A stretch of DNA of 64,000 nucleotides, taken from contig JIAB01000001.1 of the NCBI GenBank assembly GCA_000687975.1, positions 1,960,001 through 2,024,000 of the forward strand, in the 5' to 3' direction. Position 1 is the first letter of the stretch. Every line of letters starts with the position of its first letter. The notes beneath the pieces were generated by a model that was not told the DNA's origin, ran no database searches, and saw only the letters and a program-made list of their open reading frames with translations. Source of the stretch: Lachnospiraceae bacterium AC2031 (GTDB taxonomy: Bacteria; Bacillota; Clostridia; Lachnospirales; Lachnospiraceae). This document shows positions 1-64,000 of the stretch, one piece after another. The position numbers were made by a program, and so were the translations under genes.

Positions 1-2098
<2,098 letters not shown>

Positions 2099-2194
2099 CT
2101 AGAATTTAGGGAAGATACGTTTCTTGATAAAAAATGTATTGACTGTATGAAGTTTTGAAGGTACAATGTACCTTGCACTCGACATTACGAGTTT

Positions 2195-2268
2195 GGCCCA
2201 GTGGCTCAGTTGGTTAGAGCGCCGCCCTGTCACGGCGGAGGTCACGGGTTCGAGTCCCGTTTGGGTCG
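2195..2268 (+). tRNA. tRNA-Asp (anticodon GTC)
   Basis: Cloverleaf of 74 nt: a 7-bp acceptor stem (GGCCCAG against TTGGGTC, with G-T wobbles), anticodon loop CTGTCAC and T-loop TTCGAGT. It follows the 23S gene by about 95 nt with no 5S gene between. First of six tightly packed tRNAs. CCA is not encoded. Confidence 0.97.
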
Positions 2269-2283
2269 ATAATTGAATAATTT

Positions 2284-2356
2284 GGGGTCTTAGCTCAGCT
2301 GGGAGAGCATCTGCCTTACAAGCAGAGGGTCACAGGTTCGAGCCCTGTAGGCCCCA
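2284..2356 (+). tRNA. tRNA-Val (anticodon TAC)
   Basis: Acceptor GGGGTCT pairs with AGGCCCC; anticodon stem TCTGC/GCAGA holds loop CTTACAA, so the anticodon is TAC. The T-arm is intact. Second tRNA of the cluster. Confidence 0.97.
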
Positions 2357-2365
2357 TAAGAATAT

Positions 2366-2438
2366 GCCGATATGGCTCAATTGGCAGAGCAGCTGATTTG
2401 TAATCAGCAGGTTTTCGGTTCGAGTCCGAATATCGGCT
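2366..2438 (+). tRNA. tRNA-Thr (anticodon TGT)
   Basis: Acceptor GCCGATA/TATCGGC is perfectly paired; anticodon stem GCTGA/TCAGC with loop TTTGTAA gives anticodon TGT. Third tRNA of the cluster. Confidence 0.97.
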
Positions 2439-2448
2439 TTTCTTTTAT

Positions 2449-2530
2449 GGAAGGTTTCCCGAGTGGCCAAAGGGGGCAGACTGTAAATCTGTTAGCGACG
2501 CTTTCGGTGGTTCGAATCCACCACCTTCCA
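2449..2530 (+). tRNA. tRNA-Tyr (anticodon GTA)
   Basis: An 82-nt tRNA with the long variable arm of the Tyr class. Acceptor GGAAGGT pairs with ACCTTCC; anticodon loop CTGTAAA gives GTA. Confidence 0.96.
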
Positions 2531-2545
2531 TTTTTAATTTAATAA

Positions 2546-2619
2546 CGCGGGGTGGAGCAGTCTGGAAGCTCGTCGGGCTCATAACCCGAAGGTCATAGGT
2601 TCAAATCCTATCCCCGCTA
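2546..2619 (+). tRNA. Initiator tRNA-fMet (anticodon CAT)
   Basis: The anticodon stem TCGGG/CCCGA carries three consecutive G:C pairs next to loop CTCATAA, and the first acceptor pair is a mismatch (C1 against T72). Both are marks of the initiator tRNA rather than elongator Met. Confidence 0.95.
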
Positions 2620-2654
2620 CACGCTTTATTAAATTACAACTTATAATGACATTT

Positions 2655-2727
<73 letters not shown>

Positions 2728-2757
2728 CTTTTTTATTTCTTAGATATTTTTTTCGGT

Positions 2758-2789
2758 AGCTATAACATTTCACTGTTATAGCTTTTTTT
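2758..2789 (+). terminator. Rho-independent terminator of the rRNA-tRNA operon
   Basis: Perfect 10-bp stem AGCTATAACA/TGTTATAGCT around a 6-nt loop, followed directly by a run of seven T. It lies just after tRNA-Phe and should end the rrn-tRNA transcript. Confidence 0.9.
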
Positions 2790-2828
2790 ATACAGCAATA
2801 TGACGTATTTGTTTGGGCAATGTGCACA

Positions 2829-2855
2829 TTGAATTAAACTCATGCTTGTGATAAT
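2829..2855 (+). promoter_or_regulatory. Candidate sigma-A promoter of the surface protein gene
   Basis: TTGAAT as -35 and GATAAT as -10 with a short 15-bp spacer, helped by a TG extended -10 (TGTGATAAT). It is the best match in the 110 bp between the rrn terminator and the start codon at 2897. Confidence 0.4.
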
Positions 2856-2896
2856 GTGAGAGAGTTAGTGTTTATAAACGAAAAGGGGAGAGAGTT

Positions 2897-5371
2897 ATGA
2901 AAGGTAAGCAAAGAAAGTTTTTATCTATTGTACTAGCTGTCGCAATGATTGTGGCGGTAATTTTTTCGTCTTTTGCTTCTTTTGAAGTAAAAGCAGCAGA
3001 TCCGGGTGATCCTTATACTATTATAGGATATGATTCAAATGGTATCGTAAAAGATAAGGATGGTAATACGGTTTCAGGACATGCTTATTGTCTTGATGCT
3101 AAGTCTGAGACTCCAAATGCTTCGTATACATATTATAGATACAAATTATCAGATGATATTTCATATACGAAGAAATATGATCTAAGAACTAAAAACTTCA
3201 ATGATGATGTTAAAAAGAGACTTTTAAAGCTTTTAGTAGCAAAGAGTGATATCACTTATTATCTTGGAAATATAAGTTGGGATTCTGAGTATGAGTGGTA
3301 TAAGCAGTACACTGATTACGATAATCAAGATGAGACCGGTAAAAAAAATATCAGTGATTCTTTTGAAACAAATTGGAAAAAACTATTCAATAACACAGAC
3401 GGAAAGACTATTCAAAGATTAGTATGGCTTTGTTCACATCAAGATTCTGAATGGCCGGATTTTGTCAATGATACTGTGGATGATATTCGTAATGGTATAC
3501 ATGCTGACAACTATTATTATACTGAAAAGAATACATTTTACTATAATGAAGCTGATGACTGGAATGATCCACATTCTTTATGGAATGTTTTCTATGTAAC
3601 AGCTATTCAGTATATCGATAGTCTTCCTGATTACAGAACACAGGGCTGGGATGCATATATTTATATGACATCTGATCCTGAAGCTCAGAACATGCTGGGA
3701 ACAGCATTTCAGGATACAACAGATGTAAATATTTCAAAGGTTGATATTACTAGCAAGCAGGAGCTTGATGGTGCACACCTTCAGGTTATTGATTCTGCTG
3801 GAACTATAGTTGATGAATGGGACAGCCAGGCAGGTGTGGTTCATACAGTAAAAGATCTTGTTAGAACTACTTACACTCTTCGTGAGACAGTTGCTCCTAC
3901 TGGTTATGCTATCACTTCTGATATTACATTTACTATTGATCTTAAGGGTAATGTTACATCAACAGCGCCTATTAATGATCAGGGAACAATTCTTGTTGAG
4001 GATTCCCTCATTACAGTTGATGTTACTAAAGAAGATGAAAGTGGAGCAGGACTTAGCGGTGCAAGCTTCGAAGTGTATGATGATGCAGGCAAGAAGGTTG
4101 ACGGCTGGGATTCTGACACACAGGCTCACAGAATTAATGGTCTTACTGCCGGAACTAATTATGTACTGAAGGAGACTGCTTCGCCATTTGGTTATTCGAT
4201 AGACGAGGCGAGCATATCATTTAGCGTTGATCAGTACGGCGTTGTTTCCCTTGCCAAGGATTATAAGGGCGTTGCAGTCAGCAGCGATAAGAAGGGAATT
4301 GTTGTTACAAACAGACAGAATGCTGTATATATCAGCAAGCGTCAGGTCGGTGGATCTGGTGAGCTTGCAGGTGCGACTCTGCAGGTGATCGCAAAGAGTG
4401 ACCTGAATTCTGATGGAAAGATAAAGGCAGGCACTACTCCAGTTGATGAGTGGGTTAGTGGAACTTCTGAGCACAAGGTTGTAAATATTGAGACTGGAAC
4501 AGACTATGTGCTTCGCGAGACAGTTGCTCCTGCGGGCTTCGGAAGAATTTCCAGCGATATAACATTTAGCGTTGATAAGGACGGAAATGTAACTACAAGT
4601 GATGCTAAGGTCGAAAATGGTATCATTTTAGTCGAAGACAGCATTAATACTGTAACTATCTCTAAGCAGGATGCTACTAATAAGGAAGAACTTGAGGGTG
4701 CTACTCTTACTCTGACTGGTAAAGCTGATTGGGAGAATATGGTTCTGCCAAGATTTGCAGCTGATGATGAGCATAATATAGAAAAGATTACTTCTGAATC
4801 AGGCGAAGTTACAGGAATCAAATGGACTTCTACAAAGAATAAGCTTTCTATAGAAGGATTAAACTTAGATACAGCGTATACTCTTCATGAGGAAGGTGCT
4901 CCAGCTGGATATGATTACGCTGAGGATATTACATTTAGACTTGAAGCAGGACCAAATGGAACTGTTATCATGGTATATGATTCTGAAAGTGGTCAGTACA
5001 AAGAAAAGTCTGGTGTTGTTATGCTGGATGAAGTAAAGACTAAGGATACAACAACAGGAACAGCGCAGACTATACCTAATAAAGAGAATACTACTGAACA
5101 GAAGACAGAACAGCCTACTACAGAGCAGCCAACTACAGAGGTAAAGCAGCCAACTACTGAAGTAAAGCAGCCAACCACTGAGGCAAAGCAGCCAACTACT
5201 GAAGTTAAAGAGCCAACTCCTCAGACAAATCCTGGCCCAGGAACAGGAGTAAGAACTGGTGATTCAGTAATGGTAATACCATATATTGTTATTATGATAG
5301 CTTCTTTATCTATGGTAGTAACTATATTTGCTATAAAGAAGAAGGAAACGAAAAAAGAAGATGTTGAATAA
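2897..5371 (+). CDS. Wall-anchored surface protein with thioester-like and SpaA/Cna-B domains
   Basis: Predicted cell-surface adhesin of 824 residues. A signal peptide (about 1-34) is followed by a region with YCLDAK at Cys65 that resembles thioester (TED) adhesin domains. Then come about four SpaA-type prealbumin-like repeats, each starting ISK or VTK and closing with RETVAP, KETASP or HEEGAP. These are the usual Lys and Glu of intramolecular isopeptide bonds. A stalk of TTE(V/A)KQP repeats (about 730-775) leads to VRTGD, a membrane helix and a lysine-rich tail, an arrangement like a sortase signal although no canonical LPXTG is present. RBS GGGGAG precedes the ATG. It is a single gene between the tRNA terminator and the rpsF promoter. 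The domain calls follow the motif pattern; the thioester bond is inferred. Confidence 0.8.
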   Translation: MKGKQRKFLSIVLAVAMIVAVIFSSFASFEVKAADPGDPYTIIGYDSNGIVKDKDGNTVSGHAYCLDAKSETPNASYTYYRYKLSDDISYTKKYDLRTKNFNDDVKKRLLKLLVAKSDITYYLGNISWDSEYEWYKQYTDYDNQDETGKKNISDSFETNWKKLFNNTDGKTIQRLVWLCSHQDSEWPDFVNDTVDDIRNGIHADNYYYTEKNTFYYNEADDWNDPHSLWNVFYVTAIQYIDSLPDYRTQGWDAYIYMTSDPEAQNMLGTAFQDTTDVNISKVDITSKQELDGAHLQVIDSAGTIVDEWDSQAGVVHTVKDLVRTTYTLRETVAPTGYAITSDITFTIDLKGNVTSTAPINDQGTILVEDSLITVDVTKEDESGAGLSGASFEVYDDAGKKVDGWDSDTQAHRINGLTAGTNYVLKETASPFGYSIDEASISFSVDQYGVVSLAKDYKGVAVSSDKKGIVVTNRQNAVYISKRQVGGSGELAGATLQVIAKSDLNSDGKIKAGTTPVDEWVSGTSEHKVVNIETGTDYVLRETVAPAGFGRISSDITFSVDKDGNVTTSDAKVENGIILVEDSINTVTISKQDATNKEELEGATLTLTGKADWENMVLPRFAADDEHNIEKITSESGEVTGIKWTSTKNKLSIEGLNLDTAYTLHEEGAPAGYDYAEDITFRLEAGPNGTVIMVYDSESGQYKEKSGVVMLDEVKTKDTTTGTAQTIPNKENTTEQKTEQPTTEQPTTEVKQPTTEVKQPTTEAKQPTTEVKEPTPQTNPGPGTGVRTGDSVMVIPYIVIMIASLSMVVTIFAIKKKETKKEDVE

Positions 5372-5406
5372 TAGCTATTTAATTAGTTATTTATTTAATA
5401 AATTGC

Positions 5407-5434
5407 TTGCATTTAGGGTTTTCATGTGTTATCT
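5407..5434 (+). promoter_or_regulatory. Candidate promoter of rpsF-ssb-rpsR
   Basis: TTGCAT, a 16-bp spacer and TTATCT, located 92 bp upstream of rpsF. This leaves room for a 5' leader that contains the hairpin at 5461-5497. Confidence 0.4.
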
Positions 5435-5456
5435 TAGAACTCTGTGATGTAAGAAT

Positions 5457-5499
5457 CCTTGTTTCCATCTGCACTTAAGACTGACATGGGTGGAAACCG
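5457..5499 (+). promoter_or_regulatory. Possible S6 autoregulatory leader hairpin
   Basis: GTTTCCA at 5461 pairs with TGGAAAC at 5491 (7 bp), and a CCGG directly follows the stem. Bacterial rpsF leaders often bind the S6:S18 dimer through a CCG box beside such a helix, so this may be an autoregulatory site. The match to that motif was judged by eye only. Confidence 0.35.
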
Positions 5500-5525
5500 G
5501 AAAAGACCATAAGGAGGTGCAAAAT

Positions 5526-5813
5526 ATGAACAAGTATGAGATCGCGTTAGTACTTAGCTCAAAGGTTGATGATGACGTTAGAACTGCTACACTTGAAAGA
5601 GTAAAGAATCGTGTAACAAAGTCTGGCAGCACAATCAGCGATATCGATGAGAAGGGTAAGCAGAGACTCGCATACGAGATTCAGGACATGCTTGAGGGTT
5701 ATTACTACTTCATCCATTTTGAAGGCCCAGAAGATGCTCCTGCATTCATCGAGAGACATCTGCGTATCTACGATAACGTCCTCAGATTCCTCATAGTTAA
5801 GCAGGACGCTTAG
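5526..5813 (+). CDS. rpsF: 30S ribosomal protein S6
   Basis: The 95-residue protein begins MNKYEIALVLSSKVDDDVR and holds the S6 core, including the LAYEIQDMLEGYY and FIERHLRIYDNVLRFLIVK strands typical of the family. A strong AAGGAGG at 5512 sets the ATG at 5526; the longer upstream frame has no RBS. S6 binds the central domain of 16S rRNA together with S18. It is followed within 20 bp by ssb and then rpsR, the standard rpsF-ssb-rpsR operon of Firmicutes. Confidence 0.97.
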   Translation: MNKYEIALVLSSKVDDDVRTATLERVKNRVTKSGSTISDIDEKGKQRLAYEIQDMLEGYYYFIHFEGPEDAPAFIERHLRIYDNVLRFLIVKQDA

Positions 5814-5833
5814 TTAGAATCAGGAGGGTTAAC

Positions 5834-6292
5834 ATGAATAAGGTTATACTTATGGGACGTCTCACAAGAGATCCCGATGTTAGATATTCAAATGGACAGG
5901 GTGGAGATCAGCTCTGTATAGCAAGATATACACTTGCTGTTGATAGAAGATTTCAGAGAAACGGTGGGGATGATCAGCAGAATGCCGACTTTATCTCATG
6001 CGTAGCATTTGGTAGAAGCGGTGAGTTCGCTGAGAAGTACCTGCATCAGGGCACAAAGGTTGTTGTGTCTGGACGCATTCAGACAGGTTCCTACACAAAC
6101 AAGGAAGGCCAGAAGGTCTATACTACAGAGGTTGTTGTAGAGGATCAGGAATTTGCTGAGAGTAAGAGGGCAGCCGACGAATCACAGGGAGGCTATCAGC
6201 CACAGTCAGCTCCAGCAACTAGCGATGCTAGCGCTGAAGGCTTCATGAACATACCAGACGGAACAAAGGATGATCTCCCATTTAAGAAATAG
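5834..6292 (+). CDS. ssb: Single-stranded DNA-binding protein
   Basis: The N-terminal OB fold (about residues 1-107) starts MNKVILMGRLTRDPDVRY and contains the family block ADFISCVAFGRSGEFAEKYL. It is followed by a Gln/Ser/Ala-rich linker and the acidic tip DDLPF, which recruits replication and repair partners in this family. It ends with two extra lysines after the Phe, unusual because the Phe is normally terminal or nearly so. RBS AGGAGGG. Its position between rpsF and rpsR is canonical. Confidence 0.97.
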   Translation: MNKVILMGRLTRDPDVRYSNGQGGDQLCIARYTLAVDRRFQRNGGDDQQNADFISCVAFGRSGEFAEKYLHQGTKVVVSGRIQTGSYTNKEGQKVYTTEVVVEDQEFAESKRAADESQGGYQPQSAPATSDASAEGFMNIPDGTKDDLPFKK

Positions 6293-6311
6293 TTAATTGG
6301 AGGTAATTGTA

Positions 6312-6575
6312 ATGCCATACGGTAATAAAGATGGCGGAGCAGCGCCAATGAGAAGAAGACCTATGCATAGAAGAAGAAAGGTCTGCGTATTCTGCTCAGA
6401 TGAGAATCAGAAGATTGATTACAAAGATGCTAATCTGCTTAGAAAGTACATCTCCGAGAGAGGAAAGATCCTTCCTCGTCGTATTACTGGTACATGTGCT
6501 AAGCATCAGAGAGAGCTTACAACAGCTATCAAGAGAGCTAGACAGGTAGCACTTATTCCATACGTAATCGAGTAA
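6312..6575 (+). CDS. rpsR: 30S ribosomal protein S18
   Basis: 87 residues with a basic N-terminus ([16 protein letters not shown]) and the S18 core [20 protein letters not shown] and [19 protein letters not shown]. The two early cysteines recall the zinc-binding form of S18. The start is ATG 6312 behind GGAGG at 6299; an in-frame TTG at 6297 overlaps that RBS and is unlikely. Last gene of the operon, followed by the palindrome at 6601 that should act as its terminator. Confidence 0.96.
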
Positions 6576-6600
6576 TCACTGATTAATATGTGAATTTCTA

Positions 6601-6642
6601 AATGAGTCGATTTGGCTTTGAGCCGAATTGACTCATTTTTTT
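6601..6642 (+). terminator. TGAGTCA/TGACTCA palindromic repeat acting as rpsR terminator (core A)
   Basis: AATGAGTC at the left and GACTCATT at the right enclose the core GGCTTTGAGCC. The whole 38-nt sequence folds into one long hairpin followed by seven T, so here it doubles as an intrinsic terminator. It is the first (leftmost) member of the repeat family found through 47.4 kb. Confidence 0.85.
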
Positions 6643-6746
6643 GATTAAATCTGGAAAATAAATAGATATTATGTAAATTTAGAAACATTTTTGATGCAAG
6701 TTTACTTTATAGTGTGGTGTATAGGAAAAGTAAAAGGGGTATTTTA

Positions 6747-8210
6747 ATGAGTAGATTTAAAAGACTTGCTGTGATGACCGCATTTGGAACGGTTGCTCTA
6801 GGCATGGGTTTGAATACTATCCCAGCTCAGGCGGCAGAACTTAACGGTATTACAAATACTCAGTTGGTTGTGGCTGCAACGAATGCGACTACAACGGATG
6901 CAGATCAAACTGAAGAAAATGGCGAAAAGAAAGAGCTGAGTGGCTGGGTTTATAATCAGGCTTACGAAGGATATGCTTACTATAAGGACAATTCTCCAGT
7001 CAGAGGCTGGAACACTATAGAGGGTAGAAAGTATTTCTTCGATACTAACGGTATCCTGATGGAAGGCTTCCAGACAATTGGTTCAACACTTTATTATCTT
7101 GGTGATTTCGATGCTGAGGCAGAAGAACAGACTGACGAGACTGGATTTGTGTATGTAAATTCTAAGTATTATTACGTGGATGAGGACCTGAAGGTGGCAG
7201 TTGGTCGCGTGAATGTTGAAGGTGGCGATTACATTTTTGACGAAGACGGTGCTATGCTTACTGGATGGCAGCAGATCGAAGATAAATGGTATCACCTGGG
7301 GAAAACTCCTGAAGATAAGGGCGTGAACAAGAACTGCTACGTGGATGGATATTATCTGCGCACAGATGGTTCAAGAGATGAAACAATCACAGGCGACTGG
7401 TACAAGGGCGACTGGGGTTGGTGGTTCGAGAACAGCAACGGCTGGTATCCTACAGACCAGTGGCTGAGCGTAGATGGAACCTGGTATTATTTCGGCGAAG
7501 ATGGATATATGATCAGATCCTCCTGGAAAGAAATTAATGGGCTTTATTACTATTTCAACTTCGACGGAAGTCTTCAGGAAAAGGCAGTGACACCAAGCGG
7601 TGAGCCAACTGGACAGTGGATTGATGGCTACTATGTTGATCATAATGGTGTCTGGACTGGCGACAGTGCATATTGGGAGTGGGATGGCTACGGCTACAAG
7701 CTCTGGTCATCAGATGATTCCTGGCATGCAACTAATACTACAGAAATCATTGATAATGAGTATATAAGATTTGATAGTCAGGGATATGCATACCAGGGCG
7801 GAGCTAGAATGATAAATGTTCCTCCAATGGGCGGTGCCCCTTCAGAATCTAAGAACAAGGTTATTCAGTATGCAGCTGCTTCACTGGGCTTCCCATATGT
7901 TTATGGCGGAAGCACCATGGCAGGTACTGATTGTTCAGGATTTGTGATGCTGTCATATCAGAGCGAGGGCTACAGTCTTCCTCACAACGCTGGCGCACAG
8001 TTTGCTACATTTGCAGCGAATGAGGTGTGGATGTCTGAGGTTCAGCCGGGAGACCTGCTGTTCTACTACAGCGGCGATGTTGAGAATGATTATGGCACAG
8101 GAATTGGCCATGTAGCTATGTATATCGGTAATGGTCAGACTCTTGAAGCAGGCGACACAACCTGCGGAAATCGATGGCTTGCAGACAAGGCTGCATACGT
8201 TACAAAGTAA
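6747..8210 (+). CDS. Secreted NlpC/P60 peptidoglycan hydrolase with wall-binding repeats
   Basis: 487 residues. The signal peptide ends near AQAA (about 30). A long array of choline-binding-type repeats (W-x-YF/YY-x-x-G units such as GWYPTDQWLSVDGTWYYF) spans about 50-350. A C-terminal NlpC/P60 domain follows: catalytic Cys396 in GTDCSGFV and His455 in GIGHVAMYIG, the papain-like pair that cuts peptide bonds in murein stems. The repeats should tether it to wall glycans. ATG 6747 is chosen because AAAAGGGG sits just upstream and the signal peptide begins there. It is monocistronic, with a terminator at 8238. Confidence 0.9.
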   Translation: MSRFKRLAVMTAFGTVALGMGLNTIPAQAAELNGITNTQLVVAATNATTTDADQTEENGEKKELSGWVYNQAYEGYAYYKDNSPVRGWNTIEGRKYFFDTNGILMEGFQTIGSTLYYLGDFDAEAEEQTDETGFVYVNSKYYYVDEDLKVAVGRVNVEGGDYIFDEDGAMLTGWQQIEDKWYHLGKTPEDKGVNKNCYVDGYYLRTDGSRDETITGDWYKGDWGWWFENSNGWYPTDQWLSVDGTWYYFGEDGYMIRSSWKEINGLYYYFNFDGSLQEKAVTPSGEPTGQWIDGYYVDHNGVWTGDSAYWEWDGYGYKLWSSDDSWHATNTTEIIDNEYIRFDSQGYAYQGGARMINVPPMGGAPSESKNKVIQYAAASLGFPYVYGGSTMAGTDCSGFVMLSYQSEGYSLPHNAGAQFATFAANEVWMSEVQPGDLLFYYSGDVENDYGTGIGHVAMYIGNGQTLEAGDTTCGNRWLADKAAYVTK

Positions 8211-8237
8211 TAGAATAGACGTTTAAGAAATACATTA

Positions 8238-8278
8238 TGGGGATGTTAGAGCGAAAGGTGCTTTGACATCCCCATTTT
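8238..8278 (+). terminator. Rho-independent terminator of the NlpC/P60 gene
   Basis: 9-bp stem TGGGGATGT/ACATCCCCA with a small inner AGC/GCT pairing in the loop, followed by TTTT. It lies 28 nt after the stop codon. Confidence 0.8.
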
Positions 8279-8302
8279 AACATATTGAAAGTATAAAAAA
8301 GG

Positions 8303-8331
8303 TTTATTTGTTTAGGCTTATGTGGTATTAT
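8303..8331 (+). promoter_or_regulatory. Candidate promoter of dapF
   Basis: TATTAT preceded by an extended TGG element at 8323-8325, with a weak TTTATT box 17 bp upstream. It leaves an 80-nt leader before the dapF start. Confidence 0.45.
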
Positions 8332-8419
8332 GTAAGTTGTGTTTTTGCGTCATGCTTCGATAGATAGAAGGGCGCTGAGATATCATTTGACTTGATTAAA
8401 AAAGAGGTTGGACAACAAG

Positions 8420-9466
8420 ATGAAATTCACGAAAATGCATGGCATTGGAAATGATTATGTATATGTAAATGCAATCGAGGAAACTGTTGAGAATCCGTCT
8501 GAACTGGCGATCCGCGTGAGCGACCGACATTTCGGAATAGGCTCGGATGGGCTTATTTTGATACGCGCCAGTGAAAAGGCGGATTTTATGATGGATATGT
8601 ACAACCTGGATGGTTCCCGCGGAAAGATGTGCGGAAATGGTATCAGATGTGTTGGTAAGTACGTGTACGACCACGGACTCACCGACAAGAAGATCATTAC
8701 CATCGAGACTCTTTCAGGCATCAAGACTCTGAACCTTTTTACGAAGAGAGTTGAGGATGTTGAGGGATACCAGGGCGTTTCAAATAACGGCAAGGTTGTG
8801 TATGCGGTTACCGTTAATATGGGTTCTCCGATCTTTGAACCTGACCAGGTGCCAGTTAAGCTGGCTGAGGGTTATTCGCCTTCAAGGCTTGGAAGCCTCA
8901 TCGATGTGAATCCTGTGAAGCATCCAGCACTGAATCCTGATCAGAAGGTTGTGACAAACATGGGAATGTCATTTGAAATGAGAGGCACTGGATCTAGATC
9001 AGTGGACAAGAGCCTGTTCTACTACGGAACCTGCCTGTCTATGGGAAATCCACACTGCGTTATCTTTATCAATGATGCGAGAGAGGATTCACTGGGACGT
9101 AGAGTCCTGGATCTGGACGTAAATGATGATGGATCTTCAGTTGGAATCGATGCGTTCGATGTGAAGGCTGCCGGAAGTCTGGTTGAGAAATCAAAGTATT
9201 TCCCTGAGCAGGTTAACACTGAGTTTGTTGAGGTTGTTGACAGAACCCACGTAAATATGCGTGTTTGGGAGCGCGGCTCCGGTGAGACCATGGCCTGCGG
9301 AACAGGCGCCTGCGCTACAGCGGTTGCATGTATGCTGAACGGTAAGGTTGACGATGAAGTGACAGTTACACTTCTGGGCGGAGACCTGAAGATCCGTTGG
9401 GACCGCGAGGAGAACAGCGTGTTCATGACTGGACCTGCCACAACTGTTTTCGAGGGTGAGATATAA
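8420..9466 (+). CDS. dapF: Diaminopimelate epimerase
   Basis: Converts LL- to meso-diaminopimelate for lysine and peptidoglycan. The family signature is complete: KMHGIGNDYVY at the N-terminus, first catalytic Cys in KMCGNGIRC, SMGNPHCVIF, and second catalytic Cys in ETMACGTGACATAVA. At 348 residues it is longer than the usual 270-330, with extra sequence before GNPHCV (about 150-200) and between GNPHCV and the second Cys. ATG 8420 starts the conserved N-terminus; the upstream TTG at 8408 is too close to the GAGG. It is followed by dapL, which produces its substrate. Confidence 0.95.
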   Translation: MKFTKMHGIGNDYVYVNAIEETVENPSELAIRVSDRHFGIGSDGLILIRASEKADFMMDMYNLDGSRGKMCGNGIRCVGKYVYDHGLTDKKIITIETLSGIKTLNLFTKRVEDVEGYQGVSNNGKVVYAVTVNMGSPIFEPDQVPVKLAEGYSPSRLGSLIDVNPVKHPALNPDQKVVTNMGMSFEMRGTGSRSVDKSLFYYGTCLSMGNPHCVIFINDAREDSLGRRVLDLDVNDDGSSVGIDAFDVKAAGSLVEKSKYFPEQVNTEFVEVVDRTHVNMRVWERGSGETMACGTGACATAVACMLNGKVDDEVTVTLLGGDLKIRWDREENSVFMTGPATTVFEGEI

Positions 9467-9566
9467 CATCTTTGAAGGAGAGATTTAATCTCATAAAAGT
9501 TAGAATAAAGTGATGGAAGACATCATAAAAATAAATGATTTTTAAAGCAGTACAGAGGTAAAAATT

Positions 9567-10817
9567 ATGATTAAGGTTAATGAAGATTATTTAAAGCTGC
9601 CGGGAAGTTATCTATTCTCGACTATCGCAAGGAAGGTTGCTGCATTTGCTGATGCAAATCCAGATAAGAAGATCATTCGTCTTGGTATCGGCGACGTTAC
9701 TCAGCCACTTTGCCCAACTGTTATCAAGGCACTTCACAGTGCAGTTGATGAGATGGCAAGCGCTGACACATTTAAGGGATATGCTCCAGATCTTGGATAT
9801 GAGTTTCTTAGAAAGACTATCGTTGAGAAGGCATTTGCCCCTTTAGGAGCTGAGGTTTATGCAGATGAAGTTTTCGTCAGCGACGGTGCAAAGTCTGACT
9901 CAGGAAACATTCAGGAGATTTTTGCTCGCGACGTTAAGATCGCAGTTTGCGACCCTGTATATCCTGTGTATGTTGATACAAATGTTATGGCAGGAAGAAC
10001 TGGTTCTTACGATGCTGCTACAGGACTTTGGAGCGATGTTTGCTACATGCCATGTACTGCTGAGAACGGCTACGCACCTGAGATTCCAGGCGAGGACGGA
10101 GTTCTCTGTGCAAGTGGCGAGAAGGTAGTGCCAGATGTTATCTACCTTTGCTTCCCTAACAACCCAACTGGTGCAACAATCACTAAGCCTGAACTTCAGA
10201 AATGGGTTGACTACGCAAATAAAGTAAATGCAGTTATCATTTACGATGCTGCTTACGAAGCATATATTTCTGAGGCTGATGTGCCTCACAGTATCTACGA
10301 GTGCGAGGGCGCAAGAACGTGTGCTATCGAGATCCGTTCATTCTCAAAGAATGCTGGATTCACAGGAACTCGTCTTGGATACACAATCATTCCTAAGGAT
10401 ATTAAGGACGCTGAGGGCAACACTCTTCACAGCCTTTGGGCTAGACGTCACGGAACAAAGTTCAACGGCGCACCTTACATTATCCAGAAGGCTGGCGAGG
10501 CTGTATTCTCTGAAGAAGGACAGCGCGAGACTAACGAGCAGATCGCATACTACATGAAGAATGCGAAGTATATATTAGAGGGACTTAAGGCTGCTGGATA
10601 CACAGTTAGCGGTGGTGTGAATGCTCCATACATCTGGCTGAAGACACCAGACAACATGACAAGCTGGGAGTTCTTCGACTTCCTGCTTGAGAAGGCTAAC
10701 GTTGTTGGTACACCAGGTAGCGGATTCGGACCAAGCGGAGAAGGCCATTTCCGTCTGACTGCATTTGGTAGCTACGAGAACACAGTTGAGGCTATTGATA
10801 GAATTAAGAAACTTTAG
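9567..10817 (+). CDS. dapL: LL-diaminopimelate aminotransferase
   Basis: A 416-residue PLP enzyme of fold type I that makes LL-diaminopimelate directly from tetrahydrodipicolinate. Diagnostic N-terminus LPGSYLFSTIARKV, IRLGIGDVTQPL, substrate-site CFPNNPTGA, and PLP lysine in SFSKNAGFTGTRLGY (Lys261). The C-terminal EGHFRLTAFG carries the carboxylate-binding Arg. It lies 100 bp after dapF, so the two probably share a transcript. The stop codon is followed at once by a palindromic repeat. Confidence 0.96.
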   Translation: MIKVNEDYLKLPGSYLFSTIARKVAAFADANPDKKIIRLGIGDVTQPLCPTVIKALHSAVDEMASADTFKGYAPDLGYEFLRKTIVEKAFAPLGAEVYADEVFVSDGAKSDSGNIQEIFARDVKIAVCDPVYPVYVDTNVMAGRTGSYDAATGLWSDVCYMPCTAENGYAPEIPGEDGVLCASGEKVVPDVIYLCFPNNPTGATITKPELQKWVDYANKVNAVIIYDAAYEAYISEADVPHSIYECEGARTCAIEIRSFSKNAGFTGTRLGYTIIPKDIKDAEGNTLHSLWARRHGTKFNGAPYIIQKAGEAVFSEEGQRETNEQIAYYMKNAKYILEGLKAAGYTVSGGVNAPYIWLKTPDNMTSWEFFDFLLEKANVVGTPGSGFGPSGEGHFRLTAFGSYENTVEAIDRIKKL

Positions 10818-10819
10818 GG

Positions 10820-10856
10820 ATAAGTCAAAGGGCGAGAGAGCCAAAGTGACTCATTA
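10820..10856 (+). repeat. TGAGTCA/TGACTCA palindromic repeat, degenerate core
   Basis: TAAGTCA on the left and TGACTCATT on the right, with core GGGCGAGAGAGCC. It sits 3 nt after the dapL stop. The left arm has one mismatch to the family. Confidence 0.75.
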
Positions 10857-10873
10857 TTACAGGGAGGATAGAT

Positions 10874-11653
10874 ATGAAGGTTGTTATGTTGGCCGGCGGG
10901 TACGGCACAAGAATTAGCGAAGAAAGTCATCTGAAGCCAAAGCCAATGATCGAGATCGGCGGCAAGCCAATCCTTTGGCATATCATGAAGGAGTATTCCT
11001 TCTATGGGTTCAATGAATTTATCATTTGCGCTGGTTACAAGCAGCATGTGATCAAAGAGTGGTTCGCTAATTATTATCTTCACAACTCAGATATAACATT
11101 TGACTTTACTAGCGAAAATAAGATGACAGTACATAACAACGTGGCTGAGCCTTGGAAGGTTACGATCGTTGACACAGGTCTTAACACAATGACTGGTGGA
11201 CGTCTGAAGAGAGTTCAGGAGTACGTTGGCGACGAGACTTTCATGCTGACATACGGCGACGGCGTGTGCGACATCAATCTTCAGAGACTGCTGGAGTTCC
11301 ACAAGAGCCATGGCAAGCTGGCAACTATCACAGCTGTTAAGATTAGCCAGAGATTTGGTATCCTGGACATCACAAATGATGGCGTGATCACAAGCTTCCG
11401 CGAGAAGGATAAGGAGGACAGCTCACGTATCAATGGTGGATACATGGTTCTTGAACCTGGCGTGTTCGACTATCTCGAGGATGACAAGACTGTCTTTGAG
11501 CAGGGACCTATGAAGGCGCTTGCTGCTGACGGACAGCTGATGGCTTATGAGTTTGATGGCTACTGGCAGTGCATGGACACTAAGCGTGAGATGGATAAGC
11601 TGAACGAACTCATTGAGAAGAACGAAGCACCATGGATGGCTTGGAGACATTAA
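10874..11653 (+). CDS. rfbF: Glucose-1-phosphate cytidylyltransferase
   Basis: 259 residues. It opens with the nucleotidyltransferase signature LAGGYGTRISEES and KPKPMIEIGGKPILWHIM, then the metal-binding LTYGDGVCDIN and the family block GGYMVLEPGVFDYL. It forms CDP-glucose from CTP and glucose-1-phosphate, the first step to CDP-3,6-dideoxyhexoses. RBS GGGAGG. rfbG and rfbH follow, with one unrelated AT-rich gene inserted between rfbF and rfbG. Confidence 0.95.
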   Translation: MKVVMLAGGYGTRISEESHLKPKPMIEIGGKPILWHIMKEYSFYGFNEFIICAGYKQHVIKEWFANYYLHNSDITFDFTSENKMTVHNNVAEPWKVTIVDTGLNTMTGGRLKRVQEYVGDETFMLTYGDGVCDINLQRLLEFHKSHGKLATITAVKISQRFGILDITNDGVITSFREKDKEDSSRINGGYMVLEPGVFDYLEDDKTVFEQGPMKALAADGQLMAYEFDGYWQCMDTKREMDKLNELIEKNEAPWMAWRH

Positions 11654-11776
11654 TATAATTTTTGTTTTTCGATTAAAATTGGACAAAAACAATACCATTT
11701 GGAAATAGCAGCATAAGATATTTCAGATACAGTTTAGAAATTGGACATATTTGTGAAGTGTTATAGGAGAATAAGT

Positions 11777-12754
11777 ATGGAAAATCATAATGGTTCTGAA
11801 TATCAGGATAAAGAGTATTTTGATAAGAATAGTAATAGTCCGAATACAAAAGACAAAGGTACAAGTGGTCCGCAACTATTCTTTCTTATTCTTGTTATTG
11901 TATTAATATTGTTTTTTGTTTCTCCATATGGTCAACTGATAATCAGTAACAAAATCAATACATTTAAAGTAAGAGTCGAAGTCAAGAAAACATTTGAAGC
12001 TGATACTTATTGGGAAGGAAATGTGAGTGGATTTACAATATCTCAACCAATAATGAAATGTGAAATAATCAGCATCGATAGAAACTTTTATCAAAAGAAT
12101 CATATTGTCCAATATGAACATAATGTAGGTGATATCATATATATCACTGAATTGCATGGTGAATCTTATAGTCAGATGGATCAATTAGATTTGACAATAA
12201 GAGGAGAGAAAATATTAGGTGGTCAATATGAAAATGTAACTGAATTATATGCCTATGAAATAAGCAGATTAGATAATCCTGATCAATACCCATTAAAAAC
12301 AAGTGAGCAAAGGGAAGCAGAAATACAGAAGGAAAACGAAAATGCTCAAACAACCTTTGAATTTAGCGATGAGGAAAAAAGAACATATCTTCACGATTTA
12401 AAGGATATGGTGCCAGCTGATCAGGAAGAAGAAATACAAGAAATGCTTAAAGCTAAGTATGAGGAAACTGGTTTTAAAGTATATGTAGTTTTTTCTAATA
12501 CCAATGATAAAGAAGAAATAGAAAACTATTCTGATGCTTTATTATCTTCAACTAACTCATATGGAGTGGTTTATGTAAGAAATGCTAATGATAGTAGTTG
12601 GCATGTGAGATGGAGTGTCCCAGAATCCAAATTAGATTATTTTGCAGACAACTATAGCAGAATTGGGGATGCTTACCTAATTAATGGTAATTATGTAGAT
12701 AGATTAGAAAATGTTGCTGATACAGCATATACTCTTTACGAGGAGAGTGAATAA
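11777..12754 (+). CDS. Unknown single-pass membrane protein with a TPM-like extracellular domain
   Basis: 325 residues that I do not recognise as a named family. A charged N-terminus is followed by one membrane helix (about 36-56, LFFLILVIVLILFF), a beta-rich segment (about 60-170) and a C-terminal part (about 195-325). In the latter, a helix, TGFKVYVVFSN, ENYSDALLSS and SYGVVYVRN recall the TPM/YgcG fold, an inference from pattern only. ATG 11777 follows AGGAG. It interrupts the otherwise contiguous rfbF-rfbG-rfbH run and is visibly more AT-rich than both neighbours, so it may be a later insertion. Confidence 0.6.
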   Translation: MENHNGSEYQDKEYFDKNSNSPNTKDKGTSGPQLFFLILVIVLILFFVSPYGQLIISNKINTFKVRVEVKKTFEADTYWEGNVSGFTISQPIMKCEIISIDRNFYQKNHIVQYEHNVGDIIYITELHGESYSQMDQLDLTIRGEKILGGQYENVTELYAYEISRLDNPDQYPLKTSEQREAEIQKENENAQTTFEFSDEEKRTYLHDLKDMVPADQEEEIQEMLKAKYEETGFKVYVVFSNTNDKEEIENYSDALLSSTNSYGVVYVRNANDSSWHVRWSVPESKLDYFADNYSRIGDAYLINGNYVDRLENVADTAYTLYEESE

Positions 12755-12783
12755 TAATTTAATTTCATTGAAGAGAGAAGAAA

Positions 12784-13869
12784 ATGACTAAGAATGATTT
12801 AGAGTTCTACAAAGGAAAGAAGGTCCTAATCACAGGACACACCGGTTTTAAAGGCAGTTGGCTCTGCCAGATTCTGATCGGTGCAGGTGCAGAGGTGACT
12901 GGCTATTCACTGGAGCCACCTACAAATCCTAGCCTTTTCGAGGAGGCAGGAATTGCGGCAAAGATCAATCATGTTGTGGGCGACATTCGCGACCGTGAGA
13001 AGCTGATGAAGGTCTTCGAAGAGGTACAGCCTGAGATAGTTTTACATCTGGCTGCACAGCCAATCGTAAGAGAGTCCTACAAGGACCCGGTTGGTACTTA
13101 TGAGACAAATGTTATGGGTACAGTAAATATCTGCGAGGCAGTTCGTCAGAACCCATGTGTTAAGTCTTTCCTGAATGTAACGACTGATAAGGTTTACAAG
13201 AATAATGAGTGGTGCTGGGGCTACCGTGAGAATGAGCCGCTGGATGGTTATGATCCATACTCAAACTCAAAGTCCTGCTCCGAGCTTGTAACACATAGTT
13301 ATATAAATTCATTTTACTGCGACATGGATGTGGCTGTTTCCACAGCCCGCGCAGGTAACGTTATCGGTGGTGGTGATTTCGCACCTGACCGAATCATTCC
13401 TGACTGTGTACGTGCTGCAGAGAATAAAACCGGAGAAATCGTTGTTCGTAATCCTTACTCAACTAGACCATATCAGCATGTGCTTGAGCCACTGAATATC
13501 TACCTTACAATTGCTAAGGCGCAGTATGAGGATAAGGCTAAGGCAGGCTTCTATAACGTGGGTCCAGATGATGCCGATTGTGTGACGACTGGTGATATAG
13601 TTACTAAGTTCTGCGATGCTTGGAATGATGAGTCAGAAGCCAACACTTTCGGTAAGGTTTCATGGGTGAATCGTCACGACGGTGGCCCTCACGAGGCTAA
13701 CTTCCTGAAGCTGGATTGCTCACTGATCAAGCAGGTGTTTGGCTGGAAACCAGTGTGGAACATAGATAAGGCAATCGAGATGGTTGTTCGTTTCTCACAG
13801 AAGAGAATCCTGGAGCCAGACAAAGTGGCTGAGGAGATGGATCTCGAAATAAACGAGTTCTTTAACTAG
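12784..13869 (+). CDS. rfbG: CDP-glucose 4,6-dehydratase
   Basis: 361 residues, an extended short-chain dehydrogenase. NAD-binding GHTGFKGSWL, LHLAAQPIVRESY, catalytic NVTTDKVYKN and the YSNSK active-site Tyr/Lys are all present, as is GNVIGGGDFAPDRIIPD. It converts CDP-glucose to CDP-4-keto-6-deoxyglucose, the product of the upstream rfbF and the substrate of the downstream rfbH. Confidence 0.96.
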   Translation: MTKNDLEFYKGKKVLITGHTGFKGSWLCQILIGAGAEVTGYSLEPPTNPSLFEEAGIAAKINHVVGDIRDREKLMKVFEEVQPEIVLHLAAQPIVRESYKDPVGTYETNVMGTVNICEAVRQNPCVKSFLNVTTDKVYKNNEWCWGYRENEPLDGYDPYSNSKSCSELVTHSYINSFYCDMDVAVSTARAGNVIGGGDFAPDRIIPDCVRAAENKTGEIVVRNPYSTRPYQHVLEPLNIYLTIAKAQYEDKAKAGFYNVGPDDADCVTTGDIVTKFCDAWNDESEANTFGKVSWVNRHDGGPHEANFLKLDCSLIKQVFGWKPVWNIDKAIEMVVRFSQKRILEPDKVAEEMDLEINEFFN

Positions 13870-13900
13870 AAAAATATATAAAGAAGAGGAAAAATACAGA

Positions 13901-15250
13901 ATGGGTAAATGGAATAGCGAGGCTGAGGCCCGCGAAGAGATTAAGGGTCTTGTGGCCCAGTACTATGAGCAGTTTAAAAAGCCTGAACAGGAGAAGCCAT
14001 TTGAAGAGGGCGACAGAATCTCCTATGCTAGCCGTGTATATGATGAGAAGGAAATGCTTTCTCTTACGGATGCGACTCTAGATTTCTGGCTTACTACTGG
14101 TAGATTTTCAGACGAGTTCGAGAAGAACTTTGCTGAGTGGATCGGCGTTAGATTTGCAAACCTTGTAAACAGCGGTTCTTCAGCTAACCTACTTGCATTT
14201 ATGGCTCTTACATCACCACTTCTTGGTGAGAGACAGGTGCTTCCTGGTGACGAGGTCATCACAGTTGCTGCAGGTTTCCCTACAACAGTTGCACCAATCC
14301 TTCAGTACGGTGCAGTGCCTGTATTCGTGGACGTGAAGCTTCCTGAATACAACATCGACCCGGCGCTTCTTGAGGCAGCAGTATCGGATAAGACAAAAGC
14401 TGTTATGATCGCACATACGCTGGGAAATCCATTTGACCTTAAAGCCGTTAAGGCATTCTGTGACAAACATAATCTCTGGCTCGTTGAGGATAACTGCGAC
14501 GCGCTGGGAACTAAGTACACAATCGATGGCGTGACCAAGTTCTCTGGAACATGGGGCGACATCGGAACAAGCAGTTTCTACCCACCACACCACATGACTA
14601 TGGGCGAGGGTGGCTGCGTCTATACAGATGATCCGCTGCTGAATCGTATCGTGAAGAGTCTTAGAGACTGGGGACGCGACTGCGTATGTCCATCAGGTCA
14701 CGATAATATCTGCGGACACAGATTCGATGGCCAGTTCGGCCAGCTGCCACAGGGCTACGACCACAAATATGTTTACAGCCACCTTGGCTACAACCTGAAG
14801 GTGACTGACATGCAGGCCGCAGTTGGTGTTGAGCAGCTTAAGAAATTCCCTACATTTATTGAGAAGAGAAAGTCTAACTGGAAGTATCTCCGCGAGGCAC
14901 TTTCAGACCTTGAAGATAAGTTACTGCTTCCTGAGGCAACTGAGAATTCTGAGCCATCATGGTTCGGCTTCCTCATCAGTGTTAAGCCTGAGTCAGGACT
15001 TAAGCGTAACGATGTAACAAGATATATCGAGGATCATAACGTGCAGACAAGACTTCTGTTCAGCGGAAATCTTACACTGCATCCTTGCTTTGATCAGATC
15101 CGCGGAACTGATAAGTACCGCGTTTCAGGCGGTCTTGATGTGACAAATTACATCATGAACAACACATTCTGGATCGGTGTATATCCAGGAATGACAGAAG
15201 AGAAACTTGCTTATATGTCAAAGGTAATTCACGAAGCTGTAAATTTATAA
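13901..15250 (+). CDS. rfbH: CDP-4-keto-6-deoxyglucose 3-dehydrase (E1, iron-sulfur PMP enzyme)
   Basis: 449 residues of the DegT/RfbH aminotransferase-like family. The PLP-anchoring lysine is replaced by histidine in SFYPPHHMTMGEGG (His230/231), the mark of the C3 dehydrase. Cysteines 199, 261, 263 and 271, the last three in C-X1-C-X7-C spacing, match the [2Fe-2S] ligands of E1. It removes the C3 hydroxyl of CDP-4-keto-6-deoxyglucose and needs an electron-donating reductase (E3, DdhD/AscD), which is not visible in this window. Codon use matches the neighbouring glycan genes. Confidence 0.94.
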   Translation: MGKWNSEAEAREEIKGLVAQYYEQFKKPEQEKPFEEGDRISYASRVYDEKEMLSLTDATLDFWLTTGRFSDEFEKNFAEWIGVRFANLVNSGSSANLLAFMALTSPLLGERQVLPGDEVITVAAGFPTTVAPILQYGAVPVFVDVKLPEYNIDPALLEAAVSDKTKAVMIAHTLGNPFDLKAVKAFCDKHNLWLVEDNCDALGTKYTIDGVTKFSGTWGDIGTSSFYPPHHMTMGEGGCVYTDDPLLNRIVKSLRDWGRDCVCPSGHDNICGHRFDGQFGQLPQGYDHKYVYSHLGYNLKVTDMQAAVGVEQLKKFPTFIEKRKSNWKYLREALSDLEDKLLLPEATENSEPSWFGFLISVKPESGLKRNDVTRYIEDHNVQTRLLFSGNLTLHPCFDQIRGTDKYRVSGGLDVTNYIMNNTFWIGVYPGMTEEKLAYMSKVIHEAVNL

Positions 15251-15305
15251 AAAAAGTGCAAGAGGGGACAGACCTCGGTGCAATGGGGACGGACCCCGCT
15301 GCACC
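15250..15305 (+). repeat. GTGCA-type GC-rich repeat, copy 1
   Basis: About 56 bp holding two small hairpins (GAGGGGACAGACCTC and GGGGACGGACCCC), with GGTGCA and TGCACC bracketing the second. It is nearly identical to the copy at 16291. It starts at the rfbH stop codon and lacks a T-run, so it is not an obvious terminator. Confidence 0.85.
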
Positions 15306-15320
15306 AAAAGAAGGAATGAT

Positions 15321-16292
15321 ATGAAAGATGCAATAATTACTGGAGCTAGTGGAATGATCGGTTCCCACGTTGCGAAGGAACTGCTCCAGAGAGGAATAAA
15401 TGTGACGGCTATCGTCCGTCCTATGTCGGAAAAACTGAGAAACCTGGAGTGGGCTGAGGCTGAGGCCGGAGCTGCTGCACTACTGGGACCGGATAAAACT
15501 GCTGAGGTTGGAAAGATGCGTATCGTGGAGTGTAATCTCTACGAGCTGCCAAGTCTTAGAGATAAGCTGGGCTGGGAGCATGACGCCTTCTTCCATTTTG
15601 GCTGGGGATACACATTTGGAACCGGTCGAAATGAGGCTTCAAAGCAGGCTGAGAATATTAAGGCGACTCTTGACGCAGTTCACCTCGCTTATGAGGCTGG
15701 GTGCAAGTCATTTATCGGTGCTGGTTCACAGGCTGAGTTCGGTATCGTGACTGGAAGTCTTTCAGATGAACTGCCAAAGGATCCTATCACTGGCTACGGA
15801 ATTGCTAAGCTGGCTGCCTGCAGACTTGCAGGTCTGGAGTGCAGACACCTGGGCATGAAGTTCAACTGGGCTAGAATCCTTAGCTGCTACGGCGAGGGCG
15901 ACAATGACTACACTATGGTTATGTCAGCAATCCGTGCAATGCTTCGCGGTGAGAGAATGCAGTTTACTCCTGCTGAGCAGGTTTGGGATTACATTTACGC
16001 TGAAGATACAGCGAAGGCATTTGTTGAGATCGTTGAGAAGGGTGTTGACCAGAAGGCATACACCGTTGGTTCAGGCGAGAAGAGACTGCTGAAGGATTAC
16101 ATCTATGCAATCCGCGATGCAATCGACCCAACTCTGGATGTTGGAATCGGTGAGCGTGACTACAACCCAGATCAGGTGATGTACCTGGTTGCTGATACCA
16201 CTGAGCTGGTTGCCGACACAGGCTACAAGCCTAGCACCACATTTGAAGACGGTATCAAGAAGACCATTGAGTGGGCACGTGCTAACAAGTAA
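15321..16292 (+). CDS. NAD(P)-dependent sugar reductase/epimerase (CDP-dideoxyhexose type)
   Basis: 323 residues, extended SDR fold: GASGMIGSHV cofactor loop, GAGSQAEFG, catalytic YGIAK, and a C-terminal substrate lobe. Its place directly after rfbH suggests the final ketoreductase that makes the CDP-3,6-dideoxyhexose (abequose, paratose or ascarylose synthase). The sequence alone does not tell which stereochemistry results. It is flanked on both sides by GTGCA-type repeats, which could have helped move it as a unit. Confidence 0.8.
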   Translation: MKDAIITGASGMIGSHVAKELLQRGINVTAIVRPMSEKLRNLEWAEAEAGAAALLGPDKTAEVGKMRIVECNLYELPSLRDKLGWEHDAFFHFGWGYTFGTGRNEASKQAENIKATLDAVHLAYEAGCKSFIGAGSQAEFGIVTGSLSDELPKDPITGYGIAKLAACRLAGLECRHLGMKFNWARILSCYGEGDNDYTMVMSAIRAMLRGERMQFTPAEQVWDYIYAEDTAKAFVEIVEKGVDQKAYTVGSGEKRLLKDYIYAIRDAIDPTLDVGIGERDYNPDQVMYLVADTTELVADTGYKPSTTFEDGIKKTIEWARANK

Positions 16293-16346
16293 AAAAGTGC
16301 AAGAGGGGACAGACCTCGGTGCAACGGGGACGGACCCCACTGCACC
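16291..16346 (+). repeat. GTGCA-type GC-rich repeat, copy 2
   Basis: Differs from the copy at 15250 at only a few positions (for example ATGGGG against ACGGGG, and CCGCT against CCACT). It starts at the stop codon of the reductase gene. Together the two copies form a direct-repeat pair around that gene. Confidence 0.85.
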
Positions 16347-16358
16347 TTAGGAGTGAAA

Positions 16359-17339
16359 ATGAAGAAGAAAGTTAGTGTTTTAATACCTTGCTATAACGAG
16401 GAGGAGAATGTGGTTCCTATGTCCAATGCCATAAAGGACATGTTTGAGAAGAACCTGCCACAGTACGACTACGAGCTCCTCTTTATCGATAATGATTCGT
16501 CGGACAACACACGTCCGCTGCTGAGGGAAATCTGCGCTAGAAATAAGCATGTGAAGGCAATCTTCAACGCGAAGAATTTCGGCCAGTTTAACTCACCATA
16601 TCACGGTATGCTTCAGACAACTGGAGACTGCGTAATCTCTATGGTATGCGACTTTCAGGATCCTGTGGAGCTGATTCCAAAGTATCTTGCAGCCTGGGAA
16701 GAGGGCTTCAAAATTGTTATCGGAATCAAGACTGCCAGCAAGGAAAATAAACTGATGTACGCACTCCGCTCTATGTACTACAGCTTCGTTAAGAAGTTCT
16801 CAGACGTAGAGCAGATACAGCATTTTACGGGTTCAGGACTTTATGACAGGGAGTTCATAGAAGTGCTTCGAAATCTAAATGATCCGACCCCATTCTTACG
16901 TGGAATCGTTGCGGAGCTTGGCTTCCAGCGTAAGGAGATTGAGTACGAGCAGCCTAAGCGTAGAGCTGGAAAAACTCACAACAACTTCTATACATTATAT
17001 GATGCAGCTATGCTGTCCATCACTTCATATACAAAAATCGGACTTAGACTTTGCACGTTCCTTGGAGTGTTCATCAGTTTCGTGAGTATCGCAATCGGTA
17101 TTGTTTACCTGATCCTTAAGCTGACCAACTGGTACGGTTTTGAAGCAGGTATGGCGCCAATGATCATCATTATGTCCTTTATGGGAGCGGTTCAGCTGTT
17201 CTCTATCGGATTCATGGGTGAGTACATCATGAGCATGAACAAGAGGATAATGAACAGGCCGCTGGTTGTAGAGGAAGAGAGAATCAACTTTAGTGATGCG
17301 GATAACGCAGAAACAAAGACTATTAACTTGGATAGATAA
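16359..17339 (+). CDS. Polyprenyl-phosphate glycosyltransferase, GT2 family
   Basis: 326 residues. A cytoplasmic GT-A domain (about 1-230) has VLIPCYNEEENV, the DNDSSDNT loop, a VCDFQDP metal motif and FLRGIVAELGFQR. It is followed by two membrane helices (about 228-260 and 268-292), the layout of the DPM1/GtrB/ArnC group that loads a sugar onto a polyprenyl carrier. The lipid-linked sugar would feed the GT-C enzymes encoded next. ATG 16359 is preferred to GTG 16353 because the latter lies inside the GGAG. Confidence 0.88.
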   Translation: MKKKVSVLIPCYNEEENVVPMSNAIKDMFEKNLPQYDYELLFIDNDSSDNTRPLLREICARNKHVKAIFNAKNFGQFNSPYHGMLQTTGDCVISMVCDFQDPVELIPKYLAAWEEGFKIVIGIKTASKENKLMYALRSMYYSFVKKFSDVEQIQHFTGSGLYDREFIEVLRNLNDPTPFLRGIVAELGFQRKEIEYEQPKRRAGKTHNNFYTLYDAAMLSITSYTKIGLRLCTFLGVFISFVSIAIGIVYLILKLTNWYGFEAGMAPMIIIMSFMGAVQLFSIGFMGEYIMSMNKRIMNRPLVVEEERINFSDADNAETKTINLDR

Positions 17340-17411
17340 TGAGTCAAAAGGCGAGAGAGCCAAATCGACTCAAAAATGAGTCAAAAGGGCTCAAAGCCAA
17401 AGTGACTCATT
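17338..17411 (+). repeat. Tandem pair of TGAGTCA/TGACTCA repeats (core A)
   Basis: Two palindromes in tandem joined by AAAA. The first has core GGCGAGAGAGCC, the second GGGCTCAAAGCC. The first shares its AA with the stop codon of the preceding gene. Confidence 0.9.
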
Positions 17412-17420
17412 AGGGAAAAT

Positions 17421-20400
17421 ATGAAGAAGAATAAATACAAAAAACTTCATAGTATAGTAACCCAGCTGATGCTTGTGGCTGCGTATCCAGTGGTGTTCCA
17501 CTTGGCGGCGCTGATAGGTTCGTCGAACCAGCACAAGGACCAGTCTCTGGGCGACATGGCGTTCCCGCTGATATCTCTAATGATATGGGTGGGACTCTTT
17601 ATTGCCACCGTATGTACAGGACTGATAAAACGCCATTTTAAGAGGATGGAGCTCGAGGCTATCGCTGGTGAATCATCTGATGAAGGATCTGAGAAGACTG
17701 ATTCAAATGATGATTCAGAAGATGACTCTGAAGAAGATGATAATGACATCGAAAAGGTGAAGGAAAAACATAGGAAGCAGGTGGAGGCTCTTCAGAAGAA
17801 GCGCAACAAGACCAAGAGCTGGATCGTGTTCACCTCGCTGATCATCGTAAGTTTTCTTATAAGACTGCCAATGCTTGGTACATTTCAGCGTTGGGACGCA
17901 GGCGAGTACTTCTACACAGTAGGAACTTCAGTGCAGGACTACACCTTCAGCCTGTCAAACTTCCTGTATAACTTCTCGGTGGCTTATCACCTCAATTACG
18001 GATTCACAAGCTTTATCGCAATTCCGCTGTTTATCAGCTCAAGAAGCGTCATGGCCATCACAGTATGGCAGATGATTTTCTCGGTTCTTGCGGTAATGGC
18101 ACTGTATAGAATCTTCCGAATCGACTTCAGCTTCACACGCTCAAGATCAGCGGTGGCAGCTATGGTTATCGGAAATGTCCCAATATTCCTGGGACTTACA
18201 GCATATTGTACACCTGACTATTACATGGTGCTGTTCTTCATCTTTGCACTCTACTTCCATTCGAGAGAGTGGCACATCTTAGAAGTATTCATGCTGATCA
18301 TGATGTGCTTCACAAAGGAAAATGCGGCTCTCATAGTTTTCGGTTACTACGGAGTGAGAATAGTCTGCAGATTCATCTTTGTCAGCTTAAGCAGAGCTAG
18401 AGAGCTGAAGACATTTGCCGACAAGAAGAGACCGGACCCAAGACTTGAGTATGATATTCTGGATGAGGGTACTGACCAGCTGAAGGCTCGCGAGGAAGCT
18501 CTTGAAAAGGGAGATTTAAGCGAAAAGGAAGCAGAACTCACAGCAGAGCTTAAAGCAGAGCTGGAGGCAAGCTCTGATTACGAAGATGAGAATAGCGATA
18601 GCGAAGTAACAAAGAAGAAGCGTGACAAGGTTACCTTCAAGCAGAGAGTTCGTCTTGCAACTCACACTCCAGACTTCTGGGTTGCTCTCACTGTAGGAAT
18701 TATCTTCGTTGCAGCAATGCTGCTGAAGGGCGCTAACTGGGCAGACAAGGTGAGCACATCTGGTGCGGCACCAACTACGCTCAGCTTCGAGAAGCCTTAC
18801 ATATATCTGAAGATCAAGCAGTACATGGGCTCCAACTTTGCATGGCTTGTATTCGTATATTTTCTGATTGCATTTAAAAACATTATTATAGATAGAAAAT
18901 GGAAAAACCTGAAGGGTACGGGATGGCTCGTGTTCGGCGGTATGTGCGGTGCTTTGGCTTGTTTCGCAGCCTTCGGTATGTTATTCCATATATCTCCTCT
19001 AGAGAGATACAACACCTTCTTTGCAGTGGGACTTGCCTTCATTACTATGGCAGTAATGGGCGTGGACATTGTGAATCGTTCAAGTTACGTGTTCTTTGGT
19101 GGAATCCTGGCAACGCTTCTTGCGATTGAGAGTTTTGTCACCATCGATCCTGTGACTAGGGGATTCTACAAGCAGGTGCCAATCGGCGAGAAGACAATGA
19201 ATTACGAGAGCGAGCAGATTGCTTACTTTGGCGACGGACTGGTTACAAACTATCAGTACGCATGGCTGGATAAGGCATTTGATAAGCTGCTTGCTGATAT
19301 TGACTACGACGGCAGTGAGGCACTGTATTTCCCTGTAAAGGAAACAGGTGTTGAGTCCGGCGTACAGTTTGAAGGAAATGGATGCTATTTCCGTATTGGA
19401 TGGTTCGACGAGAAGAAGAAACGTGACTACTATGACTATAACATGTCAGGTTGGTCGGAACTTAACATATGTGCGGTTTCATCAGCGAACACATGGTTTC
19501 CATATGCTTACGTGCCATACGGCAAGAAGCTGAACAAACAGTACATGACATCCCGCGCGTATATGTGCTTCATTCCTTACTTTGAAGAGCTGGGAGTTAG
19601 CGAGGAAGACCACCTCAAGTCTATCTCTGAATATTACTACCTGGGTGAGGAGAAGGGTGCAACTAAGTACCGTGGAACTATAGGGTATTACCCAATGGTT
19701 CAGCAGGATAACTACATCGAAGGCCTTGGAATGGGTGATGTGGTTGGTGAGATTAAGTCTCTAACGGCAAACGATGAGGAAATCGAGGACGCCGCAGGTG
19801 TGACCGATGCCAATGAGGGATCAAAGACGTCGGTTAATTATACAAATGATTCTGCAACCAACTTTGGTAAGAATCAGGATGCGAACAATGGTATAATCCA
19901 GAACCGAATCGACAGGCTTTTCAAGAACCGCATGACTGGATACTTACGAGTTAATGAGGTCAATGAGGATGCTCGTGTGGATATTGAGCCAATGGACAGT
20001 ATACATCTTTCAGTTGAACTTTACGATTCTAACGGAAAACGTGTCAGAACTTCTCATGATGAGGAAGAGTATGTTGTGTCTGTGGGTACTGGCGAGCTGA
20101 TCGATGAGATAGATGATGCACTTCTGAAAATGAAGGCAGGAGATACTGATGAGGTTGAGTTCGTTGTACCAGATGGTTACCCAGAGCTGGAGATTTATTC
20201 AGGCCAGACACTGACAGCAAAGCTGCAGCCACTTTATATAGCCTGCAGTCTGAGATATGTTATAGATGATGCTAAGAAGCAGGAAATCTATGACGCAACT
20301 GTGGAAGAGGTTACTGAAAACTTCAACCGCGATTACAATGAGTATAAGATGCGCATGTATCTGCAGGATAACGTAGATACACTGAGTGAGATAGTTGCTT

Positions 20401-20594
20401 CAGACAGTACAGACAAGGCAGGAGACCTGAAGAAGGCGCTGCATGTCAGTGATGCGAAGCTGACCGAGGTTCAGACCTACTACTATCAGTATCTTGAAAC
20501 AATCAGTATGACAAAAGAGGAGTTTGCCGAGGAAATCCTCCACGCAACTCCAGAGGAATATGAAATGGCGATGGTGATCATCGCTGCACAATGA
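17421..20594 (+). CDS. Large membrane glycosyltransferase-like protein fused to a trigger-factor-type FKBP domain
   Basis: 1057 residues. Two N-terminal membrane helices (about 12-70) precede an acidic Ser/Asp/Glu linker (about 78-125) and a multi-pass GT-C-like region. That region has RWDAGEYFY, TAYCTPDYYM and FTKENAAL, is split by a second charged linker (about 330-410) and runs to about 590. A large soluble C-terminal part follows. Residues about 850-935 read as a trigger-factor FKBP domain: VGTGELIDEIDDALLKMKAG, then DEVEFVVPDGYPELEI and a GQTLTAKLQ strand. Helical sequence (SMTKEEFAEEIL) like the trigger-factor C-terminus comes last. It probably transfers a lipid-linked sugar outside the membrane; the role of the chaperone-like module is unknown. 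The RBS is a modest AGGG. Confidence 0.75.
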   Translation: MKKNKYKKLHSIVTQLMLVAAYPVVFHLAALIGSSNQHKDQSLGDMAFPLISLMIWVGLFIATVCTGLIKRHFKRMELEAIAGESSDEGSEKTDSNDDSEDDSEEDDNDIEKVKEKHRKQVEALQKKRNKTKSWIVFTSLIIVSFLIRLPMLGTFQRWDAGEYFYTVGTSVQDYTFSLSNFLYNFSVAYHLNYGFTSFIAIPLFISSRSVMAITVWQMIFSVLAVMALYRIFRIDFSFTRSRSAVAAMVIGNVPIFLGLTAYCTPDYYMVLFFIFALYFHSREWHILEVFMLIMMCFTKENAALIVFGYYGVRIVCRFIFVSLSRARELKTFADKKRPDPRLEYDILDEGTDQLKAREEALEKGDLSEKEAELTAELKAELEASSDYEDENSDSEVTKKKRDKVTFKQRVRLATHTPDFWVALTVGIIFVAAMLLKGANWADKVSTSGAAPTTLSFEKPYIYLKIKQYMGSNFAWLVFVYFLIAFKNIIIDRKWKNLKGTGWLVFGGMCGALACFAAFGMLFHISPLERYNTFFAVGLAFITMAVMGVDIVNRSSYVFFGGILATLLAIESFVTIDPVTRGFYKQVPIGEKTMNYESEQIAYFGDGLVTNYQYAWLDKAFDKLLADIDYDGSEALYFPVKETGVESGVQFEGNGCYFRIGWFDEKKKRDYYDYNMSGWSELNICAVSSANTWFPYAYVPYGKKLNKQYMTSRAYMCFIPYFEELGVSEEDHLKSISEYYYLGEEKGATKYRGTIGYYPMVQQDNYIEGLGMGDVVGEIKSLTANDEEIEDAAGVTDANEGSKTSVNYTNDSATNFGKNQDANNGIIQNRIDRLFKNRMTGYLRVNEVNEDARVDIEPMDSIHLSVELYDSNGKRVRTSHDEEEYVVSVGTGELIDEIDDALLKMKAGDTDEVEFVVPDGYPELEIYSGQTLTAKLQPLYIACSLRYVIDDAKKQEIYDATVEEVTENFNRDYNEYKMRMYLQDNVDTLSEIVASDSTDKAGDLKKALHVSDAKLTEVQTYYYQYLETISMTKEEFAEEILHATPEEYEMAMVIIAAQ

Positions 20595-20616
20595 GTCAAA
20601 GCCAAAGTGACTCATT
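20590..20616 (+). repeat. TGAGTCA/TGACTCA repeat, shortened (half-core A)
   Basis: ATGAGTCAAAGCCAAAGTGA followed by CTCATT. Only one side of the GGC/GCC core remains. The stop codon TGA of the preceding gene lies inside the left arm, so the repeat overlaps coding sequence. Confidence 0.8.
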
Positions 20617-20639
20617 AATAAAAAAGAGTGAGGGAAATT

Positions 20640-23126
20640 ATGAGCGAAGAAACAGTTAAGAGCAGGTTATCGAAGCTGAAGGAGTCGGAAAATGGCGCCG
20701 ACATGATCGTCATGGACGAGGTTCCTGAGGCTGAGGAGCAGGAGGAAGTTGTTACACAGACAGTTAGCAAGAACAGCATTGCGAAGGCAACTTCTCAGGG
20801 TACAGATATCCTGACAGGAGCAAAGAAAGCGGATGCATCGACAGATGTACTTAGTAAGAAAGCGGATGCATCGACAGATGTACTCAGTAAAACTAAGAAG
20901 TCTGATGCAAGCACAGACGTGCTAAGTAAGTCTTCAAAGAATGACAAGGCAGCTGGAAAAACTGTAAACTCCAAGAGTACTGGAACAAAGACAAAGTCGG
21001 CAGCACAGCCAGCTAAGAAGCCGATCGAGTATCCGGCTGCGATACAATTTATATTGAATCACAAGTCCATCATTTGTGGTATCGCAATCTTCCTGATCTA
21101 CGTGCTGGTTCAGATGAAGTACGTATATGAGGTTTGGTTCGACCCAGACGAGCTGGACATCTACTCTGTGGCATTCGAAATGTTCAAGGGCAAGATCCTG
21201 TATCGCGACATTCCATCACAGCACATGCCATGGACCTACATTATAAGCTGGATCTTCTTTATTTTAGGCGCTCACACAGCGTTCCTGCAGAGATTATATT
21301 TCTATATTCTGTTCGCAGGTTTCTGGACCAGCTTCATCTTCATTTATAAGAAATACGTAAATAAGTGGGCTTTAGTTATTCAGCCATTTATCTACCTTGC
21401 GGTAATCCAGCACATCGATTTCGCAACACAGATCCTGTCCGAGCACCTTCAGGTAATCGGCTTCCAGATCTTCCTGCTGGAGTTCCTGATGTTCCTTAAG
21501 AAGAGGGACGTATCCTTAGGCAGCTGCATTCGAATGATGTTCGGCGTGCTCTTTACATTTGGAACCGCATTCTTATCAGTTTATCCACTGTTCTTCATGT
21601 TCCTGGGCGTTGTGTTCATGGAAATCAAATGGGCTCTCGAAGAGCGCACTCCTATGAAGGACTTCTGGATCACAATCGGCAAGAGATATGGACGCCTTGC
21701 AGGAATCGTTGCGATTCCTTGGGTAATCATGGTGATTGCTATGATCTGCACAAAGAGCTTCCACGACTTTGGATTTGGCGCTTACACGATCAACGTGCTG
21801 TACTATCCAAACTACATGGCAGGCCTTGGAGGCAGCTCATTCTCTAACTTCCTGGTTCCTATCACTGAGGTAGTGAAGTACTATCAGGATTGGGGCTTCG
21901 ACCAGGTAGGCGTCGTATTCCTTATTAGAACATTTCTTATCATTTCAGGTATCTATCTTGCATACCGCATCGCGAAGGACGAGAGCAAGATTGCTGGATT
22001 CGCGGTATACATGTTCACATTCCTTTGCGGCGTGAGAGGTTTCTACAACTTCCACGGTACACCATTTGTCGGCATCATGTCGCTGGTTATGGCAATTGTT
22101 ATGTGCCAGTACATGTTTGGCGACAAGGAGAAGTTCGATGCTAAGCCGGTGCTTACAAAAGCTGCCCTGGCTGTAATGTCATTTATCGTTGTAATTAACT
22201 TCTCGACGGATATCCAAATGATTCCTAACTGGATCTTCATGGACGGCGAGAGTAACTTCTATCAGACAGATACAGACATCATGCTTGCCCTCACTGACGA
22301 GGACGAGAGATTCTGGCAGACAAACATCTGCAACTCTGTGGCTTGGGGTTCAGGCCGCGTCACAACTGGTCCGACAGTCAGCACACCTTGGATGTGGGAT
22401 GCTATCGGCAAGAATGACATCGACGAATTTATGAATAATCCTGCGCGTGTGTGCGTATTCCAGCTGGGCTACGAGTCCTGGGGACACAACATGGCAGATT
22501 ACGCGCCAGAGGCTTATTACTTTATCGTAAATAATTACAAATATATCCCAACATCAACAATGATCTGGGTTAAGAATGACTACTACGAGGAAGCTTGCGC
22601 AAAGCTGGGCATCGATCCTAACATGGAGAACGATGACGGTTACAGCTGCACACCTTTCACAGTAGATGAGAGCGAGAAGCCGGGCCACACTTATGAGGAC
22701 CGCCTTAAGGAGCTTGAGGAGGCTGCAAAGGCAGCTGAGGCAGGCAAAGCTACAGAAGAGGAAACAACCGAGGAAGTCACCACAGAGGAAGAGACCACAG
22801 AAGCTACAACTGAGGCCACTACAGAAGAGGAGACAACCGAGGATGAGAGAGAGCTTTCAGGTCCTATCATAGATGAGACTTCAAGCCCAATGGATGATGA
22901 CAATTCAACTGGTCCTGGTGGAACATCAGTGACTGGAGATACATCAACTACAGGCCCAAGCTCAACAAGTTCAGGTAACGGCCCTGGGGACGTAACAGTT
23001 AGCCCAGCAGATGATTCACCTGGAAGCAAGAGTTCAAATGGTGTAACAAGCGACACGCCAGGTGCGATTCAGGCACCAGACGGCAGCTGGGTAGTGCCAG
23101 ACGATAGCACGGGCCCAGGTCAATAA
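20640..23126 (+). CDS. Multi-pass membrane glycosyltransferase (GT39-like) with TDVLSK repeats and Thr/Glu-rich tail
   Basis: 828 residues. A soluble N-terminus (1-130) carries the short repeat A-S-T-D-V-L-S-K about four times. About ten membrane helices follow (about 140-530), with the acidic first loop FDPDELDIYS expected for GT-C enzymes that use polyprenyl-phosphate sugars. The extracytoplasmic part ends in a TTEEE-type stretch and a Ser/Gly/Pro/Thr-rich tail (about 690-828) like a wall-spanning segment. The N-terminal motif recurs in the GT protein encoded at 28402. ATG 20640 is chosen over GTG 20628. Function is inferred from topology and context. Confidence 0.72.
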   Translation: MSEETVKSRLSKLKESENGADMIVMDEVPEAEEQEEVVTQTVSKNSIAKATSQGTDILTGAKKADASTDVLSKKADASTDVLSKTKKSDASTDVLSKSSKNDKAAGKTVNSKSTGTKTKSAAQPAKKPIEYPAAIQFILNHKSIICGIAIFLIYVLVQMKYVYEVWFDPDELDIYSVAFEMFKGKILYRDIPSQHMPWTYIISWIFFILGAHTAFLQRLYFYILFAGFWTSFIFIYKKYVNKWALVIQPFIYLAVIQHIDFATQILSEHLQVIGFQIFLLEFLMFLKKRDVSLGSCIRMMFGVLFTFGTAFLSVYPLFFMFLGVVFMEIKWALEERTPMKDFWITIGKRYGRLAGIVAIPWVIMVIAMICTKSFHDFGFGAYTINVLYYPNYMAGLGGSSFSNFLVPITEVVKYYQDWGFDQVGVVFLIRTFLIISGIYLAYRIAKDESKIAGFAVYMFTFLCGVRGFYNFHGTPFVGIMSLVMAIVMCQYMFGDKEKFDAKPVLTKAALAVMSFIVVINFSTDIQMIPNWIFMDGESNFYQTDTDIMLALTDEDERFWQTNICNSVAWGSGRVTTGPTVSTPWMWDAIGKNDIDEFMNNPARVCVFQLGYESWGHNMADYAPEAYYFIVNNYKYIPTSTMIWVKNDYYEEACAKLGIDPNMENDDGYSCTPFTVDESEKPGHTYEDRLKELEEAAKAAEAGKATEEETTEEVTTEEETTEATTEATTEEETTEDERELSGPIIDETSSPMDDDNSTGPGGTSVTGDTSTTGPSSTSSGNGPGDVTVSPADDSPGSKSSNGVTSDTPGAIQAPDGSWVVPDDSTGPGQ

Positions 23127-23175
23127 ACCAGGTCAAGATTGAAACCATGAAAACATATAGAAAAGAGGAAATGAA

Positions 23176-23763
23176 ATGGGAAAGATAACAGTTGAGGATT
23201 GTAAAGTTGACGGAGTAGTGATCGAGGGCCTTAAGGTCATCACACCAACAGTTTTTGGTGATGAGAGAGGCTACTTCGTAGAGACATATAATGAGAACGA
23301 TATGAAGGCAGCCGGCATGGACTATGTGTTCGTGCAGGACAACCAGAGTGCTTCAAAGAAGGGCGTTCTCAGAGGACTCCATTTCCAGAAGGAGTTCCCA
23401 CAGGACAAACTTGTTCGTGTAATCAAGGGCGAGGTTTTCGACGTTGCTGTTGACCTTAGAGAGGGCAGCACAACTTTCGGAAAGTGGTATGGAGTTCACC
23501 TTACAGAAGAGAACAAGAAGCAGTTCATGATTCCTAAGAATTTTGCGCATGGATTCATCGTGCTTTCAGACTACGCAGAGTTCTGCTACAAGTGTACAGA
23601 CTTCTATCATCCAAACGACGAGGGCGGACTTCTGTGGAAGGATCCTGAGATTGGGGTTGAGTGGCCAATGCCAGAGGGAATGACAGAGGCAGACCTTACG
23701 CTCTCAGATAAAGATCAGAAATGGGATGGCATCGCAGCATATAAAGCAGAGCGCGGCCTGTAA
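23176..23763 (+). CDS. RmlC-like nucleotide-sugar 3,5- or 5-epimerase
   Basis: 195 residues of the RmlC cupin family: GDERGYFVETYNE, QDNQSASKKGVLRGLHFQ with the catalytic His, VIKGEVFDVAVDLR, IPKNFAHGFIVLSD and the conserved YKCTDFYHP. Family members epimerise dTDP-4-keto-6-deoxyhexoses. No rmlA, rmlB or rmlD lies here, but CDP-4-keto-6-deoxyhexose genes do, so it may instead be the CDP-linked C5 epimerase (AscE-like) of an ascarylose route. That assignment is by context. Confidence 0.88.
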   Translation: MGKITVEDCKVDGVVIEGLKVITPTVFGDERGYFVETYNENDMKAAGMDYVFVQDNQSASKKGVLRGLHFQKEFPQDKLVRVIKGEVFDVAVDLREGSTTFGKWYGVHLTEENKKQFMIPKNFAHGFIVLSDYAEFCYKCTDFYHPNDEGGLLWKDPEIGVEWPMPEGMTEADLTLSDKDQKWDGIAAYKAERGL

Positions 23764-23764
23764 A

Positions 23765-23786
23765 AGATGAGCCGAATTGGCTCATT
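23765..23786 (+). repeat. Degenerate TGAGCC/GGCTCA palindrome
   Basis: ATGAGCCGAATTGGCTCATT folds into a short perfect hairpin right after the epimerase gene. It looks like a repeat member that lost the sequence between outer arm and core. Confidence 0.5.
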
Positions 23787-23797
23787 CTGTGAAGGAT

Positions 23798-24907
23798 ATG
23801 AAGAGTAGGAATTACGGGATTGATTTATTGAAGATTATATGCATGTTCCTGGTGATCGCATTTCACTATGCAGATCATGGCAGGGTGCCGCTGTCAGCAA
23901 GCTCCCCGATCACCTTCAACTGGGTGATTCTGGCGGTGAGCCGTGTCTGGGGTGGACTTTGCAACGCAGTGTTCATGCTGGTGACGGGCTACTACCTGTC
24001 GGCCGACAAGAAGTTCTCCTGGGAAAAGGTGATTCGTCTCTACCTTATGGTGTACTTCTTCACGCTGGTGACTGACGGCATATGTATCGCGGTGAACCAC
24101 GGACAGGCAGACGCCAAGTTCATAATCTGCATGATTTTTCCGTTGGCGTCCAACAAGTATTGGTACTTCACTACATATTTCCTGATTTACTTCTTCCATC
24201 GGTATCTAAATGTTATCTTAGATCACATATCGCAGAAGCAACATTTTGCTCTGTGTGCGCTAGGGATTGGGATTTTCTCAGTGTTTTACACACTTGGCGG
24301 CATTATAACATTGCCAGCATTTGAAAGCACGGCGTTCTCGTCTTGGGCGAATACGGGTAACAGTATGGTGATCTTCCTGATGCTGTACTTCGTGGGAGCG
24401 TACCTTAGAAAGTACAAGGTGAAGGTGACAAATGCGGGCGTGTATCTTGTAATCCTGCTGGCATGTGAAGTGGCAACGCTGTTCTTCATGGTGGTGTTCG
24501 CAAGACGCTATCACGACGACTCGCTAATCTACTACTTTTCATGGGGAACCGAGAAGGTGTTCCCAGTATTTACAGCGATATTTGCATTTCTCGCTTTTAA
24601 AGATTTAAAGATAAAGGGTGCAGCAGTGACCCGGGCGGTGAGTTTCCTTGCTCCATCGGTTTTCGGAGTCTACCTGTTCCATATAGGGGACCTGAGATGG
24701 CTGATCTTTGGGCAGATTTTGGACAATACCAGAATTTACCAGGGACCATTCATGATCTTCCATATGCTGATGGCTATGGTAGTCCTCTTCGCAATTGGAA
24801 TACTGCTGGACAAATTTAGAAGACTGGTCCTCGAAAGACCACTGACACCGCTGATCAAGCGGGTCGCAGAAGGGCTCGACAAAAAGACAGCCGAGCTATT
24901 CCCATAA
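23798..24907 (+). CDS. Membrane acyltransferase, acyltransferase-3 family
   Basis: 369 residues with about ten membrane helices. The N-terminus NYGIDLLKIICMFLVIAFHY holds the family motif with the membrane-embedded His, and SPITFNWVILAVSRVWG follows. Such proteins O-acylate surface glycans. Start choice is uncertain: ATG 23798 has only a close GAAGG, and GTG 23789 is possible. The gene lies just upstream of the ABC exporter. Confidence 0.85.
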   Translation: MKSRNYGIDLLKIICMFLVIAFHYADHGRVPLSASSPITFNWVILAVSRVWGGLCNAVFMLVTGYYLSADKKFSWEKVIRLYLMVYFFTLVTDGICIAVNHGQADAKFIICMIFPLASNKYWYFTTYFLIYFFHRYLNVILDHISQKQHFALCALGIGIFSVFYTLGGIITLPAFESTAFSSWANTGNSMVIFLMLYFVGAYLRKYKVKVTNAGVYLVILLACEVATLFFMVVFARRYHDDSLIYYFSWGTEKVFPVFTAIFAFLAFKDLKIKGAAVTRAVSFLAPSVFGVYLFHIGDLRWLIFGQILDNTRIYQGPFMIFHMLMAMVVLFAIGILLDKFRRLVLERPLTPLIKRVAEGLDKKTAELFP

Positions 24908-24944
24908 AATGAGTCGATTCGGCTTTGAGCCAAAGTGACTCATT
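24908..24944 (+). repeat. TGAGTCA/TGACTCA palindromic repeat (core A)
   Basis: AATGAGTCGATTCGGCTTTG, then AGCCAAAGTGACTCATT. A single copy directly after the stop codon; it separates the acyltransferase gene from wzm. Confidence 0.92.
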
Positions 24945-24957
24945 GGAAAGATTGAGT

Positions 24958-25923
24958 ATGAAGAAAAAGAAGATACTACGCATACTTTTTGTGCTGCTAG
25001 TAGTGATTGTTAACTTAATAGTGTTCTGGAAGATTGGTTATCTAGGTCTCAAGAAGCAGATAGTAATCTGCGGAATCATCGACGTGATCGCAGTCTATGT
25101 GCTAAGACATTTCTTTTCGCTGATTGATATTCCTGTGGAAATCTATCAGAACAGAAGACTCGCGTTCAGTCTCGCAAAGAATGACTTCAAGACGAAATAT
25201 GCTGGAAGCTACCTGGGTATGGTCTGGGCTTTCATCCAGCCAATTGTCACCATTGCGGTGTACTGGTTCGTCTTTTCAGTAGGATTTAGAGCAGGTGATG
25301 TAGGCGATTACCCATACGTACTTTTTATCGTTGTGGGCATCATCCCTTGGTTCTTCTTCTCTGACGCGCTAAATGGTGGAACCAACGCCATGACTGACTA
25401 TAACTATCTGGTAAAGAAGGTAGTGTTCAACATAGACATCCTTCCATTTGTGAAGGTGGTATCAGCACTCTTCGTGCACTGCTTCTTCATAGTGTTTGCG
25501 TTGATACTCTCAACTTGCATGGGATACCCACCAAGCATCTACACACTGCAGCTTCTCTACTATGTTGTGTGCAGCGTGGTATTCGTGCTGGGACTTTCGT
25601 ATCTCACTTCAGCAATCGTGGTATTCTTCCGCGACCTGGGACAGTTCATTAATATCTTCATTCTGCAGGTAGGAGTGTGGCTTACACCAATCATGTGGAA
25701 TGCAGATTCCATGCTATCCCCAGATGTGCATAAGTTCTTCAAACTGAACCCAATGTACTATATAGTAAGCGGATTTAGAGACAGCGTGCTGGTACACCAC
25801 TGGTTCTTCCAGGGCGGCACACTGCTGTGGACTATATATTTCTGGACCGTGACACTTCTAGTGTTCGGACTAGGAGTTAAGATATTTCGCCGACTCAAGA
25901 TACACTTTGCTGATGTTTTGTAA
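24958..25923 (+). CDS. wzm: ABC-2 polysaccharide exporter permease
   Basis: 321 residues. After two N-terminal helices comes the ABC-2 permease core, with the amphipathic entry LAKNDFKTKYAGSYLGMVWA, the helix GIIPWFFFSDALNGG, and the conserved C-terminal block GVWLTPIMWNADSM and LNPMYYIVSGFRD. It is paired with the ATPase at 26011. The two extra N-terminal helices are an addition to the six-helix core. ATG 24958 is chosen because the longer frame starts inside the repeat. Confidence 0.92.
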   Translation: MKKKKILRILFVLLVVIVNLIVFWKIGYLGLKKQIVICGIIDVIAVYVLRHFFSLIDIPVEIYQNRRLAFSLAKNDFKTKYAGSYLGMVWAFIQPIVTIAVYWFVFSVGFRAGDVGDYPYVLFIVVGIIPWFFFSDALNGGTNAMTDYNYLVKKVVFNIDILPFVKVVSALFVHCFFIVFALILSTCMGYPPSIYTLQLLYYVVCSVVFVLGLSYLTSAIVVFFRDLGQFINIFILQVGVWLTPIMWNADSMLSPDVHKFFKLNPMYYIVSGFRDSVLVHHWFFQGGTLLWTIYFWTVTLLVFGLGVKIFRRLKIHFADVL

Positions 25924-25997
25924 AATGAGTCACTTTGGCTTTGAGCCCAATCGACTCATTCGTGAGTCAAAAGGGCTCAAAGCCAAAGTGACTCATT
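25924..25997 (+). repeat. Tandem pair of TGAGTCA/TGACTCA repeats (core A)
   Basis: The first copy has core GGCTTTGAGCC, the second GGGCTCAAAGCC, joined by CG. The pair fills nearly the whole gap between wzm and wzt and touches the wzm stop. Confidence 0.93.
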
Positions 25998-26010
25998 CGA
26001 AGGAAAATAG

Positions 26011-27378
26011 ATGAATGATATTGCGATAAAAATTGAAGATGTGACGAAGCTATATAAGCTCTACGATAAGCCTACCGACCGACTGAAGGAGTCGCTGGGC
26101 CTCACCAAGAAGCAGAAGTATAGGGAGCACTATGCTCTCCACAACGTGAGCTTCCAGGTGCAGCGCGGCGAGTGCGTAGGTATTATCGGAACAAATGGAG
26201 CCGGCAAGTCCACAATTCTTAAGATAATCACTGGTGTTCTGAACCCTACGGCAGGAAATGTGGAAATAGATGGCCGTATATCGGCTCTTCTGGAGCTGGG
26301 AGCGGGCTTCAACATGGAGTACACTGGAATCGAGAATGTGTACCTGAATGGCACCATGATAGGCTTCACAAAGGAAGAAATTGACGCTAAGCTCCAGGAT
26401 ATCCTGGACTTTGCTGATATCGGCGACTTTGTAAATCAGCCTGTAAAGACCTATTCGTCAGGTATGTTCGTGCGACTTGCATTTGCCGTTGCCATCAACA
26501 TCGACCCTGAGATCCTCATTGTCGACGAGGCACTGTCAGTTGGTGACGTATTCTTCCAGTTGAAATGTTTCAAGAAGTTCGAGGAGTTCAAGAAGCAGGG
26601 GAAGACAATCCTCTTCGTAAGTCACGACCTCTCCAGCATCGAGCGTTATTGCGACAGGGCAATCCTCATGGACCACGGTCGTAACGTAGCTGAGGGCGTG
26701 CCAATCGATATAATTAATAAATATAAGAAGATCATGACGGGCATGACCGTAGATGAAATGGAAGCCCAGGAGTCAGCTCGAAGGAAGCACCTGGAGGAGT
26801 TCTCCAATGCTGTAGAAGGCTCAGATGAAGATTCTAGCAAGGGTACGAAGTCTAAGAAAGAAGCTTCTAAGGTTACTTCTTCAAAAGGCGAGAAGGGCAA
26901 GAACTGGAAAGACTCTCTGGAGGTTAATCCAAACCTGGATGAATACGGGGACGGAGAGGCGAAGCTGGTTGACTTCGGTATCTTCGACGAGGACGGAAAT
27001 ATAACTACCACTATACTGAAGGGCTCGACCTTTACTATAAAGTCAAAGGTGCACTTTTCAAAGGATGTGGAAGATCCGATCTTTACATATACATTTAAGA
27101 CCATAAAGGGACAGGATATCACGGGAACCAACACCATGTTCGAAAAGGTGAGTGTTGGAACTGCGAAGGCTGGAGAAACCTATGTGGCAACTTTCGTTCA
27201 GGATATGAACCTGCAGGGCGGTGAGTATCTGCTCTCCATGAGCTGCACAAGTTTTGTGGATGGAGAGCTGGTAGCTCATGACAGACTCTATGATGTACTG
27301 AATATCTCGGTTGTATCTGAGAAGAATACTGTAGGATTCTATGATATGAACTCACAAGTTACTATCGAGAAGGCATAA
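26011..27378 (+). CDS. wzt: ABC exporter ATPase with C-terminal glycan-binding (Wzt-type) domain
   Basis: 455 residues. The nucleotide-binding domain (about 1-245) has Walker A GTNGAGKST, Q-loop LLELGAGFNMEYTG, signature YSSGMFVRLAFA, Walker B ILIVDEALSVGD and switch VSHD. A Lys/Ser-rich linker (about 265-305) leads to a beta-sandwich domain (about 310-450) of the Wzt C-terminal class, which binds the non-reducing end of the finished polymer. With Wzm it exports undecaprenyl-linked polysaccharide across the membrane. RBS AAGGA lies just past the repeat. Confidence 0.93.
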   Translation: MNDIAIKIEDVTKLYKLYDKPTDRLKESLGLTKKQKYREHYALHNVSFQVQRGECVGIIGTNGAGKSTILKIITGVLNPTAGNVEIDGRISALLELGAGFNMEYTGIENVYLNGTMIGFTKEEIDAKLQDILDFADIGDFVNQPVKTYSSGMFVRLAFAVAINIDPEILIVDEALSVGDVFFQLKCFKKFEEFKKQGKTILFVSHDLSSIERYCDRAILMDHGRNVAEGVPIDIINKYKKIMTGMTVDEMEAQESARRKHLEEFSNAVEGSDEDSSKGTKSKKEASKVTSSKGEKGKNWKDSLEVNPNLDEYGDGEAKLVDFGIFDEDGNITTTILKGSTFTIKSKVHFSKDVEDPIFTYTFKTIKGQDITGTNTMFEKVSVGTAKAGETYVATFVQDMNLQGGEYLLSMSCTSFVDGELVAHDRLYDVLNISVVSEKNTVGFYDMNSQVTIEKA

Positions 27379-27432
27379 AACTCATAATAGCAAATCAAGA
27401 GAATATAATAATTTCCGGAATAGGTATCAAGT

Positions 27433-28380
27433 ATGGAAAAATACGAAAGATTATTAGAAATCGTGAAAAATGAGGACGACTTTGAGGAGTACCTCACAAG
27501 GAAGGGACTTGCACCTGCAGATGCTGGTGAAGTCACAAGTGAACCTGATTATCAGGCCCTCTACCATCTGTCGAAGATTAGACAGAACGTTCTCAACTGG
27601 TACGAGTTCGATCCAGCTGCCAGACTCCTGGAGCTTGGGGCGGAATGTGGCGCTCTCTCGGGACTCTTTGCAGAAAGAGTGGCGGAAGTTGTGGCATTTG
27701 ACTCCGACAAGGATATGTGTGCTGTGAATAGAGCCCGTAACATCGAGAGATTCAACGATGTAGAGGATAAAGCGAAAGTAACTAATCTTTATGTTGTTTC
27801 TAATCCAGAATATATCGCAAAGCCAGAGAGGTCGAATCCGGAATCAAAATCAGAAAAAAACAAATCAGATAAAACTGCGGACAAGGCAACGAAGATCAAG
27901 TCCGCAATCACTAAGACTAAAAATGCAATAACACGCAAGGGTTCCAAGTTTGACTATGTCACCATCGTGGGCGACTTCACGGAGGAGAAGCTGGAGCTTG
28001 CGGCAGAGTATCTAAAGACAAAGGGCCAGCTCATCATCGTGGTGGACAATAAATTCGGTCTTAAGAACTGGACCACCGAAGCGAAGCCGGACATCATATC
28101 CAAGGACCAGATTGCGAGCCTCGCGGCAGAGAAGAAGCTGAAGCTTACCGCGACCTACTATCCGGTGCCAGACTACAAATTCCCACTTGAAATTTATAGC
28201 GACCAGAATCCGCCGAAGCCAGGCTCAATCAGGACTGCAGCGCCTGAGTTCGAGAAGGACAAGACGCTCCTCATGGACGAGCCAACAGCCTTTAGTGAGA
28301 TGATCGAGTGCGGCCGCTTCGACGAGTACGCGAACTCGTACATTCTCATTTTCGAAAAGAAGACAACCAGAAGCAAGTAA
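27433..28380 (+). CDS. SAM-dependent methyltransferase-like protein
   Basis: 315 residues. Residues about 70-105 read as a class I methyltransferase motif I and II (LLELGAECGALSGLFAERV, then VVAFDSD). The Rossmann core is interrupted by a Lys/Ser/Thr-rich insertion (about 135-170). FDYVTIVGDF resumes the fold, and YILIFEKK is the last strand. In an ABC-exported glycan locus it may cap the growing chain by methylation, which would fit the Wzt end-recognition domain next door; this is inference. Confidence 0.75.
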   Translation: MEKYERLLEIVKNEDDFEEYLTRKGLAPADAGEVTSEPDYQALYHLSKIRQNVLNWYEFDPAARLLELGAECGALSGLFAERVAEVVAFDSDKDMCAVNRARNIERFNDVEDKAKVTNLYVVSNPEYIAKPERSNPESKSEKNKSDKTADKATKIKSAITKTKNAITRKGSKFDYVTIVGDFTEEKLELAAEYLKTKGQLIIVVDNKFGLKNWTTEAKPDIISKDQIASLAAEKKLKLTATYYPVPDYKFPLEIYSDQNPPKPGSIRTAAPEFEKDKTLLMDEPTAFSEMIECGRFDEYANSYILIFEKKTTRSK

Positions 28381-28401
28381 AATAATCGAGGGAGAGCAAC
28401 T

Positions 28402-31400
28402 ATGTCCCAGCTTTTGTATGTAAAATACAACACACTCAGAAAACCAGAATATCAGGTGGAGACCCAGATCGTTTCGAAGGACACGGAGAAAGATGGCAGT
28501 GAAAAAATGGTACTCAAGCTCCCATCCTGCGAAGCTGCGAAGGGCCACATCATCACCATCCGCGAGAATTTTGATAAGCTGAAGAGCTACTACAAGGGTA
28601 TCAAAGTAATCCCTTCGTCAAGCTATCGCGACGGACTTGCATTTGTGTTCTTAAAGGGAAAGCCTATCACTGAGGGAATCGACTTCGCAAAGGACGACAT
28701 CGACGACATCGTGAGCAAGGTGCAGAAGCTCCTGGATAAGATTCTCGATGTAAAGGACGAATTCCGTGCAGACTTCGAGATGACAGAGGAGTTTGAGGAG
28801 TACTTCCCTGGATGTGATCCAGTGGCTAGTGGTGCGGCTCAGGGCGGAGCAATCCCTGCGTTTACTCGAGTTAATCTCGATTCGATACTAAGTAACTTTA
28901 TCATCACTAACATGGGCTGGGTGTGCCTGGACTACGAGTGGGTGCTGGACTTCCCTGTACCAGTGGATTTCCTGAAGTATAGAATACTTGTTTATTTATA
29001 TAATGATGTGGCTGCAGAGCTGAGTCAGCGAATTGAAATCACAGATTTCCTTGCGAAGTTTGGACTATGTGACGCATCATTATCTGATTCTGATGAAGAT
29101 GATTTAGAGAATGAAAATAATTCTAATGAAGATAATTCAATCTTAAAATTATACGAGAAGATGGACAACATTTTCCAGGACAAGGTACACGGCGAGAATC
29201 GCAAGTACAGCTATCTTTCTCGCTATGAGAAGAAGGTGCAGACAGTGAGTACAAAGCTTGCTGAGATGCAGCGTGAAGTGGACTACGACAGAAAGCTGGT
29301 AGAAGAAAAGGATACACACATCGCTAACATTACAGCGAAGCATGAGCTTATCGAGCAGGATCTTAAGGATGAGATCGCTGAGCTGAATAAGATTACATAT
29401 TATCAGGAGACTGCAATCTCCGAGAAGGACGAATATATCGCAGGTCTCGAGCAGCACAGTCAGGCACTGGAGGCAAAAGTCGCTCATATAAGACGTTGCC
29501 TTACGAATCCATTTTACGGTATATACGCTGCCTTTAAGTTTGGACCTGGCGCAATAAAGCGTACTATCGTACGTAAGAAGGAAGCTAGAGAAGAGGCGAG
29601 AAGACTTGCTGAGAAGCAGGCTCGTGACGACGCCCGCGAGAGGGAGCTGGCAGCTCAGACTGGCAAGGACTACCAGGCGTGGATCGAAAAGGTGGAGTCA
29701 ACTTACAGCTTTGCGGCGACCTTCGACTATAAGCCGCTGATCTCTGTGGTGATGCCTGTCTACAACATGCCAGACAAGTATCTGATCCCAGCAATCGAGT
29801 CAGTTCGAAATCAGAACTACACCAACTGGGAGCTGATCCTGGTGGACGACGCATCGGATATGCCGAGCGTTGCAAAGACTCTGAAAAAATACGACCGCAA
29901 GGGTGACAATATAAAGGTAATATTCCGCGAGTCAAATGGCCGCATCTCTGCCTGTACAAACACAGGTATCGAGGAAGCAACTGGCGAGTTCATCGCGTTT
30001 ATGGACTGCGACGACACGCTGGCTCCATTTGCGCTCTACGAAGTGGTGAAGGAGCTGAACCGCGACATCTATCTCGACTTCGTCTACAGCGATGAGGACA
30101 AGATTAATGACGACGGTACGGTTCGCCACAGCGCGTTCTTTAAGCCAGATTGGTCCCCAGACACTTTGATGTCGTACATGTATACATCCCATTTGGGCGT
30201 TTATAGAACCAGCCTTGTGAAGGAACTGGAGGGTCTTAAGTCCGAGTACGACGGCTGTCAGGACTACGACTTCACTATGCGTGTTGCGGAGAAGACAGAC
30301 AAGATTGCCCACGTTGCGAAGATTCTCTATCATTGGCGCGAGCGTGAGGGTTCGACAGCCCTCAACCCAGAGGCTAAGGACTACGTGAAGGAGGCTACGC
30401 TCAAGGCAAAGCAGGCGGCGCTGGAGCGTCGCGGGGTTACGGCCGACGTGGAGTGGATCCCAGAAATCTTCCAGTACCGCATCAACTATCGTCCGCTGGA
30501 CAATCCGCTGGTGAGCATCATCATTCCGTCCAAGGACAATCCGGGCCTTGTGCAGCAGTGCCTCGATTCGCTGGTTTCGAAGACGAACTATCGTCACTAC
30601 GAGATAATCGTTGTGGATAATGGCAGCAATGATGAGAATCGCGCTAAGTATCAGGAGATTCTGGAAGATGTCAAAATGGTCGGAATTGAGACTAAGTATC
30701 TCTATGCACCGCGCGACTTTAACTTCTCATTTATGTGTAATATCGGAGCGAAGTCGTCAAATGGCGATTACCTCCTCTTCTTAAATGATGATATCGAAAT
30801 TATCGAGCCTGAGTGGCTGGAGCGTATGCTGGGCCAGGCTGAGCTTCCGCACGTGGGAGCGGTCGGCGCGAAGTTGCTGTACCCAGAGACCACGCTGATT
30901 CAGCATGACGGCGTTATCAGTATTGAGAGCGGTCCTGTGCATTACTTCACGAAGCAGGACGATACGAACAATTACTACTTCAATCGTAATCGACTGGACT
31001 TTGATGTGTCGGCGGTTACGGCTGCGTGCCTCCTGGTGAAGAAGTCTCGCTTCGAGAGAGTGGACGGCTTCGACGAGAATCTGGCGGTGGCATACAATGA
31101 TATCGACCTTTGCTACAGACTGTCTGAGCAGAAGTTATATAATGTGATTAGAAATGACGCTGTGCTGTATCACCATGAGTCTATCAGCCGTGGTGATGAC
31201 ACTATGGATGATGCAAAGTTTGAGCGACTGATGTCAGAGCAGGAGAAGCTTTACGATTCACATCCGAGATTCAAGAAGAGGGATCCATATTATAGCGTTA
31301 ACCTTAGTCAGGTTGCGTCGGACTTCTCATTTAATATCGACTTCGACGCAGAATACGGCGTTGAGACACACGACACCTTAGAGAACTATGAGGTGGATGA

Positions 31401-32139
31401 GACCATCAACTATGGCATCGACAATGTGGTACATGACTGGTGCTTCTACGTTGAGGGCTGGGCCTTTAGACGTGGAGAGGAGGACAACCAGTATGTGGAT
31501 CCAAAGGTTGTGCTGGAGCCAGTGAACATTGAAGTGGATGAGACTGCTGAGTTTGAAACTGAGGTGGTTGAAGAAGTTGAGGCTGAAGTGATCGAGGCTG
31601 AGACTGAGGTCGTTGAAGAGGTTGAAACTGAAGTAATCGCAGAAACTGAAGTTGAGGTCGTTGAGGCTGATGAAGTTGAAGTGATTGGCGAAACTGAAGT
31701 AATCGATTCTGAGGTTATTGAAGAAGGTGCAGATGATTCCACTACAGATATTCTTGCTAAGAAAGATGATGAGCAGAGTGATGAACACACTGATGTTTTA
31801 GCTAAGACAGAGAGTGATGAACACACCGATATATTAGTGAAAACCAAGACTGATAATAAAGTTGTAGATAAAACAGAAGAAAATAATTCAGTCGTTCATG
31901 AGAACAGAACAATAGAGACAAAGGCTGGTGAGAAGATATACATTATCTCAACCCGCCATGTAGAGCGTGAGGATGTTGCTGAGACATTCCCAGATGACGA
32001 GCATATTGAGTACGCAGGCTTCAAGCTCCGCGTAGCAAGAAAGGCAGTTCCATCTGGCGAGTACCGCGTGCGAATCCTCGTGAATAACAAGATATCGCCA
32101 CTTAAAGACGACGATATCCAGGAAACTATTAGTATTTAA
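28402..32139 (+). CDS. Two-domain GT2 glycosyltransferase with coiled coil and acidic repeat tail
   Basis: 1245 residues. An N-terminal domain (about 1-240, kinase-like or unknown) is followed by a coiled coil (about 275-350). The first GT-A domain (about 450-670) has ISVVMPVYNMP, LILVDDASD and AFMDCDDTL. The second (about 700-960) has VSIIIPSKDNPG, IIVVDNGSND and LFLNDDIEI. After a DWCFYVEGWAFRRG segment comes an E/V-rich repeat (about 1045-1110) of EVVEEVE-like units, then three TD(I/V)LAK-like motifs and a final beta-rich segment that appears to continue the split WAFRRG domain. Two catalytic domains suggest alternating linkages in a repeat polymer. A low-complexity block inserted into a domain is unusual. 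Confidence 0.85.
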   Translation: MSQLLYVKYNTLRKPEYQVETQIVSKDTEKDGSEKMVLKLPSCEAAKGHIITIRENFDKLKSYYKGIKVIPSSSYRDGLAFVFLKGKPITEGIDFAKDDIDDIVSKVQKLLDKILDVKDEFRADFEMTEEFEEYFPGCDPVASGAAQGGAIPAFTRVNLDSILSNFIITNMGWVCLDYEWVLDFPVPVDFLKYRILVYLYNDVAAELSQRIEITDFLAKFGLCDASLSDSDEDDLENENNSNEDNSILKLYEKMDNIFQDKVHGENRKYSYLSRYEKKVQTVSTKLAEMQREVDYDRKLVEEKDTHIANITAKHELIEQDLKDEIAELNKITYYQETAISEKDEYIAGLEQHSQALEAKVAHIRRCLTNPFYGIYAAFKFGPGAIKRTIVRKKEAREEARRLAEKQARDDARERELAAQTGKDYQAWIEKVESTYSFAATFDYKPLISVVMPVYNMPDKYLIPAIESVRNQNYTNWELILVDDASDMPSVAKTLKKYDRKGDNIKVIFRESNGRISACTNTGIEEATGEFIAFMDCDDTLAPFALYEVVKELNRDIYLDFVYSDEDKINDDGTVRHSAFFKPDWSPDTLMSYMYTSHLGVYRTSLVKELEGLKSEYDGCQDYDFTMRVAEKTDKIAHVAKILYHWREREGSTALNPEAKDYVKEATLKAKQAALERRGVTADVEWIPEIFQYRINYRPLDNPLVSIIIPSKDNPGLVQQCLDSLVSKTNYRHYEIIVVDNGSNDENRAKYQEILEDVKMVGIETKYLYAPRDFNFSFMCNIGAKSSNGDYLLFLNDDIEIIEPEWLERMLGQAELPHVGAVGAKLLYPETTLIQHDGVISIESGPVHYFTKQDDTNNYYFNRNRLDFDVSAVTAACLLVKKSRFERVDGFDENLAVAYNDIDLCYRLSEQKLYNVIRNDAVLYHHESISRGDDTMDDAKFERLMSEQEKLYDSHPRFKKRDPYYSVNLSQVASDFSFNIDFDAEYGVETHDTLENYEVDETINYGIDNVVHDWCFYVEGWAFRRGEEDNQYVDPKVVLEPVNIEVDETAEFETEVVEEVEAEVIEAETEVVEEVETEVIAETEVEVVEADEVEVIGETEVIDSEVIEEGADDSTTDILAKKDDEQSDEHTDVLAKTESDEHTDILVKTKTDNKVVDKTEENNSVVHENRTIETKAGEKIYIISTRHVEREDVAETFPDDEHIEYAGFKLRVARKAVPSGEYRVRILVNNKISPLKDDDIQETISI

Positions 32140-32211
32140 TGAGTCAGATCGGCTTTGAGCCAAAATGACTCAAAAATGAGTCAAAAGGGCTTTGAGCCAA
32201 ATCGACTCATT
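32138..32211 (+). repeat. Tandem pair of TGAGTCA/TGACTCA repeats (core A)
   Basis: The AA of the stop codon TAA begins the first copy. Cores are GGCTTTGAGCC and GGGCTTTGAGCC, joined by AAAA. It marks the end of the glycan locus. Confidence 0.93.
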
Positions 32212-32241
32212 GAAGGGATAAAAGTGTAAGGAGGTAGTTTT

Positions 32242-32913
32242 ATGGGAGCAATGAACAAGAAGGCAATGTATAAACTGTCGTATGGACTCTTTGTGCTGTC
32301 GACAAAGCTTGGGGATAAGGATAACGGTTGCATTACAAATACTGCGATTCAGGTAACATCAGAACCTAATCAGATTGCATTTGCCGTTAACAAGGCGAAT
32401 CTGACACACGACATGCTGCTGGAGTCAAAGGTATTTAACATCTCGATACTTAGCGAGGATGCTTCCTTTGACATCTTTAAGAGATTCGGTTTCCAGTCTG
32501 GAAGAGAGGTTGATAAGTACGAGGGCTACGCACTGGACAAGGATTACGCTGTAGCTGAAAATGGCATCACATACACACTGGAGGGTACCAATTCGTACAT
32601 CTCAGGAACCGTGGAGCAGACTGTGGATCTTGGTTCACACACACTGTTCATCTGCAAAGTGACAGCTATGGATGTGCTGAGCGAGACTCCATCTGCTACA
32701 TACGAGTATTACCAGAACAACATTAAGCCAAAGCCACAGGATATCGCTGTAGGCGAGAAGGTTGGTACCATCGAGAAGGGTGAAGAAGGCGGAACAACCG
32801 TATGGCGCTGCCTTATCTGCGGATATGAGTGGGTTGGCGAAGAACTGCCAGATGATTTTATCTGTCCACTCTGTAAACATCCAAAATCAGATTTCGAGAA
32901 AATCGTAAAATAA
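32242..32913 (+). CDS. Flavin reductase-rubredoxin fusion (high-molecular-weight rubredoxin)
   Basis: 223 residues. The N-terminal flavin reductase-like domain (about 1-165) starts ALYKLSYG-like as KAMYKLSYGLFVLSTK and binds FMN in this family. The C-terminal rubredoxin (about 175-220) has both iron-binding pairs, CLICGYEW and CPLCKHP. Known relatives pass electrons from NAD(P)H to flavodiiron or rubrerythrin proteins in anaerobes. RBS AAGGAGG is strong. It lies directly after the dideoxyhexose glycan locus, so a role as electron donor there is conceivable but unproven. Confidence 0.92.
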   Translation: MGAMNKKAMYKLSYGLFVLSTKLGDKDNGCITNTAIQVTSEPNQIAFAVNKANLTHDMLLESKVFNISILSEDASFDIFKRFGFQSGREVDKYEGYALDKDYAVAENGITYTLEGTNSYISGTVEQTVDLGSHTLFICKVTAMDVLSETPSATYEYYQNNIKPKPQDIAVGEKVGTIEKGEEGGTTVWRCLICGYEWVGEELPDDFICPLCKHPKSDFEKIVK

Positions 32914-32921
32914 TAAATCAG

Positions 32922-33003
32922 AATGAGTCACTTTCTACGTCCGACGTAGAGGTGACTCATTTTTGAGTCAGCAATTACGTCGGACGTGAGAAGTGACTCA
33001 TTT
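32922..33003 (+). repeat. Tandem pair of TGAGTCA/TGACTCA repeats (core B)
   Basis: Same outer arms, but the core is TACGTCCGACGTA in the first copy and TTACGTCGGACGTGA in the second. This inverted B/B' arrangement is the same as on both sides of the RAYT gene. Confidence 0.92.
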
Positions 33004-33008
33004 TGGTG

Positions 33009-33038
33009 TTGACAGGGGGAGCGGGATGAGAGTATAAT
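33009..33038 (+). promoter_or_regulatory. Consensus sigma-A promoter of the XRE regulator
   Basis: Perfect TTGACA and TATAAT hexamers with an 18-bp spacer, 67 bp upstream of the ATG at 33105. Confidence 0.88.
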
Positions 33039-33104
33039 CCGAATACACTTTCGCAAAATCGAATTGCAACTAATTTATAAACCAAGTATTTGAGGGGCTT
33101 TGTT

Positions 33105-33473
33105 ATGACAATAGGCGATAGAGTATTATTTAAAATGAGCGAGATTGGGATGTCTCAGAAGGATTTTTCTGCCAAAACCGGAATTGCGCAGAGTACCATA
33201 AGCGAGTGGAAGAGCAAGCGTACCAATCCGACTTCAGAGAAGATAATGATTATTTGCAAGGTGCTAAATGTATCGCCTGAGTGGTTGCTGTCGGGAGCTG
33301 AGAATACCGGAAAACGAGGTAATCAGTCGGAATGGTTAGTGATTGATAAGGAGTCGGAATCTGGCGAAATTATGTCCATATACAACCAAATGAATCCAGA
33401 CCAGAGAGCAAGACTGCGCGGTTATATGGAAGCTATAACATCATTTCTTGCAAATGAGGATAAAAAGAGCTGA
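33105..33473 (+). CDS. XRE-family HTH transcriptional regulator
   Basis: 122 residues. Residues about 3-65 form a Cro/C1-type helix-turn-helix: MSEIGMSQKDFSAKTGIAQ, then STISEWKSKRTNPT, ending CKVLNVSPEWLLSG. A short helical tail (YNQMNPDQRARLRGYMEAI) probably dimerises. Such proteins are common solo repressors; no target site is evident. ATG 33105 has GAGGGG upstream. It is the first gene of the accessory island, with its own consensus promoter and repeat pairs on both sides. Confidence 0.9.
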   Translation: MTIGDRVLFKMSEIGMSQKDFSAKTGIAQSTISEWKSKRTNPTSEKIMIICKVLNVSPEWLLSGAENTGKRGNQSEWLVIDKESESGEIMSIYNQMNPDQRARLRGYMEAITSFLANEDKKS

Positions 33474-33484
33474 GTCTCTTTTTT
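33462..33484 (+). terminator. Weak terminator overlapping the XRE stop codon
   Basis: AAAAAGAG and CTCTTTTT pair over a 6-nt loop, and the T-run forms part of the stem. The left arm lies within the last codons. Confidence 0.4.
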
Positions 33485-33521
33485 ATTACTTACTTAGTTC
33501 GTAAAATCGAATCATATCGAA

Positions 33522-33602
33522 AATGAGTCACTTTGCGCGTCCGACGTGGAGGTGACTCAAAAATGAGTCAGTGGTTACGTCGGACGTGGGAAGTGACTCA
33601 TT
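33522..33602 (+). repeat. Tandem TGAGTCA/TGACTCA repeats (core B), left flank of RAYT
   Basis: First copy core GCGTCCGACGTG, second copy ACGTCGGACGTG, joined by AAAA. The pair ends 28 bp before the chosen RAYT start. It matches the right flank at 34423 almost base for base. Confidence 0.94.
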
Positions 33603-33630
33603 CGGATATATGAAATGGGAGGAGAGGATT

Positions 33631-34410
33631 TTGAAGAAATTTTATAATAGTGATGGGTTCGCGCACGTGATCGCGCGGGGCGTGGGAAAGATGATTATTT
33701 ATGAAGATGAGATGGACTATAAGTATTACATCAAGCTGATTAGGAAGTACGCGGAACAGCTGGGGATTACGGTCTGCGCCTATTGCTTGATGGCAAATCA
33801 CGTCCATATATTGGTGCGGTATTCGGGCGAAAACATAGCGAAGTTCATGCAGCGGCTCAATTCCGTATATGCGAAGTATTTTAATAAGAAGTACGACCGC
33901 GTGGGCCATTTGTTTCAGGGACTTTACAGGATGGAAAATGTGGAGACAGCGAGTTATTTTCTGACGGTCACGCGGTATATCATACAGAATCCGGAGAAGG
34001 CCGGGATATGCAAGGCGTATGAGTATCGCTGGAGCAGCCTGCACGACTTCGATTCTCCGAAGACGTTTGTCGACGTTTCCGTGGCGGTGGGCATGCTGGG
34101 CGGGTACGACAAGTTCTATCAATTTGTAAACGTCGCCGATGCCGAGGAACTGAGCATTGAGTTCGATGATTTAGGCAAAATGATGGAATCAGACGAAGTA
34201 GCGTCTAAGGGCGAAATGGCGGACTCCTCCGCTGAGTTGATCGAAAAGGTGAAGTTAATGCTGGAGTTGGAAAATGTAAGCGAAATAAATGATTTTTCAA
34301 AGGAGAAACGTGATGCAGCACTAGCAAAAATGAGGGATGAAGGTCTTAGCATTAGAGAGATTGCGCGAGTGACAGGGTTCGGGCGAAATATAATCCAGAG
34401 AGCCAAGTAG
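33631..34410 (+). CDS. REP-associated tyrosine transposase (RAYT, Y1 HUH family)
   Basis: 259 residues. The N-terminal HUH domain has HVIARG, the metal-binding NHVHILV, QRLNSVYAKYFNKKYDRVGH, LFQGLYRM and a YIIQNPEKAG helix carrying the catalytic Tyr region. The C-terminus (about 205-259) adds a helix-turn-helix (GLSIREIARVTGFGRNII), as in RAYT variants. RAYTs nick and move single-stranded REP palindromes, and are usually domesticated with one copy per genome. Start TTG 33631 has GGAGG 9 bp upstream; an ATG at 33610 is in frame but lacks an RBS. Nearly identical repeat pairs flank the gene. Confidence 0.93.
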   Translation: MKKFYNSDGFAHVIARGVGKMIIYEDEMDYKYYIKLIRKYAEQLGITVCAYCLMANHVHILVRYSGENIAKFMQRLNSVYAKYFNKKYDRVGHLFQGLYRMENVETASYFLTVTRYIIQNPEKAGICKAYEYRWSSLHDFDSPKTFVDVSVAVGMLGGYDKFYQFVNVADAEELSIEFDDLGKMMESDEVASKGEMADSSAELIEKVKLMLELENVSEINDFSKEKRDAALAKMRDEGLSIREIARVTGFGRNIIQRAK

Positions 34411-34422
34411 CACTACCACGAA

Positions 34423-34513
34423 AATGAGTCACTTTGCACGTCCGACGTGGAGGTGACTCAAAAATGAGTCAGCAATTACGTCGGACGTGAGAAGTGACTC
34501 ATTCTGACTCATT
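34423..34513 (+). repeat. Tandem TGAGTCA/TGACTCA repeats (core B), right flank of RAYT
   Basis: First core ACGTCCGACGTG, second core ACGTCGGACGTG, joined by AAAA, plus an extra half-arm TGACTCATT at 34505-34513. With the left flank it makes a symmetrical element around the transposase. Confidence 0.94.
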
Positions 34514-34520
34514 AATTGAG

Positions 34521-34571
34521 ACGTAATAATACGTATTATTCTTTGACATACGTATTATTACGTAATATAAT
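34521..34571 (+). promoter_or_regulatory. hic promoter and 16-bp inverted-repeat operator
   Basis: TTGACA (34544) and TATAAT (34566) with a 16-bp spacer. A perfect inverted repeat, acgtaataatacgtat at 34521 and its complement at 34548, covers the upstream region and the spacer. HicB proteins repress their own operons at such palindromes, so this is the likely HicB operator. Confidence 0.82.
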
Positions 34572-34593
34572 AAAAACAATAAAGGGGAATTTG

Positions 34594-34629
34594 ATGAAAA
34601 CTTCAGAACTTACTAAGATGCAGGATTGA
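34594..34629 (+). pseudogene. hicA: hicA toxin remnant (first 11 codons only)
   Basis: A good RBS (AAAGGGG) and ATG open the peptide MKTSELTKMQD and then a stop. HicA toxins characteristically begin MKxxELIKxL and run about 60 residues. Only 43 bp separate this stop from the hicB start, so the body of the toxin, with its double-stranded RNA-binding fold and catalytic His, has been deleted. Identification rests on the short N-terminus plus position between the operator and hicB. Confidence 0.7.
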
Positions 34630-34672
34630 AATAAGTTCATTTGTATAATTATATAGAGAGGAGTGGATTGTA

Positions 34673-35065
34673 ATGGGAAAATATGTTTATCCGGCTGTAT
34701 TTACAAAGGAAGATGATGGAAAATACAGCATTTTCTTTCCGGATCTTGAGGGGTGCTACACGACTGGAGATAATTTATCGGACGCCTTGTATATGGCCGA
34801 GGACGTGCTTGCATTTACGATGTATAGTCTAGAGAAGGATAAACTTCCTATCCCTGAACCGAGTGAAAATCTAGCTGCTGAGGCAGGTTCATTTGTGAAT
34901 TACATTGTCTGTGATACGCTCGAGTATCAAAAAATGAATAATAACAAGGCGATTAAGAAGACATTATCAATTCCTGAATGGCTAAATGAAAAAGCAATGG
35001 AGGCTAATCTGAACTTCTCGCAAGTACTCCAGGAAGCTTTAAAAGCCAAGTTAGGAGTATACTAA
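34673..35065 (+). CDS. hicB: HicB-type antitoxin (orphan)
   Basis: 130 residues. The partial RNase H-like HicB fold (about 1-70) has YVYPAVFTKEDDGKYSIFFP, LEGCYTTGDNLSDAL and the AEDVLAFTMYSLE helix. The C-terminal ribbon-helix-helix (about 90-130: KKTLSIPEWLNEKAMEAN, then FSQVLQEAL) is the DNA-binding part. It would neutralise HicA and repress the operon through the palindrome at 34521. Its toxin gene is reduced to 11 codons, so it may now act only as a repressor. RBS GAGAGGAG. Confidence 0.9.
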   Translation: MGKYVYPAVFTKEDDGKYSIFFPDLEGCYTTGDNLSDALYMAEDVLAFTMYSLEKDKLPIPEPSENLAAEAGSFVNYIVCDTLEYQKMNNNKAIKKTLSIPEWLNEKAMEANLNFSQVLQEALKAKLGVY

Positions 35066-35695
35066 ATGAAATTCGTATTCGATAAAAAGAGAATAATTGT
35101 CTGCTTTCTTGCGGTATTTGGAATGGGATTTTTTCTGTCATTTCTAATGCTATGCGGTCTGGGGACGGATCCATGTTCATTTATGAATAAAGCAATCTCG
35201 CTAAGAATCGGAATGCTATTTGGCACGTGGCAGCTCATAATTAATGCAGTTCTTCTGATAATCGTCATATTGTGGGACAGGTCCAGCCTTGGATTTGGAA
35301 CATTGTTCAATATGATTCTGGTGGGCTACTATGTGGACTTTTTCGATTGGGTCTGGGGTAAGCTGATTCCCGCAAATGTATTCAGCGACGGCGTTACGAG
35401 ATGGGCGATATTTATTGTGGCGCTGCTTTGCTTTATCATCAGTGCTGCGATATATATCAACTGTGACATGGGCGTCGCTCCATACGACGCACTGCCGAAA
35501 ATTATCACTGAGAAGGTCAGCGACAGATTTCCAAAGTTTCCAAAGATGATTGTCCGTATGGTCTGGGACTTCACAGCCATATTGGTAGGCGTGATTGCTG
35601 GAGGAGTTCCAGTGGTAGGAATAATACTGATGGCCATATTCCTGGGGCCTGCCATAAGTCTGGTGGGTAAACTATTCTTTAGAAAAAATACATGA
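35066..35695 (+). CDS. YczE/YyaS/YitT-type integral membrane protein
   Basis: 209 residues, about five membrane helices. GLGTDPCSFMNKAIS and GTWQLIINAVLL near the N-terminus and GVAPYDALPKIITEK in the second half are the family's paired repeats. The biochemical role of this family is not established. Its ATG directly abuts the hicB stop, so the two are co-transcribed; this is an odd partner for an antitoxin and may reflect the deletion around hicA. Confidence 0.8.
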   Translation: MKFVFDKKRIIVCFLAVFGMGFFLSFLMLCGLGTDPCSFMNKAISLRIGMLFGTWQLIINAVLLIIVILWDRSSLGFGTLFNMILVGYYVDFFDWVWGKLIPANVFSDGVTRWAIFIVALLCFIISAAIYINCDMGVAPYDALPKIITEKVSDRFPKFPKMIVRMVWDFTAILVGVIAGGVPVVGIILMAIFLGPAISLVGKLFFRKNT

Positions 35696-35700
35696 GCTAA

Positions 35701-35744
35701 AATGAGTCACTTTTTACGTCCGACGTAAGGGTGACTCATTTTTG
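35701..35744 (+). repeat. TGAGTCA/TGACTCA palindromic repeat (core B)
   Basis: Single copy with core TTACGTCCGACGTAA. Its right edge coincides with the left boundary of the gene fragment at 35742. Confidence 0.92.
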
Positions 35745-36020
35745 AATTACTACTCGAAAATTACAAATCGAGTAGAAAACCGAGTAGAAAATCGAGCAGG
35801 AAATCGAGTGGTAAAAAAATCAGATGAAATGGTTCAGCGTTATAAAGATATTAAAGCGATAATTAGGGATAATCCTAATGTTACCAAAAGAGAGATTGAA
35901 GAAAAATTAGGGTTATCTCGTCAAAAAGTTGATAGGGCAATAGCTCATTTACAAAAGCAAGGAGAATTAAAAAGAGAAGGATCTGACAGGGATGGAACAT
36001 GGGTTTTATTAAGTAATTGA
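35742..36020 (+). pseudogene. C-terminal remnant of an AlbA_2/ATP-binding winged-helix protein
   Basis: The open frame encodes repeats of N-R-V-E (from a 12-bp direct repeat at about 35765-35811), followed by a winged helix: IKAIIRDNPNVTKREIEEKL, then GLSRQKVDRAIAHLQKQGEL. Such tails normally end Schlafen-type ATP-binding transcription regulators. Here there is no proper start or RBS, and the upstream part is replaced by the repeat at 35701, so the gene looks truncated by or at a REP insertion. An intact member of that broad family sits at 36741. Confidence 0.6.
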
Positions 36021-36035
36021 GTCTTTTTTTACAAC

Positions 36036-36389
36036 TTGAATTTGGTTGGGGGGATTATATTTGCATCTTCATATATTTACTTGCTTAGAACAAATGAAAC
36101 GATAGAATCATTGAAATATATAGGCAGTATTCTTAAACAAGATGATTGTAAATCTGATTCAAATCGTTTGCATGTCTCCTTTATGACAATTTCAATCGTA
36201 GTAATGGTCTTAAATACCTGTAACATTACGGAGAGAATTATAGAATTAGGACATTATATTGGGAATGATGTGTTTGAGGATTTTTGGACTGCATTATCAG
36301 GTATAATTGTCATAAGTGTATTATATTTCCTAGGATTGATTATTATATTCTACTTTGTTAAGACGTTATTATTATTGATCAATATCTAA
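36036..36389 (+). CDS. Hypothetical membrane protein, possibly truncated
   Basis: 117 residues with two or three membrane helices (about 1-18, 48-66 and 86-115). I recognise no family. The putative TTG start lacks a convincing RBS, and a GGGGGG lies a little inside the frame, so the true start may be further in or lost. It follows the fragment at 35742 in the same reading frame, just beyond that fragment's stop codon. Confidence 0.4.
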   Translation: MNLVGGIIFASSYIYLLRTNETIESLKYIGSILKQDDCKSDSNRLHVSFMTISIVVMVLNTCNITERIIELGHYIGNDVFEDFWTALSGIIVISVLYFLGLIIIFYFVKTLLLLINI

Positions 36390-36425
36390 TTTATTACCTA
36401 AAAACCCAAATATTGAATCAATTCA

Positions 36426-36465
36426 AATGAGTCAATTTGGCTTTGAGCACTTTTGACTCATTTTT
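36426..36465 (+). repeat. TGAGTCA/TGACTCA palindromic repeat (core A variant)
   Basis: Left half AATGAGTCAATTTGGCTTTG; the right half has GAGCACTTTTGACTCATT, so the inner GCC arm is altered while the outer arms are kept. A run of five T follows, so it might terminate transcription. Confidence 0.85.
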
Positions 36466-36473
36466 GAGTTATA

Positions 36474-36501
36474 TTGACATTGCTAAAATATAGTATATAC
36501 T
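36474..36501 (+). promoter_or_regulatory. Promoter of the RHH-AlbA_2 gene pair
   Basis: Perfect TTGACA and TATACT with a 16-bp spacer, 34 bp upstream of the ATG at 36535. Confidence 0.75.
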
Positions 36502-36534
36502 AGATTGCATAAAGTACTGGAAGGGAGATTGAAT

Positions 36535-36720
36535 ATGTCGACAAATGATGCGCAGAAAAGGGCTGTGTCCAAATATGATAATAAGAGAGGGGCAAAAGGC
36601 TTATATCTTAAACTATATGCGGATACTGATAATGATATCATTGACCGACTGGATTCTGTCGAGAGCAAACAAGCTTATATAAAAAGCTTGATTCGAAAAG
36701 ATATGGAGAAAAATCAATAG
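36535..36720 (+). CDS. Small ribbon-helix-helix-like protein
   Basis: 61 residues starting MSTNDAQKRAVSKYDNKRG. GLYLKLYADTDNDIIDRLDS and KQAYIKSLIRKDM resemble the beta strand and two helices of Arc/MetJ-type small regulators common in clostridial accessory regions. RBS AAGGGAG precedes ATG 36535. It is the first gene of a two-gene operon with the AlbA_2 protein 20 bp downstream, and may be its regulator or antitoxin; that relation is inferred from position. Confidence 0.7.
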   Translation: MSTNDAQKRAVSKYDNKRGAKGLYLKLYADTDNDIIDRLDSVESKQAYIKSLIRKDMEKNQ

Positions 36721-36740
36721 TGTAATAGGGAGGTAAGGGT

Positions 36741-38414
36741 TTGATATATACAGATTCAGAGCTAAAAAAGAAAATATATGAGATGCTAAAAGATTTCGAA
36801 ACTGAAGTTGTGGAATTTAAAGAGGCAAATAATGATTATTCGTTTAAGAAAATCGGCAAATATTTTTCTGCGTTAGGAAATGAAGCCAATATTCGTGGTA
36901 AATCAGAAGCATGGCTTATATTTGGAATAACAAACAATAAAGAATTTAAAGGAACTGATTATCGAAAAGACGGAAATCTTCAATCATTAAAAAAGGAAAT
37001 ATGTATTAGCACTAATGAGAGACTGACATTTATTGATATATATGAATTAACTATGGAAAACTGCAGGATAGTAGCATTCCAGATTCCGCCCGCAATACCT
37101 GGTATTCCTACTACATGGAATGGAGCAGCGTGGGCACGAGAAGATGAATCATTATCTCCGCTTCCGATGAATAAGGTTGATTTGATTCGCAGTCAAGTAG
37201 GTATGGATTGGTCAAAAGAAATAGTAGATGATGCATCAATAGATGATCTTGATCCAGAGGCTGTTGCTTATGCAAGAAGGATGTTCTCACAAAAGCAGTC
37301 GGATAGAAAGCAGGCTAAGGAGATTCTTTCGGATTTTTCTGATATAGAAGTACTGAACAAGGCTGGTATTTGTTTTCAAGGCAAAATAACAAGAACTGCG
37401 TTACTTCTTTTAGGAAAGAAAGAGTCATCATATTATTTTGATGGGTTTATTCCTCGTATAACTTGGACACTTTATAATGCTGATAACACAGTGAAAGCTT
37501 ACGAGCATTTTGATATGCCTCTTTTATTAGCTGTTGATAAGGTGTACGCAAAGATAAGAAATGAGAAGTATAGATATATAGCTGAACAACAATCGCTTTT
37601 TCCAGAGGAAGTCCAACAATACGATTCGGATCTCATAAAAGAGGTAATTAATAACTGTATAGCACACTCTGATTATAGACGACATGGAAAAATCAATATT
37701 GAAGAGTTTGAGGATCGTTTGGTTTTCATTAACGAGGGTGGCTTTATCCCGGAAACTATTGAGAAAGCATTAGAACCAGGTTATAAACCACCTTATTATA
37801 GGAATGCGTTTTTATGTAATGCCATGGTTAACATGTATATGATAGATACCAATTCTATGGGTATTCCTATGATTTATAATATTCAGAAGGAAAGATGTTT
37901 TCCTTTACCAACTTATGATTTTGATGAGATCAACCGTGTTAAGGTAACAATATTTGGTAGAGTTTTAGACAAAAACTATACTAAATTATTGCACACTAAA
38001 AAAGATTTAGATTTAAGAACTGTTTTTCTGCTTGATCAGATTCAAAAGAAAAGAACAATATCAAAAGAAGATTATAAACTATTGAAAAAGCGTGAATTGG
38101 TTGAGGGACGTTATCCAGCGCTATATGTATCATATATGATTGCAGAGGCTGTAGGAGATAAAGCGGGTTATGTAAGAAATAAGGGCTTGGATGACGCTAT
38201 TTGTAAGGAATTAATAATTTCAGCTCTACAAAATGGACCATTAAAAAAAGCTGATATATTTGATGCAGTAAAACACGCGTTTCCTGATGTTCTTGCAGAA
38301 GAAAAGAAATATAAGAAGTTATCTAATCTTCTACAAAAAATGAAGCATGAAGGTGTTATTGGGGTTTCAGGAAATGCGGTTCATGCAGAATGGTTTCTTA
38401 TTTCAGTGGGATAG
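36741..38414 (+). CDS. Schlafen/AlbA_2 and GHKL-type ATP-binding protein
   Basis: 557 residues. The N-terminal AlbA_2 (Schlafen) domain (about 10-140) has ETEVVEFKEANNDYSFKKI, FSALGNEAN, AWLIFGITNN and VVAFQIPPA-like IVAFQIPPAIPG. The middle ATP-binding part (about 300-360) has VINNCIAHSDYRRHGKI and LVFINEGGF, the N-box region of GHKL folds. The C-terminus ends in a winged helix (about 490-550). Family members are annotated as transcriptional regulators or RecG-like helicases, and some act in phage defence. TTG start with GGGAGG 7 bp upstream. It is AT-rich relative to the glycan locus. Confidence 0.82.
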   Translation: MIYTDSELKKKIYEMLKDFETEVVEFKEANNDYSFKKIGKYFSALGNEANIRGKSEAWLIFGITNNKEFKGTDYRKDGNLQSLKKEICISTNERLTFIDIYELTMENCRIVAFQIPPAIPGIPTTWNGAAWAREDESLSPLPMNKVDLIRSQVGMDWSKEIVDDASIDDLDPEAVAYARRMFSQKQSDRKQAKEILSDFSDIEVLNKAGICFQGKITRTALLLLGKKESSYYFDGFIPRITWTLYNADNTVKAYEHFDMPLLLAVDKVYAKIRNEKYRYIAEQQSLFPEEVQQYDSDLIKEVINNCIAHSDYRRHGKINIEEFEDRLVFINEGGFIPETIEKALEPGYKPPYYRNAFLCNAMVNMYMIDTNSMGIPMIYNIQKERCFPLPTYDFDEINRVKVTIFGRVLDKNYTKLLHTKKDLDLRTVFLLDQIQKKRTISKEDYKLLKKRELVEGRYPALYVSYMIAEAVGDKAGYVRNKGLDDAICKELIISALQNGPLKKADIFDAVKHAFPDVLAEEKKYKKLSNLLQKMKHEGVIGVSGNAVHAEWFLISVG

Positions 38415-38700
38415 GGTAACTATCTGAAATATAGTCAAGGTTTAGTTAAGGATTTAGCATAAATAGTTCATAGTAAAATGAGAATATATGTGAAATAGAG
38501 GGGAATCGTTGACTAAGATAAAAAATACTTTATCTGATTTAGTCAAGGAATTAGTCAAGGAAATCATATGATAAAATCCTTGAAAAATAAGGAAATATAG
38601 TTAAATGGGGATATTTTTGTTGACTAAGATAAAAAATACTTTATTTGATTTAGTCAAGGAATTAGTCAAGATATCATAAATGTTAGAGGATATTAATCGT
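38415..38700 (+). repeat. Two direct copies of a TTGACTAA/TTAGTCAA palindrome in a gene-free stretch
   Basis: The segment starting at 38509 recurs at 38620 with about 50 of 51 bases conserved. Each copy is itself palindromic: TTGACTAA with TTAGTCAA outside and GATAAA with TTTATC inside, and each is followed by a further TTAGTCAAG. A related, more degenerate half (TAGTCAAGG, then TTAGTTAAGG) lies at 38433. No protein frame is convincing here. Confidence 0.85.
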
Positions 38701-38749
38701 AAGGCGGGACAATAATAGCACAGGTGAGTAACATTAAACTGATAGTTTG

Positions 38750-38778
38750 TTGTTGCAGTTAAATTTGTATGGCATAAT
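38750..38778 (+). promoter_or_regulatory. Candidate promoter of the decayed AAA ATPase gene
   Basis: TTGTTG and CATAAT with a 17-bp spacer, 34 bp upstream of the broken gene's ATG. Confidence 0.35.
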
Positions 38779-38811
38779 AAAAAATGGAAAAGGTATAAAA
38801 AATGAGGTTCT

Positions 38812-39293
38812 ATGATGAAGGAAAATATAGTGGTAAATAAATGTGGCGGTTATATATCGGAACTCATACTAAATGCTGGGTCGAGTATAAATATTAATCA
38901 AAATGATATTGTAGTATTTGTTGGTCCTAACAATGTTGGTAAAAGTTAAACATTGAAAGATATATATGGGTTATGTCAAGATAAAGTTCCAACAACAATA
39001 GTTAAAGATGGAAAATTATAAAAGAAAATGGAATATCTGCATTACCAAGAGGAGATGCTAGAGTATCTTTTGACAAGATGAATAAGATTTTACAGAGTTC
39101 AGGGATATATATTGTTCCGGTTGGTGAATTAGAGGGCTTTGTTAAAGAAATTGGAAAACATGGGCCAGAATGGGTCAATACACTTTTGGAGAAATATCCG
39201 GATTTAGATGATGAGATTTATGATGATGTAAAAGCATTTATTTCAACTGTATGTAAGTATTTTGCTTGTAAAAATAATAGAACATCTACTTAA
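38812..39293 (+). pseudogene. Decayed AAA ATPase (OLD/AAA_21-like), stop codon at the P-loop
   Basis: From ATG 38812 the frame reads to VVFVGPNNVGKS, a perfect Walker A, followed directly by TAA at 38947. The frame continues as TLKDIYGL before a second stop and a shift. The tail (39078-39293) resumes with YIVPVGELEGFVKEIGKHGP and EWVNTLLEKYPDLDDE, typical of the C-terminus of OLD-like ATPases with a Toprim domain. The middle several hundred codons are missing. It is a dead gene from a family often involved in phage exclusion. Confidence 0.75.
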
Positions 39294-39297
39294 AAAG

Positions 39298-39423
39298 GCT
39301 GTTATTAATAACTTATCCTTTTCGCCTATCCAAAAGCAGCAAGTGATGGAAAGAATAGCTGAGCCCGCTAAACAGGCGGATGGGATTGTTAGCATACTAA
39401 GAAAAAGCGGTTACATTGTCTAA
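39298..39423 (+). other. Unidentified coding remnant
   Basis: An open stretch encodes NNLSFSPIQKQQVMERIAEP, then AKQADGIVSILRKSGYIV and a stop. It has protein-like composition but no start codon or RBS, and overlaps the end of the ATPase remnant in another frame. It is probably the C-terminus of another deleted gene. From 39424 to 39595 I see only AT-rich sequence, plus a short CTGTCCCTACTGGCGGGGG that resembles the centre of the inverted repeat at 42350. Confidence 0.35.
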
Positions 39424-39595
39424 AATGTACTTTGCTCTACATTAAACACCAAATGATAGCGACAAACAAAATTTGACATAAGAAAAGATTTTAATGTGTT
39501 GAGTAATCTAAAGAAATCTGTAGTGAGAACTGTCCCTACTGGCGGGGGATTGAAATATACTGTGGGTATTTGAAATTTAAAAATGAGGGGGTATT

Positions 39596-42301
39596 ATGTA
39601 TAATTTTACTATCAATAAGGTGAAAGTATTTATTAGTTCAAAGTGCGGGGGACGCTATTCTATAGTTAGGAAGGCTCTGGAAAAATTGTTTACGGAAACA
39701 GGGTTTTGTTTTGTGTATTGTTTTGAAGAAGATTGTGCGAGTTCTTTGGATGTAAAAAGTGCATATTTATCTGAATTGAGTCAATCAGATGTGGTTGTTT
39801 TTTTAATCGATAATAAAGATGGGGTAACTGATGCTGTTCAATCTGAAATAGATAAGGCCAGAGAAAGTAATATTAAATGTATATTTATTTTTTGCGATGA
39901 GAATCAGAAAGAAAAAACGCCATTACAAACTGATTTGCAAAACAGAAATCAAGAGAAATACTATGTTATTCATGAGTTTTCAGATTTTTCTAGTAAGGCA
40001 TATGAATCAGTATTAATTGATATTGTAAGGTTATATAGGAATATGCATTATTCTTATGATGATTTTGTTTGTATAACTAAAACGATAGATACCAATAGTG
40101 TTAATACTGCCGAAAAAGAAATAATTAACCTAAAGAAAAAAGAAATTAATCGATATAAATCACTATATAATATTTTGCCTAAGTTGGTTGGTGATTATTT
40201 TAGTAAAGAACAGGATGATGATCCTGTGTCCTATAATATGTCAAAGTTTTTCCGCTTTATAATTGGTGATGAATTATATCAAAACGTAGATTTAAAAGTT
40301 ATAAGCGAATACGTGTCTTCTTTGTATGATGAGTCATATAAGGAGATAGTTGATTTAAGGTTTGAGGCCTTACAATACATTTTGTGTGGAAATCTTAAAG
40401 ATGCTGAAAATGTTTTAAGTAAGACTATTAAGAAACTAGAGGGTATAAATAACTATCCAAGATGGCTAAAAAATGATATTGCTATCGATTTGAGAAATAT
40501 TAAAGGCGAACTAAACAGGACTGAAGGGGGAGATTGTTGTAATACGGAAGGACAAGATATTTTAAATGATGATGACAAATTTTTATTCAATCCTATTCTT
40601 GACAGATTCAACTATGATTTAGAAAAATCAATCGTTGAATACGAAAAAAAAGAACTGTTTGCTTCTCCATTTCTAATAGAATTTCAAGGTTATGATGGGG
40701 TGTTGATAAATGTAGCAAATGCATTTATAGCTGCAGTATACAGTGTTTCATATACTCATATAAAAAATATAAGAAGTAGATTATCTAGTTATTTGATACT
40801 GAAAAGCTGTAAGTACGCTAATTCTGAAACGCTATTACTAGTGACTAAGCTTTTTATATTAGATGGAGATTATAAAAGACTAGATGAATATATGAAAAAC
40901 TATGTTGGATCATTGAATAGCATAGATTCAGATTTTATTACGCAGATACAAAACGTTATTGACAATATTCAAAATGAACAAGAAAAGTTTATAGCACAAT
41001 CAATTTCGCTTGCTAAGTTTGGGTATTATTATCGCGATGATTTATATAAAAAGGTTTTGAAACAATATTTTATAGAATCAAAGAGATACGAAGATAATGA
41101 ATATTATGTGGGGTATATATTAGATGTTATAGTAAACACACAGCATAGAAATATAGATTCTATTGTGTCATCCGAGATTATATCATTATTGAGTAAATCT
41201 AATACAACATATCAGAATAAAATATATGATTTAGTATACAGATTAAATGTATTACAAGAGTTTAACGAAAAAGAGAGAGAACAATTAATTTCTCTAACAT
41301 TCAATAAATTAAAAAAGTTTAGGGATGATAAAAAGGAATATAGTTTATTGATGATGGCGCAGAATATTAGGCGTTCATATATGGATAAGGCAAAAAAACT
41401 GGATAAAATAATAGAAAGAAAAGCTCCAGAATATTATAAAAATACGTATGCAATAAATGTTTTTGGACAAAAAAAAGAAGAATGTTGGAAGTATATCAAT
41501 GATTTAGTGAACACTGTTCATAATCAAAACATGACACAGGGAAAAGATGGGGTGATTTATGGTTATGTGTTTGACTGTTACGAAAATATTGTTCTAAGTA
41601 TATTAATTAATGGCTATGAAGTAAAAGGAAAACATCTAAAAAAAGTATTAGGCGTAATTGAGGAAACATTATTAAGTAAGGGGCAGACCAGTAAATCCAA
41701 ATATCGTGCGATTAGTTTGTTGTTGGTGATGCAGATTATGCAACCTTCTAATCGACAGATTAAATCTTTGGTATCGAGAGTTATGTTTGATAAGATTATA
41801 ATATGTAGTGACGGAGTTTTTAGTTATCCCCAGTATAACGAATCATCTATTGGAATTCTCTGGAATGTTTTAGAATCGGTTGTTTTTGATGAAATAAAAG
41901 AAGATTTACTTTCGAATATTATTAATTCCAGCGTTGCAACGCAGATTCTTTTGTTAAGTACAGTTGATTATATGTTAATGGGAGTAAAAAAGTATAAAAA
42001 TGTAAATAATGTTGTAAAATTATTGTGGCCATCATTGACTATATTACAAAATAGTAAAGTATCTAATGTTAGATCTTTTGTGGCTCGTATATATTCAAGA
42101 TTATATGGCACATCAATGGAAAGATATGGGTTAGAAAAATTATCTGCCATGATTATCGATGAGAATGCTGTTGTTAAAGGTAGTGTAATTCAAATACTAA
42201 AGTCACAAAATGCATTAGGTGATCAAGTGGAGTATATTTATCAAAAGGGTAGATTGGACAATAATTATTTCGTAAGAAAAGTAGCTTCAATGAATATATG
42301 A
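39596..42301 (+). CDS. Large DUF4062 (TIR-like) protein with helical-repeat body
   Basis: 901 residues. The N-terminus (about 8-145) carries the DUF4062 motif VKVFISSKCGGRYSIVRKAL, FCFVYCFEEDCAS, DVVVFLIDNKDGVTDAV and IYIF-like KCIFIFCDEN. This Rossmann fold is related to TIR domains and found at the N-terminus of many putative defence proteins. The remaining about 750 residues are almost entirely helical, with TPR/HEAT-like character, and the last 150 look like HEAT repeats. No P-loop NTPase motif is visible, unlike STAND proteins. RBS GAGGGGG. Strongly AT-rich and alone in its transcript, next to other defence-type genes and remnants. A phage-sensing role is inference. Confidence 0.72.
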   Translation: MYNFTINKVKVFISSKCGGRYSIVRKALEKLFTETGFCFVYCFEEDCASSLDVKSAYLSELSQSDVVVFLIDNKDGVTDAVQSEIDKARESNIKCIFIFCDENQKEKTPLQTDLQNRNQEKYYVIHEFSDFSSKAYESVLIDIVRLYRNMHYSYDDFVCITKTIDTNSVNTAEKEIINLKKKEINRYKSLYNILPKLVGDYFSKEQDDDPVSYNMSKFFRFIIGDELYQNVDLKVISEYVSSLYDESYKEIVDLRFEALQYILCGNLKDAENVLSKTIKKLEGINNYPRWLKNDIAIDLRNIKGELNRTEGGDCCNTEGQDILNDDDKFLFNPILDRFNYDLEKSIVEYEKKELFASPFLIEFQGYDGVLINVANAFIAAVYSVSYTHIKNIRSRLSSYLILKSCKYANSETLLLVTKLFILDGDYKRLDEYMKNYVGSLNSIDSDFITQIQNVIDNIQNEQEKFIAQSISLAKFGYYYRDDLYKKVLKQYFIESKRYEDNEYYVGYILDVIVNTQHRNIDSIVSSEIISLLSKSNTTYQNKIYDLVYRLNVLQEFNEKEREQLISLTFNKLKKFRDDKKEYSLLMMAQNIRRSYMDKAKKLDKIIERKAPEYYKNTYAINVFGQKKEECWKYINDLVNTVHNQNMTQGKDGVIYGYVFDCYENIVLSILINGYEVKGKHLKKVLGVIEETLLSKGQTSKSKYRAISLLLVMQIMQPSNRQIKSLVSRVMFDKIIICSDGVFSYPQYNESSIGILWNVLESVVFDEIKEDLLSNIINSSVATQILLLSTVDYMLMGVKKYKNVNNVVKLLWPSLTILQNSKVSNVRSFVARIYSRLYGTSMERYGLEKLSAMIIDENAVVKGSVIQILKSQNALGDQVEYIYQKGRLDNNYFVRKVASMNI

Positions 42302-42349
42302 TAATCTTGATATGACGATTTTTTTGCTATGTATAGATTCATAAACGAC

Positions 42350-42423
42350 TTAAGCGCCTCATTCGTCAAATCGGTCAGGGGGAACCGTCCCCACTGGCAG
42401 ATTTGACGAATGGGGCGCTTTAA
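42350..42423 (+). repeat. Long imperfect inverted repeat (MITE- or REP-like)
   Basis: TTAAGCGCCTCATTCGTC extended by AAATC pairs with the right arm GATTTGACGAAT then GGGGCGCTTTAA, with about two mismatches over about 23 bp. The 27-nt centre contains GGGGGAACCGTCCCC, itself a small hairpin. It lies 48 bp after the DUF4062 gene. Confidence 0.85.
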
Positions 42424-42532
42424 AGTATAAGGTGGGAGAGTAGAGTGGTAATAGCATTTTGCAAGATGGATCTATCTTCTATTAGCTGATTAGATGGATG
42501 ATAGGGTGACGAAATGCTTAACACAGGACTAG

Positions 42533-42588
42533 TATAATATCGAGAAATTGTGGAATCATAACGACTATGTGGTTGTTATGATTTTTTT
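42533..42588 (+). terminator. Strong hairpin with T-run just after a TATAAT box
   Basis: AATCATAACGAC at 42554 pairs with GTTGTTATGATT at 42572, followed by TTTTT: a clear intrinsic terminator. A TATAAT at 42533 lies 20 bp upstream with no good -35. The interval might encode a very short RNA, or end readthrough from the DUF4062 gene. The rest of the gap 42302-42752 shows only the inverted repeat at 42350 and a small GTACG-ATAAC-CGTAC palindrome at 42681 near the esterase promoter region. Confidence 0.7.
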
Positions 42589-42752
42589 AATTTCTGCTTC
42601 AGCCCCAGCTCATATACTGTTCAGCACATTAACCAAACGTTTTTGGTAGTTCTGCTACATTCTTTAAATCCCCAAGTATGGTACGATAACCGTACGCATC
42701 ACATAATGTACGTTACACAAAGCACATAACACAATGCAAGGGGGATAAAAGT

Positions 42753-44297
42753 ATGAAAAAAATTCTATCAGTGGTCATGGCCATCATGATCGTAGTATCT
42801 ATATGCGCGACAAGCAGCATTCCAAAGGGCGTAAACGCAGCCTATTACAAAACTTTCACAACATTAGAAACCTACAACATTGGTGAAAAGAACCACGGCT
42901 ACTACCTAGTGCCAGATAAGCCTGGCAAGTATCCGGTTCTTTTTCTGTTCCACGGTGCGGGCCAGTACAAAGTCGACGCCGATGTATATAAGTACAATGC
43001 ACTAGACACTCTAAATAAATGGATTGCCCTGGGCTACATGGATCCGATGATTGTCATTATGCCTGAGGTCGAGATGGAGACGCCTGACGATTCTTGGGCG
43101 ATAACAGGCAATCAGTACTTTGTTTCCAAGGGCCGATTCGCAACTCTCATGGAAAAGGTAAGGAGCGGATATTTTACAGACAAGGTCGATGACACCAAGA
43201 AGTTCTCAGCAGGTGGATTCTCCATGGGTGGAGCTCTGTCTCTCTATATTGGAGCTACCTATCCTAACGACGTCATCAATATCGGCGCGGCCAGCCCTGC
43301 CTGGTGCTTGAATCGCAAGTCGGGCGACGCAGAATACGGCTGGATGAAGAAGAAGAATATCCATTTCCCTAGTGATGCGAACACACATCTTTTCATTGGA
43401 AATGGCGTCAAAGAGGAGGCGCAGTTCCACGAGAACGTGGCTAGATACTTGGAGATTCACGAGTACGGCCGTGGCAACAATCCGCACGACTTCGTTGTAT
43501 ATAACACCTATAACGATGATCACAACTGGAACACATTTAAAAGAGAGATATTTTACTTTCTTTACTACGTTAAGTTTGATAAGACTCCAACGGACGAGAT
43601 AATCGAAGAGGCATGTAAGAATACACAGCTTGATTATTCGGCGTACGATTCAAGTCAGGATGATGAGAACAATCAGCAGAACAATCAAGATAAAAATAAT
43701 CAAAACAAAGATACCCAAAACAAAGATAATAACCCGCAAGCTAGCAATAACAGTAGTGGTAATGGTAATAATAATGTAGATAGCAATACCGGAAATAATA
43801 ATAGTAATAATAATAACAGTAGCGATAATGGCAACAACACTGGCGCCACAGATTCATCTGCTACAACATACAAAAACGAGTGGATTAACGGTGTATGGTA
43901 TGACACGGATGGTGCTTCAACCTACTCAGGTATCGGTTCTTGGAAGACTAACGAAACCGGTTGGTGGTATGAAGACAGCCTTGGATGGTACCCGGTAGCA
44001 TGCTGGCAGAAAATTGACGGCGTGTGGTACTACTTTAACGCAGATGGATATGGTGCAGCAAACGAGTGGCGTGATGGCTATTGGCTCGGTTCAGACGGAG
44101 CATTAACCTACACAGAAACAGCCTCTTGGAAGCTCTATGGTTCTAGGTGGAGTTACATCGATACATCAGGCTGGTATCCAACAAGTCGATGGCAGAAGAT
44201 AGACAGTAACTGGTACTATTTTGATTCGGAAGGTTATATCGTAACAAATAAGATAATTGATGGCTACTATCTTGATGCTAACGGAGTATGCCAATAA
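42753..44297 (+). CDS. Secreted esterase-like hydrolase with cell-wall-binding repeats (paralogue 1)
   Basis: 514 residues. Signal peptide about 1-30. The alpha/beta-hydrolase domain (about 35-290) has the oxyanion segment VLFLFHGAG, nucleophile Ser157 in GGFSMGGALS, and a late His in DDHNWNTFKRE, a complete-looking catalytic set of the feruloyl/acetyl-esterase type. An Asn/Gln/Asp/Ser-rich linker (about 305-370) leads to choline-binding-type repeats (about 375-514, units like GWYPVACWQKIDGVWYYF). It probably acts on acylated plant or wall glycans while held at the surface. RBS AAGGGGG. Confidence 0.85.
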   Translation: MKKILSVVMAIMIVVSICATSSIPKGVNAAYYKTFTTLETYNIGEKNHGYYLVPDKPGKYPVLFLFHGAGQYKVDADVYKYNALDTLNKWIALGYMDPMIVIMPEVEMETPDDSWAITGNQYFVSKGRFATLMEKVRSGYFTDKVDDTKKFSAGGFSMGGALSLYIGATYPNDVINIGAASPAWCLNRKSGDAEYGWMKKKNIHFPSDANTHLFIGNGVKEEAQFHENVARYLEIHEYGRGNNPHDFVVYNTYNDDHNWNTFKREIFYFLYYVKFDKTPTDEIIEEACKNTQLDYSAYDSSQDDENNQQNNQDKNNQNKDTQNKDNNPQASNNSSGNGNNNVDSNTGNNNSNNNNSSDNGNNTGATDSSATTYKNEWINGVWYDTDGASTYSGIGSWKTNETGWWYEDSLGWYPVACWQKIDGVWYYFNADGYGAANEWRDGYWLGSDGALTYTETASWKLYGSRWSYIDTSGWYPTSRWQKIDSNWYYFDSEGYIVTNKIIDGYYLDANGVCQ

Positions 44298-44302
44298 TTC
44301 AA

Positions 44303-44339
44303 AATGAGTCAAAAGGGCTTTGAGCCTTTTTGACTCATT
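44303..44339 (+). repeat. TGAGTCA/TGACTCA palindromic repeat (core A)
   Basis: AATGAGTCAAAAGGGCTTTG, then AGCCTTTTTGACTCATT: the most perfect palindrome of the set. It lies 5 bp after the first esterase gene. Confidence 0.93.
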
Positions 44340-44415
44340 ATTGCAAATCCACACCAAAACCAATACAATAAAAACTATCAAGTTTATTAGTATCCAATAT
44401 GAAAGGAACTCTTAT

Positions 44416-45996
44416 ATGAAATCAAGGAAAAAACTAATATCGCTCGTACTTTCGTTGAGCATAATATTATCTCTATGCATAATAACTAACGAAATCCCGT
44501 CAGGAGTCAATGCGGCTTACACAAAAACGTACACTCAAATGGTAGATTACAATTATGATTCCAGAAACCAGGGTTTTTATATGGTACCAGATCAAGAAGG
44601 AACTTATCCTGTAATCTTTATGTTTCATGGAGCGGCAGAAAAGAGTTCAAGTAACTGGGAATATAGAGAGTATCTTATGGACACAGTAAACAAATGGGTC
44701 GCTTTAGGTTATATGGATCCTATGGTTATCATTGTTCCAAACATTGAACGAGAAGATGAAAAGGACAATTGGTCATGCTATGCATTCTATTACTATGTAA
44801 CAAAGAAGTCTCGTTTCGATACATTATTAAACAAAGTCAAAAATGGTGAGTGCGAGTTTGATGACAAGATAGACCATGGCAAAAAGTTTTCAGTGACAGG
44901 ATTCTCTATGGGTGGAGTAGAGTCGCTCTTTATTGGTTCTAGTTATAAAAATGATTTTGTAAATGTTGGTGCATGCAGTCCTTCATATATGTATTATCAC
45001 GTAAATAACAAAGGTGAGTCTGATGGATGGGTAGCTAAAGATAGGGTGAACTTCTCGAGTGATCCTAATGCTCACCTTATGATGGGATACGGAATCCAGG
45101 AAACGGATTTCCATACGAGCGTGGATAGATATTATGAGGCGTATAATAGCAATAGGGCAGAAGGTCAGAGAGATTTCCAGATATATAATTCATATAATGG
45201 TGGACATACTTGGGAAACGTTCAAAAGAGAAATATTCAGTTTCGTTTATTATATAAAATATGATTCTATGCCTGATGATGCGACTATAGAAGAGGCTTGT
45301 GCGAATTCGAATCTTGACTATAATTCGCAGGATTCAAAAGAAAATGGCACGACAGATCAGCAGGATCAGAAGAATACTGATGAACTACAGCCAACAAATA
45401 ATCAAGAAAAGCAGAGTGCGGAGCAGATTGGTAATCAGGAAGAACAAAACAAATCAACTAATAAACAAGAGGTCAAACAACAAGAGGCAAAACAACAAGC
45501 CGACATCGAGCAAACAACTGATCAGACTGCAAATAATGATTCTTCAAATCAAGATGCATCAGAAACACATTCAAATGAATGGGTAAATGGAAAATGGTAC
45601 AATGCTGATGGTTCTCAGACATATGAAGCTTCTATGAATTGGTATCATAACGAGAATGGATGGTGGATTCAGGATAATTCGGGTTGGTATCCAAACTCAC
45701 AGTGGCAGAAAATAGATGGATACTGGTATTACTTCGATGAATCAGGTTATATGGAGTCTAGTACTTGGCGAGATGGTTATTGGCTTGGCTCAGATGGTGC
45801 TTGGACCTATGAAGCAACGGCATCGTGGAAAACAAATGGTAATGGCTGGTGGTTCGAAGATACCTCGGGTTGGTATCCATATTCGCAGTGGCAGAAAATT
45901 AATGGCAACTGGTATTGCTTTGATTACGATGGCTACATGGTAACAAATAAGAATATTGATGGATACTGGATAGGTGCAGACGGCATCTGTCAGTAA
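44416..45996 (+). CDS. Secreted esterase-like hydrolase with cell-wall-binding repeats (paralogue 2)
   Basis: 526 residues, same architecture as the gene at 42753: signal peptide (1-34), hydrolase domain with VIFMFHGAA, Ser165 in TGFSMGGVES and His in GGHTWETFKRE. A Gln/Asn/Glu/Lys-rich linker (about 305-395) and wall-binding repeats (about 395-526) follow. The hydrolase domains are clearly homologous but diverged, and the linkers differ completely. ATG 44416 follows AAAGGA and begins the signal peptide; the longer frame starts inside the repeat. Confidence 0.85.
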   Translation: MKSRKKLISLVLSLSIILSLCIITNEIPSGVNAAYTKTYTQMVDYNYDSRNQGFYMVPDQEGTYPVIFMFHGAAEKSSSNWEYREYLMDTVNKWVALGYMDPMVIIVPNIEREDEKDNWSCYAFYYYVTKKSRFDTLLNKVKNGECEFDDKIDHGKKFSVTGFSMGGVESLFIGSSYKNDFVNVGACSPSYMYYHVNNKGESDGWVAKDRVNFSSDPNAHLMMGYGIQETDFHTSVDRYYEAYNSNRAEGQRDFQIYNSYNGGHTWETFKREIFSFVYYIKYDSMPDDATIEEACANSNLDYNSQDSKENGTTDQQDQKNTDELQPTNNQEKQSAEQIGNQEEQNKSTNKQEVKQQEAKQQADIEQTTDQTANNDSSNQDASETHSNEWVNGKWYNADGSQTYEASMNWYHNENGWWIQDNSGWYPNSQWQKIDGYWYYFDESGYMESSTWRDGYWLGSDGAWTYEATASWKTNGNGWWFEDTSGWYPYSQWQKINGNWYCFDYDGYMVTNKNIDGYWIGADGICQ

Positions 45997-46003
45997 TTTC
46001 AAA

Positions 46004-46085
46004 AATGAGTCACTTTTTACGTCCGACGTAAGGGTGACTCATTTTTGAGTCAGCCGCCACGTCGAACGTGCAAAGTGACTCATTT
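46004..46085 (+). repeat. Tandem pair of TGAGTCA/TGACTCA repeats (core B)
   Basis: First copy core TTACGTCCGACGTAA, second copy CACGTCGAACGTG, joined by a TTTT. B/B' orientation as at the RAYT. Confidence 0.92.
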
Positions 46086-46094
46086 TCATTTGGG

Positions 46095-46123
46095 TTGGAT
46101 TATTGGTTAAAAGATGCTAGAAT
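46095..46123 (+). promoter_or_regulatory. Candidate promoter of glf
   Basis: TTGGAT and TAGAAT with a 17-bp spacer, 57 bp upstream of the start codon. Confidence 0.55.
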
Positions 46124-46179
46124 GTCTTTGGTTAAAAGTAGAAATTAAATTTTAATAAAACAACAAGGAGATAGATTAC

Positions 46180-47289
46180 ATGTATGATTATTTAATAGTC
46201 GGCGCTGGCCTCTACGGCTCTGTATGCGCTCGTGAACTTACAGATGCTGGCAAGAAGGTTTTGGTAATAGATAAGAGAGACCACATTGCTGGTAACGTAT
46301 ACACAGAAAAAGTTGAGGGTATCAATGTGCATAAGTACGGTGCTCATATCTTCCATACAAATGATAAGAGAGTGTGGGACTATGTGCAGAGATTTGCAAC
46401 ATTTAACCGTTTTACTAATTCGCCAGTGGCAAATTATAAGGGAGAACTTTACTCGCTCCCATTCAATATGTATACCTTCAATAAAATGTGGGGCGTTGTA
46501 ACCCCTCAGGAGGCTGCAAAGAAGATAGAAGAACAGAAGGCTGAGGCTGGTATCACAGAGCCAAAGAATCTCGAGGAACAGGCTATAAGCCTCGTCGGCC
46601 GTGATATCTATGAGAAGCTTATCAAGGGTTACACGGAGAAGCAGTGGGGAAGAGATTGCACAGATCTTCCTGCATTTATTATAAAGAGACTTCCGGTTAG
46701 ACTCACATTTGATAATAACTACTTCAACGCGCTGTACCAAGGAATCCCAATAGGCGGATACACTAAAATGGTAGCTAACATGCTCGAAGGAATCGAGGTT
46801 AGAACAAGCGTTGACTACTTCGCTAACAAGTCAGAACTTGATAGTGAAGCCGCAAAGGTAATATACACAGGTCCAATCGATGCTTACTTCGACTATAAGC
46901 TTGGAACTCTCGAGTATCGTTCGGTTAGATTCGAGAATGAGCTCCTTGCTCAGGACAATTTCCAGGGAAATGCAGCTGTCAACTATACGGATAGAGAGAC
47001 CCCATGGACACGTATTATCGAGCATAAATGGTTTGAATTTGGTAAAGACGAGAACGGAAATGATCTTCCAAAGACAGTAATCAGCCGTGAATATAGTTCA
47101 GAGTGGAAGCTTGGCGACGAGCCTTATTATCCTGTAAATGACGAAAAGAACGGTAACCTCTACCAGCAGTATAAAGATCTTGCAGAAAAAGAAGATAAGG
47201 TAATTTTTGGTGGCCGTCTCGGTGAGTACAAATACTACGATATGGATCAGGTAATAGCCGCAGCCTTCAACAAACTTGCCGAATTATAA
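46180..47289 (+). CDS. glf: UDP-galactopyranose mutase
   Basis: 369-residue flavoenzyme that interconverts UDP-Galp and UDP-Galf. FAD-binding VGAGLYGSVCARELTDAGKK, KYGAHIFHTND, NSPVANYKGELYSLPFNMYT, GYTEKQWGRD, PVRLTFDNNYFNALYQGIP and VIFGGRLGEYKYYDMDQVI are the family blocks. It stands alone between repeats. It would supply UDP-Galf to the galactofuranosyltransferase-like GT encoded at 51530. Confidence 0.97.
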   Translation: MYDYLIVGAGLYGSVCARELTDAGKKVLVIDKRDHIAGNVYTEKVEGINVHKYGAHIFHTNDKRVWDYVQRFATFNRFTNSPVANYKGELYSLPFNMYTFNKMWGVVTPQEAAKKIEEQKAEAGITEPKNLEEQAISLVGRDIYEKLIKGYTEKQWGRDCTDLPAFIIKRLPVRLTFDNNYFNALYQGIPIGGYTKMVANMLEGIEVRTSVDYFANKSELDSEAAKVIYTGPIDAYFDYKLGTLEYRSVRFENELLAQDNFQGNAAVNYTDRETPWTRIIEHKWFEFGKDENGNDLPKTVISREYSSEWKLGDEPYYPVNDEKNGNLYQQYKDLAEKEDKVIFGGRLGEYKYYDMDQVIAAAFNKLAEL

Positions 47290-47312
47290 TCAAGCATGAA
47301 TAGAACAAGTCA

Positions 47313-47358
47313 AATGAGTCACTTTTTACGTTCGACGTAGAAGGTGACTTATTTTTTT
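47313..47358 (+). repeat. TGAGTCA/TGACTCA palindromic repeat (core B), last copy
   Basis: AATGAGTCACTTTTTACGTT on the left and TCGACGTAGAAGGTGACTTA on the right, with eight T after it, so it probably also terminates glf. One right-arm mismatch (TGACTTA). No further copy occurs to the window end. Confidence 0.88.
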
Positions 47359-47360
47359 GG

Positions 47361-47389
47361 TTGCTAGGAGCGGAGTGTTACGATAAAAT
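47361..47389 (+). promoter_or_regulatory. Promoter upstream of the c-di-GMP riboswitch
   Basis: TTGCTA and TAAAAT with a 17-bp spacer; the expected start site near 47396 lies just before the aptamer. Confidence 0.6.
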
Positions 47390-47404
47390 ATAAATGTATT
47401 TGAA

Positions 47405-47516
47405 TATTTGGCAAAACAGTGGAAACATTGTGACGCAAAGCTAGAGGGTCTGAAAGCTTATATATGTATTCTAGAAATACATAGTAATCCAAGTAAGTAT
47501 GACAGCCAGTTGCAAT
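47405..47516 (+). promoter_or_regulatory. Class I cyclic-di-GMP riboswitch (GEMM-I aptamer)
   Basis: The aptamer reads TTTGGCAAAA, then a stem ACAGTG/CATTGT closed by a GAAA tetraloop (47422), the diagnostic GACGCAAAGCTAGAGGGTCT, a variable stem ATGTATT/AATACAT, and GACAGCCAGTTGC. These are the conserved blocks, in order, of GEMM-I. It is followed after about 45 nt by an intrinsic terminator and then the gene at 47624. The strand CATTGTGACGC (47426-47436) is perfectly complementary over 11 nt to GCGTCACAATG (47565-47575), the terminator's 5' arm. That predicts antitermination without ligand and termination with c-di-GMP. Confidence 0.93.
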
Positions 47517-47562
47517 TCGATTAGCTAGACTTTATAAGATAGATGTTAGGTTGAATTATAGG

Positions 47563-47588
47563 AAGCGTCACAATGGGTGGCGCTTTTT
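47563..47588 (+). terminator. Riboswitch-controlled terminator
   Basis: AAGCGTCAC and GTGGCGCTT form a 9-bp stem with one G-T pair and a 5-nt loop, followed by TTT. Its 5' arm is sequestered in the alternative pairing with the aptamer. Confidence 0.85.
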
Positions 47589-47623
47589 GTTTTAAGATTT
47601 ACAGAAAAGGAGCATGATGTAAT

Positions 47624-48136
47624 ATGAAGATATTTTCAGTAGTGGGAGTTAGTAATAGTGGAAAAAATGGGATAATTAAACATTGCATGAAAACATTGAT
47701 ATCAATGAAGGAAACAGAAGTAGTATATTTTTCTTCAAATAGAAATAAGGATAGTTCGAAGACAGGGATTATTTCATTTATTGACAAAAGTATAGAGGAA
47801 GGTCTTGTAACTGATAGGAATATAAAGATATTGGTAATTTCTATAGCTAATAAAATTATAGGCTTGACAACATATGGTGATTCTTTCAAAGATATCGAAT
47901 TGGCTTTAATTAAAGCGCAGGAAAAAGCGGTAAATAAAACTGGAAATGAACTTGACTATTTTGTATGTGCAAGACATAAAAAAAATAATATCAGGAATGA
48001 GTTTCATGGGAAATGTAAAAAACTAGATGAGATTATGACAATAAAAAGTGTTAAACTAAAATCAGAATCAAAAGATAAGTGGAATGAAGAAAATAAAAAA
48101 CACGCTGAAGAATTATTAGAAAAAATGGGATACTAG
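47624..48136 (+). CDS. Unknown P-loop-like protein under c-di-GMP riboswitch control
   Basis: 170 residues of no family I recognise. It opens MKIFSVVGVSNSGKNGIIKH, close to a Walker A (GxxxxGK) but with Asn in place of Ser/Thr. VVYFSSNRN and KILVISIANKIIGLTTYGDS look like following strands of a small P-loop fold, the latter ending in a polar loop. The basic middle part (CARHKKNNIRN) and C-terminal helix complete it. Only gene before the convergent nucleotidyltransferase, so it is the sole target of the riboswitch. RBS AAAGGAG. Confidence 0.75.
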   Translation: MKIFSVVGVSNSGKNGIIKHCMKTLISMKETEVVYFSSNRNKDSSKTGIISFIDKSIEEGLVTDRNIKILVISIANKIIGLTTYGDSFKDIELALIKAQEKAVNKTGNELDYFVCARHKKNNIRNEFHGKCKKLDEIMTIKSVKLKSESKDKWNEENKKHAEELLEKMGY

Positions 48137-48207
48137 TTTACACAAATATATATTATATGAAGGATAAATGGTAAAGGAAAACATGTTGTGTAAATGGTGA
48201 AACAAAT

Positions 48208-48246
48208 AAGCCAGTCAGTAAGATATTTACTGGCTGGTCTTTTTTA
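48208..48246. terminator. Bidirectional terminator between convergent genes
   Basis: CCAGTCAGTAA and TTACTGGCTGG form an 11-bp stem with one G-T pair; T-rich sequence follows it on the plus strand. It lies between the stop codons of the genes at 47624 (+) and 48253 (-). Confidence 0.85.
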
Positions 48247-48252
48247 TATATC

Positions 48253-49176
48253 CTACAAATCTCCATACAGATCCGCTCTATACACTCCCTCATCAATCAA
48301 CTTCCTAAAACTCTCTGTAACAGCCGCTTTATCCTCCTTATAAGTAACCCCAAACCACATATCATCAGTTGGAATTACAGAGAACTCATACCCGTCTTTA
48401 ATCATACCGTCGGCTATAATAGGGAGAAGATATTCATCGGTCATAGGATCTGATATGCCCTCAAGGAAGTCGATAAATCTGTCTTTCAAAACCTGCATAA
48501 AGCTTACTGGGTAGCACCAGAAGTTCATAGATACAAGCGAATTGATATCAATAGTCGTATCGCCTGAAACGGCTTTATAGTTGTTTTCATCAGCTGTATC
48601 GGTAACTTTAATGATATTCTTGGTTTCGTTGATCCGGGTAAGCTTTCCATCCTCCACAGTACATACGCCACGTGTAACACCACCGTTGTCAGATAGAGTA
48701 TTCTTTAATTGATATCCCACTAGTCCGTAGCCATCTCCATCTTCGAGAAATGCGGCAGCTTTCTTGAAACCTTCCTTACCATAATAATCATCAGCATTGA
48801 TAACGGTAAATGGCGAATCAAGTAAACCTTCGCATGCAAGCACGGCGTGACCAGTTCCCCATGGCTTGGTTCTGCCATCGGATTTAGCTTTATTGGTGAA
48901 GTCAGGTACATCAGTCATCTCTTGAAATGCATAAAAAACCTCAACTCCTAAAGGAACGCATACATCTTCAATACGGTTACCAATTACTTCTTTAAAATCA
49001 TTTTCTAGATCATGTCGAATGATAAATACAATTTTCTGAAATCCAGCAGCTATTGCATCGTGAATGCTGTAGTCAATGATGATGTGTCCATAATCATCGA
49101 TAGGTTCTAGTTGTTTAATTCCGCCACCAAATCTTGAACCAAGTCCGGCAGCAAGAATTACAAGAGTTTTCTTCAT
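48253..49176 (-). CDS. Sugar nucleotidyltransferase
   Basis: 307 residues. The N-terminus LVILAAGLGSRFGGGIKQLE is a nucleotidyltransferase signature; PWGTGHAVLACEG and the metal-binding VINADDYYG follow. SMNFWCYPVSFMQVL is seen in a group of bacterial glycan-locus nucleotidyltransferases whose sugar is not fixed by sequence. The gene is transcribed away from the capsule operon, with AGGGGAA as RBS, and may activate a sugar phosphate for it. Confidence 0.85.
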   Translation of the reverse strand: MKKTLVILAAGLGSRFGGGIKQLEPIDDYGHIIIDYSIHDAIAAGFQKIVFIIRHDLENDFKEVIGNRIEDVCVPLGVEVFYAFQEMTDVPDFTNKAKSDGRTKPWGTGHAVLACEGLLDSPFTVINADDYYGKEGFKKAAAFLEDGDGYGLVGYQLKNTLSDNGGVTRGVCTVEDGKLTRINETKNIIKVTDTADENNYKAVSGDTTIDINSLVSMNFWCYPVSFMQVLKDRFIDFLEGISDPMTDEYLLPIIADGMIKDGYEFSVIPTDDMWFGVTYKEDKAAVTESFRKLIDEGVYRADLYGDL

Positions 49177-49277
49177 TATTAAATTCCCCTCGATTCTGTT
49201 TAATATAAATAAATTCTTTCACCTTACAATAGTATAACAAAGATATTTGAAAAATAAAGAGATATAATGCATATTAT

Positions 49278-49306
49278 TTGACGAAAATACGTGTATGCTT
49301 TATAAT
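49278..49306 (+). promoter_or_regulatory. Consensus promoter of the capsule operon
   Basis: TTGACG and TATAAT with an ideal 17-bp spacer. Transcription should start near 49313, immediately before the structured leader. Confidence 0.88.
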
Positions 49307-49316
49307 TTCATAGATT

Positions 49317-49380
49317 ATGCTTCAACCCAAGTTGCCATGTTGATGGCGTAGCACGGTAGACTGTGCGGAGAAGCATTTTT
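49317..49380 (+). promoter_or_regulatory. Structured leader (three-way junction) ending in a T-run
   Basis: ATGCTTC at 49317 pairs with GAAGCAT at 49370, followed by TTTT. Inside are two perfect small hairpins, GCCAT-gttg-ATGGC (49334) and GCAC-ggtagact-GTGC (49351). The whole forms a compact three-way junction placed at the very start of the transcript, 36 nt before the first gene. It could be an attenuator or a loading site for a processive antiterminator. It matches no riboswitch class I know. Confidence 0.65.
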
Positions 49381-49416
49381 AGTTTGTTTAGAGATCATGT
49401 AAAAGGTAGAGGTGTT

Positions 49417-50607
49417 ATGGAATCAAATGTAGTTGAAAATAAGGAAAAAGAGTTAGATATTAAGCAACTAATATTCTATGTAATTGATAATATAAAATAT
49501 TTAGTTATAGCTGGAATACTATTTGGAATCCTTTTTGGAGCTCTTGGATATATAAAAGCATACAAAGTAGATTCAGAAAATGTACTGGGCTCTAGTGTTC
49601 AAGATATTATTAAGAAGAATAAATCGAAATGGAATAATACTGACACAAGTGTTACAACAGATGCCTTTAATAACCCTCTTCCTGGAACTTATATAGCAAG
49701 TGCAAGGGTATATGTGGATTTTGATTATAGCAATATAGAGGGAAATTATAATTTAGATTTTACAGCGATGAATGGTAAGCTACAAGGAGATATATTGGCT
49801 CTTACTTGCAGTAATACTTCTAAACAGCTAGTAATTGATAATCTAAACCTACATTCTTATGGTGATATGACGAATATTTCTTTAGATGACTTGAGGTATA
49901 TGATTAATTGTGGCTTTTCTGGCGCAAATATAATGTATATACAAGTTGCTGATTCAGACGCTGAAAGAGCAATTGCTATGGCGGATGAGTTGGCAAATAA
50001 TATTGTTGAGAGCGCGTCTGATTATGAAACGGTTAATAGTATTAGTTTATTAGAAAAAGCTTGTATAAGTTATTCATCAGAAAGTCATTCATTTGGGATG
50101 AAGGATTATGTAAAATCGGTTATTAAGTATAGTATTGTTGGCATACTTTTGGGAGTGATTTTAGTGTCTTGTGGATGTATTTTGAGATTTATCCTTCAAG
50201 AAAAAGTAAGAACAGCATATGACTTAGAAAGTATAGGAGTCAAGGCTTTTGGTATTATTCCAAAAGGTGAGGAAGATGGCAAAAAGGAATTTACAAGGTT
50301 AAGGTATAATATTTCATTTCTGAATATGAATTCAATTGTTATTATTCCGGTCGATGATTCTATATCATCTAATTTATTAAGCGAAAAAATATTAGAAGGT
50401 GATGATGTTTCTGGCAAGGCTGTAGTTACAGATAATATATTGGATAATCCGGAAGTCATTATAGATGCTAGAAAATCGGGATACGTAATATTGGTTTCTA
50501 CATATGGAAAGACGTCTTTAAAAGACATAGCTTTTGCAAATGACGAGCTTGAAAAAGCAAAGGTAGAGGTGTTGGGTGCGGTTATACTTGATGCAATGCA
50601 CGTATAA
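49417..50607 (+). CDS. Wzz/YveK-type chain-length determinant with degenerate kinase-like tail
   Basis: 396 residues. The N-terminal Wzz domain has helix 1 about 30-50 (YLVIAGILFGILFGALGY), an extracytoplasmic part and helix 2 about 235-258 (YSIVGILLGVILVSCGC). The cytoplasmic tail (about 270-396) follows the order of a BY-kinase/CpsD domain (FTRLRYNISFL, SIVIIPVDDS, YVILVSTYGKTS and LGAVILDAM), but Walker A and the Tyr cluster are absent. It sets capsule chain length. First gene of the operon; ATG 49417 is chosen over an upstream frame that runs through the leader. Confidence 0.82.
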   Translation: MESNVVENKEKELDIKQLIFYVIDNIKYLVIAGILFGILFGALGYIKAYKVDSENVLGSSVQDIIKKNKSKWNNTDTSVTTDAFNNPLPGTYIASARVYVDFDYSNIEGNYNLDFTAMNGKLQGDILALTCSNTSKQLVIDNLNLHSYGDMTNISLDDLRYMINCGFSGANIMYIQVADSDAERAIAMADELANNIVESASDYETVNSISLLEKACISYSSESHSFGMKDYVKSVIKYSIVGILLGVILVSCGCILRFILQEKVRTAYDLESIGVKAFGIIPKGEEDGKKEFTRLRYNISFLNMNSIVIIPVDDSISSNLLSEKILEGDDVSGKAVVTDNILDNPEVIIDARKSGYVILVSTYGKTSLKDIAFANDELEKAKVEVLGAVILDAMHV

Positions 50608-50693
50608 AGGCGTAAGGATTTATAAAAGATGATTCTTCAATTAAAGAAGATTCCCTATTGAAAAAGAATTATATACTACGTAGGAGAATAGTC

Positions 50694-51497
50694 GTGGGAA
50701 CAAAAAGTGTTAAAGTTTTAATTGCAACACATAAAAAATATCAAATGCCTACAGATGAAATGTACCTTCCAGTTCATGTTGGTGCAGCTGGAAAAGAGAG
50801 CATTGGATATCAAAGGGATGATCAAGGAGAAAATATTTCTGAATTAAATCCATTTTTTTGTGAGTTGACTGGACTTTATTGGGCATGGAAAAATCTGGAT
50901 TCTGATTATATTGGACTAGCACACTATAGGCGCCATTTTAGCCTTAATCCACATGCAAAGGATAAATGGAAGGCTGTGTTAAGAAAGAAAGATATCGAAA
51001 AGGATTTGAACGTAATCAAGATTTTTGTACCTTCAAAGCGTCGCTATTATATTGAAACATTATATAGCCATTATGCACATACACATTATGTTTCACAGCT
51101 AGATGAAACTAGAATGATTATATCAGAAATGTATCCTGAGTACTTAGATTCTTATGATAAGGTTGTAAAACAGCGCTGGGGATATATGTTTAATATGATG
51201 ATTATGGAAAAAAGCTTATTTAATAATTATTGTTCTTGGCTTTTTGATATTCTATTTGAGTTGAGAAATAGACTCGGAGAAGACGGACTAACACCGTTTC
51301 ATAGCCGTTATTATGGAAGGGTTTCTGAGATAATATTCAATGTATGGTTGGTTGAACAAGAAAAAAAAGGAAAAATAAAGAAATCAGAAATAAAAGAGAT
51401 TCCTTTTATTCATATGGAAAAGATCAATTGGTGGAAAAAGGGCGGTGCATTTCTAAAAGCTAAATTTGTAGGAAAGAAATATAGTGGAAGTTTTTAA
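50694..51497 (+). CDS. DUF4422-type capsular glycosyltransferase
   Basis: 267 residues. KVLIATHKKYQMPTDEMYLP, ENISELNPFFCELTGLYWAW and DYIGLAHYRRHF are the defining blocks of the DUF4422 family, glycosyltransferases of capsule and EPS loci; PFHSRYYGRVSEIIFNVWL closes it. The start is GTG 50694 behind AGGAG; the longer frame lacks an RBS. Acceptor and donor cannot be read from the sequence. Confidence 0.88.
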   Translation: MGTKSVKVLIATHKKYQMPTDEMYLPVHVGAAGKESIGYQRDDQGENISELNPFFCELTGLYWAWKNLDSDYIGLAHYRRHFSLNPHAKDKWKAVLRKKDIEKDLNVIKIFVPSKRRYYIETLYSHYAHTHYVSQLDETRMIISEMYPEYLDSYDKVVKQRWGYMFNMMIMEKSLFNNYCSWLFDILFELRNRLGEDGLTPFHSRYYGRVSEIIFNVWLVEQEKKGKIKKSEIKEIPFIHMEKINWWKKGGAFLKAKFVGKKYSGSF

Positions 51498-51529
51498 ATG
51501 ATAGCGTTAATAATCTTGAGGAGTAATAT

Positions 51530-52423
51530 ATGCATTCAAATGAAGTGGTAGCTGTGGTTGTTACATATAATAGAAAAGAACTTCTTTCGATTTGTCTAGA
51601 TAAACTTTTAACACAGAGTTCTCGTTGTGATATTCTCGTTATAGATAATGGAAGTACGGATGGCACGAAAGAGTATATTAATGACAAGATTGAGAAAGGT
51701 TTGGTCTTATATAAGAATACAGGCGATAATCTTGGTGGGGCTGGAGGATTCAATTATGGCCTTAAACAGGCGGTTAAAGAAGGATATAAATATGCATGGA
51801 TAATGGATGATGATACGTTTCCATTTAACGATTCACTTGAGAAGTTACTAAAAGCTGATAGAGAGCTGGATGGAAACTATGGATATTTATCTAGTGTTGC
51901 GTTGTGGACTGATGGATCCTTATGTAATATGAACTATCAAAGAGTAACACCTTATAAGCTGATAGAGAGTATTCCAGAACAGATGTTACCTATTGTTATG
52001 GCTACTTTTGTTTCGTTTTTTGTTAGAATAGAAGTGATTAAAGAAATTGGACTTCCAATAGCGGATTTTTTTATCTGGGCAGATGATTTAGAATACTCAA
52101 GACGTATTTCAATGAAGTATCCATGCTATCTTGTCCCTGATAGTCGTGTTGAACATCATATGGCAAGTAATAATAAAGTTGGAATTGAGGCAGAATCGGA
52201 GGATAGACTATGGCGATATAAATACTTATATCGTAATGAGGTATATGTTTTCGGTAGAGAGGGTATTAAGGGGTATATATATTTATTGCTACGCTTTTGT
52301 CTTCACAATTTCAGGATTATAACGAAAGCGAAAGAATGCAAAAAAGAAAAACTGAAGGCAATACGACAATCCTTTTTCGGAGGATTTAATTTTAATCCCG
52401 ATATTGAATATATCGAGAATTGA
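51530..52423 (+). CDS. GT2 glycosyltransferase, galactofuranosyltransferase-like
   Basis: 297 residues. VAVVVTYNRKELL, LVIDNGSTDGT, NLGGAGGFNYGL and WIMDDDTFP are the motifs of the GlfT/rhamnosyltransferase subgroup, where DDD binds the metal. The C-terminal DFFIWADDLEYSRR and RVEHHMA supply the catalytic Asp and His regions. With glf at 46180 a galactofuranose donor is plausible. Its end overlaps the next gene's possible upstream start by a few bases. Confidence 0.87.
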   Translation: MHSNEVVAVVVTYNRKELLSICLDKLLTQSSRCDILVIDNGSTDGTKEYINDKIEKGLVLYKNTGDNLGGAGGFNYGLKQAVKEGYKYAWIMDDDTFPFNDSLEKLLKADRELDGNYGYLSSVALWTDGSLCNMNYQRVTPYKLIESIPEQMLPIVMATFVSFFVRIEVIKEIGLPIADFFIWADDLEYSRRISMKYPCYLVPDSRVEHHMASNNKVGIEAESEDRLWRYKYLYRNEVYVFGREGIKGYIYLLLRFCLHNFRIITKAKECKKEKLKAIRQSFFGGFNFNPDIEYIEN

Positions 52424-52440
52424 AAGTAAGGGATTCAAAT

Positions 52441-53547
52441 ATGCTAAAGGTGCTTGAAGTAAATGTAGATGATCATTTATATGGTGGGGTATATGTATTA
52501 GTAAAAAATATAATAGCTAATCTCCCATCAGATATAAAAGCTGATATTGCTGCACTAGAACCGTTTGATGATAATAGACATATAAATGAGTTGGAACTTT
52601 ACGGTTCCAAAGTTTATTATGTTGGTTCGAAAAGAAATAAGATTCTTAAACAGTTAGATATTTATAAAAATATAAAAAGAATAGTGGAGATGAATGATTA
52701 TGACGTGGTTCATTTTCATTCAGATGTGTCACATAAAATTCTCATTTCTGCATTAGCTTCTAAAAAAAGAGCAAAGAAATTGATTTTTCATTCTCATGCT
52801 AGCGATGCTGAAGGTGGACATTTGTTTGTTAGAAGGCTGTTTCATAGAATATGTTGTTTGTTTCTGAAAAAAATACCTGCGACGTATATTGCTACTTCAT
52901 TAGAGTCAGGGGAATGGATGTTTCCTTGGGCTGGGGATAAAGTCATAATTCTTGACAATGGAGTTGATTATCAACGATATAAATATAACAGTAAGGTGAG
53001 AAATGAAAAAAGAAATGAACTGGCAGTAGAGGATGAAGAATTTTTGATTGGGTTATTTGGCAGGTTTGTTCCTGCTAAAAATCCAATGTATTCTTTGAAG
53101 ATATTGAAGTCATTAATTCAATTGGATAAACATATAAAACTATTGTGTATAGGGGATGGCCCATTAAAAAATGAATATGTGAAAAAAATAATAGATGAAG
53201 GATTGGAACGATACGTAAAATTTATTAGCAATACTGATAGAATTGAGGATTATTACCAAGCGATAGATGCATTAATTATGCCGTCAAATTTTGAAGGGTT
53301 CGGTCTTGTTGCTGTAGAATCGCAAATTTCAGGAACTCCTACACTTGTTTCTGAGAATGTACCTAAAAAAACTAAGATATCGTCATTGATTCATTATCTT
53401 CCGATACAGGATACGTCATTGAAACAGTGGTGCAAACTTCTAGATGAATCTAAAAAGTATATTAAATATGATGTTATTGATGAAATTGAACAAAAATATG
53501 AATTATGCAATGTTGTAAATAAACTTGTTAAAATATATAAAGGCTAA
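52441..53547 (+). CDS. GT4-family glycosyltransferase
   Basis: 368 residues, GT-B fold. The N-terminal half has LYGGVYVLVKNII and HFHSD-type VVHFHSDVSHKI. The donor half has IGLFGRFVPAKNP, LLCIGDGPL, VKFISNTDRIEDYY and the EX7E-like PSNFEGFGLVAVESQISGTP. ATG 52441 has AAGGGA upstream and starts MLKVLEVNVD; a longer in-frame start overlaps the previous gene. Followed by a 180-bp gap (53548-53728) with no clear signal. Confidence 0.92.
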   Translation: MLKVLEVNVDDHLYGGVYVLVKNIIANLPSDIKADIAALEPFDDNRHINELELYGSKVYYVGSKRNKILKQLDIYKNIKRIVEMNDYDVVHFHSDVSHKILISALASKKRAKKLIFHSHASDAEGGHLFVRRLFHRICCLFLKKIPATYIATSLESGEWMFPWAGDKVIILDNGVDYQRYKYNSKVRNEKRNELAVEDEEFLIGLFGRFVPAKNPMYSLKILKSLIQLDKHIKLLCIGDGPLKNEYVKKIIDEGLERYVKFISNTDRIEDYYQAIDALIMPSNFEGFGLVAVESQISGTPTLVSENVPKKTKISSLIHYLPIQDTSLKQWCKLLDESKKYIKYDVIDEIEQKYELCNVVNKLVKIYKG

Positions 53548-53728
53548 AGTTTTTATTGTTATGTCGTTAAAAAATAGGGTAATTATCTATGCATAGTTTT
53601 TGAATGTTAATTGCTCCTATTTTACCGTGTATGCAGGAAATGAGGAATGAGGATGGGAGAATAGGTTATAAAGGGACGACGTATACATTCTATTTGGTGC
53701 ATATATTTTTCACCTCTATGTGATTATT

Positions 53729-54943
53729 ATGAAAAATAAGTTTTCTAAAATTGTAAATGAAAAAGATATTATCTATATTGTCATGTCTGTTTGGATTTTT
53801 ATAATGATATATTATAAATCCATGATGGAAACTTTTTCTGAGTTTTTCGGAAAGACGATATTGTTTATTCGAATTTTACTGGTTTTTTTAGCTTTTACAA
53901 ATTGCTTGATAAATAGACAGAATAAGAAGAAAGTTATTCTTCTTGTTGCATTTACATTAATTGTAGTTTTGGATTATATATTTGCTGATAATTGGCTTAT
54001 TTTTGAGTTGTTTTTTATTACTTTTTTTTGGGGGGATAAGCTGGATTATAAAAAAGTTTTAAAAATCTTTTGCGTAGTTATAATAACCTCAATGATATTT
54101 GTTGTTTTTATGAATCGAATGGGGTTATCGCCTGTAGAATTTGTTTATATACGTCCAAGTGGACGCCGAAGACTGACGATTGGGTTTAATCATCCAAATG
54201 CATTATCTGAATGTATGATGTCTTTTTTGTTTTGTCTATATTTACTAAATAATAAAGGCTTAAAAAAACGTGTGATTGCCTTTGTTATGGTTGTTTCAGC
54301 AGTCTTTATATTTGTATTTCCTAATACAAATTATGTTGCTGGCGTAATCATATTGGTTTTGGTTTTTGATATTTTATTAAGAGGTCTATTTCATTTTTTG
54401 CGAACAAAAAGACAGAAAAAAGTTTTATTTGTAGGTATATTATTTTTTACGTTTTTTTTGTTTGTACTTGTATATTACGTAGTATTAACAAAGAGATTCG
54501 ATAATTCTAATATTTTTCATATGTTTGATACATTATATCATAGAGTAATTCTTTCTAGAAAAGGATTAGAAAGATATGGGATATCTTTATTTGGAACATA
54601 TTATGAATCGACGACTGATATACAAATTTATGTAAAAAAAACAGCAACAGAGTATTTTACAATTGATTGTTTATATTTTCTTTTACCAATTAGATATGGA
54701 TTGATAGCAACAATAGTATTTTTTACATTCTATTTAAAATCTATATATTCTTGTATCTTAAAAAATAATATAGAGTTATTATCTATATTATTGGTAGGGC
54801 TTATTATGGGGATAGTAAGCCCGTTTATAACTTTGTTTACAATGAATTATCTGTTTATTTGTGCAAAATGTTACAAATCAGGAAGAGAAGTTATTAAGAA
54901 TAGTGATTTTAATAAAATAGAAGGGGAAAAGATATGTCTTTAA
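53729..54943 (+). CDS. wzy: Wzy-type polysaccharide polymerase
   Basis: 404 residues, about eleven hydrophobic helices, very AT-rich, with little sequence identity expected in this family. GFNHPNALSECMMSFLFCLY and the extracytoplasmic loop with YHRVILSRKGLERYGISLFG are typical of O-antigen polymerases. It would join repeat units after Wzx flips them. The start is uncertain: ATG 53729 lacks a good RBS and GTG 53720 is in frame. Confidence 0.78.
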   Translation: MKNKFSKIVNEKDIIYIVMSVWIFIMIYYKSMMETFSEFFGKTILFIRILLVFLAFTNCLINRQNKKKVILLVAFTLIVVLDYIFADNWLIFELFFITFFWGDKLDYKKVLKIFCVVIITSMIFVVFMNRMGLSPVEFVYIRPSGRRRLTIGFNHPNALSECMMSFLFCLYLLNNKGLKKRVIAFVMVVSAVFIFVFPNTNYVAGVIILVLVFDILLRGLFHFLRTKRQKKVLFVGILFFTFFLFVLVYYVVLTKRFDNSNIFHMFDTLYHRVILSRKGLERYGISLFGTYYESTTDIQIYVKKTATEYFTIDCLYFLLPIRYGLIATIVFFTFYLKSIYSCILKNNIELLSILLVGLIMGIVSPFITLFTMNYLFICAKCYKSGREVIKNSDFNKIEGEKICL

Positions 54944-55929
54944 AAGATAAAAATATAGCATTGATTTGTCCTAAATTTTATGGCTATGAAAATTATATTG
55001 TTAATGAACTTCGCGAAAAAGGTGCAAATGTATATTTAATTTACGAGAATTTGGAATGGGTAAAAGTATCATATCGTTTTGTTTATGTATACCTTCCGTC
55101 AAGAAAAATAAAATTACAAGAACACTATTATAAAAAAGAGTTAAATGATATCATTAAAAGTTTGGATTACTTTTTTGTGATAAGGGGTTCTTCGCTTAGC
55201 GCGGATATAATGGCTTGGATATGTAGTTCTGCACCTAAAGAATGCAAGTTTATTATGTATCAGTGGGATGGGGTGAAAAATAATCATTCTGCTGTTGAAG
55301 TTGCGTCATATTTTGATAAAGTATCAACTTTTGATCCGGAAGATTCAGAAAAATATGGATGGGAATATAGACCATTGTTTTATATATCTCAGTTATTAAA
55401 GAAGGACTCTAAAAAGGATATAGATATCCTTTTTATATGTGCATTACACTCTAATAGAGCGAAGGTTTTAAAACAATTAAAAAAACTAGTGATAGATAGA
55501 AGCTATAAATTGAAGACAGTGTTACATTTGAATCGTTTATTATATTACAAGTATAAATATATAAACAAAAAAAGTGAGGTTGTTAATGTAGATAATAAGG
55601 ATCTTACATTCAAACAGCTATCTATTAAAGATAGTTATGATTTATATTCAAGAAGTAAAGTGGTTGTTGATTATACAAATGTGAATCAGAGTGGGTTCAC
55701 AATGAGGACTATTGAGTCTCTTGGAAATGGTTGTAAGTTGATTACAAATAATATCAGGATACGTAATGCTGACTTTTATAACGAGAATAATATATTCATA
55801 TATGATGAAGATGCGTTTGAGATTCCAGAGCATTTTTTGTCGTCACCAATTATTCCTGTCTCAAAAAGTGTTTATGAAAAATACTCTTTAAAATGTTGGA
55901 TTGATGATTTGATAGGTGATTATTCATGA
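54934..55929 (+). CDS. Glycosyltransferase-like protein (CgeB-type)
   Basis: 331 residues. A Rossmann-like start (KNIALICPKFYGYENYIVNE) and a second half with DILFICALHSNRAKVLKQL and VVVDYTNVNQSGFTMRTIES, followed by LGNGCKLITNN, match the GT-B-like 'lipopolysaccharide biosynthesis' proteins of capsule loci. The C-terminal Glu in RTIES aligns with the donor-binding Glu of GT4-like enzymes. It overlaps the wzy end by 10 bp and the next gene by 4 bp. Confidence 0.72.
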   Translation: MSLKDKNIALICPKFYGYENYIVNELREKGANVYLIYENLEWVKVSYRFVYVYLPSRKIKLQEHYYKKELNDIIKSLDYFFVIRGSSLSADIMAWICSSAPKECKFIMYQWDGVKNNHSAVEVASYFDKVSTFDPEDSEKYGWEYRPLFYISQLLKKDSKKDIDILFICALHSNRAKVLKQLKKLVIDRSYKLKTVLHLNRLLYYKYKYINKKSEVVNVDNKDLTFKQLSIKDSYDLYSRSKVVVDYTNVNQSGFTMRTIESLGNGCKLITNNIRIRNADFYNENNIFIYDEDAFEIPEHFLSSPIIPVSKSVYEKYSLKCWIDDLIGDYS

Positions 55930-56489
55930 ATCGGATAAAAAGAAAATGCTGGTATATTATTACACAATATTATTATAAATTAAAGTTCAAAAGTATTGGA
56001 AAACATTCGGTGCTTAATAAACCATTACAACTTGATAATGTGAATAGTATTTGCATTGGTAAAGAGGTATATATCGGTGAGGGGGCATGGCTGATGGGAA
56101 GTAATAAATCTGTGACGACAGCATGGATTAATGATTCGACTACTATTGGTCATTTCTCTCATATTGTTGCTGTTCATTCAGTGACGATTGGTAAAAGTGT
56201 TCTTATTGCTGATAGAGTATTTATATCAGACTGTTCGCATAGATATGAAGATGTATCAATTCCTATTATAAAGCAAGATATTAAGAAGCTGGCTCCAGTG
56301 AGTATTGGAGAAGGTTCGTGGATAGGAGAAAATGTATGCATATGTGGTGCTTCGATTGGTAAACATTGCGTCATAGGAGCCAATTCCGTTGTTACGACAG
56401 ACATTCCGGATTATTGCGTTGTTGTAGGTAGTCCTGCAAAGATTGTAAAAAAGTTTGATTTTGAAAAGAATGAGTGGGTTAAGGTGTAA
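55926..56489 (+). CDS. Hexapeptide-repeat O-acetyltransferase
   Basis: 187 residues of left-handed beta-helix (LbH) sequence: VNSICIGKEVYIGEGAWL, TTIGHFSHIVAVHSVTIGKS, VSIGEGSWIGENVCICGASI, then GKHCVIGANSVVTTDIPDY. HSHR-type SDCSHRYED holds the expected active-site His. It resembles the WcaF/maltose acetyltransferase group and probably O-acetylates the capsule repeat. ATG overlaps the previous stop (4 bp). Confidence 0.9.
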   Translation: MNRIKRKCWYIITQYYYKLKFKSIGKHSVLNKPLQLDNVNSICIGKEVYIGEGAWLMGSNKSVTTAWINDSTTIGHFSHIVAVHSVTIGKSVLIADRVFISDCSHRYEDVSIPIIKQDIKKLAPVSIGEGSWIGENVCICGASIGKHCVIGANSVVTTDIPDYCVVVGSPAKIVKKFDFEKNEWVKV

Positions 56490-56564
56490 TCTAAGTATTA
56501 TTTTTAATTGATTCGTAATCGTATATTTATATAATTCTAGAAAATAAATAAGGAGTAAGGCTTA

Positions 56565-57392
56565 ATGAAAGTATTGGTGACAGGTGCAAATGGATATCTT
56601 GGCAGGGGAGTAGTTGAATGTTTATTGAATTATGGACACCATGTCATTGCAACGGATTTTAATACAGATTATGTAGATGATAGGGCTGAAATAATAAAGT
56701 GTGATATTTTTTCCAATACAAGTAATCCGTATGAGTATTTTAAAGAACCAGATGTTCTTCTGCATCTTGCATGGCGTGATGGCTTTGTTCACTATTCTGA
56801 TGCTCATATCGAAGATCTTCCGAAACATTATGAGTTTATAAAGGCGTTTGCGGAATCAAAAGTATCAAAAATTGTTGCTATGGGTTCAATGCATGAGATT
56901 GGGTTTTATGAGGGGTGCATAAAAGAGGATACACCTTGTAATCCTACTACTCCATATGGAATAAGCAAGAATTCGCTTAGAGAATTGACAAATATGTTTT
57001 GTAAACAAAATAATAAGGAATTTCAATGGCTTCGGGGTTATTATATTGTTGGAAATAGTAAATATGGTAGTTCTATTTTCTCGAAAATCACTGCGGCAGA
57101 AGAAGAAGGTAAAGAGTTTTTTCCGTTCACAATGGGCTTGAATCAATTTGATTTTATTGATTATGAAGATTTTTGTGAACAGGTTGCCAGAACCGTGGAA
57201 CAGAATGAAGTTTTAGGAGTGATAAATATTTGTTCTGGAAGGCCCGAGAGGTTGGCAGATAGAGTTGAACGCTTCATTAAGGAAAATGGATATAAAATTA
57301 AATTAAAATATGGTGCATTTCCAGATCGACCTTATGATTCAAAGGCTGTATGGGGTGATAGTAGTAAGATTGATATCATAATGAATAAATAA
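56565..57392 (+). CDS. NAD-dependent sugar epimerase/dehydratase
   Basis: 275 residues, extended SDR. VLVTGANGYLGRGVVECL binds NAD; LLHLAWRDGF, AMGSMHEIGFYEG and TPYGISKNSLRELT give the active-site Ser, Tyr and Lys. It is shorter than classical 4,6-dehydratases. It may make the precursor for one sugar of the repeat; the substrate is not readable. Confidence 0.85.
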   Translation: MKVLVTGANGYLGRGVVECLLNYGHHVIATDFNTDYVDDRAEIIKCDIFSNTSNPYEYFKEPDVLLHLAWRDGFVHYSDAHIEDLPKHYEFIKAFAESKVSKIVAMGSMHEIGFYEGCIKEDTPCNPTTPYGISKNSLRELTNMFCKQNNKEFQWLRGYYIVGNSKYGSSIFSKITAAEEEGKEFFPFTMGLNQFDFIDYEDFCEQVARTVEQNEVLGVINICSGRPERLADRVERFIKENGYKIKLKYGAFPDRPYDSKAVWGDSSKIDIIMNK

Positions 57393-57415
57393 TAAGCAAG
57401 TATGTAGGGTTTCGT

Positions 57416-58708
57416 ATGAAAGAAAGAAACATTGATAATGAACAGACGTATATTTTGAATTGTCTTAAAGGTATAGAAATAAAGGGGCTGGAAAAGATAG
57501 ATATTAGTCGGCTTATGTTTAATGTTTCGGGAGAAGCAATAAAGGCAAGTAAAGTTGAATCAATTAAAAAATTATTCAGAACAATATTATTTAATGTGAT
57601 TAATGTTGAGTACGATAATAATGGGAGCAATCTTCCGTTGGTGATATCGTATAATTATCATCGTAATGATCATACGAAATATTGGGAGAGGTTTAAATCT
57701 ATTGTTTCCGAATATAATGAAATATATGTTGAGGAAGGAAGAAAGAACTATTGTAGATTAAGATCTCCTCGTGATGCCTGCTCTGTTATTTATGATTATA
57801 TTCATATAAAAAAACAAATTAGTATTGTTGAAAATGGTACTATAAGAAGAGTGATTGCTATAAGTATTGCTGAATTACTTAATCTTAAGAAATGTTTGAA
57901 ATTTAATATGGATTATTATAAATCTGCGTTCATTTTTTTTGATGGTAATAAAGTGGAAAACTTAATTGTACAAATGCTTCAAAATAATGGTGTAAAGGTT
58001 GCGACTATGCAACATGGGCAACCAGTGTTTCATGGGTTGGACTGTGATAGAATTAATCAAACTATGATTTTAAACTTTTCTAGTGATTATATTATGGTCA
58101 CAGGAGAGTTTTCAAAGAAACAGTTTGTGTTGGGAGGGGTCCCAGAAGATAAAATATTTGTTGGAGGATCGTTAAGGGAGATACATTCGGTCAAAGAGTC
58201 TGGAAGTGACTTCGTTGTTTTTCTCGACTGTCCAACTAATCCGAATGCTGTTCGCGATAATGTGGAATTGATGGAATGTGCACAAAAGATTAGTGAATTA
58301 TTAGGCGTAAATTACGTTATAAAATGTCATCCTCAAGATGACCCGCTTAACTATATAGATTTTTCAGATGAAAGAGGTGCATTTTTGCCCAAAGGATGTA
58401 ACCTACAAATGGCGCTTAAAGAAAAAAGATTCGGTATTCTTCATGCGAGCGGCGTTTATCTTGATGTTTTAGCTGGGGGGGTAAAAGCTTTTTGCTATGT
58501 GAATGATACGGATTTTCCGTTAGTTGAGAAAGGGTTAGATTCTTTTGGTAATGTGAGTGAACTTGCTGAAAAGATAAAAAAATGGGAATCCTATGAAATA
58601 AATCAGAAGCAAGAATATATGAATAAGGTTATAGATTATTATCTAAGTCCGTGTGATGTTGAAAATAGATACAAAGATTTTATTATAAAACTTAATGAAA
58701 GAAAGTAA
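57416..58708 (+). CDS. Unknown capsule-locus protein, possible GT-B glycosyltransferase
   Basis: 430 residues without a clear family. The middle contains VKVATMQHGQPVFHGLDCDR, IMVTGEFSKKQFVLGGVPED and KIFVGGSLREI, and the second half YVIKCHPQDDPLNYI and FGILHASGVYLDVLAGGVKA. HG and HP placed this way are seen in sialyl-, Kdo- and CDP-glycerol transferases of GT-B shape. In an operon with CMP-Kdo genes it is a candidate Kdo transferase, by inference only. Confidence 0.6.
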   Translation: MKERNIDNEQTYILNCLKGIEIKGLEKIDISRLMFNVSGEAIKASKVESIKKLFRTILFNVINVEYDNNGSNLPLVISYNYHRNDHTKYWERFKSIVSEYNEIYVEEGRKNYCRLRSPRDACSVIYDYIHIKKQISIVENGTIRRVIAISIAELLNLKKCLKFNMDYYKSAFIFFDGNKVENLIVQMLQNNGVKVATMQHGQPVFHGLDCDRINQTMILNFSSDYIMVTGEFSKKQFVLGGVPEDKIFVGGSLREIHSVKESGSDFVVFLDCPTNPNAVRDNVELMECAQKISELLGVNYVIKCHPQDDPLNYIDFSDERGAFLPKGCNLQMALKEKRFGILHASGVYLDVLAGGVKAFCYVNDTDFPLVEKGLDSFGNVSELAEKIKKWESYEINQKQEYMNKVIDYYLSPCDVENRYKDFIIKLNERK

Positions 58709-58723
58709 CTAAGAGAATAATAA

Positions 58724-60133
58724 ATGGAAAGTAGGTCAAAGTACTTAATAAAAAATGTAGGAATACTAACCATTAGTAATTTTGCTTCAAAGATATTAGT
58801 ATTTCTTCTGGTTCCTTTATATACAAGTGTACTAACAAAACCTCAGGTTGGAATATTTGATCTTGTTGTATCAACTGTATCGGTTTTAGTTCCAATATTG
58901 TCTCTCAATATTATTGATGCGGTTATGAGATATACTATGGATCAAACCAAATCACCTGATGAAATTGCGGCTATTGGTATTAAATTTATTGGGATTAGCT
59001 CTTGCATAGCAACTTTAATTGTTGTTATATGCAAGTTTTTGCCATTTTTTGATTCGATTTCAGGTTTTGAGATTTTAATTGTGCTATATTATGTAGCATA
59101 TATAATGAATAATTTTATGATTCAGTTTAGTAAAGGCTTGGAACGAGTGACAGATCTTGGTATTGCTGGCGTTTTAGGAACTGCTTTTACTATCGTTGGA
59201 AATGTTTTATTTCTTCTTGTCTTTAAATGGGGGTTGATGGGATTCTTTGCAGCTAATGTCTTGGGACAATTTATTCCAGCGTTTTATTTGATTATTCGGA
59301 TTAAACTATGGGATTATCTTCATTCTGTTCATATAAACAGTAAACTTCAGAGGGATATGCTTTTATATTGTGTTCCTCTTATTGCAACGTCGGTTGGATG
59401 GTGGGTTAATAGCGCATCTGATAAATATATCGTTGCATTTATGTGTGGCGTTGGAGCTAATGGTTTGCTGTCTGTGTCATATAAAATACCACAGGTTATC
59501 AATACGTTGCATGGCATTTTTACTCAGGCTTGGCAAATATCTGCTATAAAGGAGTATGATAGCGAAGATGCTGCGAAGTTTTATGGACATTCTTTTCTTA
59601 TTTTAAATGTTTTGCTCGCGGCGGCGTGTGCATGGCTTATTGTGCTTTCGAAACCGCTTGGGCGAATACTATATAAAAAAGAGTTTTATGAGGCGTGGAA
59701 ATATGTGCCGTTTTTGCTCATAAGTTGCGTTTTGAATAGTGCTTCGGGATTTTGTGGATCAATACTATCAGCAAAAAAAGATTCAAAATCTATGGCTATG
59801 TCAGCTGTTTATGGTGCTGTAGCTAATGTGATAATGAATATTGTTTTTGTTTGGTTGATTGGGATTCAAGGAGCTACAATAGCGACAGCTTTTTCTAGTC
59901 TTATCATATATTATGTAAGAAAAAAAGCTGTTGGAGATAGTATTATAGTTAATAGATATGGAATAGTATTAATTACATGGGTATTATTGTGTGTGCAGGC
60001 GTTATTAGAAATATATACATCTTATTGGTGGTGTGAGGTGTTGCTTATGGCAATAATGCTGCTTATTAATATGAAAACAATTAAAGACTTATGTTCTCTA
60101 TGGGCATCATTGATAAAGAAAGGGAAAAAGTAA
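58724..60133 (+). CDS. wzx: Wzx-type repeat-unit flippase
   Basis: 469 residues, about fourteen membrane helices of the MOP/polysaccharide-transport family. The N-terminus LTISNFASKILVFLLVPLYT followed by SVLTKPQVGIFDL is the family opening; NSASDKYIVAFMCG and the central ISAIKEYDSEDAAKFYG are also typical. It moves lipid-linked units outward for Wzy. It is followed within a few bases by the cytidylyltransferase. Confidence 0.92.
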   Translation: MESRSKYLIKNVGILTISNFASKILVFLLVPLYTSVLTKPQVGIFDLVVSTVSVLVPILSLNIIDAVMRYTMDQTKSPDEIAAIGIKFIGISSCIATLIVVICKFLPFFDSISGFEILIVLYYVAYIMNNFMIQFSKGLERVTDLGIAGVLGTAFTIVGNVLFLLVFKWGLMGFFAANVLGQFIPAFYLIIRIKLWDYLHSVHINSKLQRDMLLYCVPLIATSVGWWVNSASDKYIVAFMCGVGANGLLSVSYKIPQVINTLHGIFTQAWQISAIKEYDSEDAAKFYGHSFLILNVLLAAACAWLIVLSKPLGRILYKKEFYEAWKYVPFLLISCVLNSASGFCGSILSAKKDSKSMAMSAVYGAVANVIMNIVFVWLIGIQGATIATAFSSLIIYYVRKKAVGDSIIVNRYGIVLITWVLLCVQALLEIYTSYWWCEVLLMAIMLLINMKTIKDLCSLWASLIKKGKK

Positions 60134-60135
60134 AT

Positions 60136-60789
60136 ATGAAAACCGTAGCATTAATTCCAATTAAATTAAATAGTCAAAGACTTCCACATAAGAATATTTT
60201 ACCTATTGCAGGACATCCACTATGTTGGCATCTATGTAATACTCTAAATCAAGTGAAAGGTATAGATGAGGTTTATGTTTATTGTTCTGATCCTGATGTA
60301 AAAAAATATATTCCGGATGATACACTTTTTTTACAACGACCTGCCTGGTTGGATGGGGATCTTGTAAAAGGTTTTGATATATATAGAGAATTTATTAATA
60401 CCATTGATGCTGATGTGTATGTTTTGGCACATACTACATCTCCATTTATTAAAGTGTCTTCTTGTCAAACGGCATTGGACAAGATACTTGATGGTTCACA
60501 TGATTCGGCTTTCTCGGCAGAACGTATTCAGACGTTTGCATGGTATCAAGGAGAACCAATCAATTATGATTTAAATGATGTTCCGCGCACTCAAGATATG
60601 GAGCCAATCTGGGTTGAAACAAGCGCATTTTTTATGTTTAAGAAGGAGATTTTTACGGTTCATAATCGTCGCATAGGATTTAATCCATACATTCAAGAAG
60701 TGTCTGGTATAGAGGCAGTGGATATTGATGAGAAGAAAGATTACGATTTAGCGTGTATTTTAGCGAAAGCGGAGGGGATAGGAGAATGA
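60136..60789 (+). CDS. CMP-sugar synthetase (NeuA/KdsB-like acidic-sugar cytidylyltransferase)
   Basis: 217 residues. [20 protein letters not shown] is the CTP-binding N-terminus of acylneuraminate/Kdo cytidylyltransferases; [15 protein letters not shown] is another shared block. It reads closer to NeuA-type than to classical KdsB, but kdsA, kdsD and kdsC follow, so CMP-Kdo is the expected product. ATG 60136 follows AAAGGG; the upstream frame overlaps wzx. Stop overlaps the kdsA start (ATGA). Confidence 0.85.
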
Positions 60790-61562
60790 GTAAGTTTAAA
60801 TTGATTGCTGGACCTTGCGTAATAGAGTCCGAAGAAAATGTAATGCTGATAGCGGAGACAATAAAAGGCATATCAGAAAAGCTAAACCTTGATTATTACT
60901 TCAAGGCTTCTTTTGATAAAGCTAATAGAACGAGTATATCATCTTTTCGTGGGCCAGGTATAGATGAGGGACTTCAAATTCTAAAGAATGTAAAAGAAAA
61001 ATATGGATTGAAGATTTGCACAGATATTCATGAACCTTGGCAAGCGGAAAGAGCGGCTGAAGTGGCAGATATTCTTCAAATTCCAGCATTTCTATGTCGA
61101 CAGACGGATTTACTTATAGCGGCAGCTAAAACCGGAAAAATTATTAATGTAAAGAAAGCCCAGTTTCTTGCTCCATGGGATATGGGGAATGTTATAAGAA
61201 AACTTGAGGATTCTGGGAATAATAATATAATGTTATGTGAGCGTGGATCAACTTTTGGATATAATACACTTGTTGTTGATATGACTGGAATTCTTGAAAT
61301 GAAGAAATTTGGATATCCAGTCGTTTTTGATGCAACTCATAGTGTGCAAAAACCGGGTGGAAAGGGAACTGCCACAGGTGGGAACAGGGAGTATGTCGAA
61401 CCGTTAGCGAAAGCGGCGATAGCTGCAGGAGCGGATGCTCTTTTCTTTGAAGTGCATCCTGATCCAGACAACGCACTGTCTGATGGCCCTAATATGGTTA
61501 AATTAGATGATTTTTGTGGCTTGCTAGAAAGAGTGATAAGAGTATATGATGCTGTACACTGA
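60786..61562 (+). CDS. kdsA: 3-deoxy-8-phosphooctulonate (Kdo-8-phosphate) synthase, metal-dependent class
   Basis: 258 residues. It condenses phosphoenolpyruvate with arabinose-5-phosphate. Conserved [89 protein letters not shown] and [18 protein letters not shown] are all in place. The N-terminal AGPCVIES puts a Cys at position 11 where metal-independent enzymes have Asn, so this is the metal-dependent type. Kdo synthesis is characteristic of Gram-negative envelopes, so its presence here is unusual. Confidence 0.96.
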
Positions 61563-61587
61563 TTTCGTGGGACACGGAAAGGAATAA

Positions 61588-62553
61588 ATGATGGATAGAC
61601 TGACAGAAGGAAAACGAGTTTTTGATATTGAAATCGCTGCACTTGAAAAAACAAGGGATGCGTTAGGAGAAACATATCTTCAGATTCTTGATTTGATTAC
61701 GAATTGTGAGGGTAAGGTGATAATTACTGGTATGGGTAAGCCAGGTCATATTGCGGCAAAGCTTGCTGCAACCTTTGCAAGTTTAGGTACTCCTGCATTT
61801 CGACTTCATCCGGCTGAAGCTATGCATGGTGATTTAGGGATGGTATCAGCGAATGATATAGTGATTGCGATAAGTTTTTCTGGTGAAAGCGATGAAATTG
61901 TTCGAATTCTTCCCAATATAAAATTAATAGGAGCTAAGCTTGTGGGGTTGACTGGTAATAAAGATTCTACACTGGCGAAAGCATGTGACATTGTACAGGT
62001 TCTTCCAAAGTTTGAGGAGGCATGCTATCTAGGGCTGGCGCCAACTTCTAGCACAACTGCTGCACTTTGCTATGGAGATTCTCTCGCTGTTGTTGCAAGT
62101 GGAGTATATGGGTTTAAGGATTCGAATTATGCTTTATTTCATCCGGCTGGCAGTTTGGGCAAAAAATTAGTTCTTAGGGTAGATGATCTAATGGTTAAAG
62201 GAGAAAAAAATGCTAAAGTACATGTAAATGTTCCTTTGAAGGATGCAATTATAGAACTGAGTAAAAAAGGCCTTGGTGCAGTTACTGTCGTTGATGACGA
62301 AGATAAAATATTAGGAATTATTACTGATGGAGATCTAAGGCGGCAGTTAGAAAAAGGTGCGGATATATATAACCTTAAAGTGGAAGATATTATGTCTAAA
62401 AAACCGTCTATTGTTTCAAAAGACATGCTCGCTGTTGAGGCTTTAAAACTATTAAAGGATAAGAATATCTCGTGTCTTTTAGTTGGAAAGGAAGGGCATG
62501 CAGAAGGAACTGTTAGATTGCAGGATATTGTAGGAGTCGGGATTGTAGGATAG
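61588..62553 (+). CDS. kdsD: Arabinose-5-phosphate isomerase
   Basis: 321 residues. The SIS domain (about 35-185) has KVIITGMGKPGHIAAKLAAT, ASLGTPAFRLHPAEAMHGDL, ISFSGESDEI and the LAPTSSTTAAL loop. Two CBS repeats (about 205-320, ILGIITDGDLRRQLEKG and CLLVGKEGHAEGTV) follow. This KpsF/GutQ layout makes the arabinose-5-phosphate used by KdsA just upstream. RBS GGAAAGGA. Confidence 0.95.
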   Translation: MMDRLTEGKRVFDIEIAALEKTRDALGETYLQILDLITNCEGKVIITGMGKPGHIAAKLAATFASLGTPAFRLHPAEAMHGDLGMVSANDIVIAISFSGESDEIVRILPNIKLIGAKLVGLTGNKDSTLAKACDIVQVLPKFEEACYLGLAPTSSTTAALCYGDSLAVVASGVYGFKDSNYALFHPAGSLGKKLVLRVDDLMVKGEKNAKVHVNVPLKDAIIELSKKGLGAVTVVDDEDKILGIITDGDLRRQLEKGADIYNLKVEDIMSKKPSIVSKDMLAVEALKLLKDKNISCLLVGKEGHAEGTVRLQDIVGVGIVG

Positions 62554-62652
62554 ATAATATGTATGCAAACATAACTGGGGTTAGGGCAATAATTAGCGTG
62601 GCTTTTATGTTCCTTAGTTAGAGAAAAATATGATGTAAGCGGATATAGGGCT

Positions 62653-63678
62653 ATGCTAAAATATGGAAAAAGAATTATTTGGATTGACTTAGGTCGATTT
62701 ATTGCAATTTTTTTAGTTACCGGCTTTCATGTGTGGAGGTTCATTGGATGTCCAGAACATATGGTGTTAGGAATTGATTTATGGGGATTTTTTAAAAATG
62801 GATATATGGGATGTGATTTGTTCTTTTTGTTATCGGGATATTTATGTTCAAAACAATGGGATTCACTTCACAATGAAAATAATAAAGTTTTAAAGTTTTA
62901 TTTGAGTAAAGCTTTACGGATAATACCTGCTTATTATGTCAGTCTTCTTTTTTGGTGGTTTCTAGTAAATAAAGGGATATGTGTTAAACCTTATGGGGTG
63001 AGAGACGTTATTATGCATATGCTTTTTATGCATACACTTAGTGAAAAAACTTTTTTTTCGACTAGTGGTGTATATTGGTATTTGGGAGTTCAAATGCATT
63101 TTTATATCCTTTTTCCATTAGTGCTCTATATTTTAAATAAAGTAAACAATTGGGTTGCTTTAGCAATCTCTTTTTTACCTGTTGTAATTCTTTCGTATAC
63201 TGGATATAACGACAAGTTCACACTTTATTGGAATGTTATAATATTAATGCCGTCGTTTGTGTGTGGAATAATGTTGCAAAAAGGTTGTTTTGATTGTTTT
63301 AGAAAAGAGATACTAATTTTTCTTTCGTTGTTCTTATATTTTGGAATAGTGTTAGTGCCAAAGATTCAAGGACTGTTTTTTTTGGCAGATAGACTTGTTG
63401 TAGGAATAAGTATAGGGATTGTATTATATGAATTAGCTGATTGGAGCAAAACAATACCGAAATCTATTAAAGAGTTTGTAGGTGTTATAGCCCAAACATC
63501 GTATTCAATATATTTATATAATTATGTTTTTACAACGTATAATAATATCCTTGTTGGTAAAACTGGATTTGTAATATATGTATTTATGACGTTCGGTTTT
63601 GGGATTATAATGTATTATGTAGTTGAAAATAGTCTTAATGGTATTATAAAAAGAATTAAAATGCGTTATTGTTCGTAG
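62653..63678 (+). CDS. Membrane acyltransferase, acyltransferase-3 family
   Basis: 341 residues, about ten helices. WIDLGRFIAIFLVTGFHVWR supplies the motif His; GYMGCDLFFLLSGYLCSKQW is the second hallmark, followed by the Arg-containing KALRIIPAYYVSL. It probably acylates a capsule sugar. It sits between kdsD and kdsC in the Kdo cassette. The RBS is weak (AGGG). Confidence 0.88.
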   Translation: MLKYGKRIIWIDLGRFIAIFLVTGFHVWRFIGCPEHMVLGIDLWGFFKNGYMGCDLFFLLSGYLCSKQWDSLHNENNKVLKFYLSKALRIIPAYYVSLLFWWFLVNKGICVKPYGVRDVIMHMLFMHTLSEKTFFSTSGVYWYLGVQMHFYILFPLVLYILNKVNNWVALAISFLPVVILSYTGYNDKFTLYWNVIILMPSFVCGIMLQKGCFDCFRKEILIFLSLFLYFGIVLVPKIQGLFFLADRLVVGISIGIVLYELADWSKTIPKSIKEFVGVIAQTSYSIYLYNYVFTTYNNILVGKTGFVIYVFMTFGFGIIMYYVVENSLNGIIKRIKMRYCS

Positions 63679-63695
63679 ATTTTTTTGGGGGGATT

Positions 63696-64000
63696 ATGCT
63701 ACGTTATTTGATTATAGATGTTGATGGTACACTCACTGATGGTGGCATCTATTATGATGCTCACGGAAATGAGTTGAAAAAGTTTTGCACAAAGGATGGA
63801 ACGGGGCTTTCCATTGCTCGCGCAGCTGGTATTAAATTGGTTATTATGACTGGTAGAGAATGTGAAGCAACGCGAAAAAGAATGGAAGAATTGCAAGTTG
63901 ATTTTCTTTATCAAGGTATTAAGGATAAAATTAGTTTTTTGAAATCATGGATTCTTGAAAATGATGTCAAAAAGGAAGAATTAGGTTATATAGGTGACGA
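63696..64000 (+). CDS. kdsC: Kdo-8-phosphate phosphatase, HAD family (cut by the window edge)
   Basis: The frame opens at ATG 63696 behind GGGGGG and runs off the end (about 101 codons seen). It begins MLRYLIIDVDGTLTDGGIYY with the HAD motif I DVDGT, then FCTKDGTGLSIARAAGIKLV and the motif II loop IMTGRE. These are the KdsC/YrbI signatures. It dephosphorylates Kdo-8-phosphate, the step between kdsA and the cytidylyltransferase, and completes the pathway from ribulose-5-phosphate to CMP-Kdo. Confidence 0.92.
   Translation, partial: MLRYLIIDVDGTLTDGGIYYDAHGNELKKFCTKDGTGLSIARAAGIKLVIMTGRECEATRKRMEELQVDFLYQGIKDKISFLKSWILENDVKKEELGYIGD

Follow-up and report, generated by a model that had tools for sequence, protein, structure and literature searches.

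The locus analysed here belongs to Lachnospiraceae bacterium AC2031 and lies within a 64,000-nt stretch of DNA, referred to below as the window. It comprises a c-di-GMP-I (GEMM-I) aptamer, a terminator hairpin and a predicted open reading frame (ORF), flanked by a UDP-galactopyranose mutase (glf-type) gene and a nucleotidyltransferase gene. The features are as follows:

47312..47354, + strand: intrinsic terminator 3' of the glf-type gene, which sets the riboswitch unit apart
47361..47389, + strand: weak sigma70-like promoter, TTGCTA-17-TAAAAT, whose start would be just 5' of the aptamer
47400..47517, + strand: GEMM-I aptamer, RF01051 (covariance-model match)
47416..47421, + strand: 5' strand of the P1b hairpin, ACAGTG, followed by a GAAA loop at 47422-47425 (Rfam alignment)
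47426..47436, + strand: switching strand CATTGTGACGC, composed of the P1b 3' strand CATTGT (47426-47431) and the core GACGC (47432-47436) (alignment)
47563..47585, + strand: terminator stem-loop core, AAGCGTCAC (47563-47571), AATGG and GTGGCGCTT (47577-47585) (fold)
47565..47575, + strand: antiterminator/terminator arm GCGTCACAATG, the exact reverse complement of 47426-47436
47584..47593, + strand: U-tract TTTTTGTTTT (sequence)
47624..48136, + strand: predicted regulated ORF, 170 aa
48210..48238, + strand: intrinsic terminator 3' of the ORF

The aptamer, the leader terminator and the single ORF look like a short, monocistronic transcription unit of their own. The promoter-like site matches the consensus at 9/12 positions, and 11 such sites occur in the region where 7.3 (sd 2.6) are expected, which is not above chance. 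The ORF is of low GC content (about 0.28-0.31) and was found in 1/61 genomes of the genus, with no homologue in the other 60; the viral contigs, phages and plasmids searched held none either. Its 170-aa product matched no Pfam or NCBIfam family over the cut-off and no PHROG below an E-value of 0.8, and a single-sequence AlphaFold model of it was unusable (mean pLDDT 39.7). The motif GVSNSGKN near its N-terminus resembles a degenerate P-loop.

The RF01051 covariance model matched positions 47400-47517 over its full length (model positions 1-87 of 87) and scored 57.2 bits (gathering score 35); the E-value was 1.5e-8 across the 64,000-nt window and 9.5e-11 for a 401-base stretch. Three pocket letters are present, namely G47411 (the G of GGCAAA), A47438 (the A after GACGC) and C47513 (near the 3' end), which presumably correspond to G20, A47 and C92 of Vc2. 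These Vc2 residues are given as pocket residues in the available part of PMC11218506; no pocket numbering was found in the available part of PMC6274999. The source genome contains eight GEMM-I aptamers and 35 GGDEF-domain matches, so the c-di-GMP signal is likely present. Three of its aptamers (L002, L005 and L007; G000:C1:3143848-3144809) are located inside 1 kb, each followed on the 3' side by a terminator-like hairpin, as judged by eye.

The original prediction described an 11-bp alternative pairing between an aptamer strand and the 5' arm of a terminator. Both 11-base strands were found at the positions given, letter for letter, and their reverse complementarity is exact. In the Rfam aptamer structure, C47436 is paired with G47411 and G47435 with C47412. 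The description of 47565-47575 as the terminator 5' arm was accurate for the first seven bases (47565-47571), which form the stem; in the fold, AATG (47572-47575) belongs to the loop. The leader terminator has a stem of nine pairs, or 14 with an A/G-U extension, and sits between the aptamer and the start codon. U47568 forms a G.U pair with G47580 in the terminator, but an A-U pair with A47433 in the antiterminator. The hairpin at 47563-47585 was missing from the standard terminator scan and was found by folding and by a looser script. In double dinucleotide shuffles, the aptamer found an exact complement of at least 11 bases within the 80 bases that follow it in 56/20,000 cases; when the 11-mer was fixed and the downstream sequence shuffled, the match never exceeded eight in 20,000 shuffles. 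A scan of the aptamer against the next 300 bases (at least nine contiguous pairs, G.U allowed) returned the 11-pair match and one nine-pair match of the aptamer 3' end to a site within the ORF; it revealed no pairing of a terminator arm with the aptamer 3' end of the kind that the Cd1 riboswitch uses.

The pairing was then compared across the genus, where GEMM-I matches occur in 53/61 genomes. From among the matches listed, with the weakest left out, 137 leaders were taken (8 from the source genome, 29 further loci and 100 regions); two had too short a downstream sequence, leaving 135. The strand made up of P1b and GACGC found an exact 11-pair match within its own downstream 200 bases in 3/135 leaders, compared with 0/17,280 swaps of aptamer and leader. 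These three are the window's own leader, L001 and L021. At least ten exact own-locus pairs were present in 4/135 leaders and in 0.19% of swaps. With G.U pairs allowed, 11 pairs were reached by 4/135 leaders and 0.8% of swaps; this contrast is weak, and the argument therefore rests on exact pairs and covariation. Contiguous exact pairing was used in place of whole-duplex energy, which came out nearly alike for own and swapped terminators (median -12.9 versus -11.8). L001, another leader of the source genome, has the same design, TCTTGTGACGC with GCGTCACAAGA, in which two positions are altered on both sides. By eye, the ORF that it precedes looks secreted.

Covariation was examined through a search for the motif [GA]CGTC or GCGCC up to 160 bases downstream, which gave 32 hits in the genus leaders. 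Nineteen were kept by eye because a hairpin arm consists of the motif or overlaps with it; the 13 dropped were L011, a second L022 hit, L039, L068, L071, two of L074, L092, L105, L112, L113, L123 and L129. At the six P1b positions of the 19 loci, 75/114 pairs are Watson-Crick (85 with G.U). When P1b strands were shuffled among these loci, 57.5 were expected (sd 3.7) and 0/100,000 shuffles reached 75, the shuffles ignoring the relatedness of the leaders. Sliding the register by 1-3 bases left at most 48 Watson-Crick pairs. Since the 19 loci had been picked by eye, re-tests were made without hand selection: all 32 motif hits gave 95/192 pairs against 70.1 expected (0/50,000), the 20 exact GCGTC hits 67/120 against 51.3 (1/50,000), and the 21 hits obtained by a hairpin-arm rule 75/126 against 56.7 (0/50,000). 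Among single positions, the one adjacent to the core stands out, being reached by about 0.1% of shuffles; the others were reached by 3-37%.

The signal varies among the loci: nine to 11 antiterminator pairs are predicted in 11/19 loci (L001, L003, L019, L021, L022, L024, L055, L062, L063, L067 and L087), and just 5-8 in the remaining eight (L012, L020, L032, L042, L050, L052, L081 and L132). L062 is the least terminator-like of the 19 and fails the hairpin rule. The G.U pair of the window's terminator is common to 12/19 loci, as read by eye. In L022 and L055, the arm has a G opposite the P1b C, and the terminator 3' arm still has a T (G.U), indicating that the arm has kept pace with the aptamer at a cost to terminator stability. 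A tree of the 19 leaders left 11/16 inner branches open and was too weak to count independent compensations; within it, the L032/L063 pair (support 88/93, moderate) shows a two-sided change, A-T versus G-C at position 2.

This complementarity could be a by-product of ancestry, in which GCGTCAC arms arose by copying the complement of the conserved core, or by convergence on it, without any switching. The core GACGC is indeed conserved, and a GCGTC arm can therefore pair with almost every aptamer; many of these loci also have similar terminators (AAGCGTCAC...GTGGCGCTT), and the relatedness left in by the shuffles favours the same view. However, the excess of pairing is locus-specific and sits at the variable P1b positions: the core-adjacent pair is T-A in 14 of the 19 loci, C-G in four and an unpaired C.A in one. 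The next pair out is G-C in 15, G.U in three and A-T in one. A by-product of ancestry is thus very improbable. On the comparative sequence evidence, the pairing of the arm with the P1b strand is an evolved one, with what appear to be compensatory changes on both sides.

Modelled energies along transcription bear on the direction of the switch. For window transcripts ending at 47577-47580, the antiterminator fold was at -41.9 kcal/mol and the P1b fold at -35.7 to -36.4 kcal/mol, an advantage of 5.5-6.2 for the former. For transcripts ending at 47586-47598, the antiterminator was 1.3-2.9 kcal/mol worse (-43.9 to -49.0 versus -46.4 to -50.3 kcal/mol), and at 47604 the values were -50.6 and -50.8 kcal/mol. 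Beyond the end of the U-tract, the two folds were 0.2-1.4 kcal/mol apart, which is within model error. Across the 19 loci, energies at the first point spoke for the antiterminator in 14, against it in four (L012, L024, L050 and L052) and were tied in L081; 26 bases later, the aptamer hairpin was favoured in 17, all but L020 and L022. This modelled order, with the antiterminator ahead until the terminator 3' arm emerges, fits an OFF switch. Because the folds are nearly isoenergetic at full length, ligand-free readthrough would need an antiterminator that forms in a short window of transcription and then persists. The energy order thus suggests a kinetic mechanism in the ligand-free state, like that reported for Cd1.

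In sum, we predict that the leader is a class I c-di-GMP riboswitch that uses strand exchange to switch transcription OFF, a reading to which we assign a probability of about 0.8; the direction of the switch and its response to c-di-GMP are inferred from the sequences and the folding model. Without c-di-GMP, GCGTC, the first part of the nascent arm to emerge, would pair with the exposed core GACGC. This contact may serve as a toehold in the ligand pocket, presumably in that order, from which the arm would invade and displace the P1b hairpin to form the 11-bp antiterminator. RNA polymerase would then clear the U-tract before the terminator 3' arm regains the arm, and the gene would be read. With c-di-GMP bound, GACGC and P1b would be locked in the aptamer and the toehold blocked; the arm would be left to 47577-47585, the terminator would form and the gene would be off. 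Two parts of the original prediction, mutually exclusive pairing and OFF logic, are supported by the genus-wide covariation of P1b with the arm and by the energy order. Its statement that the mechanism could be read directly from the sequence went too far, as both folds are nearly isoenergetic at full length.

The early folding of P1b counts against an OFF switch, because the arm has to break into a hairpin that already exists. The leader may instead terminate constitutively: P1b and the terminator would fold locally and fast, the 11-bp pairing would seldom form in time, and c-di-GMP would change little. At full length, the terminator together with P1b at least equals the antiterminator in the window, and the minimum free energy (MFE) fold of the leader is the terminator fold (whole-leader MFE z-score -2.27). 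There is also a precedent in Bc1, a GEMM-I RNA of Bacillus thuringiensis with a poor response (available part of PMC11218506), which means that conservation of a GEMM-I RNA does not guarantee good regulation and also weighs against the OFF-switch reading. L052 (G022:C22:45970-46432) looks like a copy in which the terminator was kept and the core match lost: its arm GCGCCAC pairs fully with its own 3' arm, and GCGCC mismatches the aptamer core. It may be a former switch that now terminates constitutively. Three other loci, L012, L042 and L050, share its contig. Against constitutive termination in the window, changes in the arm track those in the variable P1b strand, which would be needless for a plain terminator, and in L022 and L055 this covariation comes at the terminator's expense. 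Constitutive termination is therefore an unlikely account of the window.

An ON switch, in which bound ligand prevents termination as in Bc2 or pilM, is the least probable alternative, with a very slight chance of being correct. GEMM-type ON switches do exist (available parts of PMC4933901 and PMC9262584). In the window, however, neither terminator arm is within the aptamer, which ends at 47517 while the terminator core spans 47563-47585, so there is no competition between the terminator and the ligand-bound aptamer. The only strong competitor of the terminator that was modelled requires the aptamer strand 47426-47436 to be free.

The predicted OFF switch was compared with published systems, described here from the available parts of the cited papers. 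Transcriptional OFF logic has been reported for class I c-di-GMP riboswitches in Clostridioides difficile (PMC11477304). In Cd1, from the flagellar operon of C. difficile, the aptamer is compatible with the terminator but has a competitor in the antiterminator, which is stable only transiently (PMC9262584). The Cd1 antiterminator takes the aptamer 3' end through G147-C87 and C148-G86, C87 being the C that pairs with the ligand; once nucleotide 148 was reached, the P3 signals were gone and the P2 signals were back to the unbound state, and in the full-length RNA, P2, P3 and the terminator stem were all formed (PMC9262584). The window's leader resembles Cd1 in having a GEMM-I aptamer with predicted transcriptional OFF logic and competition between antiterminator and aptamer. 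The strands differ: Cd1 captures the aptamer 3' end, whereas the window's arm would capture the 5' half (P1b and GACGC), starting at the partner of the pocket G. We infer that the P1b of the window is the equivalent of the P2 tetraloop hairpin of Cd1. The yxjA purine riboswitch of Bacillus subtilis is likewise an OFF switch, with a central helix that exists in the ligand-free state and rivals both aptamer and terminator, but it belongs to another aptamer class, and its competed helix is P1, whereas that of the window is an internal hairpin of the ligand core (PMC9756952). Bc2 and Bc1 of B. thuringiensis also combine c-di-GMP-I aptamers with intrinsic terminators (PMC4933901, PMC11218506); unlike the window's leader as predicted, Bc2 is an ON switch, and Bc1, which has two terminators, gave a poor response to c-di-GMP in the assays quoted there.

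With strand-exchange riboswitches in general (PMC10907184, PMC2258182), the window shares a single switching sequence common to two exclusive folds. According to the review PMC10907184, the switching sequence is most commonly in the first helix. In the AdoCbl, SAM-II and preQ1 classes, the change of shape involves other parts of the aptamer (PMC2258182), so an internal switching site is not unheard of. No GEMM-I platform that switches via P1b and GACGC was found in the available parts of the literature examined; a study of covariation in whole riboswitches (PMC13273304) does not name c-di-GMP or GEMM. The OFF logic itself is ordinary, as Cd1 and yxjA illustrate; the choice of strand differs from the published examples checked.

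Other platform designs may exist in the genus. A recognised terminator was present in 129/137 leaders, and 128 remained after one was removed for an N. In 37/128 leaders, the aptamer had an exact complement of at least seven bases in the 5' half of the terminator, compared with 6.2% of shuffles and 12.2% of swaps. Candidate internal strands paired with a terminator arm are CAAAGCA (L065, L068, L071 and L088), CATGACA (L034, L035 and L082) and ATGGTAG (L008, L085 and L121); GCCTAAA (L064) and GCAGCCA (L103 and L110) are further candidates. We tentatively propose, at a little under even odds, that the GEMM-I aptamer of the genus is a multi-socket switch, of which different copies use different internal strands and the arm copies the complement; in window-type copies, the pocket toehold would be gated by ligand occupancy, and the locus-specific P1b stem and one terminator G.U would tune the threshold. 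The strands used may be the P1b 3' strand with GACGC, GGCAAAGCA, the P2 5' strand GGGCCTAA, ATGGTAG, CATGACA and GGCAGCC. A toehold inside the ligand pocket would mean that ligand occupancy itself gates invasion. Separately, seven aptamers (L006, L028, L030, L074, L094, L111 and L133) have GCAAA/GACGC replaced by GTAAA/GACAC, GAAAA/GACTC or GCACA/GCCGC; they carry the hairpin ATCATGGAAACGTGAT, with two-sided linked changes beside the pocket.

A search of the class outside the genus covered 391 genomes, 166 of them with GEMM-I. Seventy loci were taken, as 30 plus 40 of the matches listed, chosen for spread; two could not be parsed, leaving 68 leaders. None of these 68 reached nine Watson-Crick pairs with the strand of P1b and GACGC, the longest run being eight in one leader (L324). 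With G.U allowed, 5/68 reached ten pairs, none with a GCGTC arm. In five outside loci (L306, L324, L329, L335 and L344), the terminator-like 5' arm appears by eye to be the aptamer's own 3' end, for example GGCTGCC...GGCAGCC in L329, an arrangement expected of an ON switch. Pattern searches of the family and the class (397 and 391 genomes) gave L001 as the sole hit in an aptamer context; two further hits in each were not aptamers by reading of their letters. The spacing limits of the pattern miss even the window's own copy, which makes absence in these searches weak, and the 68-leader sample is the better test. Looser patterns returned, among the matches listed, 119 stretches from the genome collection and 120 from viral contigs, mostly unrelated DNA, with six GEMM-like aptamers in the 239 loci. 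One of the six, L178, on a Thermoanaerobacterales contig, has the design in a terminator-like hairpin with 11 contiguous pairs including G.U, and L166 has ten pairs by script count (G.U allowed). On this sample, the design appears to be a trait of the genus, and at least one example (L178) comes from outside it, which either convergence or transfer could explain.

The findings suggest that, in a well-studied riboswitch class, the role of switching strand was moved from the aptamer 3' end to a hairpin that, for Cd1, has been treated as a preformed scaffold. Expression platforms are hard to align, yet they can be checked by own-versus-swapped pairing inside one genus. With 19 natural variants of what would be one switch, 11 of them with at least nine pairs, and with covarying stems, the genus may be well suited to measuring strand-exchange energy against ligand response.
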